Shown one piece after another: positions 1-38,991 of a DNA stretch of 38,991 bases (within the stretch, counting starts at the first letter, position 1; every line of letters begins with the position of its first letter). The DNA lies in the IMG/VR virus record IMGVR_UViG_3300047678_000084, positions 1 through 38,991 of that record. The stretch is one strand, 5' to 3'. The notes beneath the pieces were generated by a model, which saw nothing but the letters and a program-made list of their open reading frames with translations, searched no databases and had not been told where the DNA came from. The stretch is from a virus. The position numbers and the translations under genes are program-made.

Positions 1-127
1 ACCATCAGCGAACTCATTACTGCTGCGCAGGAAGTGTATACCAAGCAGACTGCTCACTTTAGAGCAGCTCCTGTAAGTCGCGCAATGGTTTCTGTTTAAG
101 TTGTTATTCTCTATCTATTTATCTCTG
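1..127. repeat. Terminal direct repeat, left copy (circularisation overlap)
   Basis: These 127 bases are identical to 38865-38991. They hold the last codons and stop (97-99) of the histidine-rich repeat protein gene and a short stretch after it. A repeat of exactly 127 bases cut inside a gene fits the k-mer overlap left when a circular contig is linearised by an assembler. A biological terminal repeat of this size is possible but less likely. Confidence 0.95.
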
Positions 128-131
128 TCTC

Positions 132-205
132 TCCTCTCTCTGTTTAATTAGACAGTCAAAATGAGATGTATAGGGAAGAACACAGTATAACAATCTTTTC
201 TAGAG
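132..205 (-). promoter_or_regulatory. Shared intergenic element, copy R1 (inverted)
   Basis: Read on the minus strand this contains the core TGTCTAATTAAACAGAGAG, preceded by ATCTCATTTTGAC and, further upstream, TCTAGAAAA. It matches copy R7 (31775-31845) especially closely, including the upstream part. It points away from the protease gene and towards the end of the histidine-rich repeat gene, so if it is a promoter it would make antisense RNA. The role is inferred; the repetition is seen directly. Confidence 0.6.
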
Positions 206-323
206 TTCTTTTTTACCCAAATAAGTATCCAACGTAGGATATAGTAGGACAAGGTAGGATACATTGAATCTAGAAAAGCTTGACAGAGGTAGGTTGATAG
301 ACTCAAATGGAAAGTAGGAAAAC

Positions 324-1538
324 ATGAAGAAACTTGTATTAAACGAACAGATTGAAGTTCAGTCAAGTTATGGTCCACCGAAGGAAGTAATGCTGATTAA
401 GTTTGGCAGAACTGTAACAACCAAGGGTGATTATTTCTTTGATAGAGAATCTGCTGCAAAGGTACTGGCAAGGTATGAGAGTCGAGGTTTACATTTAAAC
501 TTCGATTACAATCACCTATCTATTGATCCTTCGAATGAGGAACAGGGTAAAGCTGCTGGTTGGTATGATCTCGCATTAAGAGATGATGGACTCTGGGCAG
601 TTAATATAACCTGGACTCCACGAGCATCTGATATGATTTTAAATAAGGAGTATCTGTATATCTCTCCTGCAATTGCATTGGACAATGAGAAGAAGGTAGT
701 GCGACTAATCAATGTGGCATTAACCAACCTTCCAGCGACTGATGAGCTAGAACCTCTTACTAGATTGGAAGAGGAACTATTAATTGCTACCAAGCCAGGT
801 GAGAAAACAGTAAACTCTAAAGTACTGAGACTAGAGGAAAAAATGGAAGAAATGAAACATCTTGAATTAGCGAAGAAGCATCTCAAGTCGTACTGTGTTC
901 ATTCTTCAAAGGCAATGCTTGAGTCAGGAGATGATGATCTAAAGTCTATGTACAAGGATCATCACAGTCGTGCAATGAAGCTTGCTGAAGAAGTAAAGGG
1001 ACATATGAAGCGTCTAGATCCTGGCATGCCAGATGGAGATGAGGATGATATGACAGAGGAGCAGACAATTGCTACTCTAAGTGAGTCTATTAAGCAGCTT
1101 ACTGGCAAGGATAATGAGAGTGAGCAGCTTATGGTTCTTACTGCTTATAAGAATGCAGTAGAGACAGTTGCTCTCTTGACTGAGGAGAATGATGGTCTTG
1201 AGAAGAAGATCGTTGCTCTAAAGGATGAGATGACAAATGCTGAGAAGATTCAGTTAATTGACCAGGCAATCAGCGGTAAGGAAAAGAAACTATTTCCTAA
1301 GCAGCGTGTTTGGGCACTATCATTGAATCTAGATCAATTGAAGGCATATCTAGAAGCTACTCCCGTGCTAAATGTAAATACAAAGTACGAGCAACCAATT
1401 GTCGCATTAGTTGAAGATACTAGCATGAAGCTAGAGGATACTGATAAGGCAGTAATTAAGTTTATGGAAAAAGCTGGAATCAAGATTGATGAAGCAAAAT
1501 ATCTAGCTGATAAGAAAATTAAGCTAGGTATTAAGTAG
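324..1538 (+). CDS. Mu gpI-like prohead protease (protease/scaffold)
   Basis: A 404-residue protein whose first 150 residues resemble the Mu gpI family prohead protease: a beta-rich N-terminus (VMLIKFGRTVTTKGDYFFD), then a block with FDYNHLS, AAGWYDL and the YLYISPAI segment followed by NVALTNLPAT, a typical order for this family. From about residue 160 the protein becomes charged and helical, with a Glu-rich stretch and an EEQTIATLSESIKQL segment, as expected of a scaffold-like C-terminal part. In this family the protease matures the prohead and the C-terminal part can act as scaffold. It precedes the decoration and major capsid genes, the same order as in Mu. The start is supported by a purine-rich site (TAGGAAAAC) just upstream. 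Confidence 0.85.
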   Translation: MKKLVLNEQIEVQSSYGPPKEVMLIKFGRTVTTKGDYFFDRESAAKVLARYESRGLHLNFDYNHLSIDPSNEEQGKAAGWYDLALRDDGLWAVNITWTPRASDMILNKEYLYISPAIALDNEKKVVRLINVALTNLPATDELEPLTRLEEELLIATKPGEKTVNSKVLRLEEKMEEMKHLELAKKHLKSYCVHSSKAMLESGDDDLKSMYKDHHSRAMKLAEEVKGHMKRLDPGMPDGDEDDMTEEQTIATLSESIKQLTGKDNESEQLMVLTAYKNAVETVALLTEENDGLEKKIVALKDEMTNAEKIQLIDQAISGKEKKLFPKQRVWALSLNLDQLKAYLEATPVLNVNTKYEQPIVALVEDTSMKLEDTDKAVIKFMEKAGIKIDEAKYLADKKIKLGIK

Positions 1539-1575
1539 CTAAGATATTAACATAAGGAAAAAGAGGACATAATAA

Positions 1576-2007
1576 ATGGCAACTACAGTTGAAAGACGTA
1601 CTCTCCGAGAAGGACTAGACGAGCCAAGTATTGTAATTACTACTGCTTCAGGTCAACCACCAGTTCTTGCTGGTGAAGTGATTCTAGCGGGTACTATCGC
1701 AATGCTTAATACCGGCACAAGCAAGGTTATTAAGGCAGTTAATGGAACAGCAAATACTGTTCTTCTAGGCATCGCAGAGTCTACATATGACGCTACCGGA
1801 GTGGTAGACAAGGCATTTAATCAAGTATATCTACGCGGAGCATTCTCCCTTGATGGCAAGGCAGGAGATCTTCCTGTTGCGGCAAACATTGGTGGTCTGA
1901 TCGCTATTAATGACAATTCAAGTGTTAAGGCAACTGTCGCTATGAATGATGTTACTGTCAAGCTTCTAGGCATTGAGGGTAATCAGTTCAAGTGTGAGCT
2001 TGTTTAA
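1576..2007 (+). CDS. Probable capsid decoration (cement) protein
   Basis: A 143-residue beta-rich, glycine- and alanine-rich protein with no signal peptide or membrane segment. Its position between the protease and the major capsid protein, small size and short repeated turns (VILAGTIAMLN, VLLGIAEST, VYLRGAFSLDG) resemble head decoration proteins of the lambda gpD/DUF2190 type, which bind at capsid symmetry axes. The ORF follows the protease by 37 bases with a purine-rich ribosome site, so both are probably on one mRNA with the capsid gene 28 bases downstream. The decoration role rests mainly on position and composition. Confidence 0.6.
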   Translation: MATTVERRTLREGLDEPSIVITTASGQPPVLAGEVILAGTIAMLNTGTSKVIKAVNGTANTVLLGIAESTYDATGVVDKAFNQVYLRGAFSLDGKAGDLPVAANIGGLIAINDNSSVKATVAMNDVTVKLLGIEGNQFKCELV

Positions 2008-2035
2008 TTTAAGGAAAGGATAAAGGTAAAGAAAA

Positions 2036-3025
2036 ATGGCACATCCTAATGTAATTTCAACCCAGGATATCAGTAATCTGTTTATCGGGGTTAGTACTGC
2101 CTTTTCACAGCTTACATTTGACGAGCAAGTAATCGCTGATAAGATTTCGTATCTAAATCAGTCTGCAACTGGTGAACAGTTCGATTACCCATTCTCACCT
2201 GTAGCTGGTAAGGAAGCAGTTTGGCTTGAGGGTGCTGAGCGTAAGTTCGGTGCTGCACAGGCATATAAGGTTACTGGTCTACACCAGAGGATCGCACCTC
2301 CAGATGAGTTGCTATTCGATTCAACCCTACGCTATGACGTTTATGGTATTCTAGAGGGTAAGCTCTCTGCAATTGCAGGTAGAGCTAAGAGAATGTGGGA
2401 TCGTCAGCTTGCAGCAATGATGCTAGCTAACCCAGCAGGATTTGATGGTGTTTCTCTATGGAACGCTGCTCACCCAATTAATCCAAACAACGTAGCTCTA
2501 GGTACATATACTAACGATCTAGTTGGTTCTGATATTGATCAGCCAGGTCTTTCAACTGCGCTAAATGCCCTCAAGCAGATTCGTTGGGTTGATGGACAGA
2601 TCCTAGAAGCAGATGATTCTGGTCTAGTTATTGTTGTTCCTACAATGGCACTTTATGTTAAGGCACGTCAGCTTATCTTCGGTACTCTTGCTCCAGTTGT
2701 CTTTGGTGCAAATACTGCTGCTGCTGCTCCAACTAATCCATTCATGGGTATGAAGGGTATGATCCGTGACGTATACCTGCTTCCTGAGCTTGTCGATCCA
2801 TCGGTTGCCAACTCAGATAAGTTCTGGTATGTGCTTAACTGCTCACACCCAGTTCACCGTCCAATGGTAACTTCTATCGTTAAGATGCCAGAGTTCCACT
2901 ACAGTGGTCTCGATCCAAACGATTGGGTTAGAGTTAACCTTGGTGGTATTACTTATGGTTGGGATGCTATTGGTGGTGTTGCACCAGCTCTTCCACAGTT
3001 CACTGTTAGAGTAAAAGCTCCGTAA
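2036..3025 (+). CDS. Major capsid protein, Mu gpT-like
   Basis: A 329-residue protein that reads as the Mu gpT-type major head subunit. The N-terminus (ISTQDISNLFIGVSTAFSQ) is the usual opening, followed by a conserved early block (WLEGAERKFG) and, near the end, NLGGITYGWDAIGG. The length is close to the roughly 300 residues typical of gpT proteins. It would build the icosahedral shell after protease-driven maturation. It lies directly after the protease and decoration genes with a strong purine-rich ribosome site (AAGGAAAGG region). Leucine codons here are mostly CTA and CTT and lysine is mainly AAG, which may reflect selection for high expression. Confidence 0.9.
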   Translation: MAHPNVISTQDISNLFIGVSTAFSQLTFDEQVIADKISYLNQSATGEQFDYPFSPVAGKEAVWLEGAERKFGAAQAYKVTGLHQRIAPPDELLFDSTLRYDVYGILEGKLSAIAGRAKRMWDRQLAAMMLANPAGFDGVSLWNAAHPINPNNVALGTYTNDLVGSDIDQPGLSTALNALKQIRWVDGQILEADDSGLVIVVPTMALYVKARQLIFGTLAPVVFGANTAAAAPTNPFMGMKGMIRDVYLLPELVDPSVANSDKFWYVLNCSHPVHRPMVTSIVKMPEFHYSGLDPNDWVRVNLGGITYGWDAIGGVAPALPQFTVRVKAP

Positions 3026-3056
3026 GTGAGTTAAAGGAAATAAGAGGTAAAATACC

Positions 3057-3401
3057 ATGGCAACTAACGTACAAAAGACTCTTGCTACCCAGGTTACTAC
3101 TGGATACAGCATTGCTCTTGGACAGGACTGCGGTTTTGTTAATATTCTAGCTAAGGGAGATTGTTGGGTAAAGGTTGTATCGTCACTAAATGGTGATTCA
3201 ACTACCGCTCCTGTAGCAACTCCGGCACCCGGTGCTGGTCTTGTAGCTAACTGGATTCACCTAGCAGCATCTGGTGAACAGTTCGTCTATGATTTTAGCA
3301 AGGGATTCCAGTCTGCTGCTCCTAGCTTTCCAGGCGATAGAATGACACACGTTCTAGTTTGGTCTGTTGCTGCTGCTGATCTTGTAATCAACGCACGCTA
3401 A
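3057..3401 (+). CDS. Small virion-like beta protein of unknown role
   Basis: A 114-residue protein, last gene of the capsid unit, 31 bases after the major capsid gene and followed by a strong terminator. It is rich in beta-type residues with a proline/alanine loop near the middle (TTAPVATPAPGAG) and ends in DLVINAR. In style it resembles the 119-residue protein at 33146-33505, which also has a beta pattern around a central Pro/Ala/Thr loop, but the identity is too low to claim homology by eye. Position suggests a head protein such as a second decoration or head-fibre protein. Mu gp35 occupies a similar slot, but I cannot match it. Confidence 0.55.
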   Translation: MATNVQKTLATQVTTGYSIALGQDCGFVNILAKGDCWVKVVSSLNGDSTTAPVATPAPGAGLVANWIHLAASGEQFVYDFSKGFQSAAPSFPGDRMTHVLVWSVAAADLVINAR

Positions 3402-3423
3402 GTAAGTCTATAAAGAAATAAAT

Positions 3424-3459
3424 ACCCCTACTTATCCATGTGGTAGGTAGGGGTTTTTT
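3424..3459 (+). terminator. Rho-independent terminator after capsid operon
   Basis: An 8-bp stem ACCCCTAC / GTAGGGGT (3424-3431 and 3447-3454) encloses a 15-base loop and is followed by a run of six T. It lies just after the last capsid-unit gene. Confidence 0.85.
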
Positions 3460-3675
3460 AATTCATACTCCCCTCCTCTCTGCACAGCTTTCTAGCTTTC
3501 TCCATGCAGGGATTCGAGGGGATTTCTTTATCTAATGCCTAATGAAAACAGTGTAAATAGTTAGGGTTATCCTAAATGAGTTGTAAAGACAAATAGGGTG
3601 GTACACGGTGCTCGGAGTGTCATTGTATAAAATTTTTTGGGGGTACTGGATGGAAAGATATCTAGAATATGAATT
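3460..3675. other. Intergenic stretch with no recognised feature
   Basis: About 215 bases between the capsid terminator and the next gene. It starts pyrimidine-rich, includes a short T-run and G-run near 3628-3645, and shows no copy of the shared intergenic element and no clear promoter. An undetected promoter for 3676-4080 presumably lies here. Confidence 0.3.
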
Positions 3676-4080
3676 ATGAAATACATACTCTCTTGCAAAT
3701 CCTGTGATGTAAAGATTGGAGATTTCAATCTCGAAGAACCAATCACTCTTACTGAACTTGTACTACAAAACCATAACTTTGGCGCACATAGTGGAAATCA
3801 TTGGCTATCTCTAGATCCCCTTCCAACTGGATCAATACGAGTAGAACTAACTTGTAAACATCCTGGCTGTCAGTACTTCGAAAAGAGGGAGACATATGAT
3901 GTACCTGCATATGCTGTCTCCGCTACTGTAATTATGTTCCATGCAAAGAATGAGGGACATAAGTTTGAACTGCTTATAAATGGACAGGAGATTAAACCTC
4001 TCCCATCTCCAATTCTCCCACCAACTCCTGTAATTCCTACAGATCCTACAGTACGTATATCCAATTTCCCTCTAGAATAA
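3676..4080 (+). CDS. Hypothetical protein with paired cysteines
   Basis: A 134-residue protein of unknown function. Cysteines occur as an N-terminal pair (ILSCKSCDVKIGD) and a second group (LTCKHPGCQYFEKRE) around residues 58-64, so a four-cysteine zinc-binding fold is possible. The last third is proline-rich (SPILPPTPVIPTDP) and probably extended. No strong ribosome site precedes the ATG at 3676. It is the first gene after the capsid terminator and comes before the small-gene cluster at 4135-5335. It could be an accessory regulator or a minor virion protein. Confidence 0.5.
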   Translation: MKYILSCKSCDVKIGDFNLEEPITLTELVLQNHNFGAHSGNHWLSLDPLPTGSIRVELTCKHPGCQYFEKRETYDVPAYAVSATVIMFHAKNEGHKFELLINGQEIKPLPSPILPPTPVIPTDPTVRISNFPLE

Positions 4081-4134
4081 ATCTCCCTATAAAACATATG
4101 ATCGCAATATCATATCTATTAAGGAGAATGACTC

Positions 4135-4344
4135 ATGAGAGTGAAAGCAAGACGGAGAGATGTACTTCTTAGAATGCCGGAAGCACTGGCACAGAGAGTT
4201 GATATTGCATTAATGTGCTGTGGTTCATTGGGAGAGCATGTATCTAGGAATAAGTTTATTAACTTAGCAGTTGATGAAGCAGTTACTAAGGTATTTAAAG
4301 AGATGAATAAAGCACGTAAGGAGATGGGTATTACTAATGACTAA
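4135..4344 (+). CDS. Small ribbon-helix-helix-like DNA-binding protein
   Basis: A 69-residue basic protein with the pattern of an RHH (CopG/Arc-like) domain: a short strand DVLLRMPEALAQRVD, then a helix, then the turn and second helix SRNKFINLAVDEAV. RHH proteins bind DNA as dimers through the N-terminal strand and often repress their own operon. A clear SD (AAGGAG) lies 8 bases before the ATG. The stop overlaps the start of the next gene by 8 bases, so the two are probably translationally coupled. Confidence 0.6.
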   Translation: MRVKARRRDVLLRMPEALAQRVDIALMCCGSLGEHVSRNKFINLAVDEAVTKVFKEMNKARKEMGITND

Positions 4345-4534
4345 ACTTCCAGTTCTATTAAATACCAGACAATCAGAGTTCTTACGTGATCTCTTACATA
4401 CAATTAACAATGATCATATCCTAGACTTCCTAGTTGATAATGATTCACTGGATGATTGTGACGTTGCAGATCTATTGAGACAGCTAGAGATTATGGATCC
4501 CGAATACTTCTTTGGAGTAAACAAGAGTGCTTAG
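4337..4534 (+). CDS. Small acidic hypothetical protein
   Basis: A 65-residue acidic protein rich in Asp and Leu (DNDSLDDCDVADLLRQLEIMDPEYF). It overlaps the RHH gene by 8 bases and the following tube-like gene by 8 bases, which indicates tight translational coupling in this cluster. No domain was recognised. Small acidic partners of DNA-binding proteins exist in phages, but no such role can be read from the sequence. Confidence 0.55.
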   Translation: MTKLPVLLNTRQSEFLRDLLHTINNDHILDFLVDNDSLDDCDVADLLRQLEIMDPEYFFGVNKSA

Positions 4535-4961
4535 TGATTCATACATATGTTCCGAACCAAAGAAGAGGAAACCAAGAGCAACTAAACCTAAGCCAGTTGT
4601 TCATAAACCAAAGTTTACCCTCCATATTGATGGTATGGTTCTAAATCCTCTCCAGTTCACTTACAGGGACATTGTAGAACCATTAGGTGTTAAGGTACAC
4701 AGAGGAACTTTAATCCTCTCCAAAGAGGACTCAATTGCATTTAGGAGTACTCTAACTACCAAGGAGATGTTCTATACTAATCATAGGAATATGGAAGTAC
4801 ACTATGAGGGGAAGTGTAGGACAATAGATAAGCTAAATGGTTGTAGGATAATGAAGATAGAGAATAATCATACACAGGGTGAGCAGCATGTGGAGAAGAT
4901 TAAGCTCACATTTGTTTCAATTGAGTATGGTAAAGTGTTAGAAACACAAGAAAGAGAGTAA
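4527..4961 (+). CDS. Diverged paralog of the tail tube protein
   Basis: A 144-residue protein starting at GTG, with GGAG 10 bases upstream inside the preceding gene. Residues 1-28 are a basic, proline-rich extension (PKKRKPRATKPKPVVHKPK). From about residue 58 it aligns by eye with the tail tube protein at 11800-12288: both have a G-x-L/M-x-LSK segment, then a shared block LNGC-x-I-x-x-I-x-N-x-HT-x-G and a following Lys-hydrophobic strand. This strongly suggests a duplicated tube gene. Its partner at 4967-5335 likewise resembles the chaperone that follows the tube gene. It could be a second tube-like ring protein (neck or tail terminus), a baseplate-tube adaptor, or a leftover. The basic leader is absent from the tube protein. 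Confidence 0.7.
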   Translation: MLSDSYICSEPKKRKPRATKPKPVVHKPKFTLHIDGMVLNPLQFTYRDIVEPLGVKVHRGTLILSKEDSIAFRSTLTTKEMFYTNHRNMEVHYEGKCRTIDKLNGCRIMKIENNHTQGEQHVEKIKLTFVSIEYGKVLETQERE

Positions 4962-4966
4962 GAACG

Positions 4967-5335
4967 ATGAGAACGAAGTTTTATTTCAGGATACCGACAC
5001 GTCAAGAGTGGAGAAAGTATTCATTCAAGAAGAATGATGGTGTTCTAAAGTCATTAGAGTATATAGTACACACAACAATTACAGAGCCAGTACTTGAAGA
5101 GTATTTAAAGCTGGAACAGCAGAGAATTACACTTACCGAAGAGATTGGTCAACGACTTGTAGATATTTTAGTCTGCCTTACAGAAGATGGCACAGTTGAT
5201 AAGATTGAAGTCGATATTACAAAGCCAATTGTTACAATGAATAAGCCTGATGATGATGGCACTGAGTTTTATAGCGTATTAGAGAAGCTTGTACTAAAGA
5301 TCCTTGAGAAGAATAAGAAACTATTAGCATCATAA
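4967..5335 (+). CDS. Diverged paralog of the tail assembly chaperone domain
   Basis: A 122-residue protein beginning MRTKFYFRIPTRQEWRKYS. The motif FR-x-PT-x-x-EW is shared with both halves of the tail assembly chaperone at 12324-12908 (IFRLPTLQEWKEA and EFRAPTRAEWKRI), and the following helical, acidic pattern also fits. It starts 5 bases after the tube-like gene, copying the tube-chaperone gene order of the main tail operon. No frameshift heptamer was seen near its end, which instead runs into a strong terminator. It probably assists the tube-like paralog, but the function is inferred from relationship and order only. Confidence 0.65.
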   Translation: MRTKFYFRIPTRQEWRKYSFKKNDGVLKSLEYIVHTTITEPVLEEYLKLEQQRITLTEEIGQRLVDILVCLTEDGTVDKIEVDITKPIVTMNKPDDDGTEFYSVLEKLVLKILEKNKKLLAS

Positions 5336-5356
5336 ACCTGCCAAGGTGATGCACTT

Positions 5357-5391
5357 AATGCCTAGCGGAGCAATCTGTCTAGGCATTTTTG
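5357..5391 (+). terminator. Rho-independent terminator
   Basis: A 9-bp perfect stem AATGCCTAG / CTAGGCATT (5357-5365 and 5379-5387) with a 13-base loop is followed by a T-run. It closes the 3.7-5.3 kb cluster. Confidence 0.85.
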
Positions 5392-5420
5392 TTATCTGAA
5401 CTGTAAGCTATATTACCTGT

Positions 5421-5506
5421 CTGGGGAAAAGTGGAATTGCAAAAGTGCATTAAGTCTGTGATATTCCAGTACTATCTCATTTCAGTACTCTAATTAAACA
5501 GAGAGA
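5421..5506 (+). promoter_or_regulatory. Shared intergenic element, copy R2
   Basis: Contains both conserved blocks: CTGGGGAAAAGTGGAATTGC at 5421-5440 and, about 33 bases later, ATCTCATTTCAG then CTCTAATTAAACAGAGAG ending near 5504. A purine-rich leader with AGACACAGATAGA repeats follows. It sits between a terminator and the two RHH genes upstream of the polymerase, which favours a promoter or operator role. Confidence 0.7.
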
Positions 5507-5610
5507 CATAAGACACAGATAGAATAGAGATAGAAGAAAGATCTAGATTCTCAATCTTTCTAGTAGACAAATAGGTATATCTACTCTAGAATTAATTCAT
5601 AAGGTGATGA

Positions 5611-5844
5611 ATGACAGATAGAGTCAAGAGAAAGTACATCTTGAAGAATCCTAAACCTAGAAAAACGCATCAACTGAATACGATTTTAGATGATGAGCAG
5701 TATGAGTTTTTGAAGAAGTATAGAGATGAAAAGCATCCTGGGAAGAAGATGTCTTCGATATTAAGAGAACTCGTTACAGATTTAATTAGACCAATTGAGA
5801 AGATTATAACTGCACCTAGATATGCCGGCGAAAAGATTAAATAA
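5611..5844 (+). CDS. Ribbon-helix-helix-like DNA-binding protein
   Basis: A 77-residue basic protein. The first 22 residues are rich in Lys/Arg, then a strand plus helices (QLNTILDDEQYEFLKKY and KKMSSILRELVTDLI) match the RHH pattern. It is the first gene after element R2 and is followed after 13 bases by a second RHH-like gene and then the polymerase. A role in regulating this early-type unit, possibly through the shared element, is a reasonable hypothesis but is not shown. Ribosome site: AAGGTGATGA just upstream of ATG. Confidence 0.6.
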   Translation: MTDRVKRKYILKNPKPRKTHQLNTILDDEQYEFLKKYRDEKHPGKKMSSILRELVTDLIRPIEKIITAPRYAGEKIK

Positions 5845-5857
5845 GGGAACCACAACA

Positions 5858-6097
5858 ATGACAAATACAACAAAACCAATCAAGCTAAACAAGAACGGTA
5901 CTCCAAGAAAGAAGTGGACTTCTACTGGAAAGGTTAGAAAGACCAAATCCGGTGATGGACACAAGTTTCCACTAAAGATTCAAGTTCTAGTTACTCATAC
6001 TCAGAACGATTTCATTGCAAATCTTGCAGCTTCTAAAGGTGTTACCTCACAAGACATCATTAGAGACATGATCAACTCCCTCATCTCCTCCTCTTAA
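5858..6097 (+). CDS. Second ribbon-helix-helix-like protein
   Basis: A 79-residue protein when started at ATG 5858, which has AAGGGA upstream. A longer frame from 5822 overlaps the previous gene and lacks a good ribosome site. The N-terminal 35 residues are basic and low complexity (NKNGTPRKKWTSTGKVRKTK). Residues 38-79 form a strand-helix-helix (PLKIQVLVTHTQNDFIANLAASKGV then SQDIIRDMINSLI) of RHH type. It lies between the first RHH gene and the polymerase gene in one apparent operon. Expected to bind DNA; its target is unknown. Confidence 0.6.
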   Translation: MTNTTKPIKLNKNGTPRKKWTSTGKVRKTKSGDGHKFPLKIQVLVTHTQNDFIANLAASKGVTSQDIIRDMINSLISSS

Positions 6098-6179
6098 GTA
6101 AATAAATTAAAAATATCTTCATTTTTCTATTCTCTCTAAATAACTTTCTGTTAGTATTAAGTTATAGAAGGAACCAAAA

Positions 6180-7910
6180 ATGAAGAGACTTATTAAACCA
6201 ACCAATCGAAAGAGGATCTCAGACTTACTCCCAAACCTAGATGGATCAGTTACTTGTGGATGCAAGAAGGAAGCACATTGGAATATGTTCAGACTTCTTG
6301 CCTTTTCTGCCTACAGAGACGAAGAGACTGGTGCAGTAAGAGTTGGCAGAGAATCAGTTGCTAGATGTGAAGGTAAGCAGCATCTAGTTCAATCAAATGG
6401 CTACACTGCAAAGCCATTTCTAACCCACTTCATCAACTTCATCCTCCCCCCAGGTACTGCATCTCTAGTTCTAGACGCAGATGGTAGGGATTGGTCTGTA
6501 TCTACTTGGGAGGAGATCTTTCCAGGACAGTCTGTAAAGACAGGTGAAGGAAAGCAGAGAAGAGTTCTTGTAAATTGGCCACCTGAAGTTCAGCAAGCAA
6601 TTGACGATGAACTAAGTGGTCTATACGCACATGAGGAGTCTGTTTATATCGATACTGGTCTAAAGAGATCAGTAAAGAGAGAGAGGGAGCTACTAAAGGC
6701 AGATAGAGAAGAGGCAGCTAACCTTGTAGCAATTGCCGACTCTCCAAGAGCAAGATACATGGCTCAGTATCTTAACAATCTACCTACTAATAAGTTCACT
6801 GCACTAGCTGATAACTTCACTGCTGCGGAGCAAGAGGTAAATAAGATCTCCAACCCTCATGCAAAGAGAGTACAGAAGCTAATCCTAGATACTATTAAAG
6901 AGAGACCAATCCCAGTTTATGTTCCTACTAAGAATAGTGACAGACTATTTACAATGGGAGCATCTATGCAGAATCTAAAGAAGAAGGTACGTAAGGCATT
7001 GACTCAGGGATGGGTAGAATTCGATCTATCATCAGCTCAACTAGCAATCATTGCTCATCAGTGGAATGTACCCGAAGTAATTGAATTCCTAGAGTCTGGA
7101 AAGAATCTATGGAGTGATCTTGTATCACACTATGGTCTAAATAATCTATCTCCAGATCAGTTCGATAAGCTAAAGAGCACTCTAAAGGATCATACCTATG
7201 GAATCATCTTTGGTATGGGTGAGGAGAGACTAATCTCTGAGCTAAATACTGATCTATCAGACTTTGGAGTTGTAGATGGCGGCAAGCTCTTCCTAGAGCA
7301 TCCTGTAATGAAGGCAGTTCTAGCAGCTAGAAGAGAAAGAATCAAGGATCTTCTAAAGACTGGTTTCATCATTGAAACCTTCGATGCACCATCTCCATAT
7401 GATGCTCCTACTTTAAAGACTACTGTTGTAACCAAGAAGAATGTTCTATCAATCCTTGCACAGCAGGCACAGGCAATGGAGCAGGTACTAATCTATCCTG
7501 CCTTCCAGCTAACCAATGAGACTACTGACTTCCAGATCACTCTATATCAGTTCGATGGATTCTCAGTCTCATTCAGTGACAAGTCAAAGCAAGCATACTG
7601 GACACAGAAGATTTGTGATGTGGTAAATCAGATGTGTGAAGCAGTCGGAGTTCACAGTTTTTTAACATGGGAAGAGAATCAGATTGCACAGACTGTTCCT
7701 TCTCAGACTACTTCTTCTAGTGAAGTCGTATCCAATATGGAAGTACAAGTAAGAACTGTTATGGAAGTCTGTCCAGAGATTATGGACATAAAAAAAGAGC
7801 CAGGGGAACCACTCCCTGACTCAATAGAAGGAACCAACCTTACTCATTTAAATCTAGACGAGAATGGTTCCTTTGTCAAGAGAATATCAGCGACTATTGC
7901 AGCGTTATAG
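6180..7910 (+). CDS. Compact family-A-like polymerase
   Basis: A 576-residue protein with the three polymerase signatures of the DNA polymerase I/T7 superfamily in correct order. Motif A is WVEFDLSSAQLAIIA with D282. Motif B is LKDHTYGIIFGMGEE with K336, Y340 and G341; K336 fits the nucleotide-binding Lys and Y340 the Phe/Tyr position. Motif C is YQFDGFSVSF with D459. A helix before motif C (ILAQQAQAMEQVL) fits the usual O-P helix region. Both catalytic Asp are present, but the His-Asp-Glu of motif C reads Phe-Asp-Gly and the Glu of motif A is Gln. The roughly 260-residue N-terminus has no recognisable 3'-5' exonuclease motif but has Cys/His residues (VTCGCKKEAHW, ARCEGKQ). It is the only replication-type gene recognised and probably copies the phage genome; RNA polymerase or translesion activity cannot be excluded. 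Confidence 0.7.
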   Translation: MKRLIKPTNRKRISDLLPNLDGSVTCGCKKEAHWNMFRLLAFSAYRDEETGAVRVGRESVARCEGKQHLVQSNGYTAKPFLTHFINFILPPGTASLVLDADGRDWSVSTWEEIFPGQSVKTGEGKQRRVLVNWPPEVQQAIDDELSGLYAHEESVYIDTGLKRSVKRERELLKADREEAANLVAIADSPRARYMAQYLNNLPTNKFTALADNFTAAEQEVNKISNPHAKRVQKLILDTIKERPIPVYVPTKNSDRLFTMGASMQNLKKKVRKALTQGWVEFDLSSAQLAIIAHQWNVPEVIEFLESGKNLWSDLVSHYGLNNLSPDQFDKLKSTLKDHTYGIIFGMGEERLISELNTDLSDFGVVDGGKLFLEHPVMKAVLAARRERIKDLLKTGFIIETFDAPSPYDAPTLKTTVVTKKNVLSILAQQAQAMEQVLIYPAFQLTNETTDFQITLYQFDGFSVSFSDKSKQAYWTQKICDVVNQMCEAVGVHSFLTWEENQIAQTVPSQTTSSSEVVSNMEVQVRTVMEVCPEIMDIKKEPGEPLPDSIEGTNLTHLNLDENGSFVKRISATIAAL

Positions 7911-7941
7911 CTAAATAGGAGGCAGAATTGAGAGTTATTAA

Positions 7942-8628
7942 ATGTGTAAGAACAAAGAACCAATTGAACTCGCTGGGAGAGTATTTACTACAAAAGAAGA
8001 GCTAAAAGAACACTGCAAATCAATTCTTTATAGCACCACTTATAACCAGCCAATCAAAGAAGAAGATCCCTTCCTAAAAGCACTAATCGAAAGACATCCT
8101 GAAGCAGAGATGAAGATAGGATGTGGGATTAGTTACTTTACTGTAAGACCAAATATGACCAGCAGGGTCTTCTACCTCTTTAGAACAGATGGTAGCTCAA
8201 CAGACTGGTCATATCTCTCCTGTGTTACAAATCCCTCCAGATTCACTGTAGTTAAGAAGGCAGGTAGGAACACAGTCAGGGATCAGGTGATAGACTTCAA
8301 GCGTCTACACTTCATTCCAGGCATGATCTGTCCCATCTCTGGAAGAGTAATAGATACCTCTCCTCTAGCTCATGTAGATCATTCTGGAGAGTGGACATTC
8401 GATAGGATTGTCACTACTTTCATCAAGGATAGAGAGTTAGATGTAAATCTAATAGAGCTGGATGGTCTAGAGGATAACAGTATTCAGAAGACTTGGAAGG
8501 ATCCTAAGCTTGCACAAGAGTTTAAGGATTATCACAGGGAGAAGGCAGTCTTTCAGATTGTTCATGAACATGCAAACCTCTCCATCTTAGACTCTAAGAA
8601 AAACTACCCAGAACGATTTAGGGAGTAA
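7942..8628 (+). CDS. DUF3223/DCL-like protein with HNH-like C-terminus
   Basis: A 228-residue protein. Residues 10-100 follow the DUF3223 (DCL family) pattern: VFTTKEELKEHCKSIL, then FLKALIERHPEAEMKIGCGISYFTVR, then a Phe-rich segment with RTDGSSTDWSYLSC. From about residue 120 there is an HNH-like arrangement: MICPISG, LAHVDHSGEWTF and a late HANLSIL. This DUF3223 plus HNH-like order is known in phage proteins, usually uncharacterised; a nuclease or DNA/RNA-binding role is likely. It follows the polymerase by 31 bases. A strong AGGAGG lies about 19 bases before ATG 7942, which is too far, and an in-frame stop directly precedes that ATG, so a weaker GAGAG site must serve or initiation is coupled. 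Confidence 0.65.
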   Translation: MCKNKEPIELAGRVFTTKEELKEHCKSILYSTTYNQPIKEEDPFLKALIERHPEAEMKIGCGISYFTVRPNMTSRVFYLFRTDGSSTDWSYLSCVTNPSRFTVVKKAGRNTVRDQVIDFKRLHFIPGMICPISGRVIDTSPLAHVDHSGEWTFDRIVTTFIKDRELDVNLIELDGLEDNSIQKTWKDPKLAQEFKDYHREKAVFQIVHEHANLSILDSKKNYPERFRE

Positions 8629-8704
8629 AGTGGAATTCAAAAATGAGAGATATGCTGGGTAATCCCAGCTTTTCTTATTTCTAGTGTCTAATTAAACAGA
8701 GAGA
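8627..8704 (+). promoter_or_regulatory. Shared intergenic element, copy R3
   Basis: Has the AAAGTGGAATTC half of the upstream block, beginning at the stop codon of the preceding gene, and the core GTGTCTAATTAAACAGAGAG at 8684-8703. A small hairpin (GCTGGG-TAAT-CCCAGC, 8654-8669) takes the place of the usual linker. A purine-rich AGATAGACACAAGACAC leader follows. It precedes the tail gene unit starting at 8743. Confidence 0.65.
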
Positions 8705-8742
8705 AGATAGACACAAGACACACAGAGAGATAGAGTGAACTT

Positions 8743-9156
8743 ATGGTAACAAGTAATATAAAGATGATCATTGGAAAGTATGCAAGTCTGCACAGGAACC
8801 TTACCAGAAGAGTAATGGAAGCTGAAGCTGGAGTAATGGGACAGCTATTGCGCAAGGGATTTAGAGAGCAGACTGATCCTTATGGCAATAAGTGGGAGAA
8901 GAATAGCGATGGTTCTAAGTTTGATAGAAATGGTGCTATTCAGAAGAGCTTTAAGACTTCATATACAGATGATAGTGCAAAGATAGAGTCTGATTTAGAC
9001 TTTGCTATCTTCCATCAGACTGGAACAAAGAGATTACCACAGAGAAGAATGTTACCCGATGAAGCTGGTGGTGGATTAGAGAAGTCAACTTGGCAAGCAC
9101 CAATGCACGAAGTACTATCAAAAGTAGTAAGAAGGATAATGAACAATGCTACCTAG
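8743..9156 (+). CDS. Tail completion protein, Mu gpG / P2 gpS-like
   Basis: A 137-residue protein with the family pattern of phage virion morphogenesis proteins: an N-terminal helix, FREQTDPYGNKWEKN around residues 42-56, and a C-terminal segment FHQTGTKRLPQRRMLPD. These proteins act in tail completion and head-tail joining. It is the first gene after element R3 and overlaps the next gene by 11 bases, so the two are coupled. Length is in the usual 130-160 range. Confidence 0.85.
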   Translation: MVTSNIKMIIGKYASLHRNLTRRVMEAEAGVMGQLLRKGFREQTDPYGNKWEKNSDGSKFDRNGAIQKSFKTSYTDDSAKIESDLDFAIFHQTGTKRLPQRRMLPDEAGGGLEKSTWQAPMHEVLSKVVRRIMNNAT

Positions 9157-9643
9157 AGTAATTGATTTAATAAATACCGAGCTGCAAAACATAATGATTT
9201 CAAAGCAGCAACCTGCGATCCCTCCAGCTCAGATTGAAAAGACATATGGAAATGTCGCAATCGAGAATAATGGAACTACACCAAGGATTGTATGGACATT
9301 TGGAAGAGATAGATTCACACCCAGTAAGCATCTTGGAGTAAATCCACACCAAGGTAAGTCGATGGAGTCGGAGATCTATTGTCATGTGTTTCATAAGTCT
9401 CCAGATGATGTGTACAATCTAGTAAATGACATTATGGCAGCAACTAGAATAGTTCTGTGTGAGCCAAGTATTATAAGTGCATCGGGAGAGATGTTGGATC
9501 CAGGAGAAAATAGTCAGAATGGGTATGGTTATAAGTTATCCTTAACTATTGACATAACTATTCTAGATCCAGGTCTAAAGTATGTGCAGATCGAGCATGA
9601 AGTGCTTACTGGAACATTTATAATGATCCAGCCACAAATATAG
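9146..9643 (+). CDS. Probable tail terminator or head-tail completion protein
   Basis: A 165-residue protein overlapping the gpG-like gene by 11 bases. The pattern is an N-terminal helix (RVIDLINTELQNIM), a segment with RIVWTFGRDRFTP, then strands separated by a helix (DDVYNLVNDIMAATRIVL) and a C-terminal strand region (GYKLSLTIDITILDP). This fits Mu gp37-like or gpU-like terminator folds that cap the tail tube. The order gpG-like, this gene, sheath, tube matches Mu-type tails. The assignment depends on order and secondary-structure pattern, not on a specific motif. Confidence 0.6.
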   Translation: MLPRVIDLINTELQNIMISKQQPAIPPAQIEKTYGNVAIENNGTTPRIVWTFGRDRFTPSKHLGVNPHQGKSMESEIYCHVFHKSPDDVYNLVNDIMAATRIVLCEPSIISASGEMLDPGENSQNGYGYKLSLTIDITILDPGLKYVQIEHEVLTGTFIMIQPQI

Positions 9644-9711
9644 TTAGAGAATAAAGTGTTCTCTCCGCTAGTATTTACTATAAAATTTGGGGTAGAGGAT
9701 TAAAGAAGATC

Positions 9712-9963
9712 ATGGAATTAAAGACTATAGAGGAATGGAAGAAAGAACTATTACCATATCCAAAGGAGTGGCAGAAGCTACCCGAAGGAAAGCGTCAGTA
9801 CTTTGAGGGTGTTTGGATGCCTGGAGAGGAAACTAAGGCAGGTAGTAAGGATTGGCTTTATAACTCTGCAAAGATTCTAAAGCGTTGGGCAGTTGGCGAA
9901 GAGATGACTAAAGAAGAGTTTGAGGCAGGATTGGCAGAATCTGCTGTCCACTATGTTCGATAA
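9712..9963 (+). CDS. Small hypothetical protein before tail sheath
   Basis: An 83-residue charged, Trp-rich protein (KEWQKLPEGKRQYF, GVWMPGEET, KDWLYNSAKILKRW) between the terminator-like gene and the sheath gene, 24 bases upstream of the latter. Mu has the small protein gp38 in the same slot, but no sequence match was seen. The ribosome site is AAAGAAGA upstream of ATG 9712. A tail assembly or structural role is inferred from position alone. Confidence 0.55.
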   Translation: MELKTIEEWKKELLPYPKEWQKLPEGKRQYFEGVWMPGEETKAGSKDWLYNSAKILKRWAVGEEMTKEEFEAGLAESAVHYVR

Positions 9964-9986
9964 GGAAAACAGGAGAATAAATTAAA

Positions 9987-11771
9987 ATGGCATTACCAGG
10001 AATTACTAGTCTCACCATAGTAGACGGTTCAATTGGCTTAACTACAAGCAATATTGGCTTGCACGTAAAGCTAGGAACATCTTCAAACGGTGTAGCTAAT
10101 CAAATCGTTTCAGTTTCAAATATCAATGATGTAAAGACTACATTTGGCGCAGGAAAGCTTGTAGATGCTTGTGCTGTGTCTTTCGACATCGTAAATAGTC
10201 CAGTCTATGCAATGAGGATGAATGCATCGGTTGCTGGTTCAGTATCCGCAACTACTATTAATCTTCAGTCAGGTTCAGACGGTATCCTATCTACAGCAGG
10301 TTCCGCTCCAAATAACGACTTTCAGGTTATTGTTACCCTAGTTCGTGCTGGTAAGGTTGGTATCGCACCATATCCTACCTTCACCTATTCACTAGATAAT
10401 GGTAATACAGTATCTCCAGAGACTGCTGTTCCAGCGGGTGGTGTATTCGTTATTCCACAGACTGGTGTAACTATTACCTTCACAAACGGTGGTACTGGCT
10501 TTAAAGCAGGGGATGTCTTCTCCTTCTATACTGTTGGCTCTACTTGGAATAACACAGATCTAAGTAATGCGCTGATTGCACTTCTAGCTGATTCACGTCA
10601 GTGGGAGTTTGTTCACGTTGTTGGTCCAGCAACTGCTGCACTTGCAGGTACAGTTGATACTTATATGACTACTGCTCAGACTAATAAGAGATTTGTGCAT
10701 GCAGTTGTAGAAGCAAGAGATATGGATCTTCTAGCTAGACTTACTACTTCAGGAAATGCATTCCCTATTACATTTGCTGGTGGTGAGACTCTAATTATTG
10801 ATATCTCAGTAGATGGTGGAAATACATATACCACTACTAAGACTTTCACCTTCCCCGCTGGAGCTATTGCAAACATTGCAACTCTTGTAGCTACACTGAA
10901 TGTAACTAGCTTTACTGGTGGTCTATTCGCTGTTGGAAATGTTGTAAACGAACTACAGCTATCAATCCCAGCAAATGCTGGTAAGACTGTTCTAAAGGTA
11001 AATGCAGGTTCTACAGCTATTGGTGTTGGTCTTCTACAGTATACAGGTGGTCAGCTATCAGTTGGTGAGTCAGAGGCACAATGGGAAGCTGCTCTAATTG
11101 CAGACTTCGTTAACTTCTCCTCACTACGAGTTGAAGTTTGTGCAGGTGCAGCGGATATCTTCTCACAGGCAACTCAGAGATATAACCGTAGAAATATTGG
11201 TTCTCTAGTAGCTGCAAGAACTGCTCTTGTTCCAATCCATGAGGATCTTGGTAACGTTCAGCGTGGTTCTCTACCAGATATTCTACTTCGTCAGCCAAAT
11301 GGTCAGCCAGGTGTCTTCCACGATGAATATACTTCTCCATCCCTAGATGCTGAGAGATTCACAACCATTCGTACAATCCCTGGTATCCAAGGATACTACA
11401 TTACAAATGGTAGACTTATGGCACCTAATGGTTCCGACTTTACTTATGTTCAGTACCGTAGAGTTATGGACGTTGCAACTACACTTCTAAATGCGGGTGC
11501 AACTCGATTCATTAACACAACTGTTAGAACAAACAGCACTGGTGGAACTATTTATGAAGTTGATGCTCGTAAGATCGAGAAGAACATCTATGCGTATATG
11601 TTTGGTAACATGAGAGAGAATCTCTCAAACATCAATGTAGTTGTAGATAGAAACAACAATGTCTACTCAACACTTACAGTAAACATCACTGCAAATATCC
11701 AGCCATTCGGTTATGCTAAGTTCATTAACCTAACCATTGGATTTGCACCAGTTGCTATTCTAGGTATTTAA
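9987..11771 (+). CDS. Contractile tail sheath protein
   Basis: A 594-residue sheath protein, the main indicator that the virion is a myovirus. The N-terminus (LPGITSLTIVDGSIG) and alternating domains fit the family, and the C-terminal region (NNNVYSTLTVNITANIQPFGYAKFINLTIGF) has the strand-rich end used to link neighbouring subunits. Residues about 255-355 form an extra beta domain (ETLIIDISVDGG, KTFTFPAGAIANIATLVATLN) that also appears in the baseplate J-like protein and the gp36-like connector. A sheath of this type typically has about 390-500 residues, so the insertion may account for the excess. It precedes the tube gene by 28 bases. Confidence 0.88.
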   Translation: MALPGITSLTIVDGSIGLTTSNIGLHVKLGTSSNGVANQIVSVSNINDVKTTFGAGKLVDACAVSFDIVNSPVYAMRMNASVAGSVSATTINLQSGSDGILSTAGSAPNNDFQVIVTLVRAGKVGIAPYPTFTYSLDNGNTVSPETAVPAGGVFVIPQTGVTITFTNGGTGFKAGDVFSFYTVGSTWNNTDLSNALIALLADSRQWEFVHVVGPATAALAGTVDTYMTTAQTNKRFVHAVVEARDMDLLARLTTSGNAFPITFAGGETLIIDISVDGGNTYTTTKTFTFPAGAIANIATLVATLNVTSFTGGLFAVGNVVNELQLSIPANAGKTVLKVNAGSTAIGVGLLQYTGGQLSVGESEAQWEAALIADFVNFSSLRVEVCAGAADIFSQATQRYNRRNIGSLVAARTALVPIHEDLGNVQRGSLPDILLRQPNGQPGVFHDEYTSPSLDAERFTTIRTIPGIQGYYITNGRLMAPNGSDFTYVQYRRVMDVATTLLNAGATRFINTTVRTNSTGGTIYEVDARKIEKNIYAYMFGNMRENLSNINVVVDRNNNVYSTLTVNITANIQPFGYAKFINLTIGFAPVAILGI

Positions 11772-11799
11772 GTAGAAAGACTAACGGAGTAAACAAGAA

Positions 11800-12288
11800 A
11801 TGGCAACATCACGCTTTTCACAGAGAATTAATGGTTTCGTCTACGGATATAGCGATATTAACGTGGATATTGGCGGAGCTATTTTCGATGAAGTAACAGA
11901 ATTAACCTACGAGGCAACTATTGAAAAGGGAGAACTACGTGGTACTTCTCCAGTTCCAGCGGGTTATACTATTGGATATACAACATATAAGGGTTCTATG
12001 ACTCTCTCAAAGGATCAAGCAACCAAGTTCATGAAGCAATTAGGCAATGGATTTGCTGCTGTACCATTCACTATTACAGTGACTTATGGTCCTACTAGAG
12101 ACAGTCTTACAGAAACCAAGACAGCAACTGACACACTAAATGGTTGTGCCATTGCTTCTATTAGTAATTCACATACTCCAGGTGCTACTGCACTTCAAGT
12201 AAAGTTTGACTTGGTTATCCAAGACATCGCATTTGAAGGTGGAGCAGAGAATCCTGGTGGTCTACGTGCATTTAATCCTAATGCTTAA
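11800..12288 (+). CDS. Tail tube protein
   Basis: A 162-residue protein directly after the sheath gene, the normal place and size for a myovirus tube protein (Mu gpM-like). It begins with a beta-rich N-terminus (RFSQRINGFVYGYSDINVDIGG), has a central loop (YKGSMTLSKDQATKF) and a late block LNGCAIASISNSHTPG followed by a strand. The protein forms stacked hexameric rings inside the sheath. The late block is shared with the protein at 4527-4961, a diverged paralog with a basic leader. It is followed by the chaperone gene after 35 bases. Confidence 0.8.
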   Translation: MATSRFSQRINGFVYGYSDINVDIGGAIFDEVTELTYEATIEKGELRGTSPVPAGYTIGYTTYKGSMTLSKDQATKFMKQLGNGFAAVPFTITVTYGPTRDSLTETKTATDTLNGCAIASISNSHTPGATALQVKFDLVIQDIAFEGGAENPGGLRAFNPNA

Positions 12289-12323
12289 TTAGGTATTAAA
12301 CAGAAAGAAAGAGAGAAAGACAG

Positions 12324-12908
12324 ATGAGAATCACAGACGCACAAGTTACAGAACTAAAGGGTAAGTACCCAGATCTTTATCAAATCACTCGTAAGGAGTA
12401 TGACTATATTTTCAGACTGCCAACACTCCAGGAATGGAAAGAGGCAAGACGAAAGGATAGTACCTTCTCTACTAATGATAAGTTAGTTCAAACATGCCTA
12501 GTCTTCCCAACACTTCCAGAAATGAGGAGTGTTGAGAAGGCAGACGGTTATCTTGTAGAGGTACTTGGTCGCAAGCTAATTACCTTCTTAATGCAGGATG
12601 ATGAGGGTGATGAGGGACAGACTTATACTCTACCGGATGGTTCTGAAGGATTTAAGATTTCAAGGAAGGGTAGAACATATGAATTCCGTGCTCCTACAAG
12701 AGCAGAGTGGAAGCGTATTTCTAGCATGATTGGATCCGATAACTTCGGTGCCGTTGAGTACCTAGTAGCTCAGTGTAAGTTGAATCTATCAGACTCAGAA
12801 CTTCATGAGATTGTGGCTAACGATGTAGTCTTTATTGAACTAGTCGGCGGTCCATTCATTAAGGTAGTAGCTGAAGACTTGATGGATGCCGAGGGAAAAA
12901 AGATCTAG
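12324..12908 (+). CDS. Tail assembly chaperone, 0-frame product
   Basis: A 194-residue protein between the tube and tape measure genes, where tail assembly chaperones lie. It contains the motif FR-x-PT-x-x-EW twice: YIFRLPTLQEWKEARRK near residue 29 and YEFRAPTRAEWKRISS near residue 115, so it looks like an internal duplication of a roughly 90-residue domain. The same motif occurs once in the protein at 4967-5335. The stop codon TAG (12906-12908) lies 3 bases after a slippery heptamer, and a longer fusion product is expected. Chaperones of this kind bind the tape measure protein and control tube polymerisation. Confidence 0.75.
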   Translation: MRITDAQVTELKGKYPDLYQITRKEYDYIFRLPTLQEWKEARRKDSTFSTNDKLVQTCLVFPTLPEMRSVEKADGYLVEVLGRKLITFLMQDDEGDEGQTYTLPDGSEGFKISRKGRTYEFRAPTRAEWKRISSMIGSDNFGAVEYLVAQCKLNLSDSELHEIVANDVVFIELVGGPFIKVVAEDLMDAEGKKI

Positions 12909-13078
12909 AACTTCTCGAATTAGTGCATGAGAACATGCAGGTTGGAATTGATTGTCTTGAAGGTGTTGCAGATTATATGAGGACAGGTATCAAGACAAGA
13001 GAAAGTGACATAGGATTCGCTCTAATATGGAAACACATGATTATTAGTATTAAGAGAGCGGAATCTGGTTCACTTTAA
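12324..13078 (+). CDS. Tail assembly chaperone, -1 frameshift fusion product
   Basis: If ribosomes slip back one base at 12896-12902, translation continues from GAT at 12902 for 58 codons and ends at TAA 13076-13078, giving about 251 residues. The extra part is helical and open with no stop. It contains ELLELVHENMQ-like and WKHMIISIKRAES segments. Frameshifted chaperone pairs (lambda gpG/gpGT, Mu gp41 and similar) are standard before the tape measure gene. The extension has no start codon and ribosome site of its own that would explain it otherwise, so the fusion is the natural reading. Confidence 0.75.
12896..12902 (+). promoter_or_regulatory. Slippery heptamer A AAA AAG for -1 frameshift
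   Basis: The bases read GGA AAA AAG ATC TAG in the zero frame, so the heptamer A AAA AAG is positioned exactly for tandem -1 slippage, the same heptamer as in E. coli dnaX. The zero-frame stop follows immediately and the -1 frame stays open to 13078. No SD-like stimulator (a G/A-rich site upstream) or strong downstream hairpin was identified with certainty. Confidence 0.8.
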
Positions 13079-13104
13079 ACTTGCAGAGAGGTTCTAATGA
13101 ATGA

Positions 13105-13138
13105 AAGGGAAGCTGTTGTTCTTAGCTTCCCTTTTTTT
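13105..13138 (+). terminator. Rho-independent terminator before tape measure gene
   Basis: A 10-bp perfect stem AAGGGAAGCT / AGCTTCCCTT (13105-13114, 13124-13133) with a 9-base loop and a run of T. It lies between the chaperone extension and the tape measure gene and so splits the tail operon, perhaps as an attenuator. Confidence 0.85.
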
Positions 13139-13189
13139 ATTTCCGCACTTGCTTTCTACATAGATAATAGGGGAAGGATGAAAGAATAA

Positions 13190-14725
13190 ATGGACGAAAC
13201 TCTTAAATTAGAATTACAGGCAATAGATAAGCTGGATGCGTTAGATAAAATGCTATCCAAGCTTACAGATATTGATAAATCTATTGCCGGAATTAATAGT
13301 GCTTTAGGAAAGATTGATAAGCTCACTCCCTTCCTTAAGCTAAAGTTACAAATCGATGTAGCAAAAGCTGCTCTTGGTGCATTTAAAACAGTTCTAGGAG
13401 GAGTTGTTGGTCTATTAGAAACTGGCTTCGGTGCTGGTAAATCCTTCTTCAGCCAAGTAATTAATGGTCAAAAGTTTAAGCAGGAGACTCTCTTTGCCTT
13501 TGAAAAGCTATTCAAGTCAAAGGAGGAGGCAGATAAGCAATATGCTCGTATCTTCCAGATTGGTGGACAGACTCCTGGTAATGCAGAAGGTCTAATCAAG
13601 GCAACTACTAAGTTTGCTTCTGCTAGATTCTCTCTTCCAGAGATTGATACTCTCCAAGGTTTATACGCTGATACTCAAGCATTTAAAGGTGAGGAAGTAG
13701 CTCAGAATCTTGTAGCTGCAATTACTAAGATTAAAGGTGTTGGTAAGCTTACTGGAGAGACATTAGGATTTGAATCTCTTGAGACTATTGGTAGAGAACC
13801 AATTGTTCTAGAGATTGGTAAGATTCTAAAGATAAAGGGAAGTACTGACGACGTTAAGAAGAAGGTAGAAGACCTTATCAAGAAGGGTAACATTAAGCCA
13901 AATGTAGCTATTGCAGGTATTATTGCTGCGCAGAAGGGACTACTTGGAGAAACAAAGACTGGTGAATATGCCAAGTCTCTAGCATCTACAAGTATTGGTG
14001 GAGCATTATCTAACTTAGAGGAGGCAATCCCTAACCTATTCAGAACTATTACTCTAAAGAATCTACCTGCTGTTACACAGCTTGTAGGTAATATTTCCGA
14101 TGCCTTCCAGGATCCTTCATTCAAGGACAGTATTACAAATACTATTGACTCCTTCTTTGAACCACTGAAGCACATCTCTAAGGATGATATTACTGCTGGA
14201 TTCAAGGTACTTACAGAAGTTATTAAGCTTGCTGGTGAGGGTATTAAAGCAATCTTCAACTACATGTTAAAGATTAAAGAGCAAGGATTCGGAGTAGTTA
14301 TCACAGATGCTCTTGAGGGAGCTGCTTCTGGACTGAAGGCAATCTTTGAGTATATTGGAAATATTCTAGGAAAGGCATTGAGTGAATCATTCTCTCTAAC
14401 TGGTAATACTACAAAGGCAGATGCAGCAATTGCAGCATTTGAAGAGAAGAGAAAGAAGGCACAGGGTCCATTAGTTGGAGATGATGGTCTTCCTCTAGAT
14501 CTTCCAAACTATGCAAATGGTGGATCATTCAGTCTTGTAGGTGTTCCTGGAGTATCCGGTGGTGGTCAAGCTCCACAGATTAATGTTACAAACAACATTG
14601 AAGTAAATGGTAGTGCAGATGCTGATGAGATTGCGGGTAAGGTTGGAGATAAGACCAAGCAAGGTGTAATCAATGGTCATAAGGAAGCAAGAACTGCCGC
14701 TAGAAGTAAAGGTTTATCAAATTAA
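13190..14725 (+). CDS. Tail tape measure protein (short)
   Basis: A 511-residue helical protein after the tail chaperone, in the tape measure position. It begins with Leu/Lys-rich heptad-like helices (MDETLKLELQAIDKLDALDKML), has a hydrophobic stretch around residues 58-85 (AALGAFKTVLGGVVGLLETGFG), long helices in the middle and a glycine-rich region near residue 440, then a conserved-looking tail (QINVTNNIEVNGSADADEIAGK). Tape measure length sets tail length at roughly 0.15 nm per residue, so a tail of the order of 75 nm is expected. This is short for a myovirus and fits a small head-tail plan. Confidence 0.8.
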   Translation: MDETLKLELQAIDKLDALDKMLSKLTDIDKSIAGINSALGKIDKLTPFLKLKLQIDVAKAALGAFKTVLGGVVGLLETGFGAGKSFFSQVINGQKFKQETLFAFEKLFKSKEEADKQYARIFQIGGQTPGNAEGLIKATTKFASARFSLPEIDTLQGLYADTQAFKGEEVAQNLVAAITKIKGVGKLTGETLGFESLETIGREPIVLEIGKILKIKGSTDDVKKKVEDLIKKGNIKPNVAIAGIIAAQKGLLGETKTGEYAKSLASTSIGGALSNLEEAIPNLFRTITLKNLPAVTQLVGNISDAFQDPSFKDSITNTIDSFFEPLKHISKDDITAGFKVLTEVIKLAGEGIKAIFNYMLKIKEQGFGVVITDALEGAASGLKAIFEYIGNILGKALSESFSLTGNTTKADAAIAAFEEKRKKAQGPLVGDDGLPLDLPNYANGGSFSLVGVPGVSGGGQAPQINVTNNIEVNGSADADEIAGKVGDKTKQGVINGHKEARTAARSKGLSN

Positions 14726-14743
14726 GAAAGGAAGAATGAACAG

Positions 14744-15349
14744 ATGGCACAATTTCCATTCGTAGTAGGCAAGGTTGATTCTAATGACAAGTCTGTCCCC
14801 AGAACTGCTTGGGATACCGTTCAATTAGGACAATATACTCTCCCAGGTATCTCTACCGTTGAAATCAGTAGAGCACGTAAGGGTATTGTAAAGAGTCCAA
14901 AGGATCAGTCCTATGCAACAATTAAAGACTCTGGACTAGAGTTAGCAAAGATTACAATTACTAACGTTATAGCATTTAAATCGGAGATGGACTCCTTAGA
15001 TCAAATTCTAAAGTTCTTCGATACTCAGCTCGGAGTAAAGGTTACTTCAAAGACTAAGACAGGTAATCAAACTACCCTTCAAGGTTTTGCTGTTAATCAT
15101 CCAGCTCTACAGATGAGAGGGATTAACTCTGTATATATTGAGGATATCATTGGTCCAACTATTCAAAGACCAGGATTTATCACTACTACATTTAGATGTA
15201 TTGAAGTAAGAAATGTAAAACCAGCATCCACAAAGAAGGTAGATCCAGGTACAAGCTTTGCAGAGGGTTCAACCTTCACACCAGCTCCAGCACCTACTCC
15301 TCCTTCAAAGACTGCTGCTATTACGAACCCTAAGCCAATTAGGCAATAA
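14744..15349 (+). CDS. Baseplate or tail protein of unknown type
   Basis: A 201-residue beta-rich protein between the tape measure and the hub/spike gene. Residues 1-165 alternate strands and short helices (TLPGISTVEISRARKG, SGLELAKITITNVIAF, SLDQILKFFDTQLGV). The last 35 residues are a proline/threonine-rich linker (FTPAPAPTPPSKT). In contractile-tail operons this slot usually codes a tube-adaptor or baseplate protein such as Mu gp43/gp44 or a LysM-type gp53, but no LysM motif was seen. Structural role likely; exact assignment unknown. Confidence 0.5.
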   Translation: MAQFPFVVGKVDSNDKSVPRTAWDTVQLGQYTLPGISTVEISRARKGIVKSPKDQSYATIKDSGLELAKITITNVIAFKSEMDSLDQILKFFDTQLGVKVTSKTKTGNQTTLQGFAVNHPALQMRGINSVYIEDIIGPTIQRPGFITTTFRCIEVRNVKPASTKKVDPGTSFAEGSTFTPAPAPTPPSKTAAITNPKPIRQ

Positions 15350-15379
15350 ACTCTCTAGGATGCTCTATGGCAAGAGTTT

Positions 15380-15417
15380 TAGGTGGTAGGCAATCCTCCC
15401 TATCACCTATTTTTTTA
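15380..15417 (+). terminator. Rho-independent terminator
   Basis: An 11-bp stem TAGGTGGTAGG / CCTATCACCTA (15380-15390, 15399-15409) with one G-U pair, an 8-base loop and a run of seven T. It closes the tape measure unit before element R4. Confidence 0.85.
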
Positions 15418-15464
15418 TCTCCTTATAGCTCATTCTAGGAAGTTTTCTAGAAAAGAAGTAGGTT

Positions 15465-15550
15465 CTGGGGAAAAGTGGAATTGTAAAATTGGCTTAAACG
15501 TGTGTTATCTCTAGTGTTTCTCATTTCACCTGTCTAATTAAACAGAGAGA
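15465..15550 (+). promoter_or_regulatory. Shared intergenic element, copy R4
   Basis: Upstream block CTGGGGAAAAGTGGAATTG at 15465-15483, then GTGTGTTATCTCTAG, then TTTCTCATTTCACC and the core TGTCTAATTAAACAGAGAG ending near 15549. This is one of the most complete copies. It follows a terminator and precedes the baseplate operon by about 60 bases of purine-rich leader, as expected of a promoter. Confidence 0.7.
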
Positions 15551-15612
15551 GGATAGATAGACATAGAAGAGAGCTAGAGATAAACTGAGAACAGACTGAA
15601 AGGTAAGAAAGA

Positions 15613-16791
15613 ATGGCGAATCAATTTTTAGTTAATGGAAATCCTCTAGTCGAATGTCATCTAATGATGCCAAAAAGCGGAGCATGGTTAGCGAATGATG
15701 TTCTTGTAGATACTCCTGATACATTCAATATTGGAGACTCTGTAACTATGAACTTTATAAATACTACATTCAAGGGAACTATCCTTGATACTGGAGTGTT
15801 TAGAGGATTTCAGAGATGTACTATTATTGGAGGATCGGGAAAGCTTCCTAACTATTTAGAATCTGCATCATATAACAGCGTTCCTCTAGGACAGATTGTA
15901 AGAGATATTGCTAGAAAGACTGATCATCAAGTATCTACTACTGCGGATCAAGATGTATTAAATACCAATCTTGTAGGTTGGAATATTCTAAAGATGCAGG
16001 CAAGTCTTGCACTGGAGAAGGTATTACAAATTACTAAGTCTATCTGGAGAATCCTTCCAGATGGAACCCTATGGGTTGGTCCAGAAAAGTACTTTCCATT
16101 AAAACCAGATGACTTCCTAGTTATTGATAAGTTCCCCGAAGAAGCTAGATGGAGTATCTATAATGAAGATAAGGTTATTGAACCGCTAACATCTCTCTCA
16201 GGTAATAATATCCAGCAAGTAGAGTACTACATAAACAATGGAGATCTCTCTATGTTTGTATACTTTACTTTAAACTACGCAGACTCTATTGATAACCTGA
16301 CTAATCAGAACGACAATATTCTTTATACTGGTGTATATAGATGCTCCGTAGTTATCCAGAAGGATAATGGTCTTGTAGATTTAACCCCAAATCCATCAAA
16401 TGATATTATTAAAAATGGATTCTCCGATGTACCTATAGTCTATCCATTTCCAGGTATGAAGATTGAAGTACCAAAAGATACTATCTGTTTCGTACAATTT
16501 GCAAATGCAGATCCTCAGTATCCAAGAATCTTTGGATGGGAGGATCAAACAAATACAAGCAATATTAAAGTACGCTTCATTCATGATGTAAATGAGATGC
16601 CGGCAGCTAGGAAGTATGATTCTGTAGAAATTGGACAACTCTCAGTTACTGGAATGGGAGTAGCTTCTGTTAGCTTTACCCCAATAGTTAGAGGTATTCC
16701 CGGTGTACCTGTAGTAGTTGGTCCTGGAATGCCGGTGACATTATCTGGAGATATATCTAAAGGTTCCGATCAGGTTAAAATCGGCGGATAA
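15613..16791 (+). CDS. Baseplate hub and spike protein
   Basis: A 392-residue protein likely combining the two roles that Mu splits between gp44 and gp45. The N-terminal part (to about residue 210) has the hub-like strand pattern with QRCTIIGGSGKLPNYLE, YNSVPLGQIVRDIARKTDHQV and a central WRILPDGTLWVGPEKYF, recalling the late control gene D/gp44 hub. Residues 240-310 resemble an OB-fold of gpV type (GVYRCSVVIQKDNGLVDLTP, PGMKIEVPKDTICFVQFANADPQYPRIFGW). The last part (PVTLSGDIS..) fits a spike transition. It probably forms the central trimer below the tube. Confidence 0.7.
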   Translation: MANQFLVNGNPLVECHLMMPKSGAWLANDVLVDTPDTFNIGDSVTMNFINTTFKGTILDTGVFRGFQRCTIIGGSGKLPNYLESASYNSVPLGQIVRDIARKTDHQVSTTADQDVLNTNLVGWNILKMQASLALEKVLQITKSIWRILPDGTLWVGPEKYFPLKPDDFLVIDKFPEEARWSIYNEDKVIEPLTSLSGNNIQQVEYYINNGDLSMFVYFTLNYADSIDNLTNQNDNILYTGVYRCSVVIQKDNGLVDLTPNPSNDIIKNGFSDVPIVYPFPGMKIEVPKDTICFVQFANADPQYPRIFGWEDQTNTSNIKVRFIHDVNEMPAARKYDSVEIGQLSVTGMGVASVSFTPIVRGIPGVPVVVGPGMPVTLSGDISKGSDQVKIGG

Positions 16792-16814
16792 TAACTAAAG
16801 AAAGTGAGAATGAA

Positions 16815-17000
16815 ATGACGAAACTAATTACAATCCTTCTTCTGTCCTTAATGATCTCTTGTACTCCTAACAGTGGTACTTGGACACCTCCTCCTACTGT
16901 TGACATGCGTAAGGCAGATATGGCTACTCCAAGAGATATGAACTGTGGAACAGATATGAGTACTGATATGAAATCCTGTGCAGATATGAGGGGAAACTAA
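16815..17000 (+). CDS. Small lipoprotein with Asp-Met repeats
   Basis: A 61-residue protein with a type II signal peptide: a short basic start (MTK), a hydrophobic core (LITILLLSLM) and a lipobox MISC with Cys16. The mature part is short, has Pro-rich TWTPPPTVDM and carries six Asp-Met pairs spaced by 4-8 residues, with two further cysteines. It sits between the hub/spike gene and the gp25-like gene and its stop overlaps the latter's start (TAATG), so it belongs to the baseplate operon. Small proline-containing lipoproteins can be outer-membrane spanins (Rz1-like), or exclusion or host-surface modifiers. No inner-membrane spanin partner was seen, so the lysis role is only one option. Confidence 0.65.
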   Translation: MTKLITILLLSLMISCTPNSGTWTPPPTVDMRKADMATPRDMNCGTDMSTDMKSCADMRGN

Positions 17001-17395
17001 TGGCAACACAATACCCAGACTTTGGCACAGATTTTGTAATTGGTAAGGTTCCCGGTAGAATTAGTGGGATTCAGAATCTCATTAAAAAGATTCAACAGAG
17101 ATTGATTACACCAAATGGAACTCTTTATTGGGATCCAGCTTATGGTCTAGATGTAAGACAGTATCTAAACTCTGCCTTCACAAATGCAAAGTTAGAAGAG
17201 ATTCAATCCGCAGTTAAGAGACAGTGTGAATTGGATGAGAGAGTTCTATTAGCTGAAGTATCAGTAGAAGCACTGAATACTCTTAATATGAAGATAACTA
17301 TTCAAATCACTACATCACCAGGACCAAGCTTCTTATTAATCCTATCAGTTACTCAACTAACAATTGAACTTCTAACTGCATCAATTACCCAATAA
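17000..17395 (+). CDS. gp25-like baseplate wedge protein (P2 gpW / Mu gp46)
   Basis: A 131-residue protein with the gp25/gpW pattern: PDFGTDFV near the start, a helix SGIQNLIKKIQQRLIT, the family segment TLYWDPAYGLDVRQYLN, and a helix LEEIQSAVKRQCELDERV followed by strands. It begins the sheath-initiating wedge in contractile tails. It is directly upstream of the J-like gene, the usual neighbour. Its length is close to the 110-140 residues of the family. Confidence 0.85.
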   Translation: MATQYPDFGTDFVIGKVPGRISGIQNLIKKIQQRLITPNGTLYWDPAYGLDVRQYLNSAFTNAKLEEIQSAVKRQCELDERVLLAEVSVEALNTLNMKITIQITTSPGPSFLLILSVTQLTIELLTASITQ

Positions 17396-17424
17396 CCTTA
17401 CAATAGAAAGAAAGGAAAGAAAGA

Positions 17425-18945
17425 ATGCCTCCTACTCCACAAACACTTACCCAATTACTCAATCCTCCATCTACTAATGATCTATTAGTAAAGATCGTAG
17501 GTATGTTATCGTCTCAAGGTTTCTCAGCTACAGACTGGGAGACTGATTCCGATGGCAGAGTAATTCTTCAGGTTGAAGCACAGACTCTAGAAGATCTCTG
17601 GCAAGCTGTCTATAACATCGCAAAGGGTGGTTATCTAGATACTGCAACTGGAGAATGGCTAACTCTATTAGCCAGGTCTCAGTATGAAATTGAAAGAAAT
17701 CCTGCTACCTATACTGTAGGTAGTTTTACTCTTAGTGCAATTCCAGGTGTTGGTCCATATACTTTTAATGCTGGTGATCTTGTAGTTACTACATTCGATG
17801 GCAATGGAAATGCTCTCGTATATAGAAGCACTAATGCTGTTCCTGTAGTTGTAAATCCTGGAGCATCTATTGGTATTCAGGTAACTGCTGACTCTCCAGG
17901 TTCTAGGTTTAATATTCCTGCTGGAAGTACTCTTGTAAATAACACACCAAGACCAGGACTATTTGTTACAAATCCAGGTACTCTACAGCCAGCATTTGCA
18001 ATAGGTGCAGTTCTAAATGGTCCCTTCTTTACTAGGAATCAGACATTTATTATCTCTGCTTCTATTAACGGTGGTGCTCCAATTGGTCCAATTTCATACA
18101 CCTTTCCTGCAAGCTATCCAAATATGGCAGCAGTTGCTGGTGCATTGAATGCACTTATCGCAGCAGAAGGTTCTCTAAATGGTAAGGTAATTGCAAATAC
18201 AGCAAATGGCGCACTAGTTCTAAATACTATTGATCCTGCTGGTGCAACAATAATTGACACTCTTACTATCTCTAGGACTGGTACTGCAAACATTACCCTT
18301 GGATTCGATAAGACTCTAGATACTTCAGCATCGGGTTCATATGCTTGGATTACTACATATGGTCAAGATGAGGAGTCCGATCCATCTCTAGTACAGAGAT
18401 GCCAGAACAAGTGGGCAACTATTGGTGCAGGTACAAGAGCAGCATTTATTAGTTGGGCAACTACAGCAGACGCAGCAGTTCAAAAGGTTGCAGTGTATTC
18501 TAACCTATTCAATGGAACTCCAAAAGCGGGTGCAGTAACTCTATATATCGCAGGCATTGGTGTCTTTACTCCAGCGGAAGGTATTATCCACTCTGGAAAT
18601 GTATATAATTACATTGCTCCAAAGCTTCCAATTATGACTGAGCTTTATGTAACAGCAGCTACAAGACAGAATGTCGAAGTAGGATTTACTGCTACAATTA
18701 AGACTGCAAATAATAATGACCAAACAAAAGCTGCTGTAATCAATGCTATCCAGCAACTCTTTAATGATCTTAGTATTGGAGATACTATCTATTATGATCA
18801 AGTAGTTGCAGCAATTATTACAGTTCCAGGTATTGTAGATGCGAACGTGACTCTGAATGGTGCGAAGGTTAATATCACACCATCTATTAATCAGATCTGT
18901 TCTTTAAGTATTCCAAACCCACCAGTATATATCGTGGTTTCATAA
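17425..18945 (+). CDS. Baseplate J-like protein (Mu gp47-type) with inserted beta domain
   Basis: A 506-residue protein with the expected J-like start (LLVKIVGMLSSQGFSATDWETDSDGRV), the GYLDTATGEWLTLLARSQY block near residue 75, and a C-terminal TKAAVINAIQQLFNDLSIGDTIYYDQVVAAI segment typical of this family. Residues about 195-300 form an extra beta domain (FIISASINGGAPIG, YTFPASYPNMAAVAGALN, TGTANITLGFDKTLD). It resembles segments in the sheath and in the gp36-like connector. Baseplate J proteins form the wedge ring around the hub. The gene is 30 bases after the gp25-like gene and 11 bases before the next tail protein. Confidence 0.82.
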   Translation: MPPTPQTLTQLLNPPSTNDLLVKIVGMLSSQGFSATDWETDSDGRVILQVEAQTLEDLWQAVYNIAKGGYLDTATGEWLTLLARSQYEIERNPATYTVGSFTLSAIPGVGPYTFNAGDLVVTTFDGNGNALVYRSTNAVPVVVNPGASIGIQVTADSPGSRFNIPAGSTLVNNTPRPGLFVTNPGTLQPAFAIGAVLNGPFFTRNQTFIISASINGGAPIGPISYTFPASYPNMAAVAGALNALIAAEGSLNGKVIANTANGALVLNTIDPAGATIIDTLTISRTGTANITLGFDKTLDTSASGSYAWITTYGQDEESDPSLVQRCQNKWATIGAGTRAAFISWATTADAAVQKVAVYSNLFNGTPKAGAVTLYIAGIGVFTPAEGIIHSGNVYNYIAPKLPIMTELYVTAATRQNVEVGFTATIKTANNNDQTKAAVINAIQQLFNDLSIGDTIYYDQVVAAIITVPGIVDANVTLNGAKVNITPSINQICSLSIPNPPVYIVVS

Positions 18946-18955
18946 GGAGAGATAA

Positions 18956-19750
18956 ATGGCTTCAAATAACTACGAAATATATACACAGAACCTACTGCCT
19001 ACATGGATGCTTCCACCGGATAAGCTTCCATACTTTGATGTATCTGGAATACTAAAGGATGAGATTACATCAGCAGCAGTAGATGCTGTACAAGACTCTT
19101 TCATACAAACTGCACCAATAGATGCCTTATCGCATATTGGTGTTAATGATTATATTGAGAAACCAGAGAACTTTAATGATGCACAATATCGTGCAAAATT
19201 ACAGAGATCATGGGATATCTGGAATAGATCAGGTACTCCAAATCTCTTGATTGATGAGATTAAAGAACTTGGTCTGCCTAACGTTGGTATCATTCCAGAG
19301 TTTACAGAAATCGCTCCCTTTACATTTATAGAGACTATTCCAGGATTAAATGAAGTAGGTATTACAAGTGTACGAACATATGCAGGTAATAATATTACAG
19401 AAGAGCAAACAAACTTCTGGAGTAACTTCTGGTTAGTAATTGGTCAACCACACCCATTCAAACCTCTACTATGGGGTACATTTACTTGGGGTGGTGTAAA
19501 GAATGGTATCCCTATTCTATGGGGAGATATCGATGGAGATCCTACTCTTGTAGCAAGAATGATTAGAATTATCAAACAGTACAAGCCTGCATGGACATGT
19601 TGCAGGGGAGTCGTCTTCATTCTAGAAGATGGTAAGGTTTGGGATAGTTTTAATTGGGGAGCTATGGGAGCTGAATATGGTATTGTCCCTACAAAATGGG
19701 GAGTACAAAGAATCTTTGAGGACTGGGAGATATTCCCAATCTCAATATAA
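18956..19750 (+). CDS. Tail protein I-like (baseplate periphery)
   Basis: A 264-residue protein right after the J-like gene, where P2 gpI and Mu gp48 lie. Segments include TWMLPPDKLPYFD, a helix-rich EKPENFNDAQYRAKLQRSW and a C-terminal part with ARMIRIIKQYKPAWTCCRGVVF. Aromatic residues, especially Trp, are abundant in the second half (TFTWGG, WGDIDG, WGAMGAEYG). The order gp25-like, J-like, then this protein matches contractile-tail baseplates in which it links fibres to the baseplate. Exact family membership was not verified. Confidence 0.65.
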   Translation: MASNNYEIYTQNLLPTWMLPPDKLPYFDVSGILKDEITSAAVDAVQDSFIQTAPIDALSHIGVNDYIEKPENFNDAQYRAKLQRSWDIWNRSGTPNLLIDEIKELGLPNVGIIPEFTEIAPFTFIETIPGLNEVGITSVRTYAGNNITEEQTNFWSNFWLVIGQPHPFKPLLWGTFTWGGVKNGIPILWGDIDGDPTLVARMIRIIKQYKPAWTCCRGVVFILEDGKVWDSFNWGAMGAEYGIVPTKWGVQRIFEDWEIFPISI

Positions 19751-19783
19751 AGACATACACTTAATAAAAGAAAGGATGAACGA

Positions 19784-20668
19784 ATGCAACCATTTAATTC
19801 TAACGCGAATAACCCAAACATTTCTCAGCTACACAGCTATCTATTTCCTGTAGATAACGTAGACAGAGCAAGTGTTACCACAGTTAATCCAACTGCTGCA
19901 TCTCTAGCAAATGATATTCACTTTATGATGAGAGCAGGAGCATCACTGAGACCTCATATTGCTATGAGGTGTGCTGATAGTGCAAACATTAGCGTATTTG
20001 CCCATGGGTTTACTTATGCCTTCAATGGTACAAAGTGGATTCCACAATTAAAGTCAGCAAGCTTTACAATTACACCAGCAGGTCTTATAGCGGATACTTG
20101 GTATTACGTCTATATGAAGACTAATAACCTAAACATTGGAGATCCTCCATATGAAGTATCTCTAACTCCGCCTGAGCTTACTCTTACCTTTAAGACAGCG
20201 GATCAGACTCAGAGATACATGGGTAGCTTCTTAACAAACGCTGTAGGTATTATTGTACCGTTTGGCATGGTAGATTTTGATTATGACTTTGGTGTTCCAC
20301 TGGATACCAACTTCTCAAATCTTGCAGGTCCATTTGCAGGTCCAGGTCCATCGGATATTATTATTCCACAAATCTCTCCACTAGCTAAGAAGGTAAAGCT
20401 TGTTACAAGACTTACATCTCTAGCTGGTGCTACACAACAGCTTAATGTAACTGTTGCTCCAAAGGAGCTGATTAGCTTTACAAGTGCTACATGGCAAGGA
20501 TATACAGTTAATCCAATCATCTGTGGTGGTGATGCTGACTCTCAAGAGATTAAGCATGACTTCTATCAGGAGTTCCCTCTGTTTGCATCTAAGAGATTAG
20601 TAGCACAGGTACAAGCACCAGTAATCTCTCTAAAGGGACAGATGTGGTGGGTAGGATTTAAGGAGTAA
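19784..20668 (+). CDS. Tail fibre-like protein, paralog 1
   Basis: A 294-residue protein, the first of three tandem fibre-like genes. The shared landmark is WYYVYMKT near residue 108, then a strand, then TADQTQRYMGSFLTNAVGIIVPF near residue 145. It starts with MQPFNSNANNPNI and is beta-rich throughout, with a Pro/Gly-rich link (AGPFAGPGPSDIIIP) around residue 185. Such proteins form trimeric fibres or receptor-binding tips next to tail protein I. The tandem genes suggest a mixed fibre or an adaptor-tip pair. Ribosome site AAAGAAAGGATG. Confidence 0.65.
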   Translation: MQPFNSNANNPNISQLHSYLFPVDNVDRASVTTVNPTAASLANDIHFMMRAGASLRPHIAMRCADSANISVFAHGFTYAFNGTKWIPQLKSASFTITPAGLIADTWYYVYMKTNNLNIGDPPYEVSLTPPELTLTFKTADQTQRYMGSFLTNAVGIIVPFGMVDFDYDFGVPLDTNFSNLAGPFAGPGPSDIIIPQISPLAKKVKLVTRLTSLAGATQQLNVTVAPKELISFTSATWQGYTVNPIICGGDADSQEIKHDFYQEFPLFASKRLVAQVQAPVISLKGQMWWVGFKE

Positions 20669-20673
20669 TTGTC

Positions 20674-21495
20674 ATGTCACAAACATACACAGGAACTGCT
20701 GCATATACTAATTCGATTACCATCCCTGATGATGGTGATCCTGCTGCTGCTGCATCTGTAAATCCAGCATCTAAGTCTGAAGCGGACATGAATATGTTCC
20801 TCCTTCAGTCTATTGGACTACAGCCAGAAAGCTCCAGCGATATAGTTATAAGTAGCACCGATAGAAGTACAATTAATATTGGAGCAATCTCTTCATTCAT
20901 TGTGAATGAGAATGGTCTATATAAGGCAATTGGTACAAATGGTGTTGTAACTATTGGTATCGGACAAGTAGAAGGTGGACCAGCTCAGTTTGATCCATCC
21001 ACTTGGTATTACATCTATGCCTTCTCTACCCTTGGTATTCTTACCTTTATTATTAGAAAGGTGCGTCCAGATGTTTGGAGAATGTTTGCACTGGGTAGTG
21101 ATACACAGAGATATGTTGGTTGCTTTAGAACAGACTCAGGAACACCTCCAGAGATTCTTCCCTTTGTTGCATCTAGAGGTAAGTATAGCTACCTTGATGA
21201 ACTCTCAGCGGGTGGTGGAAACGCTATTGCAGAGACTCTCATTGCTACAAATGGATACATCCCACCTACATCTAGATGTGGAGTATTTGGTTGGAAGTAT
21301 GCAAATGCTGGACTAGCAAGCACATTTAACTTAGTACCTGTAGCAGGACTACCAGGATATGTGTTTATTGCAAGGCAGCTTATTGATGATTCTGGAGCAG
21401 TAGAACTACCAGTTGATGGAAATCAACAGCTTAGATACTTTGTAGGATCCGCAGACGTGGTACTTTCAGTCTATGTACATGGATTCTATGAATAA
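20674..21495 (+). CDS. Tail fibre-like protein, paralog 2
   Basis: A 273-residue protein starting 5 bases after paralog 1. It has the same landmark at WYYIYAFS near residue 111, followed by RMFALGSDTQRYVGCFRTD near residue 144 and PFVASRGKYSYLD. An N-terminal segment is alanine-rich (DPAAAASVNPASKSEADMNMF), similar in place to the start of paralog 1 (VNPTAASLANDIHFMM). The C-terminal third is a beta domain (YFVGSADVVLSVYVHGFYE) ending in an aromatic motif, similar to the GFRE end of paralog 3. Probable fibre or tip protein. Confidence 0.65.
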   Translation: MSQTYTGTAAYTNSITIPDDGDPAAAASVNPASKSEADMNMFLLQSIGLQPESSSDIVISSTDRSTINIGAISSFIVNENGLYKAIGTNGVVTIGIGQVEGGPAQFDPSTWYYIYAFSTLGILTFIIRKVRPDVWRMFALGSDTQRYVGCFRTDSGTPPEILPFVASRGKYSYLDELSAGGGNAIAETLIATNGYIPPTSRCGVFGWKYANAGLASTFNLVPVAGLPGYVFIARQLIDDSGAVELPVDGNQQLRYFVGSADVVLSVYVHGFYE

Positions 21496-21506
21496 GGAGG
21501 ATACAC

Positions 21507-22778
21507 ATGGCAAGTACATATAGTGGTGGTCCTCTTCTAGCAGCAGGTGGACAGGTAATTACCCGACAGGATAGGCCTGCGGAGATTACTACAAATGCAG
21601 TTGGCTCAGCAACTTTAGGAATTGGTGATACTTTAAACTTAAGAGTAAGTGGAGATGGTGGAGCAACATGGGCAAACATTAACTTTGTCTGTCCCTTTCC
21701 ATTTGGTCCATTTACAGGATTTGAAGCACAACAGTTTGTAGATGCTTGTAACCTATTTATTACTGGACTCGGTAATGATCGAGTAGAGTGGTTTGTACCA
21801 GAGACAAATACAGTTTCTGGATTACAGATTGGTGTAAGGACAGCAGTTTATACTGGACCAAATGCTGTAATTCAAATTCTAAATGGAACTGCAATCCCTA
21901 CAGGATTTGACTTTGTACCAGGATCTCAAGTACGTGGTGTAGAGGGTTATACAGACTTTCTAATCCAACCAAGTCCAGGTGATCCTTTTACAGCAGTATC
22001 TGTTAATAACTATGAAACTGGTCTGCGCTCTAGGGATTATCATATTACCCATAAGCTAGCAGATGCTACGAACTCTAAGGGACATATATTTGCAGAGTCT
22101 ACAAATGGAGTAAGCATCAAGGTTAGTCCTGTAGCTGGAGTACAATTCAATCCAGTATTTGGTGGAGTAACTACTCCCTTCTATCAATTCGATGAAGAGG
22201 GTATTGATGTTCTAGATAATACATATCTAGATGTTCCAGGACAGTTTGCAGCAAATACTTGGTATTATGTTTATGTCTATTACTTTACAGGTGGTCTATT
22301 AAAGCCAGCTAAGTTTAGCTGGGAGGTATCCGCTACACCACCAAATGTTTGGAAGACATTCAAAGCTGGTGATACATCTAGGAAGTATCTCTTTCCATTT
22401 AGAACAAATGGAGTTGGAGTAATCCATCCCTTTCAGAAGGAGGGATTCAACTACAAGTATACTACTCGTCATGGAATCCTTACTGCTGGAAGTGGCCTAA
22501 TGGATACTACAGTGGATGCTACCTCAGTAATTCCACCTACATCAGTATTTGGTTTACTAAGACTATTCATTGACAACAGCGCAAATGGAGCAACTGGTAC
22601 GATTCGTATTGGTCCAGATAGAGTGTCCGGTGTTACAGGTATTAACTTTATCTGTAATGCAAATGAGACAACTTCAAACATCCAGATCTATGTTCCTACA
22701 GGAAATCAGAAGTTCTTCTATAAAGTAGGAGATGCCAATACCTCTCTAGGTATTGATGTTTGGGGATTCAGAGAATAA
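21507..22778 (+). CDS. Tail fibre-like protein, paralog 3 (longest)
   Basis: A 423-residue protein, third of the tandem set, 11 bases after paralog 2. The landmark is WYYVYVYYF near residue 252, then TFKAGDTSRKYLFPFRTNGVGVIHPF near residue 288, then PPTSVFGLLRLFI. It is longer than the other two because of an N-terminal beta domain (residues about 30-130: LNLRVSGDGGATWANIN, VDACNLFITGLG) that loosely resembles the inserted domain in the sheath and J-like proteins. Ends VWGFRE, like the end of paralog 2. A terminator follows. Likely the distal, receptor-contacting fibre, but this is inference. Confidence 0.65.
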   Translation: MASTYSGGPLLAAGGQVITRQDRPAEITTNAVGSATLGIGDTLNLRVSGDGGATWANINFVCPFPFGPFTGFEAQQFVDACNLFITGLGNDRVEWFVPETNTVSGLQIGVRTAVYTGPNAVIQILNGTAIPTGFDFVPGSQVRGVEGYTDFLIQPSPGDPFTAVSVNNYETGLRSRDYHITHKLADATNSKGHIFAESTNGVSIKVSPVAGVQFNPVFGGVTTPFYQFDEEGIDVLDNTYLDVPGQFAANTWYYVYVYYFTGGLLKPAKFSWEVSATPPNVWKTFKAGDTSRKYLFPFRTNGVGVIHPFQKEGFNYKYTTRHGILTAGSGLMDTTVDATSVIPPTSVFGLLRLFIDNSANGATGTIRIGPDRVSGVTGINFICNANETTSNIQIYVPTGNQKFFYKVGDANTSLGIDVWGFRE

Positions 22779-22799
22779 CCGTTATCTACCCACATTTAG

Positions 22800-22838
22800 T
22801 AGCGTGTCTCTATCATACCGATAGAACACGCTATTTTT
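22800..22838 (+). terminator. Rho-independent terminator after fibre genes
   Basis: An 8-bp outer stem TAGCGTGT / ACACGCTA (22800-22807, 22826-22833) and a 6-bp inner stem TCTATC / GATAGA separated by one bulged base, then five to six T. It closes the baseplate and fibre operon. Confidence 0.85.
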
Positions 22839-23140
22839 CTATCTGTATATCAAATTGTATATCAATAAGCAATTTGGTCGTTGAGCACAAATCCGTCAGT
22901 AGAGGAGTCTTTCTATCTGTCTCTCTCTGTGTCTTATGTCTCTCTGTTTAATTAGACAGGTGAAATGAGATATGCAGGGTAGACTACAGCATCTCTTCAA
23001 TTTAGCAATTCCACTTTTCCCCAGAAGTCTAGAAAAGATGATTTAAATGTTAAAAAATAGGCATGAAGTTGAAATGTGTAGTCATAAAATGAATACTTCG
23101 AAAATGGCAGCAATTAAAGTATTAGATTTTTCAAGTGGAA
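22839..23140. other. Intergenic region holding inverted element R5
   Basis: About 300 bases between the fibre operon terminator and the end of the minus-strand lipoprotein gene. It includes a short repeat (GTATATCAAATTGTATATCAA, which repeats TGTATATCAA) at 22856-22877 and copy R5 at 22939-23024. The rest, 23025-23140, is AT-rich with no visible gene or terminator for the lipoprotein gene. Confidence 0.4.
22939..23024 (-). promoter_or_regulatory. Shared intergenic element, copy R5 (inverted)
   Basis: On the minus strand this reads CTGGGGAAAAGTGGAATTGC, about 33 bases of linker, ATCTCATTTCACC, then TGTCTAATTAAACAGAGAG, so it is a complete copy in reverse orientation. A purine-rich leader (ACATAAGACACAGAGAGAG) follows on the same strand. 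It points towards the terminator and the 3' end of the fibre genes, so transcription from it would be antisense. Confidence 0.65.
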
Positions 23141-23656
23141 TTATTTCGCAGCAAAATCGCTTTGAAGCAATTCTACTGGGTCTGTAGGATGAAGAGTCAT
23201 CTCTTCGGGTAGCTTTACTACACAATTGCTTACTCCAAGTGCAGTCCATACCTTACTCTCTGTAAAGGTATCCCACTTATAGTACTTACTCTTTCCATTC
23301 TTATCTGGAAGAGTTGCTCCACAATATTCTACATCCGTACTCCCATCCAACTTTCCCATATACTCTAGAACTGGAGAGTTGCACTTGGAGTTTGTAAACA
23401 TATTGGACTGTGGAGTATTGATTCTATTATAAAATGGCAAGCATCTCCCTTCAGTCCACCTACAAAAGCACTGAAGTTTAATGTCATAGAACATCCCATC
23501 CTTTATTGGCACAACTCTTCCTCTATCAGATTCAACTACAACACTTACATTATCTGATACTATCGTACCTACAGATACATCATCAATAGAAGGGGAGCAT
23601 GCGGTGATAGAGAGCATTGAGAAAATAACTAGGGAAGTCATGAATTTTCTGAACAT
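23141..23656 (-). CDS. Cysteine-rich secreted lipoprotein (minus strand)
   Basis: A 171-residue protein on the opposite strand to almost every other gene. The N-terminus is a type II signal peptide (MFRKFMTSLVIFSMLSITAC) with Cys20 as the lipidated residue and Ser at +2, which predicts outer-membrane sorting in a Gram-negative host. The mature part has six further cysteines (QCFCRW, GRC, SKC, YCG, NCV), enough for three disulfides, so a periplasm-facing or surface-exposed fold is expected. A good ribosome site (AGAGGAC) precedes the ATG on the minus strand. Its strand and position between two units fit a moron-type gene such as a superinfection or receptor-modifying factor. The function is unknown. 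Confidence 0.65.
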   Translation of the reverse strand: MFRKFMTSLVIFSMLSITACSPSIDDVSVGTIVSDNVSVVVESDRGRVVPIKDGMFYDIKLQCFCRWTEGRCLPFYNRINTPQSNMFTNSKCNSPVLEYMGKLDGSTDVEYCGATLPDKNGKSKYYKWDTFTESKVWTALGVSNCVVKLPEEMTLHPTDPVELLQSDFAAK

Positions 23657-23700
23657 TGTTCTGTCCTCTTGTTCTAGCTGTATTCTAGTTAGGGAGGTAT

Positions 23701-23730
23701 TGTCAAGTGGTTAGATTTTGGATGCTTCTA
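23701..23730 (-). promoter_or_regulatory. Weak candidate promoter for the lipoprotein gene
   Basis: On the minus strand TTGACA (23701-23706) lies about 45 bases upstream of the lipoprotein start. The matching -10 region is poor: TAGAAT occurs with a spacer of 13, too short, and the hexamer at normal spacing is weak. Recorded as a possibility only. Confidence 0.25.
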
Positions 23731-23924
23731 AATGCGTCTAGGAAGCTCACAGTTAAGAGATCTCAGGTAGGGTGATACCCTCCTATTACTTTCATTTCAA
23801 GTTCTTATAACATAATACGGAGAGAAATTACAGCAGTGCTCATGATCTATAGCTTGACGGGGAATTCTTTCTTGCTTCTGAGTGTTGTAGCTGTAATTAT
23901 CTAAGTAATTAAGAAGGATAAACA

Positions 23925-26717
23925 ATGTCATCAAGTCCACCAATTCCATTTCAAAGAGACATAATTGCCGGTGATGGATTAACCTTAACTGGTAGTACAA
24001 TGGCTACCTCTTTTGATCCTGATATCGTTACTGATGTAGCTGCAAAAAAGGCTAGCGCATACGTACTGCTATCAAATACATTTACTACAGGCACAAGTCA
24101 ACCAACATCCCTTGCAGACTCCTTATTTATCTACAACGTAGCTGGAGGTGCTGTAAACGGTAATGGTACACTAGGTGTTGTATCAGGTTCATTTGCAAGC
24201 TCAGGAGCAGAGACTGGCACAGGATCTGGTCAAGCTGGTCTTGGTAGTACTGTAAGTGCTACTCAGCCATATAATATTACAGACTTCCCAGGACAACGTA
24301 ACATCACAGTTCAACTTAGAACTGTTGATGGAGATGATGTTCTGGTATCGGATCTTCTAAGTTCTATTACTGGTGCTGATGCCAGCACAAAGGTATATTG
24401 CTATCTATCATATCGTTCAGATCTTGGAGCAGATTTAAAGTGGAGACTATGGTATTACTACCGTAGATCATCCGATGGATTTCAGACTCCATTTACACCA
24501 GATCTTACTATTGCAAACGCAAGTCTATATGCTCCAATTATCTATGAGCTACTATCCCTACCAGTTGGTGCTGGTCTTGGTGGTCCAATTGTAGATGGAG
24601 ATGCTGCTGCTGTTCTTGGTCCAAAGTCAGTAGGTACTGCTGAGCTAGATGATCTTGCAGTAACTACTATTAAGATAGCTGGAGGTGCTGTTACTGCTGC
24701 AAAGCTTGCAAGTACTGCTGTTACTCCAGGTTCCTATACTTCTACTAATCTTACAGTAGATCAGCAGGGTAGAATTACAGCAGCAGCTAGTGGTTCTGCT
24801 GGACCATCTCTACCTCTTAGCTTAGCTAACGGTGGATTTGGACAAGCTGTAAATACAGGATTAACTAATGACTACGTAGCTATAGTTGCTGGCGGAGCCA
24901 TTACAATAGGTGCAGTAACCTCTGCATCTTTAACTACCGCATTAACAACTTCTCCACCAATTACTCTTACAGCAGGTAATTCTATTACTATGTCTGCGGG
25001 TTCAGGAGCATTAGCTCTTGGAAGCGGCACTGGTAATTGGACAATGCCTACTGGTTCTGGTTCTTGGAGCGGAGCTGCTGGAAAGTCTATAACACTAACT
25101 GAAGGTGTTGCATCTTCAGGAACAAGCACTGGATTTACATATACTGGTGGAGCACATACCGCTTTAACTGCCTCAACAGAGGTAATTGCGGTTAATTATA
25201 ATCTTGCACAGACTGTACAACACGCTACTGGTGCTCTTACAACTCAACGTGCTTTTGTTGTACAAGCTCCTACTTATTCATTCGTAGCATCTAGTACATT
25301 AACTAAGGCAGCTACCTTTGCAATCACTGGTGCTCCTGTTACAGGAACAAACGCTACAATTACCAATGCATATGCATTATGGGTACAAGCAGGTAAGTCT
25401 CAATTTGATGGTAACGTTACTATTGCCAACGGCAATACACTAACCCTACCTGGCTCTGTTAGCGGTCCTGGCGGCGGATCTTATCTAACATTTACAAACA
25501 ATACTGGTGCTATTGAATTAATAGCAAGCAGCAAGACATATCTGAGCCTTAACGGCACCAATACTAATGCCATTACATTTGGAGCTAATATTGATTTCAT
25601 TACCACAGCAGGTACTGGTGGAATCAACTTTGGTGCAATGACAGGAGATGTCTCTCTACCAACTGGAAGTATTTCATGGAGCGGCGCGTCGTCAAAGACC
25701 GTTTCAATCTCCACAAGTTCAGGTGGCTCACTTTCACTAACTTCAAACGCCACTGTATCTGGCTCAACTGCTGCTCTAAGTGGTACAAGTAGCGCACAAA
25801 TACAGCATAACGGTACAGCTCTTATTACTACCACTAGCACCTCTATTCTACAGATGGCAGCTAACAAGGCATTTAATGCTGCGGCCGGTACTGGTAGTTT
25901 TGGCTGGGGTTCTGCAACAGGAGACTTCACCTTCCCTACTGGTGCAGTAGCTTGGACTGGAGCATCGGGTAAGACACTTATCCTTACTGGTTCTGGAACT
26001 GGTGCAATTACAATTAACGCGGGTACAAGCGGAACCACCTTCCAGCGTTCTTCTACTACTCTTCTAGATATTGGTGCTACTACTTCTACAGCGGTAACTT
26101 TAGCTACTGGTAAGACATTAGCAGCCGGTTCTAATGTGCTCATTGGTTCTGTAACAGATAAGCTAAATGCAGCAATGCTTGCTATTGCTTCACAAGCAAC
26201 AGGAGATGTGTTGTATGCGGATACTACTACTACATTTGCAAGACTTGCAAAGGGTAGTGACGGTCAGGTATTAACACTAGCCAGTGGTGTTCCGTCTTGG
26301 GCAGCAGCGACAGGAACTCCTGTTAATGTAATTTCTGTAACTCCTGGACTTTCTTCAATTAGTTCTGCGGCATCTTGGTACCCAAATGGTCCAACCTTCT
26401 TACAGACAGCAAACGAGGCATCAGGTTGGTTAATGTATGCTCCTTCAGGTAGTACCTGGAAGATACGTATGTCTGTAGATTCTTCTGTTCCAAATCCACA
26501 GACTCTTACAATGCAAGCTAGATTCTGTGCAACAATCAATGGAACATGGTCAGATCTTGGAACTGCAATTACAAGAGTAAATGCTGATGGAACAGCAGTA
26601 GCAGAGAGTGCTGTACTTACACCTGGGTCTGCTGGGTATATTACATTCAAGATAACATACAGCAGTGCATCAGCAATGACCTCATACTCTCACTTCGAAC
26701 TTGATAGGTTGTCTTAA
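23925..26717 (+). CDS. Large tail fibre or receptor-binding protein
   Basis: A 930-residue, Gly/Thr/Ser/Ala-rich protein typical of fibre shafts. Residues 1-20 resemble short fibre starts; residues about 245-290 carry the common fibre pattern LDDLAVTTIKIAGGAVTAAKLASTAV. The shaft has three spaced repeats of the form PTG-x-x-W-(S/T)GA-x-x-K at about residues 372, 575 and 668 (WTMPTGSGSWSGAAGK, VSLPTGSISWSGASSK, FTFPTGAVAWTGASGK). The C-terminal 110 residues (TPGLSSISSAASWYPN to SHFELDRLS) look like a globular tip. It is flanked by the lipoprotein gene and a small coiled-coil gene, away from the other fibre genes. Leading candidate for host-range determinant. Confidence 0.75.
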   Translation: MSSSPPIPFQRDIIAGDGLTLTGSTMATSFDPDIVTDVAAKKASAYVLLSNTFTTGTSQPTSLADSLFIYNVAGGAVNGNGTLGVVSGSFASSGAETGTGSGQAGLGSTVSATQPYNITDFPGQRNITVQLRTVDGDDVLVSDLLSSITGADASTKVYCYLSYRSDLGADLKWRLWYYYRRSSDGFQTPFTPDLTIANASLYAPIIYELLSLPVGAGLGGPIVDGDAAAVLGPKSVGTAELDDLAVTTIKIAGGAVTAAKLASTAVTPGSYTSTNLTVDQQGRITAAASGSAGPSLPLSLANGGFGQAVNTGLTNDYVAIVAGGAITIGAVTSASLTTALTTSPPITLTAGNSITMSAGSGALALGSGTGNWTMPTGSGSWSGAAGKSITLTEGVASSGTSTGFTYTGGAHTALTASTEVIAVNYNLAQTVQHATGALTTQRAFVVQAPTYSFVASSTLTKAATFAITGAPVTGTNATITNAYALWVQAGKSQFDGNVTIANGNTLTLPGSVSGPGGGSYLTFTNNTGAIELIASSKTYLSLNGTNTNAITFGANIDFITTAGTGGINFGAMTGDVSLPTGSISWSGASSKTVSISTSSGGSLSLTSNATVSGSTAALSGTSSAQIQHNGTALITTTSTSILQMAANKAFNAAAGTGSFGWGSATGDFTFPTGAVAWTGASGKTLILTGSGTGAITINAGTSGTTFQRSSTTLLDIGATTSTAVTLATGKTLAAGSNVLIGSVTDKLNAAMLAIASQATGDVLYADTTTTFARLAKGSDGQVLTLASGVPSWAAATGTPVNVISVTPGLSSISSAASWYPNGPTFLQTANEASGWLMYAPSGSTWKIRMSVDSSVPNPQTLTMQARFCATINGTWSDLGTAITRVNADGTAVAESAVLTPGSAGYITFKITYSSASAMTSYSHFELDRLS

Positions 26718-26771
26718 GTTTTCTGGTACTGTTTAAAAAGTCTTACGAGTACTATATAAAAGAGGTTAACA

Positions 26772-27002
26772 ATGAACGAAGAAAAGAAAGATATGCCTAA
26801 TACAATTGATCCATTAGATCATGCTAGCTATCGCGCAGTATGTGCAGAACTGGAAGCGGCAGGATTAAAGCTTGCTCTTCTACAAAGGGATGCAAAGGAT
26901 CTTGAATATAAGAAGAATGAAATGACTGCCTTCCTCTGTCAGAAGTATGAAATTAAAGAGGGTGATCAGGTTCTTCCTGATGGAAAGATTGAGCGTAAAT
27001 AA
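26772..27002 (+). CDS. Small coiled-coil protein
   Basis: A 76-residue charged protein with a helix of about 45 residues (DHASYRAVCAELEAAGLKLALLQRDAKDLEYKKNEM). It starts at ATG 26772 with AGAGG upstream, follows the large fibre gene by 54 bases and lies two bases before the next gene. It could be a fibre chaperone or a structural accessory; no family was recognised. The stop TAA is followed within two bases by the next ATG, so coupling is likely. Confidence 0.55.
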   Translation: MNEEKKDMPNTIDPLDHASYRAVCAELEAAGLKLALLQRDAKDLEYKKNEMTAFLCQKYEIKEGDQVLPDGKIERK

Positions 27003-27004
27003 CT

Positions 27005-27781
27005 ATGGCAAGTCCAAAAGTAGAAGTATTTTTTGCATATGATTCAGTTACTGGTCTTCCAAAGCCAGGACTAGTTCCTACGTTTAGTAGCTATACAACT
27101 GAAGCTGGTGTAGCAATTGTTCCACAGCCATCTATTACAGATGTAGGCGGTGGAGCATATGAATTCACTCCAGTCTTTGCTGATCCTGCACACGGTATTA
27201 TCTATCAAGTAGCTACTGGAGCATCTCCAGGTTATTGGGGTAGATACATGCGTCCAGAGGATTGGAATGATGATAACTCAAATGTCTTAGCATCTCTAAT
27301 AAAGGCAAAGACAGATAACCTACCAGCATCTCCAGCCAATGAAGTAACAAGTACAGCTATTAAAGCTAAGACTGATCTTATTGGTACTGCTTCAGTTGCA
27401 TCTCAATCAGATGTAACTACCGCAGTTACTGCATCCACTATTTCAATTAAGGGAGCACAAGATCTATCTATCTCCAATATTGCTGGTGGTGCAAGTTATG
27501 TACAGGCAGATGATAACCTACATGCAATCTCACAAGCTGTAAGCGGTGGTGGAAGTAACCCATGGGATGATCTGCTAGCTAATCATAATCTGTCAGGATC
27601 ATTTGGTGCAGCTATTCGATTGATTCAGCAAGCAGTTGCAGGAGATCAGAAGATTGTAACAACTACAGCTAGATTACAGATTATAGACACCGATGGTGTT
27701 TCTGTTCTACGAGAGTTCTATCTCCTAGACGAGAATAATCAGCCATCTGTAAATAATACCAAGTACAGGAAGAAGGTTTAA
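27005..27781 (+). CDS. Virion structural protein of unknown type
   Basis: A 258-residue protein. The N-terminus (VEVFFAYDSVTGLPKPGLVPTFSSY) is a beta domain; residues 80-120 carry a helical segment (DDNSNVLASLIKAKTDNLPASPANEVTST) and a second copy of the pattern (TAIKAKTDLIGTA), typical of trimeric shaft or fibre base proteins. The C-terminus (TTARLQIIDTDGVSVLREFYLLDENNQPS) has the ending seen in many phage head-fibre or baseplate-fibre proteins. It is translationally coupled to the small gene upstream and separated by three bases from the gp36-like gene. Role inferred. Confidence 0.55.
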   Translation: MASPKVEVFFAYDSVTGLPKPGLVPTFSSYTTEAGVAIVPQPSITDVGGGAYEFTPVFADPAHGIIYQVATGASPGYWGRYMRPEDWNDDNSNVLASLIKAKTDNLPASPANEVTSTAIKAKTDLIGTASVASQSDVTTAVTASTISIKGAQDLSISNIAGGASYVQADDNLHAISQAVSGGGSNPWDDLLANHNLSGSFGAAIRLIQQAVAGDQKIVTTTARLQIIDTDGVSVLREFYLLDENNQPSVNNTKYRKKV

Positions 27782-27784
27782 TCT

Positions 27785-28591
27785 ATGGCAATTTCAGTAG
27801 CAAATGGTCTTGGAGGTGTAGGTAGTTCATACGCTACTCCAAATGACTTACAGTTTCTATCAATGCCAAACTTTGGAGATCCTGCTGCAATTGATGGTAA
27901 TATTGTATCCCTTCCATTTACAGTTACTGGACTTTCTCTTATTGTAACTGTGACTATTGATGGGTTAACTCAACCGGAGTACACATATACCTTTCCAGCA
28001 GACTATGCCACACTAGATCTTCTAGTTGCTGCTATTAGTATCCCTGGTCTGATTGCAGTTAATAATGGTGGTGTTCTTAGATTAAGAACTACAAAGGTAG
28101 GTATCTCTCAGGGATTAACTATCAATCATCTAGGTACTGCAAATGAAAAGGTAGGATTCAATAAGTTCTTTGATACCACTATGAATGGCAGATCTACTCT
28201 TACAAGTGATATTACTGAAGATGAGATGATCTTTGCTCTTGTAGCTGCATCATCTCTAGCGAATGGTTATCTAAAGCGCAGATACCTTCTCCCAATTACT
28301 TCATGGAGCTATGACTTGATTCAAGTTATATGTGACATCGCAGCTTATAACATTGCAAAGAGACAAGGGTTCAATCCTGAAGTCTATGATGCCAATTGGG
28401 TTAATAAGTATAATGCTGGTATCAAGTGGTTAGAAGATGTAGGTAATCGTAGAGAGCATCCAGTTATTGTATCTGGCGGTGAACCACTAGCACCTACTGC
28501 ATCTACACAAGGCACTCAGGATGACATTAGAGGTTGGGGTAACGTTATAGGTAGTCGTGGAAACTATCCATCTACAAGACCATTTGAGTAG
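27785..28591 (+). CDS. Mu gp36-like head-tail connector with inserted beta domain
   Basis: A 268-residue protein. The ends match the gp36/DUF1320 connector: YATPNDLQFLSM at the start and, in the second half, LVAASSLANGYLKRRYLLPI, LIQVICDIAAYNIAKRQ and WVNKYNAGIKWLEDVGN. Between them, residues about 38-125, is a beta domain (FTVTGLSLIVTVTIDG, YTYTFPADYATLDLLVAAIS, GTANEKVGFNKFFDTTM) that closely resembles a segment of the J-like protein and one of the sheath. Standard gp36 proteins are about 130-150 residues, so the insertion nearly doubles it. The gene is displaced from the head genes, lying next to fibre and lysis genes. Confidence 0.75.
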   Translation: MAISVANGLGGVGSSYATPNDLQFLSMPNFGDPAAIDGNIVSLPFTVTGLSLIVTVTIDGLTQPEYTYTFPADYATLDLLVAAISIPGLIAVNNGGVLRLRTTKVGISQGLTINHLGTANEKVGFNKFFDTTMNGRSTLTSDITEDEMIFALVAASSLANGYLKRRYLLPITSWSYDLIQVICDIAAYNIAKRQGFNPEVYDANWVNKYNAGIKWLEDVGNRREHPVIVSGGEPLAPTASTQGTQDDIRGWGNVIGSRGNYPSTRPFE

Positions 28592-28613
28592 CATTTAGAG
28601 ATATTCTAATCTT

Positions 28614-28652
28614 AATCCCCTCTAGGATTCTCCAGCTTAGAGGGGATTTTTG
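28614..28652 (+). terminator. Rho-independent terminator
   Basis: An 11-bp stem AATCCCCTCTA / TAGAGGGGATT (28614-28624, 28638-28648) with a 13-base loop and a run of T. It separates the connector gene from the endolysin gene. Confidence 0.85.
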
Positions 28653-28664
28653 TTTTAAAAGGAA

Positions 28665-29090
28665 ATGAACATGAGAATTACTGAACACTTTGAGACATCC
28701 GAATTCCTCCAGAAGACTAGAGGATCAATCCCAGCTATGGAATATCCTACAGAATGGATTGAAGATAGACTTAAACCACTCTGCGAACAGCTAGAGATTA
28801 TCCGTAAAGCATTAGGAGATATGTCCATTAGAGTTATCTCTGGATATAGATCTCCAGCATATAACAAGGCAATTGGTGGTGCTGATAAGAGTCAGCATAT
28901 GGAAGGTAGAGCAGCAGATATTGTAGTACCCGGAAGACAAGCATCCGAAGTACATGCTCTTATCCTTCAGCTATCCAAGGACAAGAAGATTAATATTGGT
29001 GGTCTTGGAGACTATGATACCTTTGTCCATGTAGATATCCGACCAACTAAGAAGTTAATTCAATGGTCTGCTACAAGGGATGAGAGCTAA
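28665..29090 (+). CDS. Endolysin, peptidase M15 family
   Basis: A 141-residue protein with the M15 zinc peptidase signature: VISGYRSPAYNKAIGG, then SQHMEGRAAD with S76, H78 and D85, and VHVDIR with H122 and D124. H78, D85 and H122 are the expected zinc ligands. Peptidases of this type cleave D-Ala-containing cross-bridges in peptidoglycan and act as endolysins in many phages. No signal peptide was seen, so it would need a holin, which was not recognised. The alternative start ATG 28671 has a similar ribosome site; either gives the same domain. It is the only gene of its unit and lies after a terminator. Confidence 0.82.
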   Translation: MNMRITEHFETSEFLQKTRGSIPAMEYPTEWIEDRLKPLCEQLEIIRKALGDMSIRVISGYRSPAYNKAIGGADKSQHMEGRAADIVVPGRQASEVHALILQLSKDKKINIGGLGDYDTFVHVDIRPTKKLIQWSATRDES

Positions 29091-29106
29091 ATAAAGGAGG
29101 AAAATC

Positions 29107-29167
29107 CCCTCCTCACCGTCCTCCCAACCGCCACCCATACCTCGCTACCCGCTCGACTACCACTCCG
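29107..29167 (+). terminator. C-rich stretch, possible Rho-dependent terminator (rut)
   Basis: About 60 bases directly after the endolysin gene are around half C with few G, in sharp contrast to the purine-rich surroundings. Rho loading sites are typically C-rich and G-poor. No intrinsic hairpin plus T-run follows. This is a composition-based call only. Confidence 0.35.
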
Positions 29168-29231
29168 TGGGGATAATTCCTCATACATCTTATACCCAAT
29201 CTTTACCAGATTTGTAAGCTGGCTTACGTGT

Positions 29232-29316
29232 CTGGGGGAAAGTGGCATGAGCAATTTGGCTAAAGTGTGTGATATCTCTAATGAATCTCAATTCACTACT
29301 CTAATTAAACAGAGAG
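29232..29316 (+). promoter_or_regulatory. Shared intergenic element, copy R6
   Basis: Upstream block CTGGGGGAAAGTGGCATGAG, then GTGTGTGATATCTCTAATG, ATCTCAATTCAC and ACTCTAATTAAACAGAGAG. The block differs slightly (GTGGCATG instead of GTGGAATT). It lies between the endolysin and a minus-strand gene, so any + transcript would run antisense through that gene towards the GIY-YIG gene at 29728. Confidence 0.65.
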
Positions 29317-29344
29317 AAGAAAGACACAGATAGACAGAAAAGAA

Positions 29345-29698
29345 CTAGAGATCAAAATTTAGTTCAACTGAATCTTCTTGGGAGACTTCTTCTGGGATTG
29401 GTGGAAGATCTACAATCTCAGTTACAGAGATTTCATCATAAGCGTCGGAGTCTTCCTTAGAATTTATAACATTGAGAGCATGTAGGATATCAGACGCAAG
29501 GGTAGGATGTTTGTCGAATAGTTTAAGAACATCAACTACACCTGGATGGATGATGTTTTCGACAACGAATTGTTCGATCTCATCGTTCAGTCTAGAGAGA
29601 TCGTATTTATTTGGCTTCTTTAAAATAACTAAAGATGCATCTTCAACTTCATATATAAAGTACCAGCCAAATGGAATTTTGGTAGTTTTATGTTCCAT
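29345..29698 (-). CDS. Acidic hypothetical protein (minus strand)
   Basis: A 117-residue protein on the minus strand when started at ATG 29698. An in-frame GTG at 29707 adds three residues but has AGGA only two bases upstream, while the ATG has AGGA about 11 bases upstream. The protein is acidic and helical in the middle (LSRLNDEIEQFVVENIIHPGVVDVLKLFDKHPTLASDIL) with an acidic tail (LPPIPEEVSQEDSVELNFDL). No family recognised. It is flanked by element R6 and divergently placed to the GIY-YIG gene. A + strand frame across it gives only a low-quality translation, so the minus gene is preferred. Confidence 0.5.
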   Translation of the reverse strand: MEHKTTKIPFGWYFIYEVEDASLVILKKPNKYDLSRLNDEIEQFVVENIIHPGVVDVLKLFDKHPTLASDILHALNVINSKEDSDAYDEISVTEIVDLPPIPEEVSQEDSVELNFDL

Positions 29699-29727
29699 GT
29701 AAGCCACAGTCCTAGTACTATAAAAAC

Positions 29728-30312
29728 ATGAAACCTACTGAATTGATAGTTAATAGCGGTAATCCTAGATCTTCTGGTATTTATATGATTTTATGTTTGC
29801 CTACTGGGAAAGCATATATTGGTCAATCGAAGAACATTGAGACTAGATGGAGAAGTCATAAACTTACTTTAAGAAAACAAATACACCGCAATCCAATTCT
29901 TCAGAATCTTTGGAACAAGTATGGAAAGGATTGTTTTTTCTTTTATGTACTTGAAAATACAACACAAGAGAAGTTGACTGTAAGAGAGCAACATTATGTA
30001 GATTTAATAGATTCTACTCTTCTTATAAATATTGCTGTACCAGAAGATCCAACTAAACTCTCCCCAGAATCCATAGAGAAAATCCGACAAAAAGCTTATG
30101 GAAATAAGAGGGGTGTTGCAAATAAAGGTAAACACCACACAGAAGATTCTCGTAAGAAAATGTCAGAAAAGCATAAAGGTAAGAAGCTTTCAGAAGAGAC
30201 TAAACTCAAGATGTCTCTGGTACGAAAAGGTAGGAAGCACACTCAAGAACATATAAATAATCGAGTAGCTTCCCTAATCAAAAATCGTACCGAAAATAAT
30301 CCTACAAGTTAA
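29728..30312 (+). CDS. GIY-YIG homing endonuclease with NUMOD3 repeats (1)
   Basis: A 194-residue free-standing endonuclease. The catalytic domain has GIY at residues 17-19, YIG at 30-32, R40 and E87 (LTVREQHY), the four elements of this nuclease fold. From residue about 103 come helix-turn repeats of NUMOD3 type (SPESIEKIRQK, TEDSRKKMSEK-HKGKK, SEETKLKMSL-VRKGRK) used for DNA recognition. No SD is visible before the ATG; a TACTAT/TATAAA-like stretch lies about 7-12 bases upstream, so the transcript may be leaderless. Probable selfish mobile gene that spreads by cutting related phage DNA. Confidence 0.88.
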   Translation: MKPTELIVNSGNPRSSGIYMILCLPTGKAYIGQSKNIETRWRSHKLTLRKQIHRNPILQNLWNKYGKDCFFFYVLENTTQEKLTVREQHYVDLIDSTLLINIAVPEDPTKLSPESIEKIRQKAYGNKRGVANKGKHHTEDSRKKMSEKHKGKKLSEETKLKMSLVRKGRKHTQEHINNRVASLIKNRTENNPTS

Positions 30313-30363
30313 AATTATTACCCATTCAATTGTTTCTAGAATAGATTGTATTTAAGGAGAAAG

Positions 30364-30498
30364 TTGGATGGTAGTAATGCTCATGATTATAAGCGTTTGT
30401 TTAATTGGAGATGCTTATATAGACTAGTTGGTGGTATTTTGGAATCCGCAATAGTCCAAGGATCAGATCCACAGAAGATTATCCATACTGGAGAATGA
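30364..30498 (+). CDS. Possible small protein with TTG start
   Basis: A 44-codon open frame from TTG 30364 to TGA 30496-30498, with AAGGAG at 30354-30359 upstream (spacing about 4). The predicted protein (start read as Met, then LDGSNAHDYKRLF to DPQKIIHTGE) is mixed charged and hydrophobic. An overlapping ATG at 30368 in another frame gives only 19 residues. The next gene starts 4 bases after its stop. Support comes from open frame, spacing and ribosome site; no homology was seen. Confidence 0.4.
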   Translation: MDGSNAHDYKRLFNWRCLYRLVGGILESAIVQGSDPQKIIHTGE

Positions 30499-30502
30499 AA
30501 TA

Positions 30503-30880
30503 ATGGAAGACGCTCTCTCATTTGAAGATTTTGATTGCTCGGATGTATTGCCACTCACAGAGGAATGTAAGATGGCAAACTCAAGAACAGAAGACTATAT
30601 CGAGGATGTAATGATCGATTCTGCTCTAATCAATAACATGTACTCAGTTATTGCAGAATGCTTAAACACAAACGAAGCTAATATATCTATTGAAAAGGCA
30701 GAGTTTGTAAGAGTTGGAGGTAAGTGCTCACAGGACTACTACTTACTCTCCGGTGTATATTGGGGTGTAGATGGAGAAGCAAGAGAGTTTAATAAGCTCC
30801 GCTTTTATCCAGAAGCTAGTCCATCAGTAGAAGATCTTGAAGGAGATCAGAAAGAAGTTATTAATGTTCTCCTTCACTAG
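30503..30880 (+). CDS. Acidic hypothetical protein
   Basis: A 125-residue acidic protein (net negative, Asp/Glu-rich: EDALSFEDFDCSDVLPLTEE, YIEDVMID). The middle (FVRVGGKCSQDYYLLSGVYWGVDGEAREFNKLRFY) is a plausible beta sheet. Acidic, small, accessory-region phage proteins include DNA-mimic inhibitors, but no specific mimic motif is seen. It lies between the two smaller genes and is followed after 26 bases by another small gene. Function unknown. Confidence 0.5.
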   Translation: MEDALSFEDFDCSDVLPLTEECKMANSRTEDYIEDVMIDSALINNMYSVIAECLNTNEANISIEKAEFVRVGGKCSQDYYLLSGVYWGVDGEAREFNKLRFYPEASPSVEDLEGDQKEVINVLLH

Positions 30881-30906
30881 ATAGAACATTAGTAGAGAAA
30901 GCTAGA

Positions 30907-31110
30907 ATGTCTAAAGATCAAATCGCACTAGAGATAAAGAATATTGTATTAAGTAAGAAGACTGTTACCCAAGATGAATTAGCTCAGAGATTAGCTGCAA
31001 TCAGATTTCTTACAATTAGAGAAAGCTATCCTGTAATTAAAGATATGATCGCTAATGATCAACTTAGAATGACTACAGAAGCTACAGGTAAGATGGTATT
31101 TCATGCCTAG
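30907..31110 (+). CDS. Small hypothetical protein, winged-helix-like
   Basis: A 67-residue protein with a helix-turn-helix-like order: ALEIKNIVLSKKTVTQDELAQRLAAIRFL followed by a second helix ESYPVIKDMIANDQLRM and a strand-like tail. This recalls a small winged-helix DNA- or RNA-binding domain, but the match is by pattern only. It overlaps the following GIY-YIG gene by 8 bases. Confidence 0.45.
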   Translation: MSKDQIALEIKNIVLSKKTVTQDELAQRLAAIRFLTIRESYPVIKDMIANDQLRMTTEATGKMVFHA

Positions 31111-31504
31111 CTTATCCCCTGAGCAGATCGAGAAGATGGTTCAAAGTAGAAAGAAGAAGGAGGAACATCTTGCTACTTTAATTACAGAGAATCAATTCAA
31201 CTTTCCAACCACTCTAATCTCTGGTATATACGCCATCTTCTGTATCTCTACAAATAAAGTCTACTTCGGTAAGTCTGTAAATGTAAGAGGTAGGATGCTA
31301 AAGCATAAGCGATGTTTGAGACAGGGTATTCATATCAATAAGAGATTACTCCGCGCATTTAGAAAGTATGGAGAGAGTCAGTTTATCTTCTGCTTAGTGG
31401 AGTCTGTAGTTCCAGAACTACTCTCAAAGCGAGAGAGACATTATATTATGCATTATAAGTCTTTTAGAGATTACTATGGATTTAACATAAAGAAGGTTTT
31501 ATAG
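31103..31504 (+). CDS. GIY-YIG endonuclease without NUMOD repeats (2)
   Basis: A 133-residue protein with GIY at residues 41-43, YFG at 54-56, R62/R64 and E111 (RERHYI), matching the GIY-YIG fold. It has a 40-residue basic N-terminal extension and no NUMOD3 tail, so it is a minimal catalytic unit. The ATG overlaps the preceding gene by 8 bases and has only a weak ribosome site. Terminator-like stem follows at 31541. Probably a reduced homing or repair-type nuclease. Confidence 0.8.
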   Translation: MPSLSPEQIEKMVQSRKKKEEHLATLITENQFNFPTTLISGIYAIFCISTNKVYFGKSVNVRGRMLKHKRCLRQGIHINKRLLRAFRKYGESQFIFCLVESVVPELLSKRERHYIMHYKSFRDYYGFNIKKVL

Positions 31505-31540
31505 TACCTATTAGCACGAAAATTGCTGGAGAATTGAAGA

Positions 31541-31568
31541 AGCTAGGGAAGAGATTCTCTAGCTTTTT
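31541..31568 (+). terminator. Rho-independent terminator
   Basis: A 10-bp stem AGCTAGGGAA / TTCTCTAGCT (31541-31550, 31555-31564) with one G-U pair, a GAGA tetraloop and a T-run. It closes the 29.7-31.5 kb unit. Confidence 0.85.
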
Positions 31569-31587
31569 TAATATAAGGAGAAAGAAT

Positions 31588-31737
31588 ATGCGTACTAGAG
31601 ATAAAGAAGTCATACAAGAAATCCCATGTCCAATCTGCGGTAACAAGTTTATGCCACAGAAAGTCTTCCAAAAGTTCTGCTCAGTCTCCTGTAGAACCAA
31701 GTTCCATAACCATAAGAATAAGAAACCGTCTACCTAA
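31588..31737 (+). CDS. Small zinc-finger-like protein
   Basis: A 49-residue basic protein when started at ATG 31588 with AAGGAGAA upstream. A longer frame from 31534 runs through the terminator hairpin and is less likely. It has a Cys4-type pattern CPICG (around residue 13) and FCSVSC (around 29), typical of a small zinc-binding finger, and a His-rich basic tail (KFHNHKNKK). Probably binds nucleic acid. It is isolated between a terminator and element R7. Confidence 0.55.
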   Translation: MRTRDKEVIQEIPCPICGNKFMPQKVFQKFCSVSCRTKFHNHKNKKPST

Positions 31738-31774
31738 ACTTGGCACACTTCTTGCGTTTAGGGAGTAAAAAGAA

Positions 31775-31845
31775 TTCTAGAAAACATGATAAGTGTGTGT
31801 TCTACCAGCACTATCTCATTTTGACTGTCTAATTAAACAGAGAAG
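31775..31845 (+). promoter_or_regulatory. Shared intergenic element, copy R7
   Basis: Has TCTAGAAAACATG, GTGTGTGTTCTACCAGC, ATCTCATTTTGAC and the core TGTCTAATTAAACAGAG. The GTGGAATTG block is replaced by AAGAATTCT. A purine-rich leader (AGATAGACACAGAG) follows. It is closest to inverted copy R1. It precedes the virion-like gene unit at 31943 by about 100 bases. Confidence 0.7.
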
Positions 31846-31942
31846 AGATAGACACAGAGAAAGAATAGAGGGTAGAGTAGAAATAGAAAGCTATGGACTA
31901 AGAAAGTCTGTGGTTAAAATCGTGATAAAAGGAAAATAAGAA

Positions 31943-32671
31943 ATGGCAAATAACTATTTAGCTCCGGTTTTTACTGATGCAGCTTTACTTGGTCAGACAA
32001 TTGTAACTGGTGGTGGAGGTGGTGGTCCAACTGGTCCTGCTGGTGGAGATCTCTCTGGCACATATCCAGATCCTGCTCTCAATGATGTTACTGTCCCAGG
32101 TGTTACTGGTGGTACTACAGGTGTTCTTACAAGACAGGGTACAAATAGTATCTATCATCGCAAGTGGAACTTTGGAGCTGGTGCTGATCCTACTCTAAAT
32201 ACAGACTCTACTCAAGGTTATGCACCTGGCGCACTATGGTTCAACGTAACAAATAATAGACTATGGGTATGTGTAGATAACACTGCCACAAGCGCAATTT
32301 GGATTCTAGCAACTGCTGGTAGTGTTCAGTCTTCTACTCAGGTTCAGGACAATGAAGTATGTATTGGTCCAATCTCTGGTGGTGGTGGATTACCTTCATA
32401 TAGAGCATTAGCATATCAAGACATCCCCACTCTAACTTATAAGAAGGTAGCTGCTGGTAGAGGAACTCCTGGTGCTATTACTGTTCCAGGTGTTCTAGTT
32501 GGAGATGCTATTGTAGATACTCTTGGTTGGGTAATTATGGCAGGTACTATTGTAGAGATTACTGATGGAGACTTTGAATCTACTGTTAGTGTGAATGGAC
32601 AGATCCAGCAATTAACAGCAGCAGATTTAACTGGTCTGAACTTCAGATTCTTACTACAGCACCGTAGCTAG
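31943..32671 (+). CDS. Fibre-like virion protein with collagen-like linker
   Basis: A 242-residue protein. A Gly-rich linker (GGGGGGPTGPAGGDLSGTYPDPALNDV) near residue 24 is common in phage fibre proteins. Residues 60-130 form a beta domain (YAPGALWFNVTNNRLWVC) that may be a trimeric repeat. The C-terminal 75 residues (TPGAITVPGVLVGDAIVDTLGWV, GDFESTVSVNGQIQQLTAADL) resemble the C-terminus of the next gene product, so the two share a domain. Start at ATG 31943 has AAGGAAAA upstream. Likely head or tail fibre. Confidence 0.6.
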   Translation: MANNYLAPVFTDAALLGQTIVTGGGGGGPTGPAGGDLSGTYPDPALNDVTVPGVTGGTTGVLTRQGTNSIYHRKWNFGAGADPTLNTDSTQGYAPGALWFNVTNNRLWVCVDNTATSAIWILATAGSVQSSTQVQDNEVCIGPISGGGGLPSYRALAYQDIPTLTYKKVAAGRGTPGAITVPGVLVGDAIVDTLGWVIMAGTIVEITDGDFESTVSVNGQIQQLTAADLTGLNFRFLLQHRS

Positions 32672-32733
32672 TAATAATAAATACCAATCGGTTCGTTAAT
32701 TGATTAAACTTTCTAAAGGATAAGGTTAAATAC

Positions 32734-33129
32734 ATGTCAAACATCTCAAGCGTTCTTTCACAGTCTGGTCTTCTTGGTAGCGCAGATACCACACCAGCAG
32801 GTTCTATTACAGCTACTCAGCTAGCTACTGGTGCAGTTACCTCTGCAAAGCTTGCAGCAAGTGCTGTCACAGTTGGTAAGCTAGGTCAGAGTGTTCTAGT
32901 TCCATATAGTGCATCCGGTCTTGCGAGTGCTGGTGCAATTACTACAACTGGTACAAAGGTTGGCGATAAGGTTCTAGCAGTTATGGGTTTTGTTACTTCT
33001 AGCTCTGTGTGGGTTGGTCTAGATACCACTCACTTTGAAGCTACTGTCACTGTTGCTGATCAGATTCAGCAGTCAAGTGGTGCTCTAAGTGCTAATACCT
33101 ATATCTTTCTAGTCCAGCCACAGAGCTAA
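32734..33129 (+). CDS. Small fibre-like protein sharing the C-terminal domain
   Basis: A 131-residue protein. An N-terminal segment (ITATQLATGAVTSAKLAASAVTVGKLGQ) repeats the TxxKLAxxAVT fibre motif also found in the 930-residue fibre. Residues 70-131 (AGAITTTGTKVGDKVLAVMGFV, THFEATVTVADQIQQSSGAL) align by eye with the C-terminus of the preceding gene product. The two genes appear to be domain duplicates. Virion surface or fibre tip role is inferred. It follows the previous gene by about 60 bases. Confidence 0.6.
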   Translation: MSNISSVLSQSGLLGSADTTPAGSITATQLATGAVTSAKLAASAVTVGKLGQSVLVPYSASGLASAGAITTTGTKVGDKVLAVMGFVTSSSVWVGLDTTHFEATVTVADQIQQSSGALSANTYIFLVQPQS

Positions 33130-33145
33130 TCGGAGGATATAAATC

Positions 33146-33505
33146 ATGGCTAATCTAGCATACCCATTTAATAATCTAGCAAAGGGTTGGAAGACTTCGC
33201 TTACAGCAGGTACTCCAGCTCATATTCTTATTGATCCAGGTGTTACCTATTACGGAGTTCTAGTTCCATCAGCAGATGCTGAATGTCACTTCTTATTCAA
33301 TAATGCTGGTGATACCCCAAATGCTGCTGCACTAACTCCTACTGGAACAGGAAAGGCAGGAATATCAACTACATATAGTAAGTTTGACTTCTATCTAGTT
33401 GCTCCTCCAGTTACTGTTGCAAATCCAGGTGGTCAAGTATCCGTTCTTCTAGATGGTGCGGGAACTGCCGTACTGTATTTAAGCAGAGTCTCACCTGCTT
33501 ATTAA
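33146..33505 (+). CDS. Small virion-like beta protein
   Basis: A 119-residue beta-rich protein with a mid-sequence Pro/Ala/Thr loop (DTPNAAALTPTGTGKAG) and a Gly-rich C-terminal half (VTVANPGGQVSVLLDGAGTAVLYLSRVSPAY). The layout is similar to the 114-residue protein at 3057-3401 next to the capsid genes, but homology is unproven. A structural role (head or fibre decoration) is inferred from neighbours and composition. Followed by a terminator at 33528. Confidence 0.5.
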   Translation: MANLAYPFNNLAKGWKTSLTAGTPAHILIDPGVTYYGVLVPSADAECHFLFNNAGDTPNAAALTPTGTGKAGISTTYSKFDFYLVAPPVTVANPGGQVSVLLDGAGTAVLYLSRVSPAY

Positions 33506-33527
33506 TTACTAATCTCCTTAGTAATCT

Positions 33528-33565
33528 AAGCTGTATAGGATTAACCTCCTATGCAGCTTTTTTAT
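33528..33565 (+). terminator. Rho-independent terminator
   Basis: A 13-bp stem AAGCTGTATAGGA / TCCTATGCAGCTT (33528-33540, 33547-33559) with one G-U pair, a 6-base loop and a T-run. It closes the virion-like small gene unit. Confidence 0.85.
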
Positions 33566-33600
33566 TATCCTGAATACTTAATTAAATCTATTCTAGAATT

Positions 33601-33762
33601 ATGTATGAAGTTCAGAGAAGATTCACAGAGGATCAGATAAGATTAATGAGGAAGATGCGCAGTGAAGGAAAGAAGCTAAGAGAAATAGCCAACTTCTTTA
33701 AGGTGTCTGTAGTATCAATTCATCGTATAGTAACTTATGCGAATTATAGTCATGTAGATTAA
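33601..33762 (+). CDS. Small helix-turn-helix protein
   Basis: A 53-residue basic protein. Residues 8-45 read FTEDQIRLMRKMRSEGKK, LREIANFFKVSVVS and IHRIVTYAN: a three-helix HTH of the resolvase/Hin or phage small-HTH type. Such proteins often lie near terminase genes and may regulate or recruit packaging. It is 41 bases before the third GIY-YIG gene and just after a terminator. The ATG at 33601 has no strong SD, so expression may be low. Confidence 0.6.
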   Translation: MYEVQRRFTEDQIRLMRKMRSEGKKLREIANFFKVSVVSIHRIVTYANYSHVD

Positions 33763-33768
33763 TTAGTC

Positions 33769-33797
33769 TTGACTGTTGTGTCACATCTTGACATTAT
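33769..33797 (+). promoter_or_regulatory. Candidate promoter for the third GIY-YIG gene
   Basis: TTGACT (33769-33774), a 17-base spacer, and CATTAT (33792-33797), overlapping a perfect TATAAT at 33795-33800 that would be 20 bases away. From the 17-base pair, transcription would start at or near the ATG of the endonuclease gene at 33804, giving a leaderless message. This explains the absence of a ribosome site. Confidence 0.45.
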
Positions 33798-33803
33798 AAT
33801 GGT

Positions 33804-34526
33804 ATGACTAGTAAAGAGTTTATAACAAGGTATTCAAAAGATGTCTCAGTTAAAAATGCCGTTGGCATTTATGCTATTTATTGTATTGGAGACGATAAGA
33901 TATACGTTGGCCAATCTAAGAATATATATAGGAGATGGAGGCATCATAAGTCTAAATTAGATACCAAAAAGCATCACAATATTCATCTACAAAATGCATG
34001 GAATAAGTATGGAAAGTCACTCTTTCTATTTATTGTTCTAGAAATATGTGATGTTGCACTCTTAACAGAGAAAGAGGAATTCTATCTTAGTCAATTAGAC
34101 GAGACTCTACGTTTCAATCTTCATATTGTTAGAGAACATATGCAGATGTCTTCTGAAACAAAGGAAAAGATCGCCAATAAATTGCGCGGTACAGATAGAT
34201 TAACTAAGGAAGGTAGGAAAAAACTTAGTGAAATAAATAAGGGAAATTCTAACTTCAAGGGAAGAACCCATTCAGAAGAATCTAAAAGAAAGATATCTGA
34301 AAGGCAAATCGGCAAATGTCTTCCAGAAGAACAAAGGAGAAATCAATCCTTAGCACATATGGGGAAAATAGCCTCAGATGAAACTAAGAAGAAAATGTCT
34401 CTTGCTAAGAAGGGTAAGAAGTTATCCCCAGAAACTATATCTAGAATGATAGCAGCACAACAAAAAAGAAGACTTGAAGCTAAAGTCTATAATAGACTAC
34501 AAACGACGGAGAATAATAATGAGTAA
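33804..34526 (+). CDS. GIY-YIG homing endonuclease with NUMOD3 repeats (3)
   Basis: A 240-residue protein with GIY at residues 21-23, YVG at 34-36, R43/R44 and E91/E92. The C-terminal half has about five NUMOD3-like repeats (SSETKEKIANK, TKEGRKKLSEI-NKGN, SEESKRKISER-QIGK, SDETKKKMSLA-KKGKK, SPETISRMIAA). The gene ends overlapping the start of the small terminase gene by 8 bases. It has no SD and a -10-like TATAAT a few bases before ATG. Homing endonuclease genes inserted beside terminase genes are common in phages; its target is probably the same locus in relatives. Confidence 0.88.
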   Translation: MTSKEFITRYSKDVSVKNAVGIYAIYCIGDDKIYVGQSKNIYRRWRHHKSKLDTKKHHNIHLQNAWNKYGKSLFLFIVLEICDVALLTEKEEFYLSQLDETLRFNLHIVREHMQMSSETKEKIANKLRGTDRLTKEGRKKLSEINKGNSNFKGRTHSEESKRKISERQIGKCLPEEQRRNQSLAHMGKIASDETKKKMSLAKKGKKLSPETISRMIAAQQKRRLEAKVYNRLQTTENNNE

Positions 34527-35019
34527 ATCCAAAGAAGCAATACCTGATGACTTAATTCCAGGTATGGTTGAGACATACAGAAAGAAGCTACTAGAGACTA
34601 CTTCAGCAGAGCTTGCATATACAGCAGCACATGACTACTTAAAGAGTAATGGGTGTGAATCTGTTCGTAGAACGGTTCAGAGATGTATCTCTAAGCAGAT
34701 TGGCGGAGCATATAAAATTGATGCCAAATCGAATTCTTTTAAAGTGGACCAAACACATGAATCGGATCTTGAGTCTCTCAAGATAGAGATGGATGAAATA
34801 TATCAAGCATTAAAGGAACGCTTCTTTACACATAAGAATAGCACTCCAGTTAATGATATTATGATGCAGACTTATTCAGACAAACTACGTGGTTATCATG
34901 AATTATATTTAAAGATGTTATCCTTGTCTCCTAAGAAGACAACTAATACAACCTCTATAGACTTAGGTGATGGTGGTGGAAAGATTGTTATAGCTAGTAG
35001 CTTAGAAGGTGAGATTTAA
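34519..35019 (+). CDS. Probable terminase small subunit
   Basis: A 166-residue protein when started at ATG 34519 (ribosome site GGAGAATA). A frame from 34474 adds 15 residues but lies inside the endonuclease gene. Residues 10-50 look like an HTH region (DDLIPGMVETYRKKLLETTSAEL, AHDYLKSNGCESVRRTVQRCI) and residues about 75-140 form helices (LESLKIEMDEIYQALKERFF, DIMMQTYSDKLRGYHELY), as in small terminases that bind the packaging start site. It is immediately upstream of the large terminase. Function is set by position and pattern. Confidence 0.7.
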   Translation: MSKSKEAIPDDLIPGMVETYRKKLLETTSAELAYTAAHDYLKSNGCESVRRTVQRCISKQIGGAYKIDAKSNSFKVDQTHESDLESLKIEMDEIYQALKERFFTHKNSTPVNDIMMQTYSDKLRGYHELYLKMLSLSPKKTTNTTSIDLGDGGGKIVIASSLEGEI

Positions 35020-35022
35020 TGT

Positions 35023-36516
35023 ATGCCAACCATCAAGAAGAATAGCTATAAGATTACAGACAATGACTTTATAGTTAAGAGTAAAGCTCAGCTAGACTTT
35101 TTGAAAGCTGACTTCGATAATGTACAAGAAGCATTGCTGACTGGTCCAGGTGGTACAGGTAAGACTGTTGCTCTATTAATATCTAGTCTTGGTCCACAGA
35201 AGAATGGAAATCTCCTTATACAGAACGGTAGTTATGTAGGAGTTATTATCCGTAGAGAAGCTACACAGCTAGAGAAGTCTGGACTTATTAATGCTGCTCT
35301 TGAGTGGTATACAAAGTTCGATCCAAAGGTAGCTTACAATGGATCTCTGCGTAAGTTCACCTTCTCTAGTGGGGCACAGATCTGGTTCAGAGGAGTAGAG
35401 TCTGAGGATGATGCTCTTAAGTTCAAGGGATATACGAGACTTCACTTCTTAGGTGTTGAAGAATTAACGCAATTCACTGAAAAGCAATTCGACTTAATCT
35501 CTACTCGTCTTAGAGATGCTACTGGTAAGATACCATTAAGAATTAGATGTACCACAAATGCTGGTGATACTGGGGAGGATTGGGTATTAGATCGATATAA
35601 GTATTGGTTGTACCAATCATGTATTACTCCTCTAGATCCACCAATTAAGACTGAGTATGGTAAAAGACTTTATACATACATTGATGAAGAAGATCCAGAC
35701 TTAAAGAGAGTAGTTACGGATACTAAACCTAAAGGATCATCCGAACAGTTTGTTTGTATAGAGACTAGAGTTGATGACATTATGAAAGACAATCTCCAGA
35801 CTCTTGGTAAGATCAGTGATCCTATTCTTAGAGCACAACTATTAGGACATAAGTGGGGATTACGTGCAGAAGCTGGAATGTACTTCTCAGAGTTAGATTT
35901 TAAAGAAGCACAAAGAGCAACTAGTTCACAAGTTGTACGTATTAGATATTGGGATAAAGCAGCTACTAAGACAGGAGACTTCACATGTGGATTACTTCTA
36001 TGTAGAACATGGAACGATTACTACATTATTGAAGACTGTGTTCTAGAGAAGGTGGATGTATCTAAGGTAAAAGACTTAATCATGTCTACTGCTAGGAGAG
36101 ATGGAAAGGCAGTTATCATAGGTATCGAACAAGAAGGTGGATCTTCAGGTAAAGAGATAGCTTATGAATATGAGCAGGCATTAAGAGCTGAAGGATTTAG
36201 AGTTGTTATTGACCAGAAGACAGCTAATAAAGAGACATCATCTAAGCTAGCTAGAGCAGCTATCATATCTCCAGTAGTAAAGTCTGGAAGAGTTGGTGTT
36301 ATTTATGGATCGTGGAAGAATGAATTCCTTAAGCAGTTGGTTAACTTCCCAAGTAAGGGTATTCATGATGATGCAGTTGATGCACTAACTGGAGCATATA
36401 TGCTATTAACAACAAAAATAGCTGCACCGCTCGCAGCAGATAATACACTTAATTTCATAAGAACAGCACATCAACTACTTCCAACAAATCTATATGCAGG
36501 GAGATCTATGTATTAG
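35023..36516 (+). CDS. terL: Terminase large subunit
   Basis: A 497-residue packaging motor. The ATPase has Walker A GPGGTGKT at residues 41-48, a downstream acidic Walker B-like segment LHFLGVEELTQF near residue 145, and the coupling segment LRIRCTTNAGD. The nuclease part has IRYWDKAATKTGDF near residue 310 and a final Asp pair, HDDAVDALTGAY, near residue 448. These match phage TerL proteins that translocate and cut DNA. The packaging mode (cos, pac or headful) cannot be inferred with confidence, although the circular assembly suggests headful or cos. Preceded by the small subunit; followed by the portal. Confidence 0.93.
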   Translation: MPTIKKNSYKITDNDFIVKSKAQLDFLKADFDNVQEALLTGPGGTGKTVALLISSLGPQKNGNLLIQNGSYVGVIIRREATQLEKSGLINAALEWYTKFDPKVAYNGSLRKFTFSSGAQIWFRGVESEDDALKFKGYTRLHFLGVEELTQFTEKQFDLISTRLRDATGKIPLRIRCTTNAGDTGEDWVLDRYKYWLYQSCITPLDPPIKTEYGKRLYTYIDEEDPDLKRVVTDTKPKGSSEQFVCIETRVDDIMKDNLQTLGKISDPILRAQLLGHKWGLRAEAGMYFSELDFKEAQRATSSQVVRIRYWDKAATKTGDFTCGLLLCRTWNDYYIIEDCVLEKVDVSKVKDLIMSTARRDGKAVIIGIEQEGGSSGKEIAYEYEQALRAEGFRVVIDQKTANKETSSKLARAAIISPVVKSGRVGVIYGSWKNEFLKQLVNFPSKGIHDDAVDALTGAYMLLTTKIAAPLAADNTLNFIRTAHQLLPTNLYAGRSMY

Positions 36517-36560
36517 ACTAAAGGGAAGTTATTCTAAGGAAGAAAAGATAAGGATATAAA

Positions 36561-37964
36561 ATGGCAACAAAGAATAAGGTTACTGCAAAGGTAACAGATA
36601 AGAATGCTGAATCTCCTATTGTTGTAGTTGGTGATGATGGTAGCTTACCCAAGAGTGTAAAGTCTGCTACTCCACCAAAGCCAGCAAAGAAGAAGAAGCC
36701 AATCAATAAGCCTGATGATTTTAGTCGTAAGCCAATTGCTACTGATGATCTAAAAGATAGAATTCTAGATCTCTATGTTGCTCCTACAACTCAATGGTCT
36801 GTCCAGTCTGCAATTGCTGCACTGGATAATCATGAGAGAGGTAACTTCTCTACTTCAGGTAGACTTGCAGACAATATGCTCAGAGATCCTCGTATTGGAT
36901 CTGTAATTGATACAAGAGTTCTTGGTGTACTTGGACTACCATTTGAATGGAAGTTCGATAAGGATCCTACTCCACAAGATATGGGAGCATTAGAGATCCT
37001 ACAAGAGTCATGGCATCACATGTTTATGGATTCTGTAGCTGCTCAAGTACTACGCAATACAATCATCATGGGATACTGCCTAGTAAATAACTACTGGGAT
37101 GAAGTAGATGGATACTTTATTCCAAAGCTTACTGTATGGCATCCAGCTAATGCTTATTACAATATTGGTACAAGAAAGCTTAGTGCATTCACATATAACC
37201 AATCTGTTGTAGAGATGGAAGCTGGAGACTATCGCTGGATGGTATTTAAGCTACTGGATCATGAGAGACCATGGATGAGTGGTGCAATTCGTAGACTTGC
37301 TTTTAGCTATCTAGCTAGAACATACGCTATGAATGATTGGAGAACTAATAGTGCTGTCTATGGCAATCCTATTAGAAAGCTAATGACTACTATGGAAGCT
37401 GCTGCACAGCCAGATACATATACATTCATTAAAGACATGGCGGATAGAATTAGAATGGGAGCACCAATTGCTCTACCATTTGGATTCGATCTACAGCAGT
37501 TAGAATCAACACAGCACTCTCCAGAGATGTTTAAGATGTTGATTGATAAGTGTGATACAGATATTGCAATCTCAGTACTTGGACAGAATCTTACTACAGA
37601 AGTAAAGTCTGGAAGTTATGCTGCTGCAAATATCCATAGAGACATTATGCTTGAGTATCTTCAAGCAGATGTAAATCTACTAAATAAGACTGTCTATCAT
37701 CAGTTAATCCTACCCTTCTACCAGTTCAACTTTGGAGAGGATATTCAGATTCCTCATCCACACTGGGATGCTACCATTCCAGAAGATACTGATCAGATTA
37801 ATGAAGGATTACTAAAGAGATCTCAGTCTCTAGCAACTCTAGGTGATGCTCTCATTAAACTAAAAGAGAGTGGATTTGGAGATATGCTGAATATGACTGA
37901 GATTGCTAGAGAGTTCCGTATTCCACTAAATGTGAAATACAACACTCCAACTACTAGCGAGTAA
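36561..37964 (+). CDS. Portal protein, Mu gp29-like (DUF935)
   Basis: A 467-residue protein with the DUF935 portal pattern: an N-terminal basic and low-complexity leader (residues 1-55), then ISALDNHERGNFSTSGRL-like segment, DPRIGSVIDTRVLGVLGLPFEWKF, MGYCLVNNYWDEVDGYFIPKLTVW, SFLARTYAMNDW-like, then GQNLTTEVKSGSYAAANIHRDIM. This portal forms the dodecameric vertex through which DNA is packaged. It follows TerL by 44 bases. In Mu the next gene is the minor head protein gp30; here that slot holds a histidine-rich repeat protein instead. Confidence 0.88.
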   Translation: MATKNKVTAKVTDKNAESPIVVVGDDGSLPKSVKSATPPKPAKKKKPINKPDDFSRKPIATDDLKDRILDLYVAPTTQWSVQSAIAALDNHERGNFSTSGRLADNMLRDPRIGSVIDTRVLGVLGLPFEWKFDKDPTPQDMGALEILQESWHHMFMDSVAAQVLRNTIIMGYCLVNNYWDEVDGYFIPKLTVWHPANAYYNIGTRKLSAFTYNQSVVEMEAGDYRWMVFKLLDHERPWMSGAIRRLAFSYLARTYAMNDWRTNSAVYGNPIRKLMTTMEAAAQPDTYTFIKDMADRIRMGAPIALPFGFDLQQLESTQHSPEMFKMLIDKCDTDIAISVLGQNLTTEVKSGSYAAANIHRDIMLEYLQADVNLLNKTVYHQLILPFYQFNFGEDIQIPHPHWDATIPEDTDQINEGLLKRSQSLATLGDALIKLKESGFGDMLNMTEIAREFRIPLNVKYNTPTTSE

Positions 37965-38018
37965 ATGATTACTCTGATGATTTAAATTGTTTTAAGATAC
38001 AAAGGAAAGGTAACGATA

Positions 38019-38963
38019 ATGGCATATATTGTAGGTACTACAGTAATTGAGAATGTAATTGATGCTCATAATGCTACCCATGCTCAAACACATGGTACCG
38101 CATCAAAGCACAATGATGGTCCAGACTATAGTATTGATGGAGTGGAGCAGGTATTGACTGGAGGTAGTCCAACTACACTTAATCAATCTGCGTCAGTATT
38201 CATTAATGCGAAGTCTTTATTTAATAACAATCACCTTAATAGAGGTGGCAATGATATCTTTGCACATAAGGTTGTAGACTCTGCAAACGTTGTAACTGCA
38301 AATATGAGTCCTGGTCAGGTATATACTGCTGCAATTCTATATGCACTACAGGCATTAGTTGGAGAAGAGATTACATCTTATAACAATCACATCTCCAACA
38401 AGAAGCCAGATGGAACTGCATCTGGAGTACACGTTGCACCAGATACTACAAATGTTCTTGGTGGTAATCTATCACTCGACTCATTTACAGCAATTGCATA
38501 TGCACTTAATGATCTTAAGCTAAATGCTAATAATCACTTCGTCTTTTCAGTAACTGCATCACCGCACTTAATTACAGACTCTGTAAACATTATTGCTGCA
38601 CCGAATGCTACAGATAGTAATTATGATTCTATGATCAACCTAGCGAATGATATTAAGGCACAACTAAATGGTCACTATACTCAAGCTGGTGTTCACCCTG
38701 TGGATGATACTTTTAATACTATTGTTGGTGCAAATATTACCAATCCTGCTGGTATCTTTGATCTTGCTGTTCAGTATAAGACAAAGCACAACGCACACGT
38801 TGGTTCTACTACTTATCACAATAGTGCTGATGCAACTAATGCTCTAGTTTATAGTGGTCCAGCTACCATCAGCGAACTCATTACTGCTGCGCAGGAAGTG
38901 TATACCAAGCAGACTGCTCACTTTAGAGCAGCTCCTGTAAGTCGCGCAATGGTTTCTGTTTAA
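38019..38963 (+). CDS. Histidine-rich repeat virion-like protein
   Basis: A 314-residue protein between the portal and the protease. It is Asn-, His- and Ala-rich, beginning with AHNATHAQTHGTASKHND. About five units of 40-50 residues recur in the second half with a shared pattern of helix, then Asn-x-His, then His-x-x-x-D-x-T/A-N: for example ITSYNNHIS with VHVAPDTTN, AQLNGHYTQAGVHPVDDTFN, and TKHNAHVGSTTYHNSADATN. The repeats suggest a rod or metal-binding trimer. No Mu gp30/MuF domain is evident here. Its end is the part duplicated at 1-99 by the circular overlap. Role unknown: head protein, internal protein or head fibre. Confidence 0.6.
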   Translation: MAYIVGTTVIENVIDAHNATHAQTHGTASKHNDGPDYSIDGVEQVLTGGSPTTLNQSASVFINAKSLFNNNHLNRGGNDIFAHKVVDSANVVTANMSPGQVYTAAILYALQALVGEEITSYNNHISNKKPDGTASGVHVAPDTTNVLGGNLSLDSFTAIAYALNDLKLNANNHFVFSVTASPHLITDSVNIIAAPNATDSNYDSMINLANDIKAQLNGHYTQAGVHPVDDTFNTIVGANITNPAGIFDLAVQYKTKHNAHVGSTTYHNSADATNALVYSGPATISELITAAQEVYTKQTAHFRAAPVSRAMVSV

Positions 38964-38991
38964 GTTGTTATTCTCTATCTATTTATCTCTG
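38865..38991. repeat. Terminal direct repeat, right copy (circularisation overlap)
   Basis: Identical to bases 1-127. Trimming one copy joins the 3' end of the histidine-rich repeat gene and its downstream sequence directly to the region before the protease gene, giving one continuous head operon. Confidence 0.95.

What the first reader, a model, noticed from the sequence alone, without database searches (positions are those of the whole stretch)
27785..28591. One beta domain recurs inside unrelated virion proteins
A segment of about 90-100 residues with a V/I-D/N-G-G turn, a conserved TFPA strand, a hydrophobic helix (LVAAL-like) and a GTAN-x-x-x-GF-x-K end occurs in the gp36-like connector (residues about 38-125), the J-like protein (about 195-300) and, with less similarity, the sheath (about 255-355). 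A more distant version may form the N-terminus of the third fibre (about 30-130). It looks like a surface domain that has spread between structural genes by internal copying, decorating neck, sheath and baseplate.
Basis: partly seen in the sequence, partly recalled or inferred. Interest (0 to 1): 0.8.

Follow-up and report, generated by a model that had tools for sequence, protein, structure and literature searches.

The report
One domain inserted into several virion proteins
In a small group of Mu-like phages the same ~105-residue domain has been inserted into the head-tail adaptor, the baseplate J protein and the tail sheath (and probably one tail fibre), while the same proteins in related phages lack it; the fold type is known from other virion and flagellar proteins, but this spread across the virion of one lineage has not, as far as I could find, been described.

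Summary
An approximately 105-residue domain sits as a clean insert in the gp36-like adaptor (residues ~30-138), the J-like baseplate protein (~187-307) and the DUF2586 sheath (~248-366). gp36 and J copies are unmistakably homologous (shuffle Z 15; hhalign E 2e-18); the sheath copy is confirmed by profile (E 3e-8). The third-fibre segment is probable, not proven (E 1.5e-4; best of 65 control segments).
All three inserts occur in the same three phages (this one, RXKA01000176, IMG/VR 3300033067_000408, whose J carries two tandem copies) and in none of 49 other J, 36 sheath and 28 gp36 relatives. AlphaFold gives the same beta-beta-beta-alpha-beta-beta-beta(-beta) order for the J and gp36 copies (pLDDT 85 and 90-98).
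Foldseek matches are only fold-level: phage sheath lateral domains, podovirus nozzle, FliD, flagellin, a recurrent fold already noted in 2025. No Pfam, PHROG or NCBIfam model covers it.
Copying within the genome is the best reading; direction, and any adhesive or stabilising function, are inferred. New variant of a known kind (virion-domain promiscuity).

The parts
27785..28591 (+). gp36-like head-tail adaptor gene (Phage_Mu_Gp36), 268 aa, interrupted by the domain
   Evidence: Pfam PF07030 E 2.5e-12 on residues 143-221; relatives are 129-156 aa
27872..28198 (+). inserted domain, gp36 copy (residues ~30-138), between helix 1 (YATPNDL) and helix 2
   Evidence: family alignment, HMM residues 34-138, AlphaFold pLDDT 90-98 over most of the insert
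17425..18945 (+). J-like baseplate wedge protein gene, 506 aa
   Evidence: Pfam Baseplate_J E 8e-27, phrog_6 E 1e-40
17983..18345 (+). inserted domain, J copy (residues ~187-307)
   Evidence: family alignment, HMM residues 190-306, AlphaFold pLDDT 85, pTM 0.77
9987..11771 (+). tail sheath gene (DUF2586), 594 aa
   Evidence: Pfam DUF2586 E 2.8e-43, phrog_907 tail sheath
10728..11084 (+). inserted domain, sheath copy (residues ~248-366)
   Evidence: family alignment, HMM residues 252-362, hhalign to gp36+J copies E 3e-8
21507..22778 (+). third tail-fibre-like gene, 423 aa
   Evidence: ORF; body shared with fibres 1 and 2
21591..21947 (+). probable fourth copy, fibre 3 N-terminal segment (residues ~29-147)
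   Evidence: hhalign E 1.5e-4 to 2e-4, best of 65 control segments; inserted after the MASTYSG start relative to fibres 1/2 and to the third fibre of L055
10242..10550 (+). the sheath's own older lateral domain (SlDGG type, residues 86-188), not the same as the insert; itself found in J of other relatives
   Evidence: HMM scan of 39 sheaths and 52 J proteins

Best explanation
A roughly 105-residue beta-sandwich-plus-helix domain entered the common ancestor of three Mu-like phages and was copied between its virion genes, landing in loops of the head-tail adaptor (gp36), the baseplate wedge protein J and the sheath, and probably near the N-terminus of the third fibre; one lineage then doubled it inside J. 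Because each insert sits in a loop that relatives close directly, it should project from the conserved core without disturbing assembly. By analogy with Mu (12 adaptor, 12 gp47/J-like and about 180 sheath copies per virion) it would give a multivalent accessory surface that weakly binds the host envelope or an appendage, or props neighbouring subunits. Shown: homology, insertion, clade restriction, predicted fold. Inferred: copying inside the genome, exposure, binding or stabilising role.
For: Homology of copies. Clean inserts against Riverbug, MMP17, Mx4, mushu and SfMu. Present in 3 of 52 J, 3 of 39 sheath, 3 of 31 gp36 proteins, always the same three phages. Carriers monophyletic (UFBoot 100), nested in insert-free sheaths. 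Tandem pair in J of L055. No close homologue of the domain elsewhere: 50,697 phage records, 398 genomes, viral contigs. Folded unit with the same strand/helix order in J and gp36. A parallel case in sister phages, where the sheath's own SlDGG domain occurs in J, even at the same J site. Copy numbers by analogy: Mu structure PMC11915804. Accessory sheath domains proposed to aid adhesion or stability: PMC9230969.
Against: Copies share only about 19-43% identity between host proteins and no DNA similarity, so the copying is old and its direction is not recoverable; the domain tree does not cleanly group the J copies together. Separate acquisitions from an unseen outside source cannot be excluded. 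Only three carrier genomes are known, and the gp36 copy of the third is cut by the contig end. The inserts evolve somewhat faster than their hosts between the two closest phages but are not hypervariable (gp36 63 vs 70%, J 56 vs 64-75%, sheath 70 vs 76-88%), so there is no strong sign of a receptor arms race. The gp36 body was modelled with only moderate confidence.
Confidence: 0.65

Rival explanations
1. Separate acquisitions: each virion gene took the domain independently from an outside pool of phage or flagellar proteins carrying this promiscuous fold, rather than by copying inside the genome.
For: The fold is widespread in virion proteins (PMC12846349); the sheath copy is clearly more distant from gp36/J than these are from each other; one bacterial flagellin matches the domain profile at E 1.8e-6 in one of 398 genomes.
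Against: All three gains fall on the same branch; no outside protein is closer to any copy than the other copies are; gp36-J similarity runs through the linkers on both sides.
Confidence: 0.22
2. The domain is a structural brace, not an adhesin: it stabilises neck, sheath and baseplate by contacting neighbouring subunits. (A rival on function only; compatible with either origin.)
For: Additional sheath domains in phage 812 contact neighbours (cited in PMC9230969); two of the proteins are core assembly parts not usually near the host; sequence is only modestly faster evolving than the host proteins.
Against: The closest relatives assemble without it in all three proteins, and partners in adaptor, sheath and wedge are entirely different, so a common bracing contact is hard to imagine except domain-to-domain.
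Confidence: 0.3
3. Ancestral domain lost elsewhere: all relatives once had it in the three proteins and lost it.
For: Loss of one domain copy from J (two copies in L055, one in the others) is possible.
Against: Carriers are a single clade nested within insert-free lineages; many independent precise losses in three genes would be needed.
Confidence: 0.03
4. Convergent composition: beta-rich, Thr/Gly-rich phage segments look alike by chance.
For: The fibre-3 segment is at chance in pairwise tests.
Against: Z 15 for gp36-J, profile E-values 2e-18 and 3e-8, control segments of the same genomes far lower, bridging copies in L055.
Confidence: 0.02

Closest known systems
Seven-stranded beta-sandwich with flanking alpha-helix: lateral domain of phiTE/Sf14/Adele sheaths, podovirus nozzle, auxiliary capsid proteins, FliD and flagellin (PMC12846349)
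   Same: Strand-helix order of both AlphaFold models and the Foldseek neighbours (phiTE sheath prob 0.90, tail tubular protein B 0.66, FliD 0.47, V. cholerae FlaB 0.99, Milano and 7-7-1 tail entries ~0.6) are the classes named there.
   Different: No Foldseek match reaches E 0.001; no sequence-level link to sheath domain II or FliD; here it sits in a head-tail adaptor and a baseplate J protein, which are not on that list, and in three to four proteins of one genome.
Phage_sheath_domII (PF17481), the usual lateral sheath domain (e.g. Milano residues 91-203)
   Same: Similar fold class (inferred); also a lateral addition to a sheath.
   Different: No Pfam hit for any copy and hhalign at background; the usual position is occupied in this sheath by another domain (SlDGG, residues 86-188), the new one being at 248-366.
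Flagellin_IN motif (PF07196) of FliD and flagellins
   Same: Fold-level similarity; a flagellin (L089) is the only cellular protein that the profile finds with a convincing score.
   Different: No Pfam hit to PF07196; hhalign to FliD copies at background.
Promiscuous Ig-like domains of phages (Fraser et al. 2006, cited in PMC9230969 and PMC10684548)
   Same: An accessory beta domain scattered over different virion proteins, thought to aid weak adhesion.
   Different: Not Ig-like by any HMM; has a central helix; inserted internally rather than added at a terminus or by frameshift; restricted to one clade.

Membership tests
Phage_Mu_Gp36 (host protein of the finding) | Pfam PF07030 match and short N-terminal helix before the helical core | tested here: met
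   E 2.5e-12 on residues 143-221; YATPNDL start retained before the insert
Recurrent beta-sandwich + helix virion/flagellar fold (PMC12846349) | about seven strands flanked by one helix, shared with sheath lateral domains, nozzle, FliD, flagellin | tested here: inconclusive
   strand/helix order fits and the same protein classes are the top Foldseek hits, but no match has E below 0.001 and TM-scores are about 0.45-0.55 at best
Phage_sheath_domII PF17481 | HMM match above the family cut-off | tested here: not met
   no hit for any of 10 copies at E up to 10; hhalign score 13.1, within background
Flagellin_IN PF07196 | HMM match above the family cut-off | tested here: not met
   no hit at E up to 10; FliD profile at background; a flagellin lacking a PF07196 hit does match the domain profile
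Promiscuous phage Ig-like domains | Ig-like HMM or all-beta Ig fold | tested here: not met
   no Ig family in Pfam or NCBIfam scans; model contains a central helix; nanobody/antibody Foldseek hits have low probability
Promiscuous phage Ig-like domains | present on some and absent on other homologues of several unrelated virion proteins | tested here: met
   3/52 J, 3/39 sheath, 3/31 gp36
Promiscuous phage Ig-like domains | weak binding to the cell surface | not testable with these tools
   needs a binding or adsorption assay

The most novel reading that the evidence does not exclude
The inserts are a flagellin/FliD-type module that makes the whole virion sticky for the host's flagellum (or another filament), copied onto neck, sheath, baseplate and fibre. 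The only phage tail structures among the top solved-structure matches are those of phiTE, Milano and 7-7-1, all flagellum-dependent phages (PMC3475682, PMC10811340), and the only good cellular profile match is a flagellin.
Probability: 0.07. Interest if true: 0.8.

Novelty: new variant of a known kind. Interest (0 to 1): 0.5.

Why it matters
Accessory domains on single virion proteins are well known, but here one sequence family can be followed into three (probably four) structurally unrelated proteins of one phage lineage, with insert-free homologues in sister phages as natural controls. That makes it a tractable case for asking how virion domains move inside a genome, which loops of adaptor, sheath and wedge tolerate them, and what a virion gains from many copies. 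A second, different domain (the sheath's SlDGG domain) shows the same sheath-J sharing in related phages, even at the same J site, which suggests a general route.

Tried and rejected
Pfam, PHROGs and NCBIfam models for the insert: none. Origin from sheath domain II, DUF3383 sheaths or FliD IN motifs at sequence level: hhalign at background. The weak FlgE hit in the first genome search was dropped: it did not recur among the listed matches once more copies were added. Other weak genome hits (L090-L101) are unrelated proteins or noise. The relative's third fibre first seemed to lack the domain; that was a contig-end artefact, the domain is there. DNA-level similarity between copies: none convincing. 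Base composition of inserts equals that of flanks (38-41% G+C), so no sign of recent foreign origin. PDB sequence search with the domain profile: nothing convincing. A gp36 alignment in which short homologues were drawn into the domain region was discarded before modelling.

Full report
What was checked. The window is a 38,991-base IMG/VR virus record encoding a Mu-like contractile phage: Mu portal, gp36-like adaptor, DUF2586 sheath, Baseplate_J and gp25-like proteins are recognised by Pfam and PHROGs. The named segments of gp36 (P0001), J (P0002), sheath (P0003) and the third fibre (P0004) were tested pairwise with 1000 shuffles each: gp36-J Z 15.1, gp36-sheath 5.9, J-sheath 3.9, fibre 3 against the other three -0.3 to 1.9. 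tblastn of J on its own genome returns the gp36 insert with E 2.7e-9.

Relatives. Only one close relative was found in the bacterial genome collection: contig RXKA01000176.1 of a Proteobacteria MAG, related gene by gene over almost its whole length, with the domain in J, gp36, sheath and third fibre. A third, more distant carrier was found in IMG/VR, 3300033067_000408 (L055/L060/L063): its sheath is 51% identical, its J (608 aa) carries two tandem copies (residues 184-294 and 300-409), its gp36, cut by the contig end, carries one, and its third fibre carries none. Isolated phages with the same virion genes are Thermus phage Riverbug, Meiothermus MMP7/MMP17, Myxococcus Mx4, Mushuvirus and SfMu.

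The inserts are real and derived. In family alignments the extra 110-120 residues drop out cleanly: gp36 268 aa against 129-156; J 506/508 against 357-376 (Mx4 487 because of another N-terminal domain); sheath 594 against 469-481. A scan of 52 J, 39 sheath and 31 gp36 proteins (some partial or near-duplicates) found the domain in exactly the same three phages for all three genes. A sheath tree with inserts removed puts the three carriers together with full bootstrap support, nested among insert-free sheaths.

One family. Profile-profile comparison gives gp36 vs J E 2e-18, gp36+J vs sheath E 3e-8, all copies vs fibre 3 E 1.5e-4. As a control, 65 other segments of the same two genomes were compared with the domain profile: the best one that does not itself cover part of fibre 3's N-terminus scored 13.8, while the fibre 3 domain scored 28.8. 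Fibre 3's segment also behaves as an insert after its MASTYSG start relative to fibres 1 and 2. I therefore count fibre 3 as a probable fourth copy. The domain tree is poorly resolved, DNA similarity between copies is gone and base composition matches the flanks, so the spread is old.

Fold. AlphaFold of the J copy with seven domain copies: pLDDT 85, pTM 0.77, order beta-beta-beta-alpha-beta-beta-beta-(alpha)-beta. AlphaFold of whole gp36: the insert is the most confident part (block means 90-98 over most of it), same order, between helix 19-23 and helix 145-166. The two models share alignment rows, so they are not fully independent. Foldseek finds only fold-level neighbours: phiTE sheath (0.90), FliD (0.47), tail tubular protein B (0.66), Vibrio flagellins (up to 0.99 for the gp36 model, over an alignment that also includes gp36's helices), Milano and 7-7-1 tail entries (about 0.6), none with E below 0.001. 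A 2025 paper describes this set (sheath lateral domain, nozzle, auxiliary capsid protein, FliD, flagellin) as sharing a seven-stranded beta-sandwich with a helix (PMC12846349). The profile also finds one bacterial flagellin with E 1.8e-6 among 398 genomes. No sequence link to sheath domain II, DUF3383 or FliD was found.

Mechanism. In Mu, whose gp36 (gene product J in the PDB naming) is the nearest solved relative of the adaptor body (weak, E 0.04), the adaptor is a dodecamer, gp47 is present twice per wedge and the sheath has 30 hexameric rings (PMC11915804). By analogy the insert would be displayed at the neck, along the tail and on the baseplate. A study of sheath evolution proposes adhesion or virion stabilisation for extra domains (PMC9230969). 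I favour a multivalent accessory surface; which of the two functions applies is open. Internal copying is preferred because the gains coincide on one branch and no closer outside relatives were found, but separate acquisition remains possible.

A parallel. The sheath's own older domain (SlDGG type, residues 86-188 here) occurs also in the N-terminal part of J in Mx4, L035, L046/L047, L048, L049, L052, L061 and L062; in L035, L048 and L061 there is a second copy at the very J site used by the new domain, and L035, L048 and L052 have a second copy in the sheath. Its patchy distribution on the sheath tree (for example L046 with, its neighbour L050 without) suggests that sheath-J domain sharing is a repeated process in this phage group.

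Verdict. Observation confirmed; interpretation partly supported; new variant of the known phenomenon of promiscuous virion domains, with a new sequence family and new host proteins (adaptor and J).

Noticed in passing
window 10242-10550 (sheath residues 86-188); L010, L035, L046-L049, L052, L061, L062: A second, different domain (SlDGG type), ancestral in nearly all these sheaths, recurs in the J proteins of several related phages, in three of them also at the same J site as the window's insert, and is doubled in some sheaths.
   Followed up: partly
window 4527-5335 versus 11800-12908: Two adjacent genes (4527-4961, 4967-5335) look like diverged copies of the tail-tube-like gene and the gene after it (11800-12288, 12324-12908); in the relative RXKA01000176 the extra pair lies on the opposite strand to the tail genes.
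   Followed up: no
window 29728-30312, 31103-31504, 33804-34526; L003 8908-9585; L060 15412-16035: Several mutually similar genes that look like GIY-YIG homing endonucleases sit between virion genes at positions that differ between the three phages; in L060 one lies directly upstream of gp36. They could promote local recombination.
   Followed up: no
window 27005-27781: The gene before gp36 shares its C-terminal 160 residues (77% identity) with the relative, but the N-terminal part is not alike (258 vs 404 aa): a module exchange.
   Followed up: no
window 19784-22778: Three tandem paralogous fibre-like genes with a shared body; a similar tandem trio exists in the two relatives.
   Followed up: partly
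L014 J protein (9857-11431): A J protein of 525 aa with extra sequence near the same insertion site that matches neither domain profile.
   Followed up: no
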